Shown here piece after piece: positions 1 to 43,487 of a DNA stretch of 43,487 nt (positions are counted from its first letter, which is position 1; every line of letters begins with the position of its first letter). Origin of the DNA: a virus. The position numbers were made by a program, and so were the translations under genes. The notes beneath the pieces were generated by a model. That model saw nothing but the letters and a program-made list of their open reading frames with translations. It searched no databases and was not told the DNA's origin. Location of the stretch: the IMG/VR virus record IMGVR_UViG_3300045006_000068, positions 1-43,487 of that record; one strand, given 5' to 3'.

Positions 1-127
1 GGCCGATCATGGCGGGCCACGAGGCGCTGACGATCACCGCCGAGACCGACGCCGCCAGGGATGAGTCCCTGGTCCACACCCGTCCGGCACACCAACCACC
101 GGACGCTCCAACCCGCGTCATGGTCCG
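1..127. repeat. Copy of 1120-1246 at the contig edge
   Basis: Bases 1-127 are identical to 1120-1246, then the two copies diverge gradually while still encoding the same module. This is the downstream end of the second copy of a repeated lectin-like tail-tip module, cut by the contig end. Confidence 0.9.
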
Positions 128-3100
128 CTCATCAAACGTCACCGTGGGGTCAGACTGCCATGCGTAGGCCGTGGGACCGGGGGTACCAGCCGGACCGGTT
201 GCGCCGACGGCACCAGCGGCACCAGCGGGACCGGTCTGGCCCTGGGGACCCGCGCTTCCCGTGGGGCCAGCCCTCCCCGACCGCACGAGAGACGACTGGG
301 TGACGTAGGCCGAGACCATGGCATCCCGCACCGTAGCAACGTCCTCGTAACCCTCACCCTTGGCGAGACCGGGGGCTAGGATCGCGGCGTGGGAGACTCG
401 GGAGGAAATCCAGATATCGTCGAGACGACCACCCATGGAGTTGATAACGGCACGGAGGCCGTCGCCCACCGAACAGGCGTCATACGTGGTCAGGATCGCG
501 ACATGGCCGAGGGCAACCGCCTGGAGAGCGGCCTCCAGGTCCGCCGTGCTTCCGAGATACGTGTCATATGTAGTAGGAGGGGTAACCACGGCCATGGTCG
601 CGGCATTGACCACGACCAGAGTGTGGCCGCGACTGGCACCGGGACAGAGGTTGTCTCCACCATTGAGCCAGACCCCCCGATTGCTAGAAACGTTGAGATT
701 GCACCCGATGGACCGTATCGACGGCACCACTCCCTGCGGCCCCTGGGGGCCGACCGGACCAACTCCGCCCGTCTGGCCGGTCTGTCCGGTGTCACCCTTG
801 CCGCCAGCGGGGACGTATGTTAGGCGGGACAGGGCCGCCCCCTGGATCCGCAGGTCCCAATACCCCGCCAAGGGGGCGGCGATCGATAATCCGGTCCACT
901 CAAGGACGAGGGTGCCGTTGATGTACCATCGAGCGATGGACCGATCCCATGATACCTGGATCAAATCTCCGTCGGCCACCGTGGCCACGGGGGACCCACT
1001 CCCCCCAGGCAACGGGTTTCTCCACACGCCACGAGTCATGGCGTAGAGATATCCTCCTTCTACGAAGGCCACAAGATCGTACTGCTCCCACACCGTCCTG
1101 GTGGACGGAGAGGAGTCCAGGCCGATCATGGCGGGCCACGAGGCGCTGACGATCACCGCCGAGACCGACGCCGCCAGGGATGAGTCCCTGGTCCACACCC
1201 GTCCGGCACACCAACCACCGGACGCTCCAACCCGCGTCATGGTCCGTTCGTCAAACGAGACCGCCGGGTCAGACTGCCATGCGTAGGCCGTGGGACCCGG
1301 CGTACCAGCCGGTCCGGTTGCGCCGGGCTTGCCAGCCTCTTTGGCGGCCTCAGTCTGGATTGCCGCCTGCGCCGCGTAGACGGCCTGCCACAGCGCCGGG
1401 TAGGTCGTGGGGCTGATGGCCGTCGTCTCAAAAATGTGCGTCGAGTCGAGGTAGGACGGGTACCCTGCACCCCAGGCCCAGGTCGCTCCACCGTTCAGGT
1501 AGTTTGCCAGGGCTTGAATCGCGGTCTCGTAGGCGCTTTGGAGCGCGGCAAAACCATACTTGACACAAAGGGCTTCCAGACCAGATTTGCTGGCCAACAA
1601 AGCATCCCATCGCTTGCGCTCGGCGAGCTTTTCGACAGGGTCGAGCTTCGAGTCAGAGGCCATGTCGGCAATCTGCGAAAGGGCCGAGTTGGCGGCGGCA
1701 GATACCGGGGCCACCTTCGCGGCGGCATCGGCGGCGGCGGCCGTGATTGCGGCCTGCTTCGCGGCGTCGGCCTTGTCCTGGGCCGTCTGGGCGGCGGCGG
1801 CATAGTCAGTCTTGTCGGCGATGACGGCGGTCCAATCACCGTCCGCAAACGCTCCAGCCCCTCGAGAGGTCTGGCACCGACGAATCCCGGTACCTGTGTC
1901 CCAAAGGTCTCCGGTATCGTAGGGAGTGATTGGCTGGACCACAAAAACCCGGCGCTTCCCGTCGGCGGTGTCCTGGGCGGTTCTGGCGTCTTGCAGAGCT
2001 CGGGTTACGTCAGTATCGGTGATCCGTGCCCACGAATAGACCCCTGTGGCAACCCGGAAGCGATAGGCGTAGCCCGTGGCGTCATCATAGTAGAGGTCCC
2101 CCAGGTGCGTGTTCTTGGCATTGTCGTCCAGCCACCCAGACGCCGGGGAATTTGTGAGAGTTGGGACACCGGTGGCGAACCACGTGGTAATAGAGCCGTC
2201 AAGCTGGGCCTGGATGACGGCCTTGTCGGTAGCGTAAGCGGTCGCAAAAACGAAATTGAGATCCGCGTATGCCCTTGCATCTGCGGCGGCGGCGGCGGCG
2301 GCGGCTCGTTGAATGACCCCGGACGTGTCTCGAGGGTCACCAGCGACCTCGACCCCGGGGCCGTAGTCCTGGACCGGCGGGACCGTGATTCCAGAAGCCC
2401 AAGCCGGAATTACCCCCGAGTCGGCGGTATAGACTCCTGGTGCGTAATTCACCAGAAGTACCCGAGCGGAAAGATCGTCCTGGGGCTCGATCCCCACAGT
2501 CAGCATCGGAGTCGACTCCATCCCCAGCAAGCCAAAGGCGAACAGGTCCCCGGCCGCAGGACAGGTCTCAGCAGTCACCCCCGAGACCTGAAGAGTCCGA
2601 GACGTGCCGACAGCACAAGAGACTGACGCCGATGCGTGGACTCCGGTCGCCAACCGCCAGCGAATACCGTAGGATTTACCGGCTTCCATTGTGCAGTCTT
2701 CATCGACGGACACCGACACCGGAACCCCTGCTTCGTCAGTAGCGACCGAGGTAAGCCGCCCCTGAATGAGGCCGTACATGGGAACATCGTGAGCCACCTG
2801 GACCAAGTCGCCGATCTGAAATCCGACGTTCTCAAAGTCCATAGTGAGGCTGTACGCCTCGATTCTCAGCCTATCGACTGCGATGGCATACAGGACGGCC
2901 TTTGTCGCCTGGGAGTGGGTTGTAACTCCCCACAGGTCCATGGATCTGTATTCGGTTGCCGAGGAGGCGTCATAGAACCCTCCTGATTGATTGGGCAAGT
3001 ATACGACTTTCTCAACTGTCTTCCAGGAAGATAGGGGGTCAATGAACCTAGCCCGCACGGCATGAACGGGCGCAGGAAAGCTCTTCATCGACGAAAAGTC

Positions 3101-4699
3101 CCAGGAGTTTCGAGGCGTAATGAGCGCCACCGGGCCTGACTGAGGCATATCAACAAAGACCGAATAGTAAGGGTCCCTCATGGTCGGTCTGGCCCGTCCA
3201 GTCGATGCGATGCGCCCCAGTAGTTCAGCGAGAGTCGTCTTGTTCTGATAGAGGCCGTTACACTCCAGACCAGCCGAGGCGCAGAACGCGAACCAGGCCT
3301 CGAAGGCGGGCCAGTCGATTAAGGCATCGGGCACCGGTCTCGGATTGGCGGGCCCCCGCAGAATCCACAGGTACAGGGCGGCCGGGTTCGAGGTGGCATC
3401 GCCGGACCAGGAGGCCCAGCTTCGGGGGGAGTTCTTCCAAGACCCAGGAAGACCTAGGCTGGTCCCACCCTTCCAGTATTGGGCGCCAGACTGCCCGGCC
3501 GCACCCTTAAAGACCGGTACAACAGACTGGGCGACGACGGCGAAGTTTTGAATGGCCCCCGAAAGCTGGTCCGTTGCTCGAATCGCCAGCGTGAGACGGG
3601 TCGTCATAGACTTCGCATCGGCGGACATAGGATCGCGAGGCGAGAAGGATCGGATAACCGACAGGATCGAGTCATTGACCACCCTGGAGTCCGTTGAGTC
3701 GGCGGTCGTTCGCTGGATTTTGATGTCCCAGGTTCCCACATACCCGGACCGCCCGGTAAATGCCGGGATGCTGACAGTCTTTACAATGGACGAGTTCCGA
3801 CCGTCGGAGAAGGTTGCAGTCGAGGGCCCGACCCAGGTCGGGTCAGAGGTTTTCTTGTACCACACCGAAAAGTCGACCGATGCGTTACCCCGGTTCCCCT
3901 TGTCATCGTATGAACAGAGGCCGCCCGGGAATGTGATATCAATGGATGCCCCGTCGACATCGGCGGAGGTTGTCTGAGAAACGTCGATCCCAGCCTTTAG
4001 GCTGACTCCATAGGTCGCTTCCAGCGTAGTCCCGCCGTAGGCGGTCTGGTCCATCGGGCAGAGCGTCGACGATACGCCCCCGAAGTTGGCAAGGGGGGCA
4101 TCCCCGATGAACTTCTCGGTAACGTCAAGCCGCCCCAGACCGAGAACGAACACTTGATGAAGTGTCTGAGTGTCCCCAGACCAAGAGGTCCACGGGCGAG
4201 CCCCAAGAGGCGGGGTGATCCGGCACTTACCGAGGACGACGGGGACAGTCTCATAAGGCCGGAGGTCGTTGGACCCTCCCCGAATACCGTTGGAGCCCTT
4301 GGAAATCGAGGTGTCCGGGTGAGGGACTAGAGAGTCTGTGAACGAGTTGAACATTGCGCTGACGCCGTTGTACGCCAGCATGAGAGGGAAGAAGACCAGA
4401 TTGAACGGGTTCCACCAGACCTTCGTAACCTTGGAAACGGTCTCATCCCAGGTTTTGCCAGCAAACTCAGCGACGCCTCCGGCAGGAATAGCGCGGATGA
4501 GCAGAATGTCCCCGTCGACCAGGGACCGGAGGTCGTCTGCAGGGACTTCCTGGTCGTTAAGGATGACCCTGACCCCGATGTGGCGAACCAGCGGAAAAGC
4601 CTCGGCGACGATGTCCTTGACCGCAGCTCCCACAGGGGTCTCGACCTCGATCCGCTCCCGGTTCAAGGCATTGGGGTAGACGAAAACTCTAGCGGACAC
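1..4699 (-). CDS. Tail-tip/host-specificity protein J-like, N-terminal ~1566 residues (runs off the window)
   Basis: The central tail-tip protein binds the host receptor and caps the tail. The frame opens at a GTG at 4699, overlapping the NlpC/P60 gene by 11 bp, and stays open to base 1. Residues 1-75 read as a beta-grasp (ubiquitin-like) domain, like the one of lambda gpI-type proteins, followed by a hydrophobic stretch near residues 90-115. The gpJ-like body follows (about 120-780), then an Ala-rich coiled segment (about 800 and 965-1005), Gly-X-Y collagen-like linkers, a lectin-like module (767-1320), a GG/ILEI-type domain (about 300-730) and the start of a second lectin-like module. The same frame resumes at 43487, so the whole protein is probably about 2600 residues. 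The J assignment is firm; the domain names are from motif reading. Confidence 0.88.
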   Translation of the reverse strand, partial: MSARVFVYPNALNRERIEVETPVGAAVKDIVAEAFPLVRHIGVRVILNDQEVPADDLRSLVDGDILLIRAIPAGGVAEFAGKTWDETVSKVTKVWWNPFNLVFFPLMLAYNGVSAMFNSFTDSLVPHPDTSISKGSNGIRGGSNDLRPYETVPVVLGKCRITPPLGARPWTSWSGDTQTLHQVFVLGLGRLDVTEKFIGDAPLANFGGVSSTLCPMDQTAYGGTTLEATYGVSLKAGIDVSQTTSADVDGASIDITFPGGLCSYDDKGNRGNASVDFSVWYKKTSDPTWVGPSTATFSDGRNSSIVKTVSIPAFTGRSGYVGTWDIKIQRTTADSTDSRVVNDSILSVIRSFSPRDPMSADAKSMTTRLTLAIRATDQLSGAIQNFAVVAQSVVPVFKGAAGQSGAQYWKGGTSLGLPGSWKNSPRSWASWSGDATSNPAALYLWILRGPANPRPVPDALIDWPAFEAWFAFCASAGLECNGLYQNKTTLAELLGRIASTGRARPTMRDPYYSVFVDMPQSGPVALITPRNSWDFSSMKSFPAPVHAVRARFIDPLSSWKTVEKVVYLPNQSGGFYDASSATEYRSMDLWGVTTHSQATKAVLYAIAVDRLRIEAYSLTMDFENVGFQIGDLVQVAHDVPMYGLIQGRLTSVATDEAGVPVSVSVDEDCTMEAGKSYGIRWRLATGVHASASVSCAVGTSRTLQVSGVTAETCPAAGDLFAFGLLGMESTPMLTVGIEPQDDLSARVLLVNYAPGVYTADSGVIPAWASGITVPPVQDYGPGVEVAGDPRDTSGVIQRAAAAAAAADARAYADLNFVFATAYATDKAVIQAQLDGSITTWFATGVPTLTNSPASGWLDDNAKNTHLGDLYYDDATGYAYRFRVATGVYSWARITDTDVTRALQDARTAQDTADGKRRVFVVQPITPYDTGDLWDTGTGIRRCQTSRGAGAFADGDWTAVIADKTDYAAAAQTAQDKADAAKQAAITAAAADAAAKVAPVSAAANSALSQIADMASDSKLDPVEKLAERKRWDALLASKSGLEALCVKYGFAALQSAYETAIQALANYLNGGATWAWGAGYPSYLDSTHIFETTAISPTTYPALWQAVYAAQAAIQTEAAKEAGKPGATGPAGTPGPTAYAWQSDPAVSFDERTMTRVGASGGWCAGRVWTRDSSLAASVSAVIVSASWPAMIGLDSSPSTRTVWEQYDLVAFVEGGYLYAMTRGVWRNPLPGGSGSPVATVADGDLIQVSWDRSIARWYINGTLVLEWTGLSIAAPLAGYWDLRIQGAALSRLTYVPAGGKGDTGQTGQTGGVGPVGPQGPQGVVPSIRSIGCNLNVSSNRGVWLNGGDNLCPGASRGHTLVVVNAATMAVVTPPTTYDTYLGSTADLEAALQAVALGHVAILTTYDACSVGDGLRAVINSMGGRLDDIWISSRVSHAAILAPGLAKGEGYEDVATVRDAMVSAYVTQSSLVRSGRAGPTGSAGPQGQTGPAGAAGAVGATGPAGTPGPTAYAWQSDPTVTFDERTMTRVGASGGWCAGRVWTRDSSLAASVSAVIVSASWPAMIG
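300..730 (-). other. GG/ILEI (FAM3-like) domain within the tail-tip protein
   Basis: This stretch of the tip protein reads with the features of the GG/ILEI family: a RGHTLVVVN strand, a YDTYL segment, then VAILTTYDACS and a late ISSRVSHA strand. The family is known from eukaryotic FAM3 and POMGnT1 proteins and from phage tail fibres. Collagen-like linkers flank it on both sides, as expected of an exchangeable fibre domain. It probably contributes to carbohydrate binding, but that is inferred. Confidence 0.6.
767..1246. repeat. Intact copy of the ~480-bp tail-tip repeat
   Basis: The first 101 bp (767-867) recur at 43387-43487 and the last 127 bp (1120-1246) recur at 1-127. The intervening 252 bp (868-1119) are missing from the second copy because the contig ends there. 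The unit encodes about 160 residues: a beta-rich lectin-like module followed by a Gly-X-Y linker. It explains why the assembly broke here. Confidence 0.85.
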
Positions 4700-5078
4700 G
4701 GTAGTAACCCTCCAGGCGCCCACGGAGTCTGGGCGAGTTGAGCGGGGAAAGGACGGCGTTCAAGCCTCGTTCGATGTGCAGAACCGTCAAGGAGTCAACC
4801 ATGACGCCCACATGGCAGGGGAGCCCCATGAACCTAAATACAGCGATGTCACCGGGCTCCGGCCGGTCGACCTTGTCCGACGGGACCATGGCTGCCGTGG
4901 AGTCCACCAGTCGGGCCGTCTCGGCGGGGACTACCTCGGAATAGTCGTTCGCCAGGCTGGGAAGCTCCTTCCCAAACCGCTCCGACAGCACCAGGCGGAC
5001 GAGTCCCCAGCAGTCGAGGCCGTCCCGGCTCCGGCCTCGAGGGAGATATGGAATTCCGACGTATTCGGTGGCCCACAT
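4689..5078 (-). CDS. NlpC/P60-family tail-tip peptidase (lambda gpK C-terminal domain-like)
   Basis: This 129-residue papain-fold peptidase is of the kind carried in phage tail tips, where it is thought to cut peptidoglycan peptides during DNA entry or to act in tip assembly. The Cys sits in GLDCWG (C23), the His in PCHVGVMV (H89), and a further polar residue is H101. This matches the NlpC/P60 order Cys-His-polar. It lies directly upstream of, and overlaps, the J-like gene, the same order as lambda K-I-J. No JAB domain precedes it, so only the peptidase half of gpK is present. Confidence 0.85.
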   Translation of the reverse strand: MWATEYVGIPYLPRGRSRDGLDCWGLVRLVLSERFGKELPSLANDYSEVVPAETARLVDSTAAMVPSDKVDRPEPGDIAVFRFMGLPCHVGVMVDSLTVLHIERGLNAVLSPLNSPRLRGRLEGYYRVR

Positions 5079-5551
5079 CAGTGCACCGCCCAGAAATCGC
5101 TGGGGCTGAAGGAGACGGCATCGAGGTTGACAGACAGTCGATCCTCATAGGTCAGGGTCCAGGACAGGGCCTCTCGGTTGTACTGAGCCGGCCCCGCCGA
5201 GAAGGTTAGCGGGCCGATTTCAACGGTGTCGGGGGAATCGTGGATGACGATGGATAGAGTGATCGTCGGAGGGATCGTCAGGGCCCGGAGGGCCTGGATG
5301 ATCGTCAAGTCGACGGTGTCCATCGTGAGGACGACGGTCTTGATCGCCACCTCGTCGGTCGATGCGGGGAGGGCGATGTTGAACCCTGCGGCGACATAGA
5401 CGGCCCCGAGCGAAGTCACATTCTCGGTGTTTCTGGCGAGGCGAATCGGCGTACCAATCTCCGAACTCGAGATAGTGATGAGTGGGATGAAGACCTTGTC
5501 GGTCTCTTGGTTGAAGATTGCGGCCCTGGCCGCCGCCGAAAGATTTCTCAC
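5078..5551 (-). CDS. DUF1833-type minor tail protein
   Basis: This 157-residue protein resembles the DUF1833 family found between the tape measure and the NlpC/P60 gene in many siphoviruses. Its N-terminus (ETDKVFIPLITISSSEI) and late segment (REALSWTLTYEDRL) fit the family pattern of a short beta-rich tail-tip hub component, comparable in position to lambda gpL. It overlaps its neighbours by a few bases on each side, so it is translationally coupled in the tail operon. The exact structural role is inferred from position. Confidence 0.65.
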   Translation of the reverse strand: MRNLSAAARAAIFNQETDKVFIPLITISSSEIGTPIRLARNTENVTSLGAVYVAAGFNIALPASTDEVAIKTVVLTMDTVDLTIIQALRALTIPPTITLSIVIHDSPDTVEIGPLTFSAGPAQYNREALSWTLTYEDRLSVNLDAVSFSPSDFWAVH

Positions 5552-5910
5552 GCCACAACCTCCAGCGACAGGACGACAGTCGCCGAGGCGCCGACGAACC
5601 CACCCACGGTCGGAGTCGTGCCGGGCTGAAACCTCATGTAGCAGACGGCCCCAGAGACAGGATGGACCCAGGTGAACTTCAGCGCTCCACCCCCAAGCGT
5701 CGTGGTGAAGAACGTCTCAAGTGTCGACCACTGGCTTGAGGTGACGACAATCTGCCCGGTCCACCGCTCCCACGTCGTCGTGAACATCCTCCGAACTTTG
5801 GGAGGCCCAAAGTCGGGCTTCGACTGGACCACATTCACCATAGGGCCGCCGCCGAAACCGCTGGTCAGGAGCTTCTGGGGGAGGGTCGAGGGCCACGAAG
5901 GGATGGGCAT
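5548..5910 (-). CDS. Minor tail protein, tip-proximal (gpM position)
   Basis: A 120-residue beta-rich protein starting with WPSTLPQ, a motif common in small siphovirus tail proteins that follow the tape measure. It has a Gly-rich turn (residues 18-23) and an RRMFTTTWERWTG segment. It sits where lambda places gpM, between the tape measure and the gpL-like gene, and overlaps both neighbours. A distal-tail or tip-hub adaptor role is inferred from synteny. Confidence 0.55.
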   Translation of the reverse strand: MPIPSWPSTLPQKLLTSGFGGGPMVNVVQSKPDFGPPKVRRMFTTTWERWTGQIVVTSSQWSTLETFFTTTLGGGALKFTWVHPVSGAVCYMRFQPGTTPTVGGFVGASATVVLSLEVVA

Positions 5911-8390
5911 TACGAAGCGTTCCTTCCGAGGGCGCGGACACCATAGCGTTGCCGCATCGCCTGATCGGCGCCCCCGTTGTTGAGTTCGTTCCTGACCGCC
6001 TTCTGGATCAAAACCTCGATCTGGCGGCCGTCGGGGCCGTTCGACTCCGTCGCCCTGACCTCGGCCCCTGCGTAGTTGTTGACGGTGACGGAGACGGGTC
6101 TTTCGCCACCGGAGGCACCGGAGGCTAGCCGGACTCCGAGACGGCCTGAGTTGTCCCGGCCCAGTGGCAGGATGCCCTCAGGGCCGGCTTCACCCATCGC
6201 CCCCCGCCCTCCGGCGTGATCAAACCCGGTATAGGACGTTACTACTCCGCCTCGACCGAAAGCCCGGAACTGATCGGCGGTATAGGGCCCGAAGACATTG
6301 CCTCGGGCGCTCATCGTCACCGACTGATCCCCGGCGGCGGCCTTGGTCTTCTTCTCGACGGTCCCGTGGACGGCTCCGGCGGCGTAGGCGGCCACCCCGG
6401 CGGCGGCGACCAGGCCAAGGCCCAGTTGCCACTGGCCCGCAATGATCGCCTGGAGACCAGCCGAGAGGAATAGGGACGGGAGTGCGTCGATGATCTTCAG
6501 CATCATGTCGGAGAACGCCCGACCCATCGCCTCCCCGGCATCCTTGCCCTGAGCCATGGCGTCTCCCAGCGCCGTGAAGGTCTCTAGATACCCCTGGCCG
6601 ACGATTCCTCCGAGCGAGGCCGCGACGTCGTCCAGTGCTTCTACTAGGTCCCGGGCCTCGCTAGCGGCCATTCCCAGCCCGTCCTGTAGCGCCGATACAA
6701 CCTTCATCCGATTTTCATCAGTGCCCAAGGCCTTCAACATCTTCTCTGCGGAAAGACCGATCGCGATATCCTCGACGGTCTTGTCCCTCTGACCTGGTTT
6801 ATACGGGGTCCTCGGCTCACGAGCCTTCTCGTTCAGACCCCCTTGAACTGTGAAATCGTTCTCGGGAAGAGTGGCCGGAGCGTAGTACGCCTGAAGCGCC
6901 GGAAGTCGGTATTGCGAGGGCGTGACGGAGTTCACCAACCCCAAGCCAAGACGGAGCTTGTCCAGCCATTCGGACATGAGCAGTTGGGCCTCGGGGCCGT
7001 ACAGGCCGGACGCCTTTGCTTCCAGCATGGTCGTCGCCAGGGACTTCATCAGCGAGACCTGTCGACCATAGGACTCCTCGGCGGTGGCCAGGCCCATTTC
7101 CTGTCCAGCCTGAACAGCCTTCACCTTGACCTCGTAGTCCGTGACTTCCTTGACCAGGCCAGAGTAGAGCTTCCTCGGGTCAACCTTGGCCGCTTCGGCG
7201 GCGGCGGCCTTGTCGGCGGCTTCCTTGGCGGCCCGTTCGGCGGAGCCCTTGGCCTCAGCGTTCTCCTTCATGGCGGCAACCTGGGCCTTACGCTCGTCGT
7301 GCTGACCGGAGGCGCCTTCAATGGTGGAAATGCGGCTAGAGGCAAACTTTTCGAGGGCTTCAAGCTGTTTTCTCAGGTTATCGAAGTAGAACCCCGAATC
7401 GTCCTTGGTCTTCTCCATCTCCTTGCGGACGTTGACCAAAAGGGCCTTGAGGTTGTCGAGGCTGGTCGTCTTGATCCGCTCATCGAGGCCGCCGAGGTCG
7501 TTGGCAGAACGAAGCCATCCGTTCTGGAGGAGGTCGACATTGTTGTGAGCGTCAAGGAGGGACTGCGTCGAAGCATTGAACCCGTCCAGGATCGCCCCGA
7601 ACGCCGGCAGAAGGAAGGTCTTCCCGAGGGCCGCAAGGGAGAGGTTGAGGTTGTCGGCGGCCGTGGACAGCTTTCCGTCAATGGTCTGGGCGGTCCGCTC
7701 CATCATGCCGTTGAACTGGCCGCCCTTGTCGGTCATGACCTGGAAGGCCTTCTCAATCTCAGGGAATCCAACCTTCCCCTTCTCCACCAGCTTGCGAATC
7801 TCCTCAGCGGTCACGCCCATTGTGGTCGCCATGGCTTGCATGACAGGAATTCCCCGACCTTGAAACTGGTTGATGTCCTGCATGTAGACCCGGCCCTGCA
7901 CCCGGACCTTCCCGTAGATCGCCGCCAGTTCGTTCAGCGGAGTCCCAGTGGCCTGGGCGACGTCACCGAGACGGCGCACAGTGTCGGTGACGGTATCAGC
8001 GCCCTCCCCAAATGCTAAGAGAGCCTTTCCTGACTGGGCAATCTCGACGGTCGTCAGAGGGGTCTTCGATGCCAAGGCGGTCCATTGGCTCATCAACCTT
8101 TCCGACACCTGGGACGAGCGGGTCAGAACGTCAAGCTGGGCCTGGAGTTTCTCAAGCTCGACAGCCGGCTTCATTGCGGCCCACATCGCCGATGCGGACG
8201 ATTGAATCATCCAGGAGGTGTGATTGAACGACATGGCGAAGCGCCCGACGTTATCGAAGAACGATCTCAGCCGACCCTGAGTGGAGTCGGCGGATTTCTG
8301 AACCCCCAGAACCTTGCCAGCAAGCTGATCGAAGGCCGTCATGACCTCCGACACGCCCTGGGCCTTGATTTGAATGTTCAGTTCCGCCAG
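5910..8390 (-). CDS. Tape measure protein
   Basis: The longest complete morphogenesis gene encodes a protein that sets tail length and is ejected with the DNA. Residues about 40-330 carry the conserved tape-measure core (ALASKTPLTTVEIAQSGKAL; GRGIPVMQAMATTMG). A Lys/Ala coiled region follows near 350-400, with a hydrophobic Gly/Ala stretch near 640-670. No ATG fits the expected N-terminus. An in-frame CTG at 8390 preceded by GGAAGG at 5 nt gives LAELNIQIKAQGVSEV, which looks like a normal tape-measure start; a GTG at 8354 is the fallback. At about 826 residues the tail should be roughly 120 nm long, using the usual 0.15 nm per residue. Confidence 0.88.
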   Translation of the reverse strand: MAELNIQIKAQGVSEVMTAFDQLAGKVLGVQKSADSTQGRLRSFFDNVGRFAMSFNHTSWMIQSSASAMWAAMKPAVELEKLQAQLDVLTRSSQVSERLMSQWTALASKTPLTTVEIAQSGKALLAFGEGADTVTDTVRRLGDVAQATGTPLNELAAIYGKVRVQGRVYMQDINQFQGRGIPVMQAMATTMGVTAEEIRKLVEKGKVGFPEIEKAFQVMTDKGGQFNGMMERTAQTIDGKLSTAADNLNLSLAALGKTFLLPAFGAILDGFNASTQSLLDAHNNVDLLQNGWLRSANDLGGLDERIKTTSLDNLKALLVNVRKEMEKTKDDSGFYFDNLRKQLEALEKFASSRISTIEGASGQHDERKAQVAAMKENAEAKGSAERAAKEAADKAAAAEAAKVDPRKLYSGLVKEVTDYEVKVKAVQAGQEMGLATAEESYGRQVSLMKSLATTMLEAKASGLYGPEAQLLMSEWLDKLRLGLGLVNSVTPSQYRLPALQAYYAPATLPENDFTVQGGLNEKAREPRTPYKPGQRDKTVEDIAIGLSAEKMLKALGTDENRMKVVSALQDGLGMAASEARDLVEALDDVAASLGGIVGQGYLETFTALGDAMAQGKDAGEAMGRAFSDMMLKIIDALPSLFLSAGLQAIIAGQWQLGLGLVAAAGVAAYAAGAVHGTVEKKTKAAAGDQSVTMSARGNVFGPYTADQFRAFGRGGVVTSYTGFDHAGGRGAMGEAGPEGILPLGRDNSGRLGVRLASGASGGERPVSVTVNNYAGAEVRATESNGPDGRQIEVLIQKAVRNELNNGGADQAMRQRYGVRALGRNAS

Positions 8391-8391
8391 G

Positions 8392-9155
8392 TCAGCCTTC
8401 CGCCGTCTCCTTTGTCAGGTATCGCAATCTCTCCTGCACCACCCGGTCCAGCCGCCGAAGCGCCAGAACCTCCCAGGGATCGAAGCGGGCCCCCGTCAGC
8501 GTCATCCATGCCTCAATTTCCAGGGCACTCAAGGAGCCGTCGGACCCCATTTCCCAGAAGTTGTCCCACACGTTCTGACCGGCCAGGGGGACCGGTGGTT
8601 CCCGAAGCTCCGGGGGGTACTTCCCCGAAACGTCGAAGACTTTTTCCAGTTGCGCCCGGCGGGATGGTTTCCCGTCGGGCTGGTAGTCCAGGTCCACCCT
8701 TTTCAGGGCGCACTCCTGGAGAGCCTGGACTACCTCTTCAAAAAAAGCGCCCGATCCTGAATGGCCCGGTCGATCTGGTCGTAAATCCATCGGGCTTCGG
8801 TGTAGACCCGGCGGACGTTCTCGGGCGTGAAGGCCAGCTTCTCACCGCCCCAGTCGCAGTCGTCCCAGGCCCAGTCGAGGGTCGAGGCTCCGACAATCCC
8901 GATGGCCCGCCGGTCGATTTCGTCGGCGCTCATGTCGAGGCGGCCCCGGCGCTCCCGGAGGGCAATGTCCCGGTCCTGGAGAGCCTTCACGGCTTCCCGG
9001 TAGTGACGGGAGTCGACTCCGGCCACCTTGATCCTCAAGCCGATCTTCTCGGTCGAGGCGGGGTGCAGTATGTCGACCCACACGCCCTCGTCGGTCGCCA
9101 TGGCGGCGGACATGGCCGCCAGGTCGAAGCCTTTCTTCTCGGTTCCCTTGCTCAT
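8392..9155 (-). CDS. Tail assembly chaperone GT fusion made by -1 frameshift
   Basis: Lambda-type siphoviruses make a short chaperone (G) and a frameshifted extension (GT) that recruit tail tube protein onto the tape measure. Here the upstream frame reads RALFLKR-stop. A -1 slip on the seven-T run moves it into RALFFEEVVQALQE and on through the T frame to the stop at 8392, next to the tape-measure start. The T domain has no credible start of its own with a good ribosome site. This is seen in sequence and matches a well-established mechanism. Confidence 0.85.
8730..9155 (-). CDS. Tail assembly chaperone G (unshifted product)
   Basis: About 141 residues starting at the ATG at 9155 (MSKGTEKKG), which follows GAAAGGAG at a good distance. 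The ATG at 9170 is less likely. It is Asp/Arg-rich with no membrane segment and is the zero-frame product that stops at TAG (8730-8732). It lies between the tail tube and tape measure genes, where lambda gpG lies. Most ribosomes are expected to stop here, with a minority making GT. Confidence 0.8.
   Translation of the reverse strand: MSKGTEKKGFDLAAMSAAMATDEGVWVDILHPASTEKIGLRIKVAGVDSRHYREAVKALQDRDIALRERRGRLDMSADEIDRRAIGIVGASTLDWAWDDCDWGGEKLAFTPENVRRVYTEARWIYDQIDRAIQDRALFLKR
8740..8746 (-). promoter_or_regulatory. Slippery T7 heptamer for -1 frameshift
   Basis: On the minus strand the codons read GCG CTT TTT TTG AAG AGG TAG. The seven consecutive T residues allow both tRNAs to re-pair after a -1 slip. 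The stop of the zero frame lies two codons after TTG. Confidence 0.85.
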
Positions 9156-9166
9156 TTTTACTCCTT

Positions 9167-10321
9167 TCAAGCGGGGATGAACTGGATCATGATGGTGTAG
9201 CCCTTGGCGGGGTCACGCTTGGCCTTGAACGGGAGGGAGACCAAGACGTCGGCGTCCCGATTGGACCGCTTGCCCCCCGTGTACTCAATGGCCGCCAGAG
9301 TGATCTGGATTTTGTCACCGTTGGACGCCTGAAGGACCAGGTCGAGCGAGGTGTCGGTCTTGCTGATGAACTTCGACAGCAGGGTGGTGTCGTTGAAGTA
9401 GGTCCCCAGGTTTCCGGTAATCTTGAGCTTGTCCGAGGTAATCTGAACCGGACCGTCCTGGAAAGCGGCGTATCCCGGAGCCAGGCCCCGGTTGATCGAA
9501 AGATCGAGGCCGGTCACGATGGCGGTGAGGGTCGACCCGCCCTCCGACAGCGAGCCCTGGAAGGTGTCGATGACGGGGGTGGTGGTCACAGCAGTGGTCC
9601 CACCGGCAACCGTAACACCCGCCACGACGGCCGACCCACCGACGAACTCAAAGGAGCCGGTGACAACCTTCCCGGGCTCGACCTTCAGGTTCAAGGCGTT
9701 GACAGCAAAGTTCTTCCCGGAGATGAAGGCCGGGATGTCCGTGTAGCGGTCTTCCACGAAGAACCAGGAGGGGGTCGTGGAGTCAGTGATGACCTTGCGG
9801 GTCGTGGTCACGGAACAGCCAGTCTTGGCGGACTCGTCTGCGCCACCGGGGGCCGTCGCCAGGGTCAAGACGGTCGCCGCCACGTTCGTCACCTTGTAGG
9901 TGGAATTGTTGCCGGCATTGGCAAAGCCCGAGGTCGTGACGTAGTCGCCGACCTTGACGCCGTCCGTGGACCAGTTTCCGGTGCTTCGCGTGATGGTCTT
10001 GCCGGCGGCCGAGGTAGTGAGGGTCAAGCCGGTCAGGTTGTAGGCGGCGGCGGCGGCACCGTAGAGGAGGCCCGCCAGGAAGAGGTCGTAGGTGCCATAG
10101 GACAACTGGAAGGGCAGATTCAGCCCGTACTTCGTGAAGCCGGGGATGATGTCCGTGACGGCGTAGTCCGACCGGACCTCGTCGCTCTCCGAGTAGTCCC
10201 GGTCGATCTCGATGCCCTCGGTGCCAGTGTGCCGGACAAGCTGCAGCGTCGGGCTCCCAGGGACCGTGTCGAAATCAGTCTGCTTGACAAAGCCGAACTC
10301 TCGGCGGTTAGTGGCGCTCTT
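9167..10321 (-). CDS. Major tail tube protein, with an apparent AAG start
   Basis: A structural protein of about 384 residues forming the tail tube. The part from position 10105 down is open from a TTG, but the frame continues upstream through a typical tube-protein N-terminus (NRREFGFVKQTDFDTVPGS). It begins 7 nt after a perfect AGGAGG with the codon AAG (10321-10319), where ATG would be expected. Residues about 85-180 contain a Thr/Gly-rich insert resembling an Ig-like decoration. It is flanked by the terminator-like gene and the G chaperone. The identity is well supported by synteny; the start is an oddity or an error in the sequence. Confidence 0.85.
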   Translation of the reverse strand, partial: KSATNRREFGFVKQTDFDTVPGSPTLQLVRHTGTEGIEIDRDYSESDEVRSDYAVTDIIPGFTKYGLNLPFQLSYGTYDLFLAGLLYGAAAAAYNLTGLTLTTSAAGKTITRSTGNWSTDGVKVGDYVTTSGFANAGNNSTYKVTNVAATVLTLATAPGGADESAKTGCSVTTTRKVITDSTTPSWFFVEDRYTDIPAFISGKNFAVNALNLKVEPGKVVTGSFEFVGGSAVVAGVTVAGGTTAVTTTPVIDTFQGSLSEGGSTLTAIVTGLDLSINRGLAPGYAAFQDGPVQITSDKLKITGNLGTYFNDTTLLSKFISKTDTSLDLVLQASNGDKIQITLAAIEYTGGKRSNRDADVLVSLPFKAKRDPAKGYTIMIQFIPA

Positions 10322-10323
10322 CC

Positions 10324-10722
10324 TTATACCTCCTGAAGATCGGCCCGAAACTGGACCTGAACAGGGACGACGTACCGTCCGCCGTCGATCCTACCCGACC
10401 GGCGGCCCGTATTTTCAAATCTCACAAACCCATCCGAGGCGGGAACCCCGGAGCCGAGGGGAAAGGCGTCCAGCACAACCTGGACCAGGGCGGAAACGTC
10501 GTCGGTCCCCTCCCCCACCAGGCCAAAGACGTCCACCTGAAAGATCCCCCGAAGTCGGTAGCCCTGCCCCATGCCCAAGGGCTTCGGATCGGCCGGGATG
10601 AAGGTCGGGCAGACGTACCGGGAGGCGGCCGAGACGACCACCTTCCCATTCTCGGGAACAACCAGAAGCCCGGTCGACGCCAACCGTTGCGCCAGCAGGG
10701 CGGCCACTTTAGCGGTGTTCAT
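10324..10722 (-). CDS. Tail terminator-like protein (gpU position, DUF4128-like)
   Basis: This 132-residue protein starts with MNTAKVAALLAQRL and has a central QGYRLRGIFQVDVFGLVGEG strand pair. It ends with a beta strand pair (GRYVVPVQVQFRADLQEV). The pattern fits small tail-terminator proteins that cap the tube and join it to the neck. Its place immediately before the tail tube gene agrees. Family assignment is by resemblance only. Confidence 0.6.
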   Translation of the reverse strand: MNTAKVAALLAQRLASTGLLVVPENGKVVVSAASRYVCPTFIPADPKPLGMGQGYRLRGIFQVDVFGLVGEGTDDVSALVQVVLDAFPLGSGVPASDGFVRFENTGRRSGRIDGGRYVVPVQVQFRADLQEV

Positions 10723-11020
10723 TTGCTACTTCCTCGACGATGTCCTGGAACTCCAGGACGGTGATTCCAGCCATGCCGTGCGGCGCTTGCTGGGAGTGGC
10801 CCATTTCGAGGCTCCAGATGTAGGGGACCTCGTTGTGGATGGTCCGGTGGTCTCGGCTCCGGTTCTGAACCTCCCACCCGGACCGGGCCCGCCCGGTGTC
10901 GACCGGGGTTCGATCCCTGATCCGGTCCGCCATGGTCTCGGCCGTTCCGTCTAGGATGGCGCCCGCCTTCTCAAGAGCCCGGTCCCGAAAGAGGACGAGC
11001 GTTGTCGTCAGGTTCGTCAC
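10709..11020 (-). CDS. HK97 gp10-like neck protein
   Basis: The 103-residue product contains RIRDRTPVDTGRARSGWEV (about residues 33-51), the signature of the HK97 gp10/lambda gpZ-like neck family. An alpha-helical N-terminus precedes it and a conserved YIWSLEMGHS segment follows. It starts at a GTG overlapping the previous stop and likely helps connect head and tail. Confidence 0.75.
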   Translation of the reverse strand: MTNLTTTLVLFRDRALEKAGAILDGTAETMADRIRDRTPVDTGRARSGWEVQNRSRDHRTIHNEVPYIWSLEMGHSQQAPHGMAGITVLEFQDIVEEVANEHR

Positions 11021-11322
11021 AGGATGGCCTCGACGTCCTGGGAAACCAGCACCCCCCCGACTCTCGAGGGCTTCACCTCGTTGACGAGGTACTGGTAGGC
11101 CCCAACGATGATGAAGTCCCCGGGGGAAATGGTCCAGTGCCCGGGGATGATGAGCCAGCGAACGACCTTGATCGTCCCGCCGTCCTGGTCGAACTTCCAG
11201 GCCTCATCGAGGTCGGCGGCCACGGCATCGACCGGCGAGGCCCCGGACAGCTTGAGGGTCACGGGAAACCCGTTCTTGGCGATGAGCGAGGCCAGGCGAT
11301 CCCGGGCGGCCGTGCCGTTCAC
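11017..11322 (-). CDS. Head-tail joining/stopper protein
   Basis: About 101 residues, starting at the GTG at 11322 that overlaps the previous stop as GTGA and follows GAGGTGAG. The body is a compact beta-rich protein (PVTLKLSGAS; WTISPGDFIIVGAYQYLVNEV), similar in character to small stopper proteins such as HK97 gp7 or lambda gpFII. Its order (adaptor, this gene, gp10-like, terminator) is the standard neck order. The role is assigned from synteny. Confidence 0.55.
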   Translation of the reverse strand: MNGTAARDRLASLIAKNGFPVTLKLSGASPVDAVAADLDEAWKFDQDGGTIKVVRWLIIPGHWTISPGDFIIVGAYQYLVNEVKPSRVGGVLVSQDVEAIL

Positions 11323-11873
11323 CGGCTCACCTCGGCGCCCGTGGTCAGAAGGCACCCGATGGGAAACATGATCTTCGACCAGACGGTCCCGGCCGGGGCC
11401 CCGGACTCATAGGTGGTGGTCATGCCCTTGAACGACTCCTGGGCGATCCGGCCGCCTCGGTCGAAGGATGGGGAAAGCGCCCCGGGCGACAGAGCCTCAA
11501 TCAGGGCGGCCTCGGCCACAGCTTTCTTGAGGGCCAGGGGAATCCCGGACAGCACTCCGTCAAACGACGGCTCCCGGCTGGACGTCGGGTACTGGTTCAC
11601 TTCGTCGTAGATCAGCCGCCCGTCCGAGTACGAGGCTCCGACCCGAGGCCATTCGAGGGCCTGGGTGGGGTAGGCCCGGAAACCGGAGAACCGCCGCCGG
11701 AACATTCCATCGACCGCATCAGTGGCCCGAACGATGGCCTGATCCTTCGCCGCGGCGTCGAGGCTAGACCAGCCAGCGGCCCCCCGTTCGGCGTGGTAGG
11801 TGTCCACAAAGGCGACGTCAGCGTAAGCGTTCGCCGTGGGCAGTCCTGCCCCGGTTTCCAGGACCAGGGACAT
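11319..11873 (-). CDS. Head-tail adaptor, 'DnaT-like' phage family
   Basis: The 184-residue protein begins MSLVLETGAGLPTANAYADV, followed by VDTYHAERGAAGW. This is the pattern of a phage family usually annotated as putative DnaT-like ssDNA-binding protein. Its consistent position just after the capsid gene, and an all-helical adaptor-like body (AIVRATDAVDGMFRRRF), make a portal-ring adaptor role more likely than DNA binding. It overlaps both neighbours by 1-4 bases. Confidence 0.7.
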   Translation of the reverse strand: MSLVLETGAGLPTANAYADVAFVDTYHAERGAAGWSSLDAAAKDQAIVRATDAVDGMFRRRFSGFRAYPTQALEWPRVGASYSDGRLIYDEVNQYPTSSREPSFDGVLSGIPLALKKAVAEAALIEALSPGALSPSFDRGGRIAQESFKGMTTTYESGAPAGTVWSKIMFPIGCLLTTGAEVSR

Positions 11874-12205
11874 CAGCCGTTACCCTGGCCGTCGGGGGCC
11901 GCCGGGCCGCCGTTCTTCTTGACCGAAATGGCGTTCTTCAGGGCCGGGACGCCCATCCGCTTGACGACCGACGGGGGGATGACCTTGCCCTCGGCGTCGA
12001 CGATGCCCAGAGTCAGGGCCTCGGTCACCAGAGCGTCCTTCTCGGCGTTGTCGGACCCGTCCCAGTCGGGAGGGTCGACGGCGTACTTCTTGAGGGCGTG
12101 GAACTCCTCGGCGGTCCGGGGCTGATAGGTGCCCCGATGGTAGGAAATCTCAAGTTCGTTGCACCAGCCGGAGCAATCGAAGGTCAAAACGGGAATGTGG
12201 TCCAT
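11873..12205 (-). CDS. Small hypothetical capsid-proximal protein
   Basis: An acidic 110-residue protein without a recognised family. It has an N-terminal beta segment with two Cys (FDCSGWCNEL), a central HALKKYAVDPPDWDG stretch, and a Gly/Pro-rich tail. It lies between the major capsid gene and the adaptor, where siphoviruses often keep a small decoration or head-tail gene. No function can be read directly from it. Confidence 0.55.
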   Translation of the reverse strand: MDHIPVLTFDCSGWCNELEISYHRGTYQPRTAEEFHALKKYAVDPPDWDGSDNAEKDALVTEALTLGIVDAEGKVIPPSVVKRMGVPALKNAISVKKNGGPAAPDGQGNG

Positions 12206-12228
12206 GTCGTCTCCTTGGAATGTGGAAA

Positions 12229-12251
12229 GGGAGGGGGCTCACCCCCCTCCC
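12229..12251 (-). terminator. Strong GC hairpin after the capsid gene
   Basis: A 9-bp perfect stem (GGGAGGGGG with CCCCCTCCC) and a 5-base loop lie just downstream of the major capsid stop on the minus strand. Only a short pyrimidine tract follows, so it may be a partial terminator or an mRNA-stabilising hairpin for the abundant capsid message. Confidence 0.5.
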
Positions 12252-12273
12252 CTACTCTGTTGCTCGACCGCTG

Positions 12274-13449
12274 TTAAGCGATCCCGGTGATGAGAGTGTG
12301 ATCGTAGCCGACGCCCTCGATGAGGAAGCCCAGGGAGCCCTGAAGAGCCTCACGGCGCTCCCGGGTCGACTGGGTGGGCTCGACGGTGGGCCGAAGCTCG
12401 TCACCTTCCAGCCAGCCCTTGCGGAGGCCGTCGGGCGAGAGAACGGCAACCTGATCGTCGGGCATATCGGCATCGACGACGACCTGAAGGATCAGGCCGT
12501 TGTAGTTGTACTCCTTGACCTCGTAGCCAGCCGTCTTCTCGCCCAGGGCGATGTTGTACTTGACGGCGGCATTCGTGGCGTTGAACCCGTTGATGAGTTC
12601 CTTGTTGGTCATGGAGCAGAGGATGACCGACGGCTGGCCGAACTTCGTGACGTCCTTGAGGGCGGCCCGGAGCTTGGTTTCGGTCAGCGCACCAGCGGCG
12701 GCATAGGTCAGGGTCGGCCGGGTGCCTCCGGCGGTGTCGACCAACTGCTGAAGCAGACCGGCGCTCATGTACTGGTCGCCGCCGACGTTGCCCTGCTGTT
12801 TCTGCCCGTAGAGGGCCGAGACGGACAGGGTCTCAGCGAGACGGATCGCCGCTTCCTGCTGGAGAACGGTGATGGTGTTCTCAGCCGACAGGCCCTTCCG
12901 CATCAGTTCGGCACCCTTGGTCCAGTCCAGGAGTTCGGCGAACGTCTGGACGTAGTTCGTGTACTTCAGCGTCCCTTCCTGGACGCCGGTCACGTTCTTG
13001 AGGTCGGTGTCCCGGATGGCGTATCCGATGACCTTGATCGCCTTCCCGGCGGTGTGGGCGGCGGCCGTGGTGCTGGCGGCTCCCCGCTTGAACACGGACA
13101 CGGTCCCGGCACCCTGCTGGACAGCGGAGACGACGACGATTTCCGCCTCGACCTGCAGGACGGTCCCGAGGGTCAGGCCCTTCACCATGGTCGTGTCGAC
13201 CGGGAGGCCGGTGATGGCCGAGTTATCCCAGCCGCCGGTTCCGACGAGGCCGTTGCGGGCGGTCTTGGACCGGGAGTAGATTTCAAACTCCTTGCCCTTG
13301 ATCGCCACCAGCGGTGGCTTCATCATCTGGTACAGGGCCCCCTTGAAGGCGGGCATCTTGATGGTCCTCGCCAGACCGGCGATAATGGGATACTGGATCG
13401 AATTGGGGTCCGAGAACTCGGACACCTGACCGAAATTGAAGCCGGACAT
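12274..13449 (-). CDS. Major capsid protein, SU10/DUF5309-type HK97 fold
   Basis: The 391-residue protein resembles the SU10 (DUF5309) major capsid family. It has a short N-arm, then GKEFEIYSRSKTARNGLVG, a central QTFAELLDWTKGAELMRKG segment followed by helical AIRLAETLSV, and a C-terminal domain with VILCSMTNKELINGF. It follows the scaffold gene, as usual. No N-terminal prohead-protease domain is visible, in keeping with a separate scaffold. A hairpin lies after its stop. Confidence 0.85.
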   Translation of the reverse strand: MSGFNFGQVSEFSDPNSIQYPIIAGLARTIKMPAFKGALYQMMKPPLVAIKGKEFEIYSRSKTARNGLVGTGGWDNSAITGLPVDTTMVKGLTLGTVLQVEAEIVVVSAVQQGAGTVSVFKRGAASTTAAAHTAGKAIKVIGYAIRDTDLKNVTGVQEGTLKYTNYVQTFAELLDWTKGAELMRKGLSAENTITVLQQEAAIRLAETLSVSALYGQKQQGNVGGDQYMSAGLLQQLVDTAGGTRPTLTYAAAGALTETKLRAALKDVTKFGQPSVILCSMTNKELINGFNATNAAVKYNIALGEKTAGYEVKEYNYNGLILQVVVDADMPDDQVAVLSPDGLRKGWLEGDELRPTVEPTQSTRERREALQGSLGFLIEGVGYDHTLITGIA

Positions 13450-13457
13450 TGTTCCCC

Positions 13458-14186
13458 CTAGCTAGACTTCCCGACCTGGTTGGCGAGGTTCATCATTTCC
13501 CTGGCCTCGGAGTCGGTCAGTTCAGCCTTTGCGTTCAGTTCTTTGAACCGGGCCATGGGGTCTCCCCCCGAACCGGCTCCGGTTCCGCCGGAAGCACCGC
13601 TCCCGGTATTCTTCGCCGAAATCAGCCGCTTGCCCTCGTCGGTCAGCGACCAGTCCTTCACAAAGGAGGCGACATCGGCAACGCTCTCCTTCCCGTCCTT
13701 GACGATCTTCGCCACAGCCTTGAGCCCGGATTCGTCGTCCTGAATCGCCAGGGCGTTCGCTCCCTTCAGGGACAGCCGGGCCAGCTTCAGGTTCACCGGA
13801 TCGGTGACACCGGCCTCCGTCAGCGCCTTGGTCAGAGCGTCTTCCAGGACCAGGCCGTGCAGTCGGCCAGTCATGCCGGTCAGCTTGCCGGTCAGGTCGG
13901 CCCCCAGGGCTTCCTTGTCGGCGGCGGTCTTCTTCAAGTCCCGCTCCAGCTTCCCGTTCGCCTTCGTGAGGTCGTCGATCTGCCCCTTGAGCGTTTCGAT
14001 CTCCTCTTCCAGCTTGCCGGGGTCGTTTCCGGCCGCCTTCAGCTTCCGGTTCTCGCCCAGAAGCTCCTTGTTCTTCGTCCGAAGACCAACAACCTCGTCG
14101 TCGATCCCCGCCTGAATCTCGGCGGCCAGGGCGTCGACCTTGTCGGCCGCAATCCCCGCCTTCTTCAGAATCTCAATCAATTCCAT
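13458..14186 (-). CDS. Capsid scaffolding protein (GP20-like)
   Basis: A charged 242-residue protein, coiled coil for residues about 30-105 (LEEEIETLKGQIDDLTKANG), with a helical middle and a Gly/Ser-rich linker before a short C-terminal helix. This layout is typical of phage minor structural GP20-type scaffolds, whose C-terminal helix binds the capsid protein. It sits directly between portal and capsid genes. Confidence 0.82.
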   Translation of the reverse strand: MELIEILKKAGIAADKVDALAAEIQAGIDDEVVGLRTKNKELLGENRKLKAAGNDPGKLEEEIETLKGQIDDLTKANGKLERDLKKTAADKEALGADLTGKLTGMTGRLHGLVLEDALTKALTEAGVTDPVNLKLARLSLKGANALAIQDDESGLKAVAKIVKDGKESVADVASFVKDWSLTDEGKRLISAKNTGSGASGGTGAGSGGDPMARFKELNAKAELTDSEAREMMNLANQVGKSS

Positions 14187-14232
14187 GAATCCCCCAGGGA
14201 TATTGGTAATGCCCCGCCCGACGGGGCAGTAT

Positions 14233-15690
14233 CTATTGTTTCACAGTCGACGGGCTCGTTTTCAAATCTTTGGAAAGTTGCGGCGTCGGCTTTTGCAAGC
14301 CCCCCTTGAACGCTTCAAGGGTCGTCTGATCGGTCAGGATGCCCATCGCCTTGTACCGCCCGAAAAGCGCCTCGTCGGACAGCCCACCCTGAATCCATGC
14401 GGCCACCAGAGCGGTCAGCGTGGCGGCGTCGAATGGCTCGGGAAAGAACTCACTGTTCAGCGTGACCGCAACCTGGGCCCTTGGGCCCCGCCATTCAGCG
14501 GCCAGGGTCATGAGTTCCGACAAGCCCCGGCCGACGATGTGAGCGATCCCGGCGAGGACCGAGGTCTCCCCGTTCGCCCGGATCAGGGCGGTCTGGTACG
14601 CCTCGACTCCGTTCTGGGGATCATCCTGAAGCACCCGGGAGCCGACACGGGCCATCATCAGCCGCTTCTGCTCATCCGCCTTCTCGAGCGGAGTCAGGCC
14701 GTCGGACGGCAAGTAGAGGTAAGACGCCGACGATCCCTGGTCCCCGACGAGGGCCGACATCCCGCCCAGCTTGATCTTCGGCTTCGACTTCTGCCCGGCA
14801 GCCCCTTCGGTCGCATCCCCGGCTCCAAAGTCCCCGCAGAGAACGACGGTCGGATGGCCGCACCAGAGCCGACCGGATTCCAGTTCGGCCATGGTGTGAT
14901 AGTGGGAGACGTTGAGGTCCACCAGGTCCTGCAACGGCGGCTTTTTGGGCCTGGCCTTGAGGTCCTTCGCATTGAAGAACCAGAACGGGAGCCGGTCCAG
15001 GGGCTCCCCCCCCATGAGCGGCACCGAGGGCGGCCCGGGGGTGTACTCCTCAGAGTCCTTCGGGCGGCGATGAAGGCGGACTAGGTAGCCCGCGTCCGTC
15101 AGGATCAGTTCCCGGTACTGGAAGCCATCAATCTCGGGGTCGGGCTCCCGGAGGACCAGCCGGGTCAGTTCGGACCGATTGTTCACCCTGCCCTCGGTCC
15201 AGTTGATTACGTCCTCGGCCCGGTACAGTGCGGCGAACGGCCGAACCCCAAGAGCCTCGGCCTGGGCCACGGTGAGCCCTTCGCCAGCCACCGGGACATC
15301 GATCATCACGCCAACCCGGCCGACAGTCAGCACCTCGTCGGTGAGAACCCGGGCGAACTCCACCAGCGACGTCCCAGCCAGGTCGACGTCTTCCACTAGG
15401 TCGTCCGTCAGGGGGAGCCCTTCCACCACGGGGTCCTTGCGGAAGATCAGGCCGCCAAGGCCTTCGATGGTCCGGCCCGTGGCGTTGAACCAGAAGGCCC
15501 GGGACAGGTAGACCTGATACTCCGGCAGGGTCATCCCCGGGAGGATCGGCAGATACCGCTGGCCCGGTGCCTTGGTCCCGTCCGGGGAGGCGGCCTTGAC
15601 GGCGTCCTGCCCCTCGGCGGCATCACGACAGCGGACCCAGCGGGGGAGCATCCGAACATACTCGGGGTGGGGATCGTAAATCTTGCCCAT
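14233..15690 (-). CDS. Portal protein (DUF4055 family)
   Basis: A 485-residue protein with the DUF4055 portal N-terminus (IYDPHPEYVRMLPRWVRCRD; LPEYQVYLSRAFWFNATGRT). It includes RLPFWFFNAKDLKARPKKPP, a long central helix (DLNVSHYHTMAELESG) and the clip/crown region. It forms the dodecameric DNA channel at one capsid vertex. The start overlaps the end of the terminase gene and scaffold follows. Confidence 0.88.
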   Translation of the reverse strand: MGKIYDPHPEYVRMLPRWVRCRDAAEGQDAVKAASPDGTKAPGQRYLPILPGMTLPEYQVYLSRAFWFNATGRTIEGLGGLIFRKDPVVEGLPLTDDLVEDVDLAGTSLVEFARVLTDEVLTVGRVGVMIDVPVAGEGLTVAQAEALGVRPFAALYRAEDVINWTEGRVNNRSELTRLVLREPDPEIDGFQYRELILTDAGYLVRLHRRPKDSEEYTPGPPSVPLMGGEPLDRLPFWFFNAKDLKARPKKPPLQDLVDLNVSHYHTMAELESGRLWCGHPTVVLCGDFGAGDATEGAAGQKSKPKIKLGGMSALVGDQGSSASYLYLPSDGLTPLEKADEQKRLMMARVGSRVLQDDPQNGVEAYQTALIRANGETSVLAGIAHIVGRGLSELMTLAAEWRGPRAQVAVTLNSEFFPEPFDAATLTALVAAWIQGGLSDEALFGRYKAMGILTDQTTLEAFKGGLQKPTPQLSKDLKTSPSTVKQ

Positions 15691-17105
15691 CAGAAACCTA
15701 CCTCAACAACCCCAGGGGGGCGTTTCTTTTGAAGTACCCGATACCGGGTCTCGTCGTATGCATGGTCCTCAGCGGCCGAGTCGACGTCTTCTGGGTGCCG
15801 TTCACTTCGAGGGATCGCCGGAACGGTCCGAATCCAGTGGACGCAATGGCTGAAGATGTATAATGCCGGTTCCTCCCGGTCGTTTTTCAAACCGTTCCTC
15901 AAGAGGGTGCGGATTCTCGACAGGCCGTTGACCCGGGAGCCCGGCGACTTGTCGGCGGTATCGAGGAATTTCACGCCTTTCGCTAGGTAATCTCCGGCGA
16001 TGGACCGCCCATTCGTGACGTCGAAGATCATCCCGTCGGCCGGACCGGGATGCACCCGGCCGCCCATCATCAACTCCTGTTCGACGTAGCGGTCCCCTTC
16101 CTTGACCCCGATGGCGATCTCGACGTTATCCAGGCGGGCCCCTTCGTTGGCATTCCCATTCCAGCCGTACCAGTCCCAGATGCGGAACAGGGTGCCCCTC
16201 GGGAAATGCTTGATCGTCCCGTCGGCCATGCGGACAGGGGAGCCGTCGGACTCAGCCCACCAGCCAACCGAGAAAGGCTTCGCCGACCCCCAGTCGTGGG
16301 TCCGGTCGACGTACCATGACTCCGGGATTCGGAACGGAGGCAGAACGTGGACCGCCTCGTTCCAGACGTCATCGAGGGCGGCCCCGGCCACAATGTTCCA
16401 GTCGCCATTTCGCATCGCCTTGACCAGGGCAGGATCTCCCAGGCCGTTCAGCTTGTCCTCGTAGTCAGGGTCTTGTTCCATGAGGATTCGGTTGTCCTCG
16501 AGGCGGGCAGGGATGTACTCCCGGATCATGCCGCCGTCCGTCTTGGGCATCCTGTGGGCCCCCGGCGGCTGATCGACCCAACATTGCTTCACCCAGTTGT
16601 GGCCGACGCCTCCGGGGTTCGCCCCGACCAGGACTCGGGGGAAAAGCCCCTTGTGCTTGTCCGGGACCTCGAGGCCGACCATACGAACACGGCCACGGAG
16701 GTACAGGTACATTCGCTTTTCCCATTGGGTGAGTTCGTCGATCATCAGAACGTGGATTTCGGCACCCTGGTAGGTGTAGACATCCTTGGCGTACTGACAG
16801 TGCCGAAGGTGAATCTTCGACCCGTTGGCCCAGATGATGTCCATGCCAACGATCCGGCATTGCTTCGCCTTGATGTAGGGTTGCAGAAGCTCCGGGAACC
16901 CCGTGGGTCCGTCCATGTGGTTCTGCTGCAGGGCTCCGAAGGTCCGGCGGAAAATGTAGACCTGGAGCCCCGGAATGTCGATGCACCAGGAGATAGCACA
17001 AACCCGCATCAGGTGTGATTTCCCCCCTCCGGCCGCACCGCCGTAGAGGACTTCCGTTGAGGTTGATCGAAAGGCGGCGGACTGTTTGGGCTGGAGCCTC
17101 AGAAT
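15690..17105 (-). CDS. terL: Terminase large subunit, start codon uncertain
   Basis: The ATPase-nuclease motor that packages DNA. The frame extends upstream of the ATG at 17009 and includes the Walker A motif VLYGGAAGGGKSHL, so that ATG cannot be the start. Walker B is VLMIDE (near residue 121). The nuclease half contains DWGSAKPFSVGWW and IFDVTNGRS. The frame is closed by a TGA at 17121-17123, and no ATG, GTG or TTG lies between it and Walker A. An ATT at 17105 or CTG at 17102 gives (I)LRLQPKQSAAFRSTSTEV, a normal-looking terminase N-terminus. The family is certain; the start is not. Confidence 0.88.
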   Translation of the reverse strand: MLRLQPKQSAAFRSTSTEVLYGGAAGGGKSHLMRVCAISWCIDIPGLQVYIFRRTFGALQQNHMDGPTGFPELLQPYIKAKQCRIVGMDIIWANGSKIHLRHCQYAKDVYTYQGAEIHVLMIDELTQWEKRMYLYLRGRVRMVGLEVPDKHKGLFPRVLVGANPGGVGHNWVKQCWVDQPPGAHRMPKTDGGMIREYIPARLEDNRILMEQDPDYEDKLNGLGDPALVKAMRNGDWNIVAGAALDDVWNEAVHVLPPFRIPESWYVDRTHDWGSAKPFSVGWWAESDGSPVRMADGTIKHFPRGTLFRIWDWYGWNGNANEGARLDNVEIAIGVKEGDRYVEQELMMGGRVHPGPADGMIFDVTNGRSIAGDYLAKGVKFLDTADKSPGSRVNGLSRIRTLLRNGLKNDREEPALYIFSHCVHWIRTVPAIPRSERHPEDVDSAAEDHAYDETRYRVLQKKRPPGVVEVGF

Positions 17106-17145
17106 CTTCGGGCGAACACCTCAGAAGTAGGGTAGGGGAGGGGGA

Positions 17146-17496
17146 TCAAAGAGGCTTCCCCTGGATGAACCAGTCGGAGAACTGCCGGGACAGTTCGGCC
17201 GCCACCTCCTCGGGCGTCTTCCTGGGGATGGCCGGAATGTCGATGATCCTGAAGAGTCGAAGGGCCGCCATGCGGGACCGCTCCCGGAGGCCAGTCGGGT
17301 CCTTCGACCGGGCCGCCGCCTGGAACGTCTCTTCGATGATACTGGCGACACCTTCCATCGGGGGCATGGTAGGGGCGGACCTGAGGGCCCCGAGCGCGTG
17401 AGCCACCTCATCTAGGCCGTCCGCATCGACGAAGCGGGACGACCTGACAAGGGCCCCGGCTATCCGCTCTCGCAGGGCGTCAGAAAGGATTATCAC
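17146..17496 (-). CDS. Hypothetical protein upstream of terminase
   Basis: A 116-residue largely helical protein starting at a GTG after AAAGGAGGAG. Its N-terminus (LSDALRERIAGALVRSSRF) and a later RERSRMAALRLFRII helix suggest a soluble helical protein. No family is recognised. It occupies the place of a small terminase subunit, but it lacks a clear DNA-binding motif and a better candidate lies at 21666-22094. Its 5' leader resembles that of the integron cassette gene at 17863, which is unusual. Confidence 0.6.
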   Translation of the reverse strand: MIILSDALRERIAGALVRSSRFVDADGLDEVAHALGALRSAPTMPPMEGVASIIEETFQAAARSKDPTGLRERSRMAALRLFRIIDIPAIPRKTPEEVAAELSRQFSDWFIQGKPL

Positions 17497-17509
17497 GGCT
17501 CCTCCTTTG

Positions 17510-17565
17510 GCATGGCGACTTGGCCCGTGTCGGCAATCGATTTATTGATTGCCGCTAAAGGGTCT
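17510..17565 (-). promoter_or_regulatory. Structured leader upstream of the 17146-17496 gene
   Basis: On the minus strand, after the attC core, the leader reads CTTTAGCGGC, then an 8-bp stem (CGGCAATC with GATTGCCG), then GACACGGGCCAAGTCGCC, and then the ribosome site. The same pattern with a different stem sequence precedes the 69-residue cassette gene. Confidence 0.5.
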
Positions 17566-17627
17566 GCCTAACATTGAGTTAAGGTGCAACTTCGTCAGAA
17601 GTTGTCAGCTTGAACTCTGTGTTGGAT
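17566..17627 (-). other. Integron attC recombination site (first)
   Basis: On the minus strand the site starts ATCCAAC and ends GTTAGGC, matching the RYYYAAC and GTTRRRY cores. Between them GAGTTCAAG pairs with CTTAACTC leaving one unpaired base, the extrahelical base that fixes attC orientation. A second stem pairs GACAACTTC with GAAGTTGCA-type sequence. The 3' end of the 65-residue ORF lies inside it, as is normal for cassettes. The paired arms closely resemble those of classical attC sites such as aadA. Confidence 0.85.
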
Positions 17628-17776
17628 ATTGCCCGGCGCACTGGAACATTTAATGATGGGCTATAAAAACACTTTAAAAAATGATTACTAATTTTTGACC
17701 AAGTTTCACAATTATCATCTATCGTTTCGTCACCATCCATGAATTGTTCCCCATTTTCCAAAAGTCTGTATTTCAC
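17579..17776 (-). CDS. Cassette B protein, 65 residues
   Basis: A small acidic protein starting at a GTG after CGGAGGAG. The opening MKYRLLENGEQFMDGDE and the later VPVRR follow a pattern I associate with small hypothetical proteins of integron cassettes and phages (YRLL..GE...GDE...RR). The last 15 residues are encoded by the attC site. No function is assigned. Base composition is AT-rich compared with its neighbours, a sign of separate origin. Confidence 0.65.
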   Translation of the reverse strand: MKYRLLENGEQFMDGDETIDDNCETWSKISNHFLKCFYSPSLNVPVRRAISNTEFKLTTSDEVAP

Positions 17777-17777
17777 A

Positions 17778-17849
17778 ACTCCTCCGATAATTTGCCGGGC
17801 AATTTGGTCAGCAATCCGTGTAAGCTATAGCTTATGCGGTTGCTGATCC
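17778..17849 (-). promoter_or_regulatory. Hairpin leader of cassette B
   Basis: Directly after the attC core, GATCAGCAACCG pairs imperfectly with CGGATTGCTGACC around an inner palindrome (AAGCTATAGCTT). A CCGGC segment and the ribosome site follow. The layout parallels the other two leaders although the sequence differs. Confidence 0.45.
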
Positions 17850-17899
17850 ATCCAACATTGAGTTAAGGCGCTTTAGTCGCCTTGAACTCGTTGTTGGAT
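17850..17899 (-). other. Integron attC recombination site (second)
   Basis: A compact 50-bp attC: ATCCAAC, then GAGTTCAAGGCG pairing with CGCCTTAACTC (one extrahelical base), then GTTGGAT. It shares arms with the first attC but has a shorter central loop. The ORF at 17863 stops inside it. Confidence 0.88.
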
Positions 17900-18072
17900 G
17901 CCGACCGAATGCGTGGGACCCGCTCCGTGCAGTTCCACGCAACCCTTTGACACGGTTTTTGGTATTTAGAGCAGTGTAAATGTTTCTTTCCTTCATTTAG
18001 AGAAACAACACTTGAATAAATACACTTCTTGCATCTTCCTTTGTCTTCGGGGTTTCTCAATTTATTCGACAC
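17863..18072 (-). CDS. Cassette A protein, Cys-rich, 69 residues
   Basis: The preferred start is the GTG at 18072, six bases after AAGGAG. An upstream ATG at 18141 overlaps the recombination core and is unlikely. The protein is basic with a CKKC pair near residue 15 and further Cys/His (HLHCSKYQKPC, AWNC), so it may be a small zinc-binding protein. The C-terminal residues (NEFKATKAP) come from the attC site and resemble the tail of cassette B. Function unknown. Confidence 0.6.
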   Translation of the reverse strand: MSNKLRNPEDKGRCKKCIYSSVVSLNEGKKHLHCSKYQKPCQRVAWNCTERVPRIRSASNNEFKATKAP

Positions 18073-18139
18073 AAAAACTCCTTTCGGGCGGCTTGGCACG
18101 TGTCGGCTAAAATCTTTGATTTTGGCCGCTAAAGCGTCC
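18073..18139 (-). promoter_or_regulatory. Structured leader of cassette A
   Basis: It reads CTTTAGCGGC, then a stem of about 10 bp (CGGCCAAAATC with GATTTTAGCCG), then GACACGTGCCAAGCCGCC, then AAAGGAG. Compared with the leader at 17510-17565, the stem bases differ on both sides but pairing is kept. Confidence 0.5.
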
Positions 18140-18146
18140 ATCCAAC
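18140..18146 (-). other. Integron core site GTTGGAT, upstream boundary of the array
   Basis: On the minus strand GTTGGAT follows GTGTTACGCTGAACGGTC and TAAAGTAT. This upstream part has no attC palindrome. It resembles an attI-type or secondary insertion site, but this rests on a short match. Confidence 0.45.
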
Positions 18147-18173
18147 ATACTTTAGACCGTTCAGCGTAACACG

Positions 18174-18656
18174 CTACTGTTTCGGCATGGCGGCGAGGGC
18201 TTGTCTGGCCCGTTCAACGGCGTGGAAGGCATTCTTCCCCCGGGTTTCGCTGATACAGTCAAGCAGACCAGCCAGCGCCTCCCTCACCTGGGCTACCCAT
18301 GGCTCACGCATTGACGACAACGGCTTTTGTGTCTCACTTTCGGCGGATTGTGAGCCACAAGGGGCGGGGAGTAGGAGGGCGTGGACAGCATCGAGGCCAA
18401 TCTTGTCCAGTAGCAATTCCAGGAATATCCCAGAATATGAATGGTCGGAAGTTGCCAGAAACCTTGACCTGCTATCAAGAAACACCTTCTCAATCTCCTC
18501 CCTGCTCACCGCTCTCTGCCCGAACCGGGCGGCGATCCAATCGGCCAGTTCCTCGGCGCTCACGACGACCATTGGCTTTTTGTCCCAATGGGTCTCCTCT
18601 CGCCCAAACTCAGCAACAATCTCCCCCACCAGATCGGGGGCTGTGTGGTCGGTCAT
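18174..18656 (-). CDS. Hypothetical protein, 160 residues
   Basis: A soluble protein without a recognised family. The N-terminal part (LVGEIVAEFGREETHWDKKPMVVVSAEELADWIAAR is the general region, residues 10-45) suggests a mixed helix/strand fold. A helical C-terminus (QVREALAGLLDCISETRG) follows. It is the last native gene before the cassette array and overlaps the next gene upstream by 4 bp, so it belongs to the short-ORF operon. Confidence 0.55.
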   Translation of the reverse strand: MTDHTAPDLVGEIVAEFGREETHWDKKPMVVVSAEELADWIAARFGQRAVSREEIEKVFLDSRSRFLATSDHSYSGIFLELLLDKIGLDAVHALLLPAPCGSQSAESETQKPLSSMREPWVAQVREALAGLLDCISETRGKNAFHAVERARQALAAMPKQ

Positions 18657-18988
18657 CTCGCGTACCTCCCGAGGTGGCCGAGTCGCTTCCCCATCTGCCG
18701 GGTGAGTTCTTGGCGGCCGTCATCCGGCACCGGGTGTCCCGGGAGGACGGGTGCAACGCCAGCGACGAGCTGAAGTTCGGCCATGAGCATATCCGCCGCC
18801 CTCGGAATGTATTCGTGCATTGGCTCGCCTGGTGTTGGCAAGGTTGCATTCCACAAGATTTTGCAAACATCGTTACGAGTCAGCGTTTTCTGAGCTACGA
18901 TCAGACTGGCGAAAATGTCTTTCGCGTCTATCGCTGTCGCCGTACAGACATGATCTCCGACCGGGCCATTGCCTAGCGATTGGTTCAC
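18653..18988 (-). CDS. Hypothetical protein, 111 residues
   Basis: No family is recognised. It contains a helical middle (DIFASLIVAQKTLTRNDVCK) and an ADMLMAELQLVAGVAPVLPG segment, with a basic C-terminus. It is coupled by 4-bp overlaps to genes on both sides. Such short accessory genes between replication and packaging modules often modulate the host, but nothing specific supports that here. Confidence 0.5.
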   Translation of the reverse strand: MNQSLGNGPVGDHVCTATAIDAKDIFASLIVAQKTLTRNDVCKILWNATLPTPGEPMHEYIPRAADMLMAELQLVAGVAPVLPGHPVPDDGRQELTRQMGKRLGHLGRYAR

Positions 18989-19107
18989 AACTTCTCTCCT
19001 TCGGCTTCTTCAATCTCCCGACGCCATTGGCGCCACAGTTCCCATCTCTCTTCCCAGTCCTCAGGGGCCTCGTTGTCATAGGCCCGCTGGGCATCGTCGA
19101 ACGTCAC
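18985..19107 (-). CDS. Small charged protein, 40 residues
   Basis: Starts at the GTG at 19107, which overlaps the upstream stop as GTGA. The product (FDDAQRAYDNEAPEDWEERW...) is a short acidic/aromatic helix of a type often found in phage accessory operons. Function unknown. The longer reading from 19182 conflicts with the overlapping membrane ORF. Confidence 0.55.
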   Translation of the reverse strand: MTFDDAQRAYDNEAPEDWEERWELWRQWRREIEEAEGEKL

Positions 19108-19199
19108 AGCGGCACCTTGCAGAGGCCACCGAGAATCGCCCCGGCGACAATGGCGAGGGCGGACACGATGAGCCGCCACCACCTAGAAACGAAGCCCAC
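19104..19199 (-). CDS. Small membrane protein, 31 residues
   Basis: A GTG start after GGAGGTTCGCC gives VGFVSRWWRL followed by one hydrophobic segment (IVSALAIVAGAILGGL) and a short tail. It nests between the 104-residue and 40-residue genes with overlaps at both ends. It is a probable single-pass inner-membrane peptide of unknown role. Confidence 0.5.
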   Translation of the reverse strand: MGFVSRWWRLIVSALAIVAGAILGGLCKVPL

Positions 19200-19497
19200 G
19201 GCGAACCTCCCGGGCCCGGCCCAAGGCGGCGGCGACCTTCTCGACGCCCTCGTTCTGCAACCTCACCCGAGCGGTGATCCAGGCGACATGAACATTGAGG
19301 GAGGTACAGACAAAGGCACCGGTTTCCAGGTGGGAAACCGTGTAGCGCCCGAAGACGTTGCCGTTCCACCCAGGGGTCCGGTGGGTGACGTACCGCTCCC
19401 CCATGTACGAGAAGCGGTCGATGATCCCGGCCCGGTTGAAGCGGACAAAATCGCCGGTCCAGCGGTTGAAGACAGGGAGCTTGATGACGGTCAGCAC
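19183..19497 (-). CDS. Hypothetical protein, 104 residues
   Basis: A basic, beta-rich protein (VFNRWTGDFVRFNRAGIIDRF; WNGNVFGRYTVSHLETG) with a helical basic C-terminus. No recognised family. It overlaps neighbours at both ends in the same operon. Confidence 0.5.
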   Translation of the reverse strand: MLTVIKLPVFNRWTGDFVRFNRAGIIDRFSYMGERYVTHRTPGWNGNVFGRYTVSHLETGAFVCTSLNVHVAWITARVRLQNEGVEKVAAALGRAREVRRGLRF

Positions 19498-19814
19498 GTT
19501 TCCTCCATCGCCGCCAGCACGGCGTCAGCGTAGGCGACGGCCGAGTGGCCGGTTGCCTGGTAGGTGTCCCACAGATGCTCAATCGGGCGGGGCTCCCCGG
19601 GGCCCTGGTCCCAAGATGCAAGGGCTGGCGCCTTGCGGATCAGGGCCTCCATGGCGCATTTCGCCAGTTCCAGCCTCTCCGCCCGGGTTCCGTGGACAAT
19701 CGCAGAACCAGGGGGAGTCGGAAACTCGAAGCCACACTCCGGGCAACGGAGACTTCCGGCCTTCCCGTTCCAGGCAATGAACCCCTTGCAGTTGGGGCAA
19801 TGGGTCGACCTCAT
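19491..19814 (-). CDS. Zinc-ribbon protein, 107 residues
   Basis: The N-terminus has CPNCKG and CPECG pairs (residues 6-9 and 24-27), a classic rubredoxin-type zinc ribbon. A helical region follows (RAERLELAKCAMEALIRK; GHSAVAYADAVLAAM). It lies next to the methyltransferase gene and is coupled to it. A nucleic-acid or protein-binding adaptor role is possible but not shown. Confidence 0.6.
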   Translation of the reverse strand: MRSTHCPNCKGFIAWNGKAGSLRCPECGFEFPTPPGSAIVHGTRAERLELAKCAMEALIRKAPALASWDQGPGEPRPIEHLWDTYQATGHSAVAYADAVLAAMEETC

Positions 19815-21499
19815 TCGACTACCTCCCTGGTGCTGGAAATCATCAGCGGGATGGACTTCAGCTTGAAATTGCTCCCGAACTCGCTGTTCATGTCACTCGC
19901 ATCGAAGCCCATCTCTCGGGCGGCCTCATGGGGCGACTTTACCCATCCGTTCAGGCGCCCCGCCTCAACGTTCAGACGCCGCATAAACGTCTGGTCAAGA
20001 CGAACGTGGACGGTTCCCTTTTTGAACGCCCTCACATCCATGAAAAGGCGGCCGTCGACCATGCGGAACTCGTACAGACGGCCGGGCTCCCACTGAAGGT
20101 GCTGGCTGTTGGTCTCGATCTCGAAGCCCAGGTTCTCGGCGATGGTGCAGAGGTCCCCAAGGAGGTCGTGGATCAGGTGGTGGAGGCCGTTGGGGTACTC
20201 GTACTTGGAGAATCCGTCCGTGCAGAAGCACCGCCAGTGGTTCAACACCAGCCGATAGTCGAGGGTGTAGTGGGTGTGGCCCTGCTCCTTCCTGGCGTAT
20301 CGCCAGTCATCCGAGACCACTCGGGTGTTCGACTTGTAGTTCCGAATGTTCTCCTGGTTCGTGAGTTCCAGGTAGACCTCGAGGAGTTGCTGGTCAAAAT
20401 ACTGGTTCGCGTTCTTGATCGCCCAGATGACGACCGCGTAGGCGTTGTCGGCGGTGAAATCGATCGAGGTGTGGGCGGTGAGCTTTTCGAGGAGGGCCTT
20501 CCGGCTCTTTGAGGTCAGGCGGTCGGTGATGGTGGAGAGGTTGGCGAAGAGTTCCTTCCAATAGAGGTTCTTCAGCCCCTGGATCTTGGCCTTGAGGCCT
20601 TCCTTGACCTGGGGGAGGTTCACCCCGAGTTCCTTGAAAAGCTCCCGGTCCAGCTTCTCCAGGTCTCTGTAGATCCCCAACAGGCGCTCGAAGTCCGCAT
20701 GGTAGAGTTCTTCCAGGCGTTCGACGATGTTCTGTCCCTCGACCAGCGCATGGAGTTCCTGGGCCTGGGTGGTGGTTCGCCGATCGAACCTGGTTTCGTC
20801 GGTCTTGTCGGCCTGGATCTTGAACGTCGACTCGAACCAGATGTCAAAGGGGTCGATATTGAGCCGACCATCACGTCTTCCGTCGTTCCGAAACCGGATC
20901 TTCACGATGTCGACTTGGGCTCGAGCCCGACGGAATTCCGAGTCCTTGAAGGTGTCGGAACTGAGGACCTTCAACTCTCCCCAAACCCGGCTCCATTCCT
21001 TGTACTTCTTGGCCTCCTCCGGGTCTCCGATGCGACGGGTCACCACGTCCATCACGGCGCCGTTGTCCTTCCATCGCTGGGGCACCACCAGGTAGACCAC
21101 GCGGCAGTTGGCCTCCGAGACGATCTTCTGGACCCAGGTATCGAACTCGGAATAGGGAGGGTTGCAGAACACCACATCGACCTTCTTGTCGATGAGGGTC
21201 TGCTGGTGGAAATCGGTCCCCACCACGAACACGTCGGGAGGGAGGGTCTGGACGAGGGTCGCCGATTTCTCGATGGCGTACTTCTCGCCCTCGTTCCGGG
21301 TCAACTCGCACAGGGTCTTGAGGGCGTTCCCGTCCCCGGCGCCGATGTCCAGGATGGAGAAATGAGGGGCCCGGCCGTAGTCGTCGAACTCGACCCGGAG
21401 GTCAGCGGCCACGACCTCGAGCATCCGGCGGCTCGTAGGATACCACTCATGATCTTCGCCGGCCGCCTTGACCCGGTCGAGGAGTGCCAGATTACTCAC
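19811..21499 (-). CDS. SAM-dependent DNA methyltransferase with DUF4942 domain
   Basis: 562 residues. The SAM-binding motif DIGAGDGNAL is at 51-60 and the amino-methyltransferase motif NPPY at 113-116, typical of adenine-N6 enzymes. From about residue 240 the sequence matches the DUF4942 domain found fused to such methyltransferases in phages. The central part has a long helical region (ERLEELYHADFERLLGIYRD). A likely role is methylating phage DNA against host restriction. No companion nuclease is seen, so it is probably a solitary enzyme. Target sequence unknown. Confidence 0.8.
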   Translation of the reverse strand: MSNLALLDRVKAAGEDHEWYPTSRRMLEVVAADLRVEFDDYGRAPHFSILDIGAGDGNALKTLCELTRNEGEKYAIEKSATLVQTLPPDVFVVGTDFHQQTLIDKKVDVVFCNPPYSEFDTWVQKIVSEANCRVVYLVVPQRWKDNGAVMDVVTRRIGDPEEAKKYKEWSRVWGELKVLSSDTFKDSEFRRARAQVDIVKIRFRNDGRRDGRLNIDPFDIWFESTFKIQADKTDETRFDRRTTTQAQELHALVEGQNIVERLEELYHADFERLLGIYRDLEKLDRELFKELGVNLPQVKEGLKAKIQGLKNLYWKELFANLSTITDRLTSKSRKALLEKLTAHTSIDFTADNAYAVVIWAIKNANQYFDQQLLEVYLELTNQENIRNYKSNTRVVSDDWRYARKEQGHTHYTLDYRLVLNHWRCFCTDGFSKYEYPNGLHHLIHDLLGDLCTIAENLGFEIETNSQHLQWEPGRLYEFRMVDGRLFMDVRAFKKGTVHVRLDQTFMRRLNVEAGRLNGWVKSPHEAAREMGFDASDMNSEFGSNFKLKSIPLMISSTREVVE

Positions 21500-21669
21500 T
21501 CGCTCACCTCAACCCTGACAGCCTTGTAGATCTTCCCGTCGCACTCCCACAGTTCCCCGAGTCGACATCGGTCCCGATCGATCTTCGCGAACCCCCAGAC
21601 CGCCAGGACGAACCCGGACATAAACCCGATAGCCAGACCGGCTACCAGGGCGTAACTCGCCGCCATCAT
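21496..21669 (-). CDS. Small single-pass membrane protein, 57 residues
   Basis: The start is the ATG at 21669, overlapping the preceding stop as ATGA and preceded by GAGGTGAAGG. One hydrophobic helix (YALVAGLAIGFMSGFVLAVWGF) is followed by a short soluble tail (IDRDRCRLGELWECDGKIYK). Function unknown. Confidence 0.6.
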   Translation of the reverse strand: MMAASYALVAGLAIGFMSGFVLAVWGFAKIDRDRCRLGELWECDGKIYKAVRVEVSE

Positions 21670-22094
21670 TCCTTCACCTCTTTCGTCGGGTCGTAGTCCA
21701 GGACTACCGTCAGGGCCGGGGACTCGAATCGCCTGTTTCCTTCCGGGTCCACCTTGTCGGAGTACCCCCGTTCCTTGCCCTTCAGGGCCAAGTACCATTT
21801 CGCCGTGCCGATGTCCTGCTTCTGGATCGCCTGGAGAATGACCCCTTCGGCCAGGTCGCACCTCATCTCAATCTCGTCCTGGTAAGCTACCCGGACGTCC
21901 TCATGGTCCTCGATGAACTTTTTCGCCGTGTGCCACGCCACGCCAGTCTTTCGGGCGATGCTGGCGATGATTCCACCACTTCCCGGGATAGCCTTCAAGA
22001 AAAGGGCCTTCTGAGCGGCCAGGCGGGCGGTTTCCAAGTCTTTAGCGGTCAGGGTCGCAGATTTCGTATCCGCCCCCTTCTTTGGTCGCCCCAT
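21666..22094 (-). CDS. Terminase small subunit-like DNA-binding protein
   Basis: 142 residues: a basic N-terminus, a helix-turn-helix (IIASIARKTGVAWHTAKKFIE), then a central helical region and the C-terminal signature TAKWYLALKGKERGY. This order is common in phage small terminases and related DNA-binding proteins. It would recognise the packaging site and recruit TerL. Oddly, it lies about 4.5 kb upstream of terL rather than next to it. Confidence 0.6.
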   Translation of the reverse strand: MGRPKKGADTKSATLTAKDLETARLAAQKALFLKAIPGSGGIIASIARKTGVAWHTAKKFIEDHEDVRVAYQDEIEMRCDLAEGVILQAIQKQDIGTAKWYLALKGKERGYSDKVDPEGNRRFESPALTVVLDYDPTKEVKE

Positions 22095-22523
22095 TCAACG
22101 GCTCCCGGGCCTGAGGCCCTTGTAGGGTTTGCAGGCGGCTCCGAGGTCGCACCGCAAAAGCAGGACTTCCTCGGTCATCTCGGGCGAGTACCACGGGAGC
22201 CGCAAAGACCGGACCTGGTCCTTCGTCATGGACAGGGCGGTCGAGACCTCTCTGGGAGTTAACTGCACCGGGAGACCGGACACGAACTCTGCCAGTGTCG
22301 GACTCCAGGCGGCCAGTTCCTCGTCGGTCGCTCCAAACGGGTTCTTCCCCACCGGGGCGGCACCAATGATTCTGGTCGGCGGGAGGATTCTCATGTAGCC
22401 CCCTACCGTGCAAGCGGTCAGGACTCCTTTGTGAACGAGGTAATAGACTCTCTGACGAGCGGCGGCCTTTTCCCCCGGGAACCATTCGGCCACCGCCTCG
22501 GGCGTGTAGAGCTTCATCTTCAC
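22095..22523 (-). CDS. Hypothetical protein with possible DNA-binding domains
   Basis: 142 residues from a GTG at 22523 overlapping the upstream stop. The start (MKLYTPEAVAEWFPGEKAAARQRVYYLVHKG) resembles a helix-turn-helix of the excisionase/MerR-like type. A second helical pair (LTPREVSTALSMTKDQVRSLRLP) looks like another. It may be a regulator or part of a packaging complex with the following HTH gene. Confidence 0.5.
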   Translation of the reverse strand: MKMKLYTPEAVAEWFPGEKAAARQRVYYLVHKGVLTACTVGGYMRILPPTRIIGAAPVGKNPFGATDEELAAWSPTLAEFVSGLPVQLTPREVSTALSMTKDQVRSLRLPWYSPEMTEEVLLLRCDLGAACKPYKGLRPGSR

Positions 22524-22840
22524 CGGGGCTCCAGGAGACCGGCCTTCTTCATGTCCCCGTAGACCCCGGTAATGGTCCGGCCGATGTCTTCGCACAACTC
22601 CAAGGCCCCGGCGGTGTCGGGTGACGTCTCAAGGTACTTTGAGACGCGGAGCAGGGCGTCAGACAGGCTTTCCGCTACCCTCGCCATCACCAGGGCTTGC
22701 CCCGGGAACTCCAGGAGTTCCTTGACGATTTGCCGGGCCGAGTTATTCGGGCTCACCGACCCGATGGTCACGAACTCCCCATCCGGGCAGATGGCCACGA
22801 TCCAGTCGTCCTTGTCCAGGACCAGAGTCACCGGGGTCAC
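22520..22840 (-). CDS. Hypothetical protein, 106 residues
   Basis: Starts at the GTG at 22840, overlapping the preceding stop. A beta N-terminus (TLVLDKDDWIVAICPDGEFVTIG) is followed by helices (ARQIVKELLEFPGQALVMAR; ALELCEDIGRTITGVYG). No family is recognised. Confidence 0.45.
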   Translation of the reverse strand: MTPVTLVLDKDDWIVAICPDGEFVTIGSVSPNNSARQIVKELLEFPGQALVMARVAESLSDALLRVSKYLETSPDTAGALELCEDIGRTITGVYGDMKKAGLLEPR

Positions 22841-23616
22841 TCTCCCACCCCCGCCGGGGGTTCCGCCCCATCGTGCCACAAGGCCGTCCCATCCTTGAAA
22901 CGATGCCCTCCGGTTCCCGCCAGCTTGACGTAGAGCGCATCGGTCCCCCGGCGCCCCATGTGATCCATTGCCGCCGTCACGGATACATGGAGTTCCCGGA
23001 CCCCGTCCATATAGGTCCAGGTCGGTCTGCCTCTCTTGAGAACCACGGGCGCCCTCGGTGGCTCACCTTCCCCCCTGACCCAGTCGGGAACTTCCATCGC
23101 GGTCGACCAGACAGTAGCCCCATTGGAGAATCGGTAGTATCCCTGCCGGAACAGGCTTTCGTTGACGATGGACCAGAACTTACAGTTCGGGCCGAGAACC
23201 CGCCTTTGGGCCTGGTTGATGGTCTGGTGCTCCTCAATCACGCCGTCAGGCGTTCGGGACCGGAACCCCACCAGCCCCTCCCGCCGCCGTCGATCAGCCT
23301 CTCTGGCCGCCTGAACCTGAGCCTGGAAGTCCTCATCGGACACCTCGACCAAGGTCGTCTTTCCCATGTACTGCAAGAGGACATCGTCCTCCTCTGGAGT
23401 CCCTGGCGCATAGTCCATCCGGGGCGGGGCGACACGCTCGAAAACCCTCACCTCTTCATCGTCGCAAGCCGCCCGCCGGTCCGCCGACAGCACCATCCAC
23501 GATGGAGGGGTCATGGGCCGAGACGGGGTGGTATAGAACCAGGACGGGAGACTGGGATCGCGCTTCTCTACCCCCGGAAAAACCCCGGATTTCCCCGGGG
23601 TCGAAATGCAGTTCAT
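22837..23616 (-). CDS. Hypothetical early protein with attenuator in its first codons
   Basis: About 259 residues from the ATG at 23616, which has GGAGG 10 bases upstream. A start at 23652 would lie in the promoter. The N-terminal codons run through an intrinsic-terminator hairpin. The protein has a basic helical middle (DEDFQAQVQAAREADRRRRE) and two similar segments (YYRFSNGATVWS near 165 and HRFKDGTALWHDG near the end), suggesting a repeated short beta motif. No family is recognised. It is driven by the strongest operator-bearing promoter of the window. Confidence 0.5.
   Translation of the reverse strand: MNCISTPGKSGVFPGVEKRDPSLPSWFYTTPSRPMTPPSWMVLSADRRAACDDEEVRVFERVAPPRMDYAPGTPEEDDVLLQYMGKTTLVEVSDEDFQAQVQAAREADRRRREGLVGFRSRTPDGVIEEHQTINQAQRRVLGPNCKFWSIVNESLFRQGYYRFSNGATVWSTAMEVPDWVRGEGEPPRAPVVLKRGRPTWTYMDGVRELHVSVTAAMDHMGRRGTDALYVKLAGTGGHRFKDGTALWHDGAEPPAGVGE
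23578..23600 (-). terminator. Attenuator-like hairpin just after the early promoter
   Basis: On the minus strand CCCCGG, a 6-base loop, CCGGGG and five T residues form an intrinsic terminator about 32-54 nt after the predicted transcription start and inside the first codons of the ORF from 23616. Confidence 0.65.
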
Positions 23617-23638
23617 ACTATTTTCGCCTCCAAACTGG

Positions 23639-23668
23639 AGTATATATCTCATGGGTAGATATTGTCAA
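23639..23668 (-). promoter_or_regulatory. Strong sigma70-type promoter with operator (leftward)
   Basis: TTGACA (23668-23663), 18 bases, TATACT (23644-23639). The 21-bp operator TATATCT-N7-AGATATT (23643-23663) fills the spacer. A weaker copy, AATATCT-N7-GGATTTT, lies at 23674-23694. Confidence 0.75.
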
Positions 23669-23693
23669 CCGCAAATATCTACCATATGGATTT

Positions 23694-24284
23694 TTAGGCG
23701 TCCGGGTAAAGTCGGGTCGCCACGGCCGCCAGGTGGGCAAGGTGCCCTTCGGCCTCGGCGTACCCCAGGGCCGAGACCCCTCGTTCCTTGGCACGGCCTT
23801 TCAGGTCGATTCCGTAGGCCCCCCGGAAGGCTTCATACAGGCGATTGTAGGCGGCCTCATGTGTCCGCACCTTCTTGAGGCGCACCCAGTTCCCCATGGC
23901 CTCCCGGAGCCGGGCCCGAAGGATGGTCGAGTCCGAGATGGGCGGGGGAGGGAGGGCGGTGGCCTCCGGGGCCTGGGCGATCATGCGGACGGTCTCCGAG
24001 ACAGCGGCCCGGACAGCTTCCGCCACCGTGACCCGGATGACCTCGACAATCTCACCTGACAAGGCGGCCCCTCGGGGCGGCTGGGCGCTGGCCTGGTAGA
24101 GTGCGGCGATCTTGGGGCCCAGCCCCTTGCCGATGATTTCCAGGGTCTCAGTCATGTCGAAATCGGCAGCAACCCCGGCCGCCGCCGCCATTTTGGCCGT
24201 CGTTCTGACGCTGGCCGTTTGGGCCCATCGCTGGACCGTTCTCTCGGGCCGTCCGACCAGGTCCGCAATCTCCCGACAGGTCAT
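23694..24284 (-). CDS. HTH antirepressor-like regulator
   Basis: 196 residues from the ATG at 24284 after GGAGGTGAGC. The N-terminus MTCREIADLVGRPERTVQRWAQ is a helix-turn-helix. The C-terminal YNRLYEAFRGAYGIDLKGRA resembles the ORF6C-type domain of phage antirepressors. A middle Ala-rich helical stretch connects them. Its position next to operator-bearing promoters suits a developmental regulator. The exact target is unknown. Confidence 0.6.
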   Translation of the reverse strand: MTCREIADLVGRPERTVQRWAQTASVRTTAKMAAAAGVAADFDMTETLEIIGKGLGPKIAALYQASAQPPRGAALSGEIVEVIRVTVAEAVRAAVSETVRMIAQAPEATALPPPPISDSTILRARLREAMGNWVRLKKVRTHEAAYNRLYEAFRGAYGIDLKGRAKERGVSALGYAEAEGHLAHLAAVATRLYPDA

Positions 24285-24302
24285 GCTCACCTCCAAAAGA
24301 TT

Positions 24303-24332
24303 GGCCCCGCAGGATCAACGATCCCCGGGGCC
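24303..24332 (-). terminator. Two-tier GC hairpin between tRNA and regulator gene
   Basis: GGCCCCG pairs with CGGGGCC around an inner stem GGATC-AAC-GATCC. On the minus strand it is followed by AATCTTTTGG. A likely terminator or processing hairpin after the tRNA. The remaining bases between it and the tRNA (24333-24424) hold nothing I recognise. Confidence 0.6.
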
Positions 24333-24424
24333 TCAAGTCCGAACGTCCTAACCCGCCGCCTTCCTCGACGAAGAAGGCGAACCGCCGAAGCGGCACACTA
24401 CCAGACCGGCCCACCCGGCTTGAT

Positions 24425-24498
24425 TGGAGGGGGAGGATTTGAACCTCCGACTTCCAGCAGAAGAGGCTGGCGACATAACCAGGCTAGTCCACCCTCCT
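24425..24498 (-). tRNA. tRNA-like gene, anticodon loop reads CTCTTCT (probably Lys-CTT)
   Basis: On the minus strand a cloverleaf can be drawn: acceptor GGAGGG with CCCTCC, D stem GAC/GTC, anticodon stem CCAGC/GCTGG with loop CTCTTCT, and T arm GGAGG-TTCAAAT-CCTCC. The strict reading gives anticodon CTT, but position 37 would be C instead of a purine, and the acceptor is effectively 6 bp with a terminal A-A mismatch. No CCA is encoded after the discriminator. The fold is convincing; the amino-acid identity is not. Confidence 0.7.
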
Positions 24499-24613
24499 AC
24501 GAAATTCCGACAGGTCAACCACTCGCCACCCATCCACCGGCAGGGCCACACCCGGGCGTTTGCACCGCCCACGTTCGCCCAGACAGCGGCCAAAGCCTTG
24601 TCCGTTGCGTCGG

Positions 24614-24634
24614 AATATCTCCATGGTAGATATT
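24614..24634. promoter_or_regulatory. 21-bp operator AATATCT-N7-AGATATT
   Basis: Perfect 7-bp arms around CCATGGT, just downstream of the ParB-like gene and upstream of the tRNA. No clear -35/-10 pair overlaps it, so it may act as a transcription roadblock. The rest of 24499-24639 shows nothing else I recognise. Confidence 0.65.
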
Positions 24635-24639
24635 TCTCC

Positions 24640-25383
24640 TCAGTGCATCAAGTCGTAGGCGCCATTCGACAGCTCGAAAAGCACTGTGTGGCGGACGAAC
24701 TTCTCGGTCGGAGCAAGCCCGAGGGCTTCGCATACCGCCCGCTTCTCGACGTTGTTCGGAAAAACGAAGGTGATGACGTTGTCGCTCACGTCGTTCCCGT
24801 GGGACTCGCCAGCCAGGTTCTTTTCCTTCTGCTCCGCCCGGTAGTCCGCCTTCGCCTGACGGAGCTTATCCATCTGCCTCATCTTCTCGAGTTCGTCCAC
24901 CTCTTCCCTGACCTGATCGTCCTTCCCAAAGGCAGTCATTTCGGCGTGGCCGGTGTCGGCGAACAGGAAGTCCAGGTCGACCTGGTCGAACCCCAGGTCT
25001 TCGGTGAACTTCAGGTCGGGAAAGTCGACATGAATCTGTACCAGGGCCTCGACGTCAAACTCCCCCTGTAGGCCGGTATTGTTCAGGGCGATGTTCGCCC
25101 GGACCTCCTCCTCGTCGGTCAGGTCGACCAGAGCAACGTTCAGTTCATAGTCGTCCTTTCGGATCAAGGCGTCCTGAGCTTTGAGCCGCTGATGCCCCCC
25201 AACGATGCGCCAGGTCCTCCGGTTCACGATGAGGGGCCCGAGGAGCCCCATATCCTTGATGAACTTTTGGAGCTTCTTGCGGGCCGTCTCGGTGATCTTG
25301 CGGGGGTTGTAGGGGGCTTCCTGGATTTGCCGCCGGTTCACCGTGGTCATGGTGAACTTCTCAAGAGGGTTCGGGGTACTCAA
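24640..25383 (-). CDS. ParB/Srx-fold protein, IbrB-like
   Basis: 247 residues from a TTG after AAAGG. The N-terminal ParB-like domain contains APYNPRKITETARKKLQKFI, then GPLIVNRRTWRIVGGHQRLK, the ParB GxxR-type box. The C-terminal half is charged and helical (EEVDELEKMRQMDKLRQAKA). In phages and plasmids a ParB-fold protein paired with a PAPS-reductase-like protein is the IbrB/IbrA arrangement. The biochemical role of that pair is not settled. The adjacent upstream gene supplies the IbrA-like partner. Confidence 0.72.
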   Translation of the reverse strand: MSTPNPLEKFTMTTVNRRQIQEAPYNPRKITETARKKLQKFIKDMGLLGPLIVNRRTWRIVGGHQRLKAQDALIRKDDYELNVALVDLTDEEEVRANIALNNTGLQGEFDVEALVQIHVDFPDLKFTEDLGFDQVDLDFLFADTGHAEMTAFGKDDQVREEVDELEKMRQMDKLRQAKADYRAEQKEKNLAGESHGNDVSDNVITFVFPNNVEKRAVCEALGLAPTEKFVRHTVLFELSNGAYDLMH

Positions 25384-25416
25384 TGGGTGTCCTTTCCGGC
25401 CGACCGGGCCGGGCGG

Positions 25417-26094
25417 TCAGTCGTAGAGCATTTCCAGCCGGAGCCGTTCCGCCGCCAGGCTGGGGTACTTCGCCACGATCCGGGCCCAATCGTCCGGGTA
25501 GTTGTTAATGATGAACCACAGTTCCTCACCCTTGAGCGTGGTGAAGTCCCGGATGCCGACCTCGTAGGTCTCGGGGAGCGGGAGTCGATGGTCCTCGATG
25601 TACTTGCGAACGTGGGCCTTTTTCCACTCGGCGATGGGGTACAGGTGCCGGTACTTGAAGTCCATCCCAAAAGACCCGGTGGAAATCCCCTTCTTGTCCT
25701 TGAGGGAAAGCTGGCCCCGCCGCTGAAGGCTGTCAGTCTTCATGAAGCCCCACGCCAGCCACGGGGTCTGGTAGGTGTCCCGCAGGTAGTTTTCCATCAT
25801 CGTCATCGTCACCGGCCGCCGCCGGGTGAACTGGGCCGACGGAACCAAATAGTCGACGTCTGGGTGAGGGTGCCGCCGGACAGACACCCCCCACCGTTGC
25901 TCGTAGTGCGAAATGATGCGGTCGACCCAGGTAAGACGGTCGACGTAGTACAGATGGACCGGAATCACTCGGTTAGGCCCAAAGGCCTTGACCATGATGT
26001 CCAGCATACAGACCGAGTCCTGACCCGTGGAGAACATCGCCACGACGGGCCCGGAGATTCGGCCCGCCATGGCGTTCACGTTCTCCAAGAGCAT
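25417..26094 (-). CDS. PAPS-reductase-fold protein, IbrA-like
   Basis: 225 residues with an N-type ATP-pyrophosphatase loop STGQDS at 22-27 (usually SGGxDS), and the rest of a phosphoadenosine-phosphosulfate reductase-like fold (VIPVHLYYVDRL; YPIAEWKKAHVRKYIEDHRL). It lacks the C-terminal redox Cys motif of true PAPS reductases. It precedes the ParB-like gene in transcription order, as in IbrAB pairs. It may activate a substrate by adenylation; the substrate is unknown. Confidence 0.75.
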   Translation of the reverse strand: MLLENVNAMAGRISGPVVAMFSTGQDSVCMLDIMVKAFGPNRVIPVHLYYVDRLTWVDRIISHYEQRWGVSVRRHPHPDVDYLVPSAQFTRRRPVTMTMMENYLRDTYQTPWLAWGFMKTDSLQRRGQLSLKDKKGISTGSFGMDFKYRHLYPIAEWKKAHVRKYIEDHRLPLPETYEVGIRDFTTLKGEELWFIINNYPDDWARIVAKYPSLAAERLRLEMLYD

Positions 26095-26097
26095 CTT

Positions 26098-26310
26098 TTA
26101 CCCCAACAGCCCCGCAACACTCCGGGAGGCGCCGGACCGGGACCGAGCCGACTTAAAGGCGGCCTTGCGTTCGCCTTTGGTAGCGCCCCGAGTTTTCAGA
26201 CCGCCGGTAGCGACCAGGGAGGCCTTCTTTCCGAACTTGCCTCCGTTTCCTTTCTTCACCTGCCGAGGCTGGGTTTGATCCCCAACCTGAAGCCCGAGCC
26301 TTCCGGCCAT
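26098..26310 (-). CDS. Small very basic protein, 70 residues
   Basis: Starts at an ATG after GGAGGT at 7 bases, so translation is likely. Composition is dominated by Lys, Arg, Gly and Ser, with no predicted membrane segment. It sits between the ASCH and IbrA-like genes. Its charge suggests nucleic-acid binding; no family is recognised. Confidence 0.6.
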   Translation of the reverse strand: MAGRLGLQVGDQTQPRQVKKGNGGKFGKKASLVATGGLKTRGATKGERKAAFKSARSRSGASRSVAGLLG

Positions 26311-26325
26311 GTTTGTACCTCCGGG

Positions 26326-26889
26326 TTACATGGTTTCCCGCCCGGCAAGGTCGGCATGGTCGAAATCCCACAGCCGGAGCTTGCCTTTGACGTACCTGAA
26401 GGGTACACGGAAGAGCCGAGCGTTTTTCAAATGCCAATGGTAGGCCGAATCGGGGTCGGCGAACGGATTGTCCGACGGACCTCCCGGGGTGACGGCCGCC
26501 AGGTCCACGACCCCAATGATCGACGAGGCGGTCCAGAAGTGGCCGCCACGCTGGGCCAGGACGTTTGTCCGGGAGCAGACCAGCCGCTCCCGTCGTTCCT
26601 GGTCGGTCAGCGAATCGGGGTCCGCCACGAAGGCGGCCTCATCCGCCTGGTCGATCTTGAAGTACCGAGAAGTCGAGTTGTCCAGCGTTCCCAGTTGCAC
26701 CTGGACGAACTCTTCGATTAGGCGGAGATGGGGGTAGTCGGTCAGGTCCGGCATCCCGCCAATGTCCTTCCCAGAGGCATGGATGAGGAGAGGCCCCCGG
26801 TAGTCGGTGGACCAGTCTCGATTTTCGACGGTCTTCAATCCCGTCGCTACCAGGTAGGCGAGGGGATTTTGAATGGACAGCGTTTTCAT
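26326..26889 (-). CDS. ASCH-domain protein
   Basis: 187 residues. The opening LSIQNPLAYLVATGLKTVENRDW and later GPLLIHASGKD match the ASCH fold, a PUA-related RNA-binding barrel. A helical insert sits between residues 55 and 115 and a second barrel part (SSIIGVVDLAAVTP; HWHLKNARLF) follows. ASCH proteins bind or process RNA or modified nucleosides. The neighbouring IbrA/IbrB-like genes suggest a shared function. Confidence 0.72.
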   Translation of the reverse strand: MKTLSIQNPLAYLVATGLKTVENRDWSTDYRGPLLIHASGKDIGGMPDLTDYPHLRLIEEFVQVQLGTLDNSTSRYFKIDQADEAAFVADPDSLTDQERRERLVCSRTNVLAQRGGHFWTASSIIGVVDLAAVTPGGPSDNPFADPDSAYHWHLKNARLFRVPFRYVKGKLRLWDFDHADLAGRETM

Positions 26890-26906
26890 GGGTCTCCTTT
26901 CATGCC

Positions 26907-26930
26907 AAAGGCCCGGGGAAACCGGGCCTT
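26907..26930 (-). terminator. Intrinsic terminator after the coiled-coil gene
   Basis: AAGGCCCGG, a TTTC loop and CCCGGGCCTT form a strong stem 20 bases after the stop at 26950, ending in a short T run on the minus strand. It separates the recombination block from the ASCH-IbrAB block. Confidence 0.65.
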
Positions 26931-26949
26931 GACGTTGTGCGAAATTGAT

Positions 26950-27537
26950 CTAGGCCGACCGAGCCACAGCGATCCGGCGGACTTTCGTCTTCACTCCGGG
27001 CACCGGAGTCCCGGCCTTCACGGCGGCCGCTACGGCGGACCAGTCGACGGTTTTGAACTGATCGGGGATCAGAGCGGGGTCGGACGCTTCGACGTCGACG
27101 ACAACCTCTTCTCGGTACGAGAGTCCTTTGACCTCGAGATTCGGCCCGGCCGAGGCGGCGAAGTCCGGGGCGTCCAGGCTATCCGGGTCGATCCCCAGGG
27201 CCTCGGCCTCGGCACGGAACTCGGCGAGGCGGTCGGCGGCGGCCTTCCTCGCCTGGGCGTCGGCCAGCACCTTGTAGGCCGTCAGCTTCTCCTTCACGAT
27301 GGCCTCGGCCTGGTCCAGGACCGAGGTATAGCGCTTGATTTCCTCGAGCTTCGCTTTGTAGGGAGCGTACAGCGCCTTCTTCTCGGGCTCGAAGGCCTCC
27401 TCGACCAGCTTGCCGGTCGCCTTGATCTTCTTGAGGAAGTCAGCGCCGGCCATGTAATCGTCGGCGGACTTGATTTCCACAGCCCGCATATCGCCAAGAA
27501 TGGATTCGACGGTCTTCATCAACTGGGCGGAGTCCAT
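26950..27537 (-). CDS. Coiled-coil protein of the recombination block
   Basis: 195 residues. A long helical coiled coil (residues 25-115, KKIKATGKLVEEAFEPEKKA; ARKAAADRLAEFRAEAEALG) is followed by a small C-terminal beta part (FKTVDWSAVAAAVKAGTPVP). Such proteins often accompany phage single-strand annealing and SSB genes. A Gam-like or accessory recombination role is conceivable but not supported by a motif. Confidence 0.55.
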   Translation of the reverse strand: MDSAQLMKTVESILGDMRAVEIKSADDYMAGADFLKKIKATGKLVEEAFEPEKKALYAPYKAKLEEIKRYTSVLDQAEAIVKEKLTAYKVLADAQARKAAADRLAEFRAEAEALGIDPDSLDAPDFAASAGPNLEVKGLSYREEVVVDVEASDPALIPDQFKTVDWSAVAAAVKAGTPVPGVKTKVRRIAVARSA

Positions 27538-27848
27538 TACTCGACCTCCTTGCTGATGACCATTCCGACGGCCCGGTAGTACGGGGAGCCGGAGTCGATG
27601 CGAACCATGTCCTGCCGAAAGACCTGTCCGCAGAACGGGAAGGTCAGGTACTCGTCGATCATGTTCTGAAAGAGATTCTGCCGCCGCTCACCGAGTCCTT
27701 CGTAGAACTCCCGGACATCCGGGGTCATGTAGACCGCAACGCTTACCAGGCCTTGCGTGAACTGGGCGGCCACGGTACCGTCCGCCAGAACCACGCCACC
27801 TTCGGTCTGAAGGACCGTCGTCATTTCCAGAAAACCTTGCTTGTTCAT
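27537..27848 (-). CDS. Hypothetical early protein, 103 residues
   Basis: First gene after the promoter at 27865-27893, with GGAGGC before its ATG. It has a beta N-terminus (QTEGGVVLADGTVAAQFTQG), a helical middle (DVREFYEGLGERRQNLFQNM) and a short beta end. No family is recognised. It overlaps the stop of the coiled-coil gene's start by one base, so the pair is co-expressed. Confidence 0.55.
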   Translation of the reverse strand: MNKQGFLEMTTVLQTEGGVVLADGTVAAQFTQGLVSVAVYMTPDVREFYEGLGERRQNLFQNMIDEYLTFPFCGQVFRQDMVRIDSGSPYYRAVGMVISKEVE

Positions 27849-27864
27849 GATTGCCTCCGATTCA

Positions 27865-27893
27865 ACGATAATCTATATAATCGATAGTGTCAA
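27865..27893 (-). promoter_or_regulatory. Leftward promoter with embedded operator
   Basis: TTGACA (27893-27888), 17 bases, TATCGT (27870-27865). Operator ACTATCG-N7-AGATTAT occupies 27868-27888. Confidence 0.7.
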
Positions 27894-28123
27894 GCCTGGA
27901 AAGGAAGAACCAAATCCGGCCGGTTGATCTCCGCCTGATAGGCGGCTGTCTCCGGGGTCCAGCGACTCGGGGTCTTGACACCCCATTCGGCCGCCAGGTG
28001 CCGGAAGTTCCACTCGTCCACAAACACGACAACCCGCCCAGTCATGCAAAGAACCCGACGGATTTCCCGATCTACCTCAACGAACAGGCCTCGGGGGGCC
28101 TTAATCTTTCCCCAGTCGTCCAT
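27890..28123 (-). CDS. Hypothetical protein, ~77 residues
   Basis: ATG at 28123 (MDDWGKIKAP) follows GAGGTAGGTG; a GTG at 28132 is also possible. It contains two beta strands (GLFVEVDREIRRVLC; GRVVVFVDEWNF). It directly follows SSB. No family is recognised. Its stop overlaps the -35 of the next promoter. Confidence 0.5.
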   Translation of the reverse strand: MDDWGKIKAPRGLFVEVDREIRRVLCMTGRVVVFVDEWNFRHLAAEWGVKTPSRWTPETAAYQAEINRPDLVLPFQA

Positions 28124-28137
28124 GCCTATCACCTACC

Positions 28138-28563
28138 TCAAAACGGAATGTCGTCTTCGTAGGCGCGCGGATCGTAGTCGTCCTCCAGGGCCCCGCCGCC
28201 GGTCGGTCCGGACGCCTGGGCCGGGGTTCCACCAGCCTTCGGGGCGGACCCGACGAAGTGGATGGTATTGACGTTGAATACAACCTTGTTGTGCTTCTGC
28301 CCGTCCTTCTCCCAGGACTCTTTCCGGGCCGAGGCGTCGACCGCCACCTTCGCGCCTTTGGTCAGGTACTTCGACAGGGCCTCGGCGGGCTTGTCCCACA
28401 ACTGAAAGTCAAAGAAATCCGCCTTGCCGTCCTGTCCTTTTGGGACGTAGCGAGAGACCGCCAGGCAGAAATTGCACACGGCCATCCCAGACGGCGTGTA
28501 CCTCAGTTCAGCATCCCGGACGACTCGTCCGGTAAAAAGATTCTTGTTCAGATCGGAACCCAT
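28138..28563 (-). CDS. ssb: Single-stranded DNA-binding protein
   Basis: 141 residues. The OB fold is evident (NLFTGRVVRDAELRYTPSG; FDFQLWDKPAEALSKYL; KVAVDASARKESWEKDGQ). A Gly/Ala/Pro linker follows, and the acidic C-terminal tip DDIPF docks partner proteins. It protects ssDNA in replication and annealing. It is expressed from the operator-bearing promoter at 28581-28609. Confidence 0.93.
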   Translation of the reverse strand: MGSDLNKNLFTGRVVRDAELRYTPSGMAVCNFCLAVSRYVPKGQDGKADFFDFQLWDKPAEALSKYLTKGAKVAVDASARKESWEKDGQKHNKVVFNVNTIHFVGSAPKAGGTPAQASGPTGGGALEDDYDPRAYEDDIPF

Positions 28564-28580
28564 ATGACACCTCTGATCCG

Positions 28581-28609
28581 ACCGTAATATCGAATCTATA
28601 GATTGTCAA
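28581..28609 (-). promoter_or_regulatory. Leftward promoter with embedded operator
   Basis: TTGACA (28609-28604), 17 bases, TACGGT (28586-28581). Operator AATATCG-N7-AGATTGT lies at 28586-28606, overlapping the end of the replication gene. Confidence 0.7.
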
Positions 28610-29438
28610 GCTGTTTTCGCCGAGGTCCTCGGAGAAGGCTTTCCAGGTCCTCGAGGACAGCGGCCGTCTCCTGGTCGGTCGGCTTCACCACCTCGGACAG
28701 GGTGTACTTCTTGTCGTCCTTCCACAGCGTCGGCTCCTTGAGCGCCTTCTCGGCCACCCATCGGATCATGGCGGCATAGTGGCTCTTGTACCGGCTCCGG
28801 CCCGGATGCCCCTCTTCCCACTCTTGGAGGTAGGTATCCAGGATCTCGACCATCCGGCCGAAGCACGGCCGACCGACTCGCTTCACCAGAGCCGCCTCCT
28901 CGTCGTCAGTGAGTTCGACCCTGCCGAACTCTCCGAACGTCTTGAGGCCTGGTTTTTTGGGCGAAGCCTTTCTGGATCTAGTAGAAGGATCATTGGTAGA
29001 AGAGTCATTAGATCCGACTTTTGCGTCGATAGGGTCTCGACTCGAACGTCGACAGCTATCGACTTTTGCGTCGACAGGGCTATCGACTCCGGCGTCGATA
29101 GGTTTGTCCCGAACAAGAGGCCCGAATCCGACACTGTTCACGGCGAAGTAGGCGTATTTCCCCCCGACCGTGTGGATGTGGAGGTCGAGAACTCCGGCGT
29201 CTACGAGCTTGCGGAACCGCCGGGCCAGGCTTTCCTTGTTCGTAATTTCCAGGCACGGGAGGTCGTCAATGACCGCCTGATAGTGGACCCAGTAGAACGG
29301 CCGCCCATCGACGATCAGCATTTTCATATCGCCAGACTGGGAGAAATCCACGAACCATCGGAGGATCAAGGCGTCGGCAAGGTTGAGGCCAAGTCCGACC
29401 AGCACGGGCTGGGAGAAGCCTTCAATGGTGAACTTCAC
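28596..29438 (-). CDS. Replication initiator/replisome organiser-like protein
   Basis: 280 residues from a GTG overlapping the upstream stop. The N-terminal winged helix contains ITNKESLARRFRKLVDAGVL. A linker around 115-165 is rich in Asp/Ser with short repeats (DAKVDS, DAKVGS). The C-terminal helical domain (SRYKSHYAAMIRWVAEKAL) resembles DnaD-like or helicase-loader domains of phage replication proteins. It probably binds the origin and recruits host helicase. The repeated linker DNA might itself hold the origin iterons, as in lambda O. Confidence 0.65.
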   Translation of the reverse strand: MKFTIEGFSQPVLVGLGLNLADALILRWFVDFSQSGDMKMLIVDGRPFYWVHYQAVIDDLPCLEITNKESLARRFRKLVDAGVLDLHIHTVGGKYAYFAVNSVGFGPLVRDKPIDAGVDSPVDAKVDSCRRSSRDPIDAKVGSNDSSTNDPSTRSRKASPKKPGLKTFGEFGRVELTDDEEAALVKRVGRPCFGRMVEILDTYLQEWEEGHPGRSRYKSHYAAMIRWVAEKALKEPTLWKDDKKYTLSEVVKPTDQETAAVLEDLESLLRGPRRKQLDNL

Positions 29439-29575
29439 TTGCGGGCCGTCCTGGGGTCAGTCTTCAGGACCATGTCCTCGACCCGGGCCGACCACTCCCG
29501 GCGTTCCCGGCGAACGACAACGACGCCCGCAATCCCCAGGGCGACCAGGGAAAACAGGCAAGCAATAGCGATCAT
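29435..29575 (-). CDS. Small membrane protein, 46 residues
   Basis: ATG at 29575 five bases after GGAGG. One N-terminal hydrophobic helix (MIAIACLFSLVALGIAGVVVV) is followed by a basic tail (RRERREWSARVED). First gene of its transcript, coupled to the replication gene. Function unknown. Confidence 0.65.
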   Translation of the reverse strand: MIAIACLFSLVALGIAGVVVVRRERREWSARVEDMVLKTDPRTARK

Positions 29576-29592
29576 GAGCGCCTCCGAGGCCG

Positions 29593-29621
29593 AGAATATC
29601 GGCCTTACAGATGCTTGTCAA
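29593..29621 (-). promoter_or_regulatory. Leftward promoter with embedded operator
   Basis: TTGACA (29621-29616), 17 bases, TATTCT (29598-29593). Operator, read on the plus strand, is AATATCG-N7-AGATGCT at 29595-29615. Confidence 0.7.
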
Positions 29622-29646
29622 CAAAAAAAGATCGGCGGTATCTGGT

Positions 29647-30051
29647 TTAGAGATAGAAACGCCGCTCTTGCGTTTCTATCAGTCTCCTAGATTTTCCGTG
29701 GTATTCCTGCCGCAGGGCGTGGAAATCCAACTCTTGCGGTCGATGACGCCGAAGCTCCATCGCCTCGACAGCATCAGCGCCAAGGTCGGCGAGAAGATGG
29801 ACCCGAAAGACGTCTTTGCGCCCCCCGTGGACTCGGTTGCAGAGGTGGCACTGGGCCCGGACCCCCTCTTCGTCGAAGAGGACGGAGTTTGACCGTCCGT
29901 CAACGAAATGTCCGGCATCGAGTTCTAAGAATCGGAAAACGCCTCCGCAAGTGTAGCACCGGCCCCGCTCAAATCCCCCGGTCGTCGCCAGGCAGTCCCG
30001 GAGCCGCACGAACCGGGAAAACTCGTTCCATGCGGCTTCCCGGGCTGTCAG
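29647..30051 (-). CDS. ninG: NinG/Rap-family recombination protein, CTG start likely
   Basis: About 134 residues. The zinc-binding CYTCGG and AQCHLCNRVHGG motifs, LDAGHFVDGRSNSVLFDEEG, and the C-terminal EYHGKSRRL follow the lambda NinG (Rap) pattern, a junction-binding nuclease that aids recombination. The frame extends upstream of the GTG at 30009 through WNEFSRFVRLRD, a needed family segment. The best start is a CTG at 30051 overlapping the upstream stop as CTGA, with GGAAGG upstream. Confidence 0.78.
   Translation of the reverse strand: MTAREAAWNEFSRFVRLRDCLATTGGFERGRCYTCGGVFRFLELDAGHFVDGRSNSVLFDEEGVRAQCHLCNRVHGGRKDVFRVHLLADLGADAVEAMELRRHRPQELDFHALRQEYHGKSRRLIETQERRFYL
29652..29680 (-). 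terminator. Hairpin at the 3' end of ninG
   Basis: A 10-bp perfect stem GATAGAAACG/CGTTTCTATC overlaps the last codons. There is no long T run after it, so it may be a weak terminator or an RNA-stability element ahead of the next promoter. Confidence 0.45.
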
Positions 30052-30395
30052 ACAGCCTTCCCGAGGCCCGCCGAGGCCAGAACAGCGTCAAGGTCAACGC
30101 CGACCAGGGCGCAAGCCGCCAGGGCTTTGTCGTACCCCATCGAACCGGGCTTGTACCGCAGGAAGGCGAAGTAGTTCGGGCCGACGCCGACCCGCTCGGC
30201 CAGCCATTTGTAGGTCGAGAACATCCCGGCCGCCTGGGCCTTGTCCAAGGCGTCGAGAACCAGGCCGGACGGGACTCGGTCCCGAGGCGCAAAGACCTCG
30301 GACCACACGGCCGACGTCGCCTGATCCACCAGGTCGACAGGAACTCCGGCACCGACCAGGGCGGCGCTAATCTTCGTCTTCAAATCCGGTTTCAT
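30048..30395 (-). CDS. Hypothetical protein with possible XRE-like HTH
   Basis: 115 residues from MKPDLKTKISAALV (30395). The segment TYKWLAERVGVGPNYFAFLRYKPGSMGYDKALA looks like a helix-turn-helix of the phage repressor type, followed by the typical VGVDLDAVLA tail. It lies in the recombination operon, overlapping neighbours. It could be a Cro-like or accessory regulator. Confidence 0.5.
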   Translation of the reverse strand: MKPDLKTKISAALVGAGVPVDLVDQATSAVWSEVFAPRDRVPSGLVLDALDKAQAAGMFSTYKWLAERVGVGPNYFAFLRYKPGSMGYDKALAACALVGVDLDAVLASAGLGKAV

Positions 30396-30822
30396 ACTCC
30401 TCCTCCGAATACTCTGGTAACAGCACACAATATTCCGCTGATAACTGCTGGATCTCCTCGATCAGCAGGGCGCACTCTTCGACGGAGGCGGCGCCTTCGC
30501 TCTTCGGGATCGCCTCGCCGTCCATGGCGGTGAAGCCCGGATAGCCTCGGCTCATCGCCCGCTTCTTGACTTCCCACTTCACGGCCTCGAAGTCGTTGCC
30601 CGTGACCATGCAGAAAAAACGGATGTACCCGTTCAGCCGCCGATTCTGGGACCGGCGACCAACGGTCCGGGACCGGAAGGGCTTCTTCACGAAAACCTGA
30701 AAGTGCCCAGCCGTCGTCGGGTTGGTCTTCCTGAAGAAGGCCAGAAGGTCGCTGTCTTCGGTGAAATTCAGCGGGGCGAAGCGCCAGGCTTGCCCGTCAC
30801 GCTCAAGCCGACAGAGCTTCAG
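30367..30822 (-). CDS. NinB-like recombination protein, start uncertain
   Basis: The recognisable part (HFQVFVKKPFRSRTVGRRSQNRRL, near 40-62, then VKWEVKKRA and an acidic C-terminus) is similar to NinB/Orf-family proteins that bind ssDNA and SSB. The frame extends 44 codons beyond the GTG at 30690, through LERDGQAWRFAPLNFTEDSD. The first possible start is a CTG at 30822 next to AAGGAGG, only 2 bases away. The family call is moderate; the start is unresolved. Confidence 0.5.
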   Translation of the reverse strand: MKLCRLERDGQAWRFAPLNFTEDSDLLAFFRKTNPTTAGHFQVFVKKPFRSRTVGRRSQNRRLNGYIRFFCMVTGNDFEAVKWEVKKRAMSRGYPGFTAMDGEAIPKSEGAASVEECALLIEEIQQLSAEYCVLLPEYSEEEYETGFEDED

Positions 30823-31441
30823 CGCCTCCTTTCCACTTCCAGAGCCGAACCACGCCCGTCCAAGTCTCCCGGATGACCGGGGAACTCATCGGGACGGTCT
30901 GGCCGTTCAGCCGGATCGAGTCGGACCAGGTGTATTTCCCATCCTTGAGGTACAGGACACCGACGTCGTCGATCTTCAGCTTCTCGTAGAGGGCGAAGGC
31001 CTCCCGGTAGGCCGTCAACTGGAGACCATGCCAGGAGGCTTTTCCGCCGGTCTTGTAGTCTGCCAGGACTAGAGTCGAGTCCGGCCGCTGATAGACGACG
31101 TCGGTCGTCCCGGCGTACTCGAAAGCCGGATGGTAGAAGCGAGACTCCGACCGGAAAACCTTCCAGCCCGTCGCCTTCAGGAAATCCTGATGGGCCAGGA
31201 GGTAAGGGTAGACCGGGTCGGCCTCGAAGGCCTCGACCGGAAGGACGCCTTTGTTCACCAGTTCCAGAGCCTCATGGACCTCAGTCCCAAAGTCCCGGGC
31301 CCGGGTCCCCCGGTACTTCGACTCGTCGATGATCCCGGCGGCCTTGAGTAGACTCGTGACGCCGGGAATCTCCCGACGGGCACCGCCTTCCTCGACCAAG
31401 TAGTATTTGTGGGCCTGTTCGTCGAAATCGAGGGTCTTCAT
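30803..31441 (-). CDS. PD-(D/E)XK (RecB-like) exonuclease
   Basis: 212 residues from the ATG at 31441, coupled to the Rad52-like stop. RecB-family nuclease motifs: FGTEVHEALELV, FEYAGTTDVVY, LVLADYKTGG and HGLQLTAYREAF. It would resect DNA ends so the annealing protein can act. The longer upstream reading to 32197 is only an overlap with the other frame. Confidence 0.8.
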   Translation of the reverse strand: MKTLDFDEQAHKYYLVEEGGARREIPGVTSLLKAAGIIDESKYRGTRARDFGTEVHEALELVNKGVLPVEAFEADPVYPYLLAHQDFLKATGWKVFRSESRFYHPAFEYAGTTDVVYQRPDSTLVLADYKTGGKASWHGLQLTAYREAFALYEKLKIDDVGVLYLKDGKYTWSDSIRLNGQTVPMSSPVIRETWTGVVRLWKWKGGAEALSA

Positions 31442-32244
31442 GCCGCCGCCACCTTCTTCTCCCACTTCGTTACCAGGAGGTCGACCGCCTTGTCGGTCTT
31501 CGTGACCAAGAGGTCCGCCACAATCGGGGCACCGAACCGCTGGAGAGCCCAGAGCAGTTTCTCCTGCTCCATGACCGCCCGGCCTTTGATTCTCGCCCAG
31601 ACAGCCTTTTTCTGATCGCCCCCAAGGTCCAGGCCGAAATTGTGGAGCCGGGTCTTCAGTTCGTCGTCCGAGAGCGTCTTGACGCCATCGGCCGGGTCGC
31701 CCGGGGCGCTGGCTCCCGTAGCCTCCGCCGGCTTCTTCCCGGCGGCCGGAGCCTCGCCGGACGGCAGAGCCCAGGCGGGCAAGGCCGGGGGGTTCCACCG
31801 GAGTTCCACGCCGGGAGCCTCCTTGTTCTTCTTGTCCTTCACAAAATCCTTGTTGATACCGTCGGGCGTGTGCCAGACAAAGGTTTCGGGGAGCTTGTAC
31901 AGGTAGCGTCCCAGGCCCCACTGGACCCCGGCCCGCTTCATGGACCCGGAGAGCCCGCCTTTCACCGACTCGAAGTCCGAGTTCTCGGCTCCGTCCCACT
32001 TCGTAACCCACTCGCCGTCGACCCGGATGGACAGGCCGCAGAGGACTCCGCCGGACGGGCCTTCCTTGTACTCGTTCTTCCAGTTGGCCGGACCGACGAC
32101 TTCGTCCAGGCGGTCCTGAATGGCCCGATTCGTGATGTACGCCAGGACGACCCCCCATGCCCGGCCATCCTTCACACCAGAGCGGTCGACCCGCCACTCA
32201 ATATCGAGCGCCGAGAACGGCGCCGACAGCTTCTTCCAGTCCAT
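31438..32244 (-). CDS. Rad52/Rad22-family single-strand annealing protein
   Basis: About 268 residues from the ATG at 32244 (MDWKKLSAPF) after AAGAGGTG. The annealing core runs through residues 1-125, with WGVVLAYITNRAIQDRLDEV, WKNEYKEGP, and the signature SGSMKRAGVQWGLGRYLYKLP. An Ala/Pro linker follows and a charged helical C-terminus. It anneals ssDNA exposed by the neighbouring nuclease, a lambda Red-like pair with SSB. Confidence 0.85.
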   Translation of the reverse strand: MDWKKLSAPFSALDIEWRVDRSGVKDGRAWGVVLAYITNRAIQDRLDEVVGPANWKNEYKEGPSGGVLCGLSIRVDGEWVTKWDGAENSDFESVKGGLSGSMKRAGVQWGLGRYLYKLPETFVWHTPDGINKDFVKDKKNKEAPGVELRWNPPALPAWALPSGEAPAAGKKPAEATGASAPGDPADGVKTLSDDELKTRLHNFGLDLGGDQKKAVWARIKGRAVMEQEKLLWALQRFGAPIVADLLVTKTDKAVDLLVTKWEKKVAAA

Positions 32245-32263
32245 GCTGTTCACCTCTTGTTCA

Positions 32264-32292
32264 ACGTTAATCTATCTCTTCGATATTGTCAA
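32264..32292 (-). promoter_or_regulatory. Leftward promoter of the recombination operon with operator
   Basis: TTGACA (32292-32287), 17 bases, TAACGT (32269-32264). Operator TTAATCT-N7-CGATATT lies at 32267-32287. Confidence 0.72.
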
Positions 32293-32322
32293 GCGAGAGG
32301 TGACAGTCGGAAACGAATGGGA

Positions 32323-32353
32323 TTGACGAGAGAGAATCTAGAGGATAGATTGT
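32323..32353 (+). promoter_or_regulatory. Rightward promoter with operator
   Basis: TTGACG (32323-32328), 17 bases, TAGATT (32346-32351). The operator AGAATCT-N7-AGATTGT (32333-32353) covers spacer and -10. Confidence 0.6.
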
Positions 32354-32357
32354 CCTT

Positions 32358-32421
32358 GCTGATCGCCTCCAATGATCCGCTAAGGCGCCCCCGGCTTTCG
32401 TCCAGCCTGGGGCGTCTTTTT
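32358..32421 (+). ncRNA. Predicted ~63-nt regulatory RNA ending in a terminator
   Basis: The rightward promoter is followed after about 25 nt by an intrinsic terminator. Its stem is about 12 bp (GGCGCCCCCGGC with GCCTGGGGCGTC), the loop is 9 bases, and six T residues follow (32412-32421 region). No ORF fits in this space. The RNA's 5' part contains TCGCCTCCAA, which is fully complementary to the ribosome site at 23624-23633 and, with one G-U pair, to that of the regulator at 24284. A short antisense RNA is the simplest reading. Confidence 0.55.
32384..32418 (+). terminator. Intrinsic terminator (rightward)
   Basis: Long GC stem followed by TTTTTT on the plus strand. Read leftward there is no T run, so it serves the rightward transcript only. 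Confidence 0.75.
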
Positions 32422-32723
32422 TATAGCCCGAAATCCTTCCTTATTTCTTCAATCAGACCGGCGACAGCCCCGGCGAGGGCGGAGACCATCACTTCCCGAT
32501 CCCGGGCCAGATACTCCATGGCCGCCTGGGCTCCGTTCAGCTTCGCCCCGACTTTCTCATCAATGAGCCCCGCCTGGATCAGCACCACGGCCCCTTCCAG
32601 CATGTCCCCTATGGCCTCGGCCGCCACATTTGGGCCCGCATTCCCTCGGGGGGTTGCTTCCCGGAGGAGTAGCGTCACCGCCCGCGCCGCCCGGATTCGG
32701 CAGATGAGTTCACAATGGTTCAC
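32421..32723 (-). CDS. Hypothetical early protein, 100 residues
   Basis: A helical protein (MLEGAVVLIQAGLIDEKVGAK; VSALAGAVAGLIEEIRKDFG) without a family match. First operon of the leftward early region together with the ribbon-helix-helix gene, which it overlaps by 4 bp. Confidence 0.5.
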   Translation of the reverse strand: MNHCELICRIRAARAVTLLLREATPRGNAGPNVAAEAIGDMLEGAVVLIQAGLIDEKVGAKLNGAQAAMEYLARDREVMVSALAGAVAGLIEEIRKDFGL

Positions 32724-32875
32724 TGGTCCCCCTCGGGAAGTTTGGCACCCCGGGCCTTGAGAGCTTCGGTGAGCAAAATCCGAATCATAGCCGCCTGAGA
32801 CAGCCCCGCAGGCGCCCTCTGCTGATCCACCAAAGCGAGGATTTCTTCGGTGATGGTATAGGTTTTCATTTTCAT
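32720..32875 (-). CDS. Ribbon-helix-helix (Arc/MetJ-like) small protein
   Basis: 51 residues from the ATG at 32875, seven bases after AAGGGG. The beta strand MKTYTITEEILALVDQQ is followed by LSQAAMIRILLTEALK, the ribbon-helix-helix pattern. It is the first gene leftward of the control region and lies opposite the truncated repressor, the position of a Cro-type regulator. Confidence 0.6.
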   Translation of the reverse strand: MKMKTYTITEEILALVDQQRAPAGLSQAAMIRILLTEALKARGAKLPEGDQ

Positions 32876-33109
32876 GTTTGGCCCCTTGCGAGATTCATAC
32901 AACGAACATTATTTCCGTGCCAATATCTACCTATAAGATATTTGAAAAGTGACATTCTAGCACGGTATCTGCTTTCCATGCATCGATGGTGCACTATCTG
33001 AACTCACCCCGGCTCACTGGTCAATCTAAGTCGATCTTATATGGACAGGCGGATTAGTTTCGATGTACTTTGCAATGGATAGATACTAGAATATTACTGG
33101 GGGATTGAG
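32876..33109. promoter_or_regulatory. Divergent control region between leftward early genes and the truncated repressor
   Basis: 234 AT-rich bases. A perfect operator (AATATCT-N7-AGATATT) lies at 32922-32942, within the likely leftward promoter. A possible rightward promoter with TTCGAT (33059) and GATACT (33082) leads to the ATG at 33110. This is the immunity-region layout of temperate phages. The middle (32960-33050) has no further motif I can defend. Confidence 0.55.
32922..32942. promoter_or_regulatory. 21-bp operator, perfect copy
   Basis: AATATCT-ACCTATA-AGATATT, the best palindrome of the set, in the divergent control region. Confidence 0.72.
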
Positions 33110-33153
33110 ATGAGTGAGCGGCTGTATGAGATCGGAGAGCGAATGAAGTACGT
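33110..33153 (+). pseudogene. N-terminal remnant of a probable XRE-type repressor
   Basis: ATG after GGGGG at 6 bases; only about 14 codons (MSERLYEIGERMKYV) are left before the IS21 end. The pattern IGERMKYV is how many helix-turn-helix XRE repressors begin (before the LT-Q-ELA helix). It is plus strand, divergent from the leftward early operon, as a CI gene would be. The rest is absent from the window. The assignment rests on few residues and on position. Confidence 0.5.
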
Positions 33154-33205
33154 ATTCCTGGCAAATTTGCCACCCATTCCTGGGCATGGTTGCCACCCTG
33201 GGGCT
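33154..33205. repeat. Left terminal repeat of the IS21 element
   Basis: Contains CCTGGC-type and GGTTGCCACCCTGG blocks that match, inverted, the sequence at 36160-36211. Confidence 0.65.
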
Positions 33206-33250
33206 TGGGGTGTGCTCGTTAGTTGATTGTACTAGGGTGGCAAGTTTGCC

Positions 33251-33610
33251 TCAATAACCTCCTTGCTCGAGAGAGTCCGTCTGCGGAGGTTTTGGTGGTT
33301 CGATAAACCCATTGATGGGTTTTTTGGGCCGACCTCCTTTCTTGCCATTGAGTCGGGCCATGGCGGCTTTTTGCCCCCCGGACTGAGAACCACACAGGTA
33401 TCCGATCAAGGGCCCGATTTGGGTGATGGGGATCTTGGCTGACAGGAGTTCCACCTCCCATCCGCCATTGGGGTCCTGGGAGTTGAGGTAGTCGCAGGCG
33501 GCCTGGGCCACCTCTGGCCGGGCAACGACCTGCCAGTCGGTTTTCACGGTAGCATCGGCGACGAGCCGGTACACACAGACAGGGACGCTACCATCTTCAC
33601 GATCGTGCAT
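33251..33610 (-). CDS. Third ORF of the IS21 element, unknown function
   Basis: 119 residues overlapping the end of istB by 14 bp. A helical/beta N-terminus (VYRLVADATVKTDWQVVARPE) is followed by a Gly/Lys-rich, AT-hook-like run (GKKGGRPKKPINGF). IstB ends in the related KKPIDG, because both genes contain a copy of one palindrome. IS21 elements normally have only istA and istB, so this is a passenger or accessory gene. Confidence 0.55.
   Translation of the reverse strand: MHDREDGSVPVCVYRLVADATVKTDWQVVARPEVAQAACDYLNSQDPNGGWEVELLSAKIPITQIGPLIGYLCGSQSGGQKAAMARLNGKKGGRPKKPINGFIEPPKPPQTDSLEQGGY
33306..33325 (+). repeat. Palindrome with T run, copy 1
   Basis: AACCCAT-TG-ATGGGTT followed by further T residues on the plus strand, a rightward terminator-like hairpin inside the third ORF. 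It recurs with one base change at 33640-33659. Confidence 0.6.
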
Positions 33611-34397
33611 CGTTGGGTTCCTCCTGACGGGACATTAGTAACCCATCGATGGGTTTTTTGGGGACTGCCTCGACAGCCGCTTTGCGCCGGGAGTCACCCT
33701 TGAGGTCAAACCGGATGGCACGGTGGACCAGCCGATCACAGATGGCGTCGGCCACGGTGGGTTCTCCGATCCTCTCGAACCAGAGTGAGACCGGGACTTG
33801 GCTGGCGATGATCGTGGCCAGCTTCCCGGCCCGGTCCTCAACGATCTCGAAGAGGGCCAGCCGGTCCTCTGGTTCCAATACTTCCAAGCCGAAGTCATCG
33901 AGGATCAGGACTGGGGTCTTGGCCAGGCGGTCGATGAAGCGTTTGTAGGTTCCCTCCTTGCGGTGGCGACGGAGGGTGGGGAACAGCTTCCGGGCGTTGA
34001 AGTACCGGGTGGCATGCCCCATCAGGCAGGCTTGGAGCCCCAGGGCCTGGGCCAGGAAGCTCTTCCCGATTCCAGTTGGTCCGGTGATGATAAACACGTC
34101 GGCAGCGGTAACCCACCGGCAATCGGCATACGGGGCGACTGCGGCACGGTCCAGGCTTCGGCCGCCGGCGAACTCTAGTTCGGTGAGCGAGGAGGCTGTG
34201 TGGAAGCAGGCAGCCCGGATCAGACGGCTGGAGCGGCGTTCCCGTCGTTCGTCCCATTCGGCATCGACCAGTTGGGCCAGTAGTTCCGGGCCTTCCAGAC
34301 CGGGCAGGAGTCTGGTGTCCAACAGAGTTTGAAGGCTTCGTTCCATGCCGTGAAGCTTCAGGGCTCCCAGGCGTTCCAGGGTGGCATTGGTGTTCAT
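33597..34397 (-). CDS. istB: IstB ATPase, transposition helper
   Basis: 266 residues, AAA+ ATPase of the DnaC/IstB type. Walker A GPTGIGKS, Walker B VLILDDFGLE, and the N-terminal LGALKLHGMERSLQTLL typical of IstB. It assembles on target DNA and activates IstA. It starts 9 bases after istA ends. The C-terminal KKPIDG region carries the second palindrome. Confidence 0.92.
   Translation of the reverse strand: MNTNATLERLGALKLHGMERSLQTLLDTRLLPGLEGPELLAQLVDAEWDERRERRSSRLIRAACFHTASSLTELEFAGGRSLDRAAVAPYADCRWVTAADVFIITGPTGIGKSFLAQALGLQACLMGHATRYFNARKLFPTLRRHRKEGTYKRFIDRLAKTPVLILDDFGLEVLEPEDRLALFEIVEDRAGKLATIIASQVPVSLWFERIGEPTVADAICDRLVHRAIRFDLKGDSRRKAAVEAVPKKPIDGLLMSRQEEPNDARS
33640..33659 (+). repeat. 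Palindrome with T run, copy 2
   Basis: AACCCAT-CG-ATGGGTT plus T residues, near the 3' end of istB. It probably stops outside transcription entering the element from the left. Confidence 0.6.
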
Positions 34398-34406
34398 GAT
34401 GGTTCC

Positions 34407-35963
34407 TTATTGGTAGGCGGCTTGGCCGCGTAGGTTCTCGTGGACGGTGGTCACCGCCGCCGGGGGGAGGACGAGGATCTTGTCTTCATCCTGTTCCAGG
34501 ATGGTTTTGACGGCCCGATAGGAAGCTTCCTCTCGTTCCAGCGCGAGCAGACAGGCCCGGTTGAGCCGGGCACTCTCCCACTTGCGTCCCAGGCCGATGA
34601 GGCCCAGGCAGGCTTTGAAGCCGTGCTCGGGGTACTCATAACGGTCCATGATCCGCTGACAAACTTGGGCAACGGAGGATCCCAACTCCTTTGCCCAGTT
34701 CAAGATACGACCAGGTGACCACTCGGCCACAAACTGATGGTGGTCGGGCATGTGCTCCTTCTGGGTCGACCATCCCCGGGTATGGGAGCGCAAGTGGAAG
34801 GCCTGCCGGAGGTTGTCGTGGTAGACCTCGACGGTCCGGCTCGTCCAGACCACAGTGACCTCTTGGCCCAACAGGCGCCAGGGCACGCTGTAGTAGTGCT
34901 CCACCTCGCCCTCCTTGAGACGGATGTGGTAGGTGTTGGCAACCTTCTGGAGCTTGTACTGACGGTACTCGAAGACTGTGGCCGGTAAGGGCTTGAGCAC
35001 CGGCCGGTCGACGCTCTTCCAGAGCTCTTCCCGGCTGACCGCCATCCTCTGGAACTTGCGGGCATTGTGGGCATCCAGGAGCATCCAAAGGGCCTGGTTG
35101 AGCTCCTCGAGGCTGCGGAACTTCCGGTTCCGCAAAGGGGCGAACAATCGGGTATAGAGGATTCTGACGGCGCCTTCGACCAAGGATTTATCCTTGGGCT
35201 TGTAGGGCCGAGCCGGAAGGATGACCGTCCCATAGTGGTCGGCAAAGTCGGTGAAGGTCCGATTGTTCACCGGCTCGTACTTGCTGGCGGTGGTCACGGC
35301 TCCCTTGTAGGCATCGGGCACCAGCCCGGCGGGGACTCCGCCGAAGTGCTCGAAGGAATGGAGGCATCCGGTGATCCAGTGGCGTTGCTCCTGGCTGGGG
35401 AAGGCCTCGGCGTAGGTGTACTGGCTGGCCCCCAAAATCGAGACGAAGAACTGGGGATGGGTCTCGATGCCGGTCTTGGGATCGGTGATGCACAGCGGCA
35501 ACTTCCCGGCCCAGTCGAAGTAGGCCAGCTCCCCGGCACGGTGCTCAAAGTGCAGGCTGAGGTTGTCCGGCTGGGCACCCTTCCACACCTGGTAGTGATG
35601 GCAGAAGCGGCTGTAGGTGTACCCGTCGGGATTCTTCTGGCGGTACTCGTTCCAGAGCACCTCCCTGGTGACCCCGACCTTCTTCAGTTCCTGGGCCATC
35701 TCGGGGAAGTACTCCATCGCCGCCAACAACCGGGGATCGGAGGTCCGGCCTCCCATGGTCAGGGCCGACATGGCATCGGAGTCCGATAGTCCCTTCAGGG
35801 TCTCGAGAGTCAGGCCGCTGCTCTTCCAGTTGAGCAGATATTGGGCCACGGTAGGCCGACTGATTCCGGTGAGTTTGCTGATCTGCCGGTCGCTCAGACC
35901 GTTGGTCTGGCTGAGTTCAATGATTCGTCGAATCTGGTGCATTGGTGTCCTCGTTTGAGCCAT
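34407..35963 (-). CDS. istA: IstA transposase
   Basis: 518 residues from MAQTRTPMHQ (35963). The N-terminal helix-turn-helix is NGLSDRQISKLTGISRPTVAQYL. The DDE catalytic core has ELAYFDWAGKLP (first Asp), GLVPDAYKGAV (second Asp) and KDKSLVEGAVRIL (Glu). A beta-barrel and a basic C-terminal region follow. Full length, no stop or frameshift, so the element may be active. Confidence 0.92.
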   Translation of the reverse strand: MAQTRTPMHQIRRIIELSQTNGLSDRQISKLTGISRPTVAQYLLNWKSSGLTLETLKGLSDSDAMSALTMGGRTSDPRLLAAMEYFPEMAQELKKVGVTREVLWNEYRQKNPDGYTYSRFCHHYQVWKGAQPDNLSLHFEHRAGELAYFDWAGKLPLCITDPKTGIETHPQFFVSILGASQYTYAEAFPSQEQRHWITGCLHSFEHFGGVPAGLVPDAYKGAVTTASKYEPVNNRTFTDFADHYGTVILPARPYKPKDKSLVEGAVRILYTRLFAPLRNRKFRSLEELNQALWMLLDAHNARKFQRMAVSREELWKSVDRPVLKPLPATVFEYRQYKLQKVANTYHIRLKEGEVEHYYSVPWRLLGQEVTVVWTSRTVEVYHDNLRQAFHLRSHTRGWSTQKEHMPDHHQFVAEWSPGRILNWAKELGSSVAQVCQRIMDRYEYPEHGFKACLGLIGLGRKWESARLNRACLLALEREEASYRAVKTILEQDEDKILVLPPAAVTTVHENLRGQAAYQ

Positions 35964-36159
35964 CCGCCCCCTCCTTGGGAGCCGACAGCATAGTTTGAGG
36001 AGCACACCGTTCAAAGCCCAGGAATTTTGACCAGAAATCGGGCTCCCAACGGGGCCTAATTCCTGGTCCGGTATGACCGTTCCTGCGGATGCCTGCCGGG
36101 TATTCCTGCCAATACGCCAAAAGTGGCAACCTTGGCCAGGAATTCTCCCGTCTCAGACC

Positions 36160-36211
36160 CCGCCAGGGTGGCAACCTTCGTCAGGAACGGGTGGCAGGCA
36201 TCGCCAGGAAT
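36160..36211. repeat. Right terminal repeat of the IS21 element
   Basis: Inverted partner of 33154-33205, with another internal partial copy near 36120-36150 (GGCAACCTTGGCCAGGAAT). Confidence 0.65.
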
Positions 36212-36910
36212 CTACACGTGAACCCGATCCCGTCCATGATGCCGTTCGCGGTGCGTCATCGGGAGCGGCAGGACTTCCGACCCGCCGAGGTCAGGCGGCT
36301 CTTGGACCGATCGACGATCCCGACAATCTGGGCGGACCCAACGGCTAGACAGGCCATCTACCGGGACGGATGGAGGCTCTACTCCATGAGCCTGCTACTC
36401 GCGGTCACTGGGGCACGGTGGAGCGCCGTTGCCGCCCTGGAGTCCGGAGACATCACCCAGGAGGCCGGGTACTACGTGGTGCGTCTGGACAAGGCCCTCG
36501 CCGAGATCCGGGGAGTCAAGCCGGGCACGAAGACGGGAAGGGGGACCCTAGTCCCGGTAGCGCGGGAGGTTCTCGACCAGGTCCTGCCGCATCTTCCGGA
36601 GTCTGGACCGCTGTTCCCGTCCTTCGGCCGACGGCACGGCCACCTTACCCACCACACAGCGATCAAGCACCTCAAGGCCGCGATGATCCGGGCCGGAATC
36701 AGTGAAAGGGCCCAGCGGGAACGTCTCCTGGGCTTCCACTCTTGGAAGCACACGTTCGTGACTAGGGCCCGGGCGGCTGGGCTGTCGGCCGAAGTCCGGA
36801 GCGCCTTTACGGAGCACCGGGACGAGCGAACCGCGGGGATCTACACCCACCTGGCGCCGATCGACCTGCTGGACGCTCTGCCGGTACAGAGGGCGATGCT
36901 CGGGGCCTAG
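36212..36910 (+). pseudogene. Tyrosine recombinase (integrase) fragment, catalytic domain only
   Basis: The plus-strand frame continues out of the IS end into VRHRERQDFRPAEVRRLLDR and a recombinase catalytic domain. Arg I is in TGARWSAVAALESGDI, the beta-hairpin Lys in KTGRGTLVPV, the box II His in HSWKHTF, a His in EHRDERTAG and the Tyr in IYTHL. Box II has Lys where Arg II (HxxR) is expected. The N-terminal core-binding and arm domains are missing, replaced by the IS21 end. About 232 residues could still be made from ATG at 36235, but activity is unlikely. Confidence 0.75.
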
Positions 36911-36975
36911 AGCAAATCCCCGGGGGCAGTCACGCGGACCAGGCCGGGGCTGGCGCTCCCAGCCCAGCAATCTAG

Positions 36976-37566
36976 TCACTCGGTCGGCGGTTGCTTGCGT
37001 GGTCGGCCTGGCTTGACGTGGTCCTCCGGTGGTTCCTTGCCCATTTTTCGGTAGTATTTCGACCTTTTTTGCACCCTCTGGCGCTCCAGTCTGATTTGCT
37101 CCGAGCACCCTGGACAATGGAGTTGGGACGACCCAGTTACGGTAAACTCTTTTCCGCATCGCTGACACTTGTCCAAGGACCCCCAAGGTCTTCCACCGCC
37201 CTTGATTGTCGCCCGCTTTTGCGCCTGCCTATGCTGTCTACGGACCTTCTCGATATTTTCGGCAATCCACTTCGGGGCTATTTTTCTCTGCAATTCCAAC
37301 GCCTTCTCGGATTCGTTGATGGGTTGACAGCCCCGGCAAAAACGTTGGGATGCCGATTCCACGAGGAAGCCCTCCCCGCACCGCTCGCAATGATCGACGG
37401 ACCCCAACGGGCGCTCTTCGTGTCGCCGTTTCCGCTCTTGATAGCGGAGGGCTCTTTCGAGGACAACGATCGGTTTGCAGGCTGTGCACCATTTGGCACG
37501 GGGTCCCTTTGAGTCGAACTGAGCCCCGCACCTGTGGCAAGTACGTTGGTAACGGTGTGCCGACAC
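36976..37566 (-). CDS. Multi zinc-ribbon protein
   Basis: 196 residues from a GTG. Three similar zinc-ribbon units: CHRCGAQF...WCTAC (10-30), CERCGEGF...FCRGC (60-80) and CQRCGKEF...HCPGC (132-154), joined by basic helical linkers. The internal repeats suggest duplication. The protein probably binds nucleic acid. It is the last gene of the short operon before the integrase remnant. Bases 36911-36975 hold nothing I can identify, though this is a natural place for attP. Confidence 0.6.
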   Translation of the reverse strand: MSAHRYQRTCHRCGAQFDSKGPRAKWCTACKPIVVLERALRYQERKRRHEERPLGSVDHCERCGEGFLVESASQRFCRGCQPINESEKALELQRKIAPKWIAENIEKVRRQHRQAQKRATIKGGGRPWGSLDKCQRCGKEFTVTGSSQLHCPGCSEQIRLERQRVQKRSKYYRKMGKEPPEDHVKPGRPRKQPPTE

Positions 37567-37569
37567 GGT

Positions 37570-37983
37570 CTACAGACCTTCACGACCCAACTTCTCCCGG
37601 ACTGCCTCACGGAGCCAGTCTTGGTCGGGGTTGCCCTTGGCGTTCCTGGGGACCCGCTCAAGATCGGCTGTCTCGATCCTAAACCCCAGCATATCGGTCT
37701 TGGCAAACTTCTGGGGGCGCCCCATGACGCCAGGGACACGGGCCAGTTGCGGGCCATTCGGCCACTGCCGCAGGAAGCGACCGGCAAGGGCTTTGTCCTC
37801 GTCGGTTCGGTCAGGCTCCTCGGCCCAGGCCTTGACCAGGTCGGCGACGACGAAGGGACCAAGCCTGTCCCTGGGGCCATGGGCAACTCCCATGTGGAGC
37901 ATCACAGGCATCCCGTAGGACGATGCCGGGTGGTCGGTGGTCAGGGACCAAGGTCCCCCGGTCCATCTATTTGGATCAGCCAT
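37570..37983 (-). CDS. Hypothetical protein, 137 residues
   Basis: ATG at 37983 (MADPNRWTGGPW) is preferred to 37995 because of its conserved-looking start. A beta-rich N-terminus (YGMPVMLHMGVAHGPRDRLG) precedes helical segments (VVADLVKAWAEEP; DEDKALAGRFLRQW). No recognised family. Coupled to the zinc-ribbon gene. Confidence 0.5.
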   Translation of the reverse strand: MADPNRWTGGPWSLTTDHPASSYGMPVMLHMGVAHGPRDRLGPFVVADLVKAWAEEPDRTDEDKALAGRFLRQWPNGPQLARVPGVMGRPQKFAKTDMLGFRIETADLERVPRNAKGNPDQDWLREAVREKLGREGL

Positions 37984-38000
37984 TTTTCCCTCCAAAGGAA

Positions 38001-38019
38001 AGCCCCGGTTTCCCGGGGC
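38001..38019 (-). terminator. Hairpin between two genes of the short operon
   Basis: GCCCCGGGAAACCGGGGCTTTCCTTT on the minus strand, given in arms: CCCCGG and CCGGGG, a short loop, then a T-rich tail just after the stop at 38026. Confidence 0.6.
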
Positions 38020-38025
38020 GATGGA

Positions 38026-38235
38026 TCAGAACTCGAAGGTCTGAGTCTTGGTGTCCCAAGCTTCCCGGTTGGCCTTCACAACCTCGCAAGCTGTCCAGTA
38101 GGTGCAACCCACGTTGCTTTCAACCCACATTTCGTACCGGGGGCTGTAGGTCACTACTTTGTAGGCGGAAAATCCGTTCTGCCGACCGATCGAAACCTTG
38201 TAGCTGACATTCCGCTTGGTAACCTTGGCGCTCAT
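38026..38235 (-). CDS. Small hypothetical protein, 69 residues
   Basis: ATG at 38235 (MSAKVTKRNVSYKVSIG). A basic beta-rich product (SAYKVVTYSPRYEMWVES). It is the first gene after the palindrome-bearing promoter at 38307-38335. Function unknown; it might be a small DNA-binding or host-takeover protein. Confidence 0.5.
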   Translation of the reverse strand: MSAKVTKRNVSYKVSIGRQNGFSAYKVVTYSPRYEMWVESNVGCTYWTACEVVKANREAWDTKTQTFEF

Positions 38236-38302
38236 TTTCTTTCCGGGCTTACTGTCCAACCCGCGGGACCGTATCAATCGGTTGACTCTCTCTCAACCAT
38301 GT

Positions 38303-38348
38303 ACTAATGATAACATTAGTCTCGGGATACGTCAATAGAAATGTTATC
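38303..38348 (-). promoter_or_regulatory. Leftward promoter with two palindromes, distinct from the 21-bp operator
   Basis: TTGACG (38335-38330), 17 bases, TATCAT (38312-38307). A perfect palindrome ACTAATG-N4-CATTAGT (38303-38320) covers the -10. A second inverted pair, GATAACAT (38309) and ATGTTATC (38341), brackets the -35. In the leader, GGTTGA-N7-TCAACC (38280-38298) forms a further hairpin. Confidence 0.65.
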
Positions 38349-38370
38349 AAAAGTCGGAAGTTTTTTGGAC

Positions 38371-38397
38371 ACAAAAAAGCCCTGACCGAAGCCGGGG
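38371..38397 (-). terminator. Intrinsic terminator after the lysis cassette
   Basis: On the minus strand CCCCGGC, loop TTCG, GTCAGGG and then six T residues. It ends the transcript coming from the tip and lysis genes. Confidence 0.75.
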
Positions 38398-38420
38398 TAC
38401 GATGAGGTTGGGCGGGGTGG

Positions 38421-38954
38421 TCAGCGGGTCAGTCCCCAGACTACCGCCGCCACCACGGCAACCAGCCCTGCCCCGCCGGCCACCATCCACGCCAGGTCAC
38501 GCTCGGCCCTGGCCGCCCGGAGGGCTTCGGACTGGACCCGTTCGGACTCAGCGACCGCCGCCCGGTAGTCGCTCAACTCCTGCCGCGATGAGTCGAGCAA
38601 GCGCGAGGTCTCCGTCAAGGCCGTCTGCAAGTACTCCTGCGCTGACCGTGACGCGGTCAACTGATCCGTGAGCGCCCGCAAGCTGGCCTCGGAGTCCGTC
38701 AGCTGTCCTTTGAGCGTCAGCAAGTCGGCCCGCAAGCTCTCGGCTTCGGCTATCCGCTCGGTCAACCTCGTCACCAGCTCGGATGAGGCTCTGCTCAAGG
38801 ACCACTCCCCGCTCGGCGGCGGCTCGCTCGGCGGCGGCGATGGCGAGGTCTGCTCGGCGGTCACCGGGGTCGGGACGCAGGCCAGCGCCCAGAGCATAGC
38901 CAGCCAGGCCCGAGGCCCCTGCAATCGCCATGATGAGGAGGGCCTGACCGACAC
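38421..38954 (-). CDS. Unimolecular spanin (u-spanin) candidate
   Basis: 177 residues from a GTG. A signal sequence ends in WALAC (Cys 26), close to a lipobox, then a Pro/Ser-rich linker and a coiled coil (residues 50-145, LTERIAEAESLRADLLTLKG). A C-terminal membrane helix (AWMVAGGAGLVAVVAAVVWG) follows. An outer-membrane lipid anchor plus a C-terminal inner-membrane helix is the u-spanin layout. Such proteins fuse the two membranes in the last step of lysis. The lipobox has Ala at -3, so it is not ideal. Third-position GC is high, as in real genes here. Confidence 0.65.
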   Translation of the reverse strand: MSVRPSSSWRLQGPRAWLAMLWALACVPTPVTAEQTSPSPPPSEPPPSGEWSLSRASSELVTRLTERIAEAESLRADLLTLKGQLTDSEASLRALTDQLTASRSAQEYLQTALTETSRLLDSSRQELSDYRAAVAESERVQSEALRAARAERDLAWMVAGGAGLVAVVAAVVWGLTR

Positions 38955-38961
38955 GCTTCAC
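38548..38961 (-). CDS. Overlapping ORF with N-terminal membrane helix
   Basis: 137 residues in another frame over the spanin gene. It opens GTG AAG CGT and reads MKRVGQALLIMAIAGASGLAGYALGAG (a membrane helix in residues 5-27), followed by a charged helical body (ADLAIAAAERAAAERGVV). AAAGG lies 6 bases before its GTG, a better distance than for the spanin start. It could be a true embedded partner, as in Rz/Rz1, or a shadow. Third-position composition is less biased than in the spanin frame. Confidence 0.35.
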   Translation of the reverse strand: MKRVGQALLIMAIAGASGLAGYALGAGLRPDPGDRRADLAIAAAERAAAERGVVLEQSLIRAGDEVDRADSRSRELAGRLADAQRTADGLRGQLAGAHGSVDRVTVSAGVLADGLDGDLALARLIAAGVERLPGGGR

Positions 38962-39065
38962 CGGAGCCTTTCGCGGGCCCGCTTGCGCCGCTCGGCCCGG
39001 TTCAAGGGCGCGGGCCGGAAGGCCTCCAGGATCGCCAGGGACAGGTCTCTGAGGAACTTTTTCAC
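38958..39065 (-). CDS. Small basic protein, 35 residues
   Basis: GTG start just after the transpeptidase-like gene stop, giving MKKFLRDLSLAILEAF, then a strongly basic tail (NRAERRKRARERLR). It could be a small lysis regulator or holin-like peptide, but the hydrophobic part is short. Coupled to both neighbours. Confidence 0.45.
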   Translation of the reverse strand: MKKFLRDLSLAILEAFRPAPLNRAERRKRARERLR

Positions 39066-39066
39066 T

Positions 39067-39597
39067 TCACGCCTCCACGACGAACCAGCCTTGGCCGTCT
39101 CGCACGGCCCAGGTCTTGTCGTCGACTTTGTCTGCTACCTCGATCAGCTTCTTTGCCAGCATCTCCAGGTCAATCCGGCTGGTGATCCTGACGCACCCGA
39201 GGGTCGTAGGACTGACCGATGAGTGCAAGCCGAAGCAACCGTCCTTGACCATGATCCCCGATGGCTTGCCGTAGCTCCCGTCTGGGTCCAGGGTCCACGC
39301 CTCGGTATCCTGCCAGGCGTCAGTCGAAACGAAGTACGGGGCGGTGTAGGGGTCGCTCCTGAGCCGAACCTGGGTGATCTTCCATCGTCCAGGCGGGAAC
39401 CCGGACGGCTGGTACGGGAAATGACCATTGCCGGCCAGCGGTGTCGTGAACACGACGTCCTCGGGGTTCTCAAGGCTCCGGGTCTTCAGGGCGGCGTTGC
39501 GGACGGAGTTCGTGCAGGGCACCAGCCTGACGGTGCCGCCGGCCCCGAAGTCAGCCGAGAGAGCCCTGGTACCCTTCTTCCACTTGAGGGTGATCAC
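39067..39597 (-). CDS. L,D-transpeptidase (YkuD)-fold protein, endolysin candidate
   Basis: 176 residues. The C-terminal half carries the YkuD-type active site: GIMVKDGCFGLHSSVSPTTLGCVRI, in parts His 125, Cys 135 and Arg 137 (consensus H...S-G-C-R). Strands before it (GRWKITQVRLRSDP) fit the beta-sandwich. No signal peptide. It lies between a membrane protein and the spanin, where an endolysin is expected, and no other endolysin is present. It may cut peptide crosslinks as an L,D-carboxypeptidase or endopeptidase. Confidence 0.65.
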   Translation of the reverse strand: MITLKWKKGTRALSADFGAGGTVRLVPCTNSVRNAALKTRSLENPEDVVFTTPLAGNGHFPYQPSGFPPGRWKITQVRLRSDPYTAPYFVSTDAWQDTEAWTLDPDGSYGKPSGIMVKDGCFGLHSSVSPTTLGCVRITSRIDLEMLAKKLIEVADKVDDKTWAVRDGQGWFVVEA

Positions 39598-40298
39598 AGT
39601 GTTCCTCCCGGGGCACAGTGAGCCTCCTTGGCGATCTTGACGCAGGCCCGGTACATCTCGGCCAGGATGTCGAGCACCGCCCTCCTTTGGTCATGGAGCG
39701 CCTGCACGATGTCCAGTCGAGGCAGGCCCAGGGAGAGCAGGCGATCCTCAAGGTCGGCGGCCACTGCGGTCAGCACCTTCTCGGCCCGGTCATCGCAGTA
39801 GGCGCGGATGTCGCTGTCCTTGAGTCGGTGGAGGCCGTTGTAGATCAGGCGTTTGGTGATCGACCTTACCTGCGCCTCAAAGACGATCTGGACCTGGGAC
39901 CTCTTGAACATGTGGGTCTCACGGTCGGAGTCCTGTATCCCGCCGCTGATGGCCTGGGTGCTCTCCTTGATGGCCCCATAGACCTCCTCCAGTTGCCGAT
40001 CAAGGACGGACGCCATGATGGGGGTCGGGTTGGCAAACGCGGCCTCATCGACCTGGTCTAGACTCACCGGGTCGTCACACCCGGGCGGATCATGAGGAGT
40101 CTCCGGATGGGCAGACGTGTCCTCGATGGTGCCCAGCGGAGTGGTGAGCTTTCGCCCCCGGAGTACTTTTCGGACCACCTCGCCGGCCGCCCACACCAGG
40201 CCGCCGGCCATGCCGACAACGACGGCCAAAGCGATGATAGACCGGGCCAGGCCCGGCCAAGATGCGGTGGCCTCAGACCACAACTGTGCAAGATTCAC
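39594..40298 (-). CDS. Membrane-anchored protein of the lysis cassette
   Basis: 234 residues with one N-terminal membrane helix (SIIALAVVVGMAGGLVWAAG, about 20-40) followed by a large helical cytoplasmic or periplasmic domain (RQLEEVYGAIKESTQAI; LIYNGLHRLKDSDIRAYCDD). Larger than most holins, it resembles tail-proximal structural or signalling proteins. Whether it is a pinholin-like protein or an unrelated membrane factor cannot be decided. Confidence 0.5.
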   Translation of the reverse strand: MNLAQLWSEATASWPGLARSIIALAVVVGMAGGLVWAAGEVVRKVLRGRKLTTPLGTIEDTSAHPETPHDPPGCDDPVSLDQVDEAAFANPTPIMASVLDRQLEEVYGAIKESTQAISGGIQDSDRETHMFKRSQVQIVFEAQVRSITKRLIYNGLHRLKDSDIRAYCDDRAEKVLTAVAADLEDRLLSLGLPRLDIVQALHDQRRAVLDILAEMYRACVKIAKEAHCAPGGTL

Positions 40299-40328
40299 GG
40301 TTCCCCTCCCTGGGTTTGCTTACGTGTT

Positions 40329-40616
40329 TCAGGCCCCGGCGGCGGATTCGAGCACCGGCACCGTCTCGGGGACGTTCTCGACGAGCACCCCGGGGGTAGC
40401 CACGGGGGCCACGGGCACAACCGGCCACTCCTCGGGCAGGGTCTCACCCTTGGCATAGGCGGTCAGGACCGCGTTGAGCGTATCGCACCCCCCGGCGGCC
40501 TTAGCCAGCACCTCATAGGATGCCTCATACATTTTGATCGAGAGCGCGTCGGCTCCTGATGCGTGATAGACCTCACTCATGGCGCGGTGCCGTGCGATGA
40601 TTTCCGTGGTTGTCAT
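40329..40616 (-). CDS. Hypothetical protein, 95 residues
   Basis: ATG at 40616 (MTTTEIIARHRAMSEVYHASG). A helical N-terminal half is followed by a Pro/Val-rich tail (EEWPVVPVAPVATPGV). It lies just after the tail fibre end. A similar small gene near fibre genes can be a fibre assembly chaperone; that is only a position-based guess. Confidence 0.5.
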   Translation of the reverse strand: MTTTEIIARHRAMSEVYHASGADALSIKMYEASYEVLAKAAGGCDTLNAVLTAYAKGETLPEEWPVVPVAPVATPGVLVENVPETVPVLESAAGA

Positions 40617-40626
40617 GTGATCCTCC

Positions 40627-43487
40627 TTATGTGTACCAGCGGCCAACGGCTCGCCATGTTACTGTAACCGCATCTGACGTATATCCTGATAAGTTATACG
40701 GATAAAAGTGGAAGTTGCTTGCATTCTTCGCCAATGTAAAAAAAAGTACATTGCAGGAACCGTAAACTATCGGTTGATAATCTACGTGGTAAGTTCCGAC
40801 AAAGATTGCATCAGGATCGAATGTAACCTGTACATCCTGACCAAGTGTCCCCGATGCAGATCCCCACATTTCCATATTGCCATTGGCGTACTTTGTCCAA
40901 TAGCCGACGACGGTCTGCCCATTATAGATTTTGCCAGTTTTGTAAATCCCATTTGTAACTGGATATGTCACTCCAGTCGAATCAGTTGACCCAGGAAGGT
41001 AAATCTCTTGTACTGGATTAGTGGGGACACCAAGCTCGCGCACATCTCCAAGAGAGCCATCAATATGGGCGATACCAGTAACATCATTGAGATAAATGGA
41101 CTTTCCAACGAGAGCCTCCCCGCCAGCTCCACCGACATCTATGACCACTGTCGATAGCGGATTGACGTAGAAAAATGAGCCGATGTGTGCCCATGATTTG
41201 CGGTTTATCCTAACGATCCCATCCCAGCTTACTGTGAATGAGTAGAGAAGCCAGTGCGTACCGTAGGGATCTCCCCACGTGGCACCACCGTCGCAGGTGT
41301 ATGTTCCCACCGGTAGAGCGGCGACAATCGCTGCCCGAAGTGCTTCCGCTGTGGCGGGGATACCTCCATAGACATCCCCATAGAACCGTCCTGCCACGAT
41401 ATTCCCAAGATTGCCGTAAGCCCCTTGCAGCTCGCCCTTGAAGTATCCATTGTTAGCCTTGACCGTCCCTGTGACTTCAAGCTCTCTAGCCTTCATAGAG
41501 TCAAAAAAAGCCTGGCTACCAACCAACTCCTGGACATCAATATGAGAGGACGATAGCGACTGCGCCTCTACGTGGGTACCATTGATCGCCTCAGCCTCGA
41601 TTTGATCGGCGATTATTTTACCACCACCCAAGTGCCTCAATGCTGGTCTATAGATCCGCCAAAATGGATTGCCAACGATGGCGTTGAAACCAGTCCGAAT
41701 CTCACACCCAATATCACCAGCGGCCAACCGTAGCGCAAAGCATTGCTGACCACGGGGAGACGGCAGATCGCTGGCCAGCGCGTTGGAACCAAGGATGTAG
41801 CCTGTGCAGTATGTCCGTATCCCCTTGAAGTCGTAAAGGAAATAAGCATTTGTATCGACGCCATTAGGACTCCACCTGCCCCCGGAGTACCAGAATCGGG
41901 TGAACGACTGGCCCCGTGACAGTCCTAGATATAGACCCGACCCTCCAATGAAATTGACCACTTCGATCTCGAACGAAAACTCCAGAATGTCGTATGGACC
42001 AACCGCAAACCACGACGAGAGGAAGTCATCTGCCGTTTGTAAAGCACGGTCAGCTCCAGAGGTATAGAGGGACAGAGTTCCGCCGTCCCACCCGGTCAGT
42101 CCGTCATCAGGTCTAGACAGGTCATTGATCAGTCGTCTCGCCCGAACGTCAAGGTTTTCGGTGGTAATTGCCCTGGATGCGACCTTTCCGGCCGAGACAG
42201 CCCCAGCCAAAATTTTGTCGGCAGACACAGCTCCATCTTCGATCATGACTGAGCCGACCAGCTCTTCTAGCTTGACGCCCTGGGCGTATTGCGTACCCCC
42301 GTTCCCAGTCCATGCGAGGATGACAACGATTCGACAGACCACGGCCCCGTCGGGCACATCGACGACCATGGCCCGTTGCTCCCACGTGGGACCGGCCTCG
42401 GCCCCATTCCCGGGGGCCTCGCTCACGGAGATGTTTTGTCCGACTGCGTTGTACCAGTAGATCCTGAGGTATGTTCCACCGGACCCAGACGCCGAATTGT
42501 ATCGAGTGACCCAGGCAGAGGCCCTGAGCTTTTGACCTGGGTAGACCGGGATCTCCTGGGAGGCGATGTGGCACCCGGTTGAGGCCAGTGCGGTCCTGCC
42601 CTCCTTGGGGTAGGCAGACATATCCGCAACCCAGAAGGCCTGGGATTGTCCGGCGTCCGTCCCCCAGTTGAACCACGCGGTCACGTCGGTACAGTTAGGG
42701 TCGGAGTTGAGGCACCGGGATCGCCCAGGAACCTTGAGCTTGTCCGTGGTGATCGCCCCGGCCTGTACCTTGTCGGCGGTCACAGCGTTAGCGTCGAGCT
42801 TCGAGGTAGTGACCGCTCCAGCCGCCAGCTCGTTTGCAGTCACCGACGCGGCCACCAGTTCCGACCCAACAAGCATTTTTCCGTAGCTGACGCCCCATAC
42901 GCCGCCCCCATCGCTATACATGGCGGCGGATAGCTTCATGTTTTTGCCGGGGAGATACGTCTGATAGACTAGTGCACCATTGAGATAGTACCGGATATAG
43001 ATGTTGTCATAGGTAATCCACACCTTGTCGGTGGACCCGATGGCCGGGCCAGTCCACTTGGAGATGCCGCTTTCGACGACCACGGCTAGCCCGTTACCTC
43101 GGTACCAGTAGTACGCATCGGTGTAGGACGCCGAGTCTTGGCGGGGGGCCTCAGAGAGGCCCATCCAGATGCTATCTGAACCTGATTCAAACTGGAACTT
43201 GAGCGAGACGGAATCGTACCCTTCGACAGATGAGACGGTGTTCTGCCAGCCGTTGCCCCCCGAGGTTTTACGGAACGTGGTGGCGTTGATCTGGACCACG
43301 CCTCCCGAGAAAACAGGGGTCCACGAGCCTGGTCCACGAGGACCGACGTCGCCCTGAGGACCGGTTGCCCCAGTAGGTCCGACGGGGCCCGTCTGGCCGG
43401 TCTGTCCGGTGTCACCCTTGCCGCCAGCGGGGACGTATGTTAGGCGGGACAGGGCCGCCCCCTGGATCCGCAGGTCCCAATACCCCG
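40627..43487 (-). CDS. Tail-tip/fibre protein, C-terminal ~950 residues (same protein as at 1-4699)
   Basis: The frame is open from base 43487 (GYWDLRIQGAALSRLTY) to the stop at 40627. It begins with the end of the repeated lectin-like module and a Gly-X-Y linker, then a diverged third module (SVSLKFQFESGSDSIWMG; WITYDNIYIRYYLNGALV). J-type repeats follow (TANELAAGAVTTSKLDANAV; SADKILAGAVSAGK), with two carbohydrate-binding-like regions and the KARELEVTGTVKANNGYFKG segment. The last 200 residues (to AVGRWYT) are probably the receptor-binding tip and are more AT-rich. The start seen at 43299 is not real; the frame continues upstream. Confidence 0.85.
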   Translation of the reverse strand, partial: GYWDLRIQGAALSRLTYVPAGGKGDTGQTGQTGPVGPTGATGPQGDVGPRGPGSWTPVFSGGVVQINATTFRKTSGGNGWQNTVSSVEGYDSVSLKFQFESGSDSIWMGLSEAPRQDSASYTDAYYWYRGNGLAVVVESGISKWTGPAIGSTDKVWITYDNIYIRYYLNGALVYQTYLPGKNMKLSAAMYSDGGGVWGVSYGKMLVGSELVAASVTANELAAGAVTTSKLDANAVTADKVQAGAITTDKLKVPGRSRCLNSDPNCTDVTAWFNWGTDAGQSQAFWVADMSAYPKEGRTALASTGCHIASQEIPVYPGQKLRASAWVTRYNSASGSGGTYLRIYWYNAVGQNISVSEAPGNGAEAGPTWEQRAMVVDVPDGAVVCRIVVILAWTGNGGTQYAQGVKLEELVGSVMIEDGAVSADKILAGAVSAGKVASRAITTENLDVRARRLINDLSRPDDGLTGWDGGTLSLYTSGADRALQTADDFLSSWFAVGPYDILEFSFEIEVVNFIGGSGLYLGLSRGQSFTRFWYSGGRWSPNGVDTNAYFLYDFKGIRTYCTGYILGSNALASDLPSPRGQQCFALRLAAGDIGCEIRTGFNAIVGNPFWRIYRPALRHLGGGKIIADQIEAEAINGTHVEAQSLSSSHIDVQELVGSQAFFDSMKARELEVTGTVKANNGYFKGELQGAYGNLGNIVAGRFYGDVYGGIPATAEALRAAIVAALPVGTYTCDGGATWGDPYGTHWLLYSFTVSWDGIVRINRKSWAHIGSFFYVNPLSTVVIDVGGAGGEALVGKSIYLNDVTGIAHIDGSLGDVRELGVPTNPVQEIYLPGSTDSTGVTYPVTNGIYKTGKIYNGQTVVGYWTKYANGNMEMWGSASGTLGQDVQVTFDPDAIFVGTYHVDYQPIVYGSCNVLFFTLAKNASNFHFYPYNLSGYTSDAVTVTWRAVGRWYT
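43387..43487. repeat. Copy of 767-867 at the contig edge
   Basis: Identical over 101 bases to 767-867. Together with 1-127 it frames a second repeat copy whose central 252 bp are missing. Confidence 0.9.

Follow-up and report, generated by a model that had tools for sequence, protein, structure and literature searches.

The window, a virus record of 43,487 nucleotides, encodes a terminase, a portal, a tape measure, and minor tail proteins, consistent with a siphovirus. Its minus strand harbors two integron gene cassettes, each opened by a leader hairpin and closed by an attC site. An attI-like site precedes the first cassette, and a third leader stands directly behind the last attC, ahead of a phage-like gene of 116 residues upstream of the terminase (Table 1). 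A tRNA gene is found elsewhere in the window. The first-pass annotation had recorded the two attC sites and the ORFs ending inside them, but overlooked the attI-like site, the leaders, and the third leader behind the last attC.

Table 1. Features of the cassette array and other elements of the window, in window coordinates.
Feature	Position	Strand	Remarks
attI-like site	18140-18172	-	GTTACGCTGAACGGTCTAAAGTAT-G^TTGGAT, cut between G18146 and T18145
Cassette 1 (290 bp)	17856-18145	-	G^TT borders 18146/18145 and 17856/17855
Leader of cassette 1	18092-18139	-	R2 62.9 bits over 18092-18146 (in training set)
Cassette 1 ORF, 69 aa, Cys-rich	17863-18072	-	GTG at 18072, stop inside attC
attC of cassette 1	17850-17899	-	ATCCAACAACGAGTTCAAGGCGACTAAAGCGCCTTAACTCAATGTTGGAT; R1 59.7 bits
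Cassette 2 (284 bp)	17572-17855	-	G^TT borders 17856/17855 and 17572/17571
Leader of cassette 2	17803-17849	-	R2 36.3 bits over 17803-17856 (in training set); RNA fold z -5.0
Cassette 2 ORF, 65 aa	17579-17776	-	GTG start, stop inside attC
attC of cassette 2	17566-17627	-	ATCCAACACAGAGTTCAAGC...CACCTTAACTCAATGTTAGGC; R1 53.6 bits
Third leader	17519-17565	-	R2 52.9 bits over 17519-17572 (in training set); RNA fold z -4.1
116-aa gene	17146-17496	-	Behind third leader, upstream of terminase; third-position G+C 0.80
tRNA gene	24424-24498	-	Rfam 49.2 bits
Transposase	34407-36014	-	phrog_1157
Tyrosine recombinase	36089-36910	+	PF00589 42.8 bits; phrog_1 integrase

The two attC sites lie at the coordinates first given, share one orientation, and possess R'', L'', L', and R' boxes with a single extrahelical base each; the covariance search proposed at that time recovers both. 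The E-values of model R1, rough as for all three covariance models (R1-R3), are 2.5e-12 for the attC of cassette 1 and 7.8e-11 for that of cassette 2, which lies outside the training set. Setting aside the opposite strand of these sites, the R1 runner-up in the window reaches 10.8 bits. A strict detector, comprising RYYYAAC, an arm with a 1-nt bulge, and GTTRRRY, returns two matches over the 43 kb window, which are the same two sites, and none in six dinucleotide shuffles. Folding of the bottom-strand DNA gives z-scores of -7.6 and -4.1. The two attC sites are real and stand far above chance.

The cassette units have a G+C content of 42.8% versus 61.4% for the phage, in agreement with the AT-rich units of about 285-290 bp noted earlier. 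The GTTGGAT start box of cassette 1 and the R'' box of the same cassette, ATCCAAC, are exact reverse complements, and the start and R'' boxes of cassette 2 are also complementary. Of 26 consecutive cases, 19 display such exact complementarity, compared to a mean of 2.5 and at most 8 after shuffling. Both ORFs end inside their attC, as had been stated, with stops at 17863 and 17579. A longer frame of 92 residues in cassette 1 was rejected; it crosses the leader, and the 69-residue frame behind a ribosome-binding site was preferred. Searches of Pfam, PHROGs, and NCBIfam returned no family for the ORF of cassette 1 and no convincing one for that of cassette 2. In viral contigs, matches to ORF 1 are confined to the leader and attC parts and ORF 2 has no relatives; no match was found in the plasmids searched, and Rfam at E <= 1 returned nothing on the attC sites or leaders.

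The 116-residue gene has a third-position G+C similar to that of the terminase (0.78) and the portal (0.83), while the cassette ORFs have values of 0.48 and 0.32. It is probably either native to the phage or a cassette that became fixed. The third leader may mark a cassette that was fixed after loss of its attC, or it may be a leader stranded before a native gene. Other arrays also finish with a leader and no further detected attC (e.g., G002).

The absence of an integron integrase, also reported initially, is borne out by a search of the window with TIGR02249. The sole tyrosine recombinase scores 18.3 bits against a cut-off of 265 and, judging from its family matches, is a phage-type integrase and not IntI. 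A transposase gene is located beside it. The locus thus has the composition of a CALIN, with at least two attC sites carrying the four boxes and an extrahelical base, same-orientation ORFs between G^TT borders, complementary start and R'' boxes, and no integron integrase nearby. The phage's own tyrosine recombinase could in principle move the cassettes. This is extremely improbable, as the enzyme falls far under the IntI cut-off and PF00589 is missing in 22 of 24 phage records, many of them fragments. TIGR02249 likewise has no match in eight array-bearing phage records. Because no IntI was found in the phage records tested, we infer that the integrase acts in trans.

The array is not unique to this phage. 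A blastn search matched one isolate, Tetrasphaera phage TJE1, whose array has been published as an attC cluster without an integrase and whose attC sites are recombined by the class 1 IntI1 in E. coli (Qi et al. 2023, PMC9892861). Like the window, TJE1 carries an integrase-less cassette array with a nearly identical leader and attC, but it is a different phage with different cargo. The attC of cassette 1 equals that of TJE1 save for the last four bases, which are part of the next cassette. The gene between leader and attC is unrelated, with 109 matches in an alignment compared to a shuffled mean of 102.8 and a maximum of 111.

Pattern scans of IMG/VR identified roughly 35 contigs with like arrays. 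The phages are unrelated, as seen in their portals (three PHROG families), tail sheath, tape measures, and terminases, and the array-bearing stretches read range from 34 to 62% G+C. Two attC-pattern matches, L045 and L046, lack the structure of a cassette and were taken as chance. Across 33 phage attC sites, 99.8% of the proposed stem cells are standard pairs, 8 of 14 pairs change on both sides, and stem covariation is 0.477 versus 0.146. Cargo in other phages includes Mom (E 7.5e-69), N6/N4 DNA methylases, Dam, and DUF551; Mom-family proteins (PF25680) are encoded at L099 2816-3520 and L089 141-593. With such DNA-modifying enzymes among the cargo, the cassettes could plausibly be of benefit in countering restriction. 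Related methylases of low identity are also present in the chromosomal arrays.

Each window cassette opens with a two-tier leader, in which GG and a bulged A precede the lower stem, an internal loop separates this stem from the apical one, and CC(A)A closes the structure. In cassette 1, the lower tier is GG-bulged A-CGC, followed by a TTTAG/GACAC internal loop and the apical stem, while the leader of cassette 2 has the form GG-A-TCAGCAA...TTGCTGA-CC. Covariation in a MAFFT alignment of 24 leaders is 0.498 versus 0.184 when shuffled. For 73 distinct copies, it is 0.530 versus 0.161 shuffled and at most 0.078 slid, in a model alignment that leans towards structure. GU and AC mismatches number 27 and 35, respectively, a split that favors neither RNA nor DNA as the form in which the leader acts. 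The leader may be an mRNA hairpin that lies between attC and the ribosome-binding site and serves expression.

The leader appears to be a phage trait. The chromosomal arrays of spirochaetes examined, 391 kb with approximately 298 attC sites, yielded no copy of full length, and the best R2 matches there are fragments of 24-31 nt. An exact-pattern scan of approximately 85,000 genomes, covering the commonest leader type only, gave four matches and one true copy. The latter lies on contig LVBK01000060 of a Spirochaetales MAG together with a phage portal gene; intI of the same MAG sits on a different contig. Leader-pattern matches L049-L051 have no attC, read like ordinary coding sequence, and were taken as chance.

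The start of a phage array, i.e., its first cassette, has no attC in front. Aligned at this point, the phage arrays share TTANNC.G....GNNTAA, followed by 4-7 nt and then G^TT. Model R3 was built from 16 phage array starts that include TJE1 and exclude the window. Its sole significant match in the window is the array start (27.6 bits, rough E 0.002), and it also matches three more untrained array starts (L114, L093, and L080). The attI-like site is found at about 20 array starts of unrelated phages, and the copy in the window, with its poorer dyad, is weaker than most. The TJE1 start site, GTTAGACCGATCGGTCCAAC-CAT-GTTGGAT, is read here as an attI of the same type, whereas PMC9892861 describes this position as a terminator in which two GTTRRRY motifs are inverted. 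With respect to a complete integron, the locus has an attI at the array start, assigned by the sequence model only, and lacks intI. The attI of the window may be active.

The phage contigs L104 and G006 (L077, L080) have two attI-type sites per contig, and in L104, the 60-nt upstream flank of the attI-type site is present twice in identical form. In L107 (about 1233-2445), attC-like sites occur on both strands, resembling two array ends that face each other. A search for phages with an empty attI, using one attI form, returned only contigs that bear arrays. For an empty-site comparison, homologues of the genes flanking the array were absent from all terminase relatives fetched.

Among the closest known systems are the chromosomal integrons of spirochaetes. 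The phage-built attC model matched 48 of 393 Spirochaetota genomes (up to 70.8 bits) and, weakly, 3 of 399 Burkholderiales genomes (39 bits or less), in a bacterial sample made up of these two groups only. Some of the Spirochaetota matches are long chromosomal arrays adjoining intI (up to 508 bits). In one spirochaete chromosomal integron (G395:C3, about 1716000-1881800), attC sites are spread over about 160 kb beside intI. R3 matches in spirochaete genomes adjoin intI ahead of the first cassette. The best is G043 (25.7 bits, rough E 0.0045, dyad TTATACGGTGGATTCCGTATAA), followed by the intI-linked G314 (23.2 bits, rough E 0.016), with weak matches of 14.7-19.4 bits at the equivalent position in G228, G361, G395, and G321.

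Spirochaete chromosomal integrons (Treponema and others, PMC3607928) appear to share their attC type with the window, and those outside Treponema also share its attI type. In Treponema-like genomes, the attI differs, reading GTCGAAGGAATG^TT. A further likeness is a short bulged-A hairpin at the cassette starts. However, spirochaete integrons have intI and long arrays, and no two-tier leader. The short hairpin opens the spirochaete chromosomal cassettes in L151-L170, with the bulged A at +10 after GTT in 97%; strict hairpins in the +10-A register number 76 of 176 versus about 20 in shuffled sequence.

These likenesses allow for a source in chromosomal integrons of unsampled bacteria in which all cassettes have two-tier leaders, with the phages acting as mere carriers. 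In favor of such a source are the apparent spirochaete type of both attC and attI and the shorter hairpin of chromosomal cassettes, with its bulged A at the same place. It is nevertheless quite unlikely, given that the genome scan, for the one leader type covered, encountered the leader only on the portal-gene contig, and that G043, whose attI is nearest to the phage form, begins its array with the short hairpin.

In the literature, phage attC clusters are read as chance captures (PMC9892861). Here, an attI end and two host-integron cassettes would have entered the phage via illegitimate recombination, leaving an array that is now inert. The small size of the array, with just two cassettes, a leader without attC, and no integrase, is in keeping with this proposal. 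On the other hand, the attI-type site and the leader recur across many unrelated phages, the leader form is missing from the chromosomal arrays examined, intI was not captured alongside, and complementarity between start and R'' boxes persists. We regard chance capture as unlikely; the observations agree better with a pool of cassettes that phages carry and that has a docking site of its own. The same evidence bears on the first-pass proposal that the phage acquired cassettes from a host integron in trans. Movement in trans is a reasonable reading, given integron-type cassettes and a phage that encodes no integron integrase. An origin in a host integron fits poorly, considering the absence of the leader from the chromosomal arrays examined, the leader and attC shared with TJE1, and the recurrence of the attI-like site in unrelated phages.

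The array is probably, albeit with appreciable reservation, an integrase-less integron platform composed of an attI, two cassettes, and their leaders, drawing on a shared pool with IntI supplied in trans. The phage would retain an attI of the kind adjoining intI in some spirochaetes, and its two cassettes would each combine a spirochaete-type attC with a structured leader at the head. An integron integrase from the infected host or a co-resident element would exchange cassettes at G^TT, and cassette circles would insert either at the attI of the phage or at an attC. In this manner, phages may tap a common pool of small genes, frequently ones for DNA modification that guard against restriction. 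Mobilization by the host IntI would be expected, and the pool itself may be phage-specific. A broader proposal, that phages possess an integron system of their own in which an integrase-less attI is kept and a leader-marked pool rich in anti-restriction genes is traded via the host integrase during infection, is tentative and falls slightly short of an even chance. The reported isolation of TJE1 from an actinobacterium and not a spirochaete counts against the platform as outlined here.

Several elements have precedents. Clusters of attC in virulent phages, TJE1 among them, have already been published (PMC9892861). The prophage integrons of Vibrio anguillarum and Shewanella also place integron parts, some with attI, in phage genomes, but these either retain intI or represent fragments of the host's own integron (PMC9892861). 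A text search of PMC9892861 found no mention of "leader" or "attI-like" and no link to spirochaetes. The attI conserved across phages, the phage-type leader, and the connection to spirochaetes appear to be new.

Phage attC clusters known before looked like accidental captures. If the conserved attI and the phage-type leader are what they seem, phages maintain integron platforms and swap genes, including those for protection from restriction, via the host integrase. Phages without shared homology would then have a concrete means of exchanging genes, and the use of host integrases in trans would be testable in a standard attC × attI assay.
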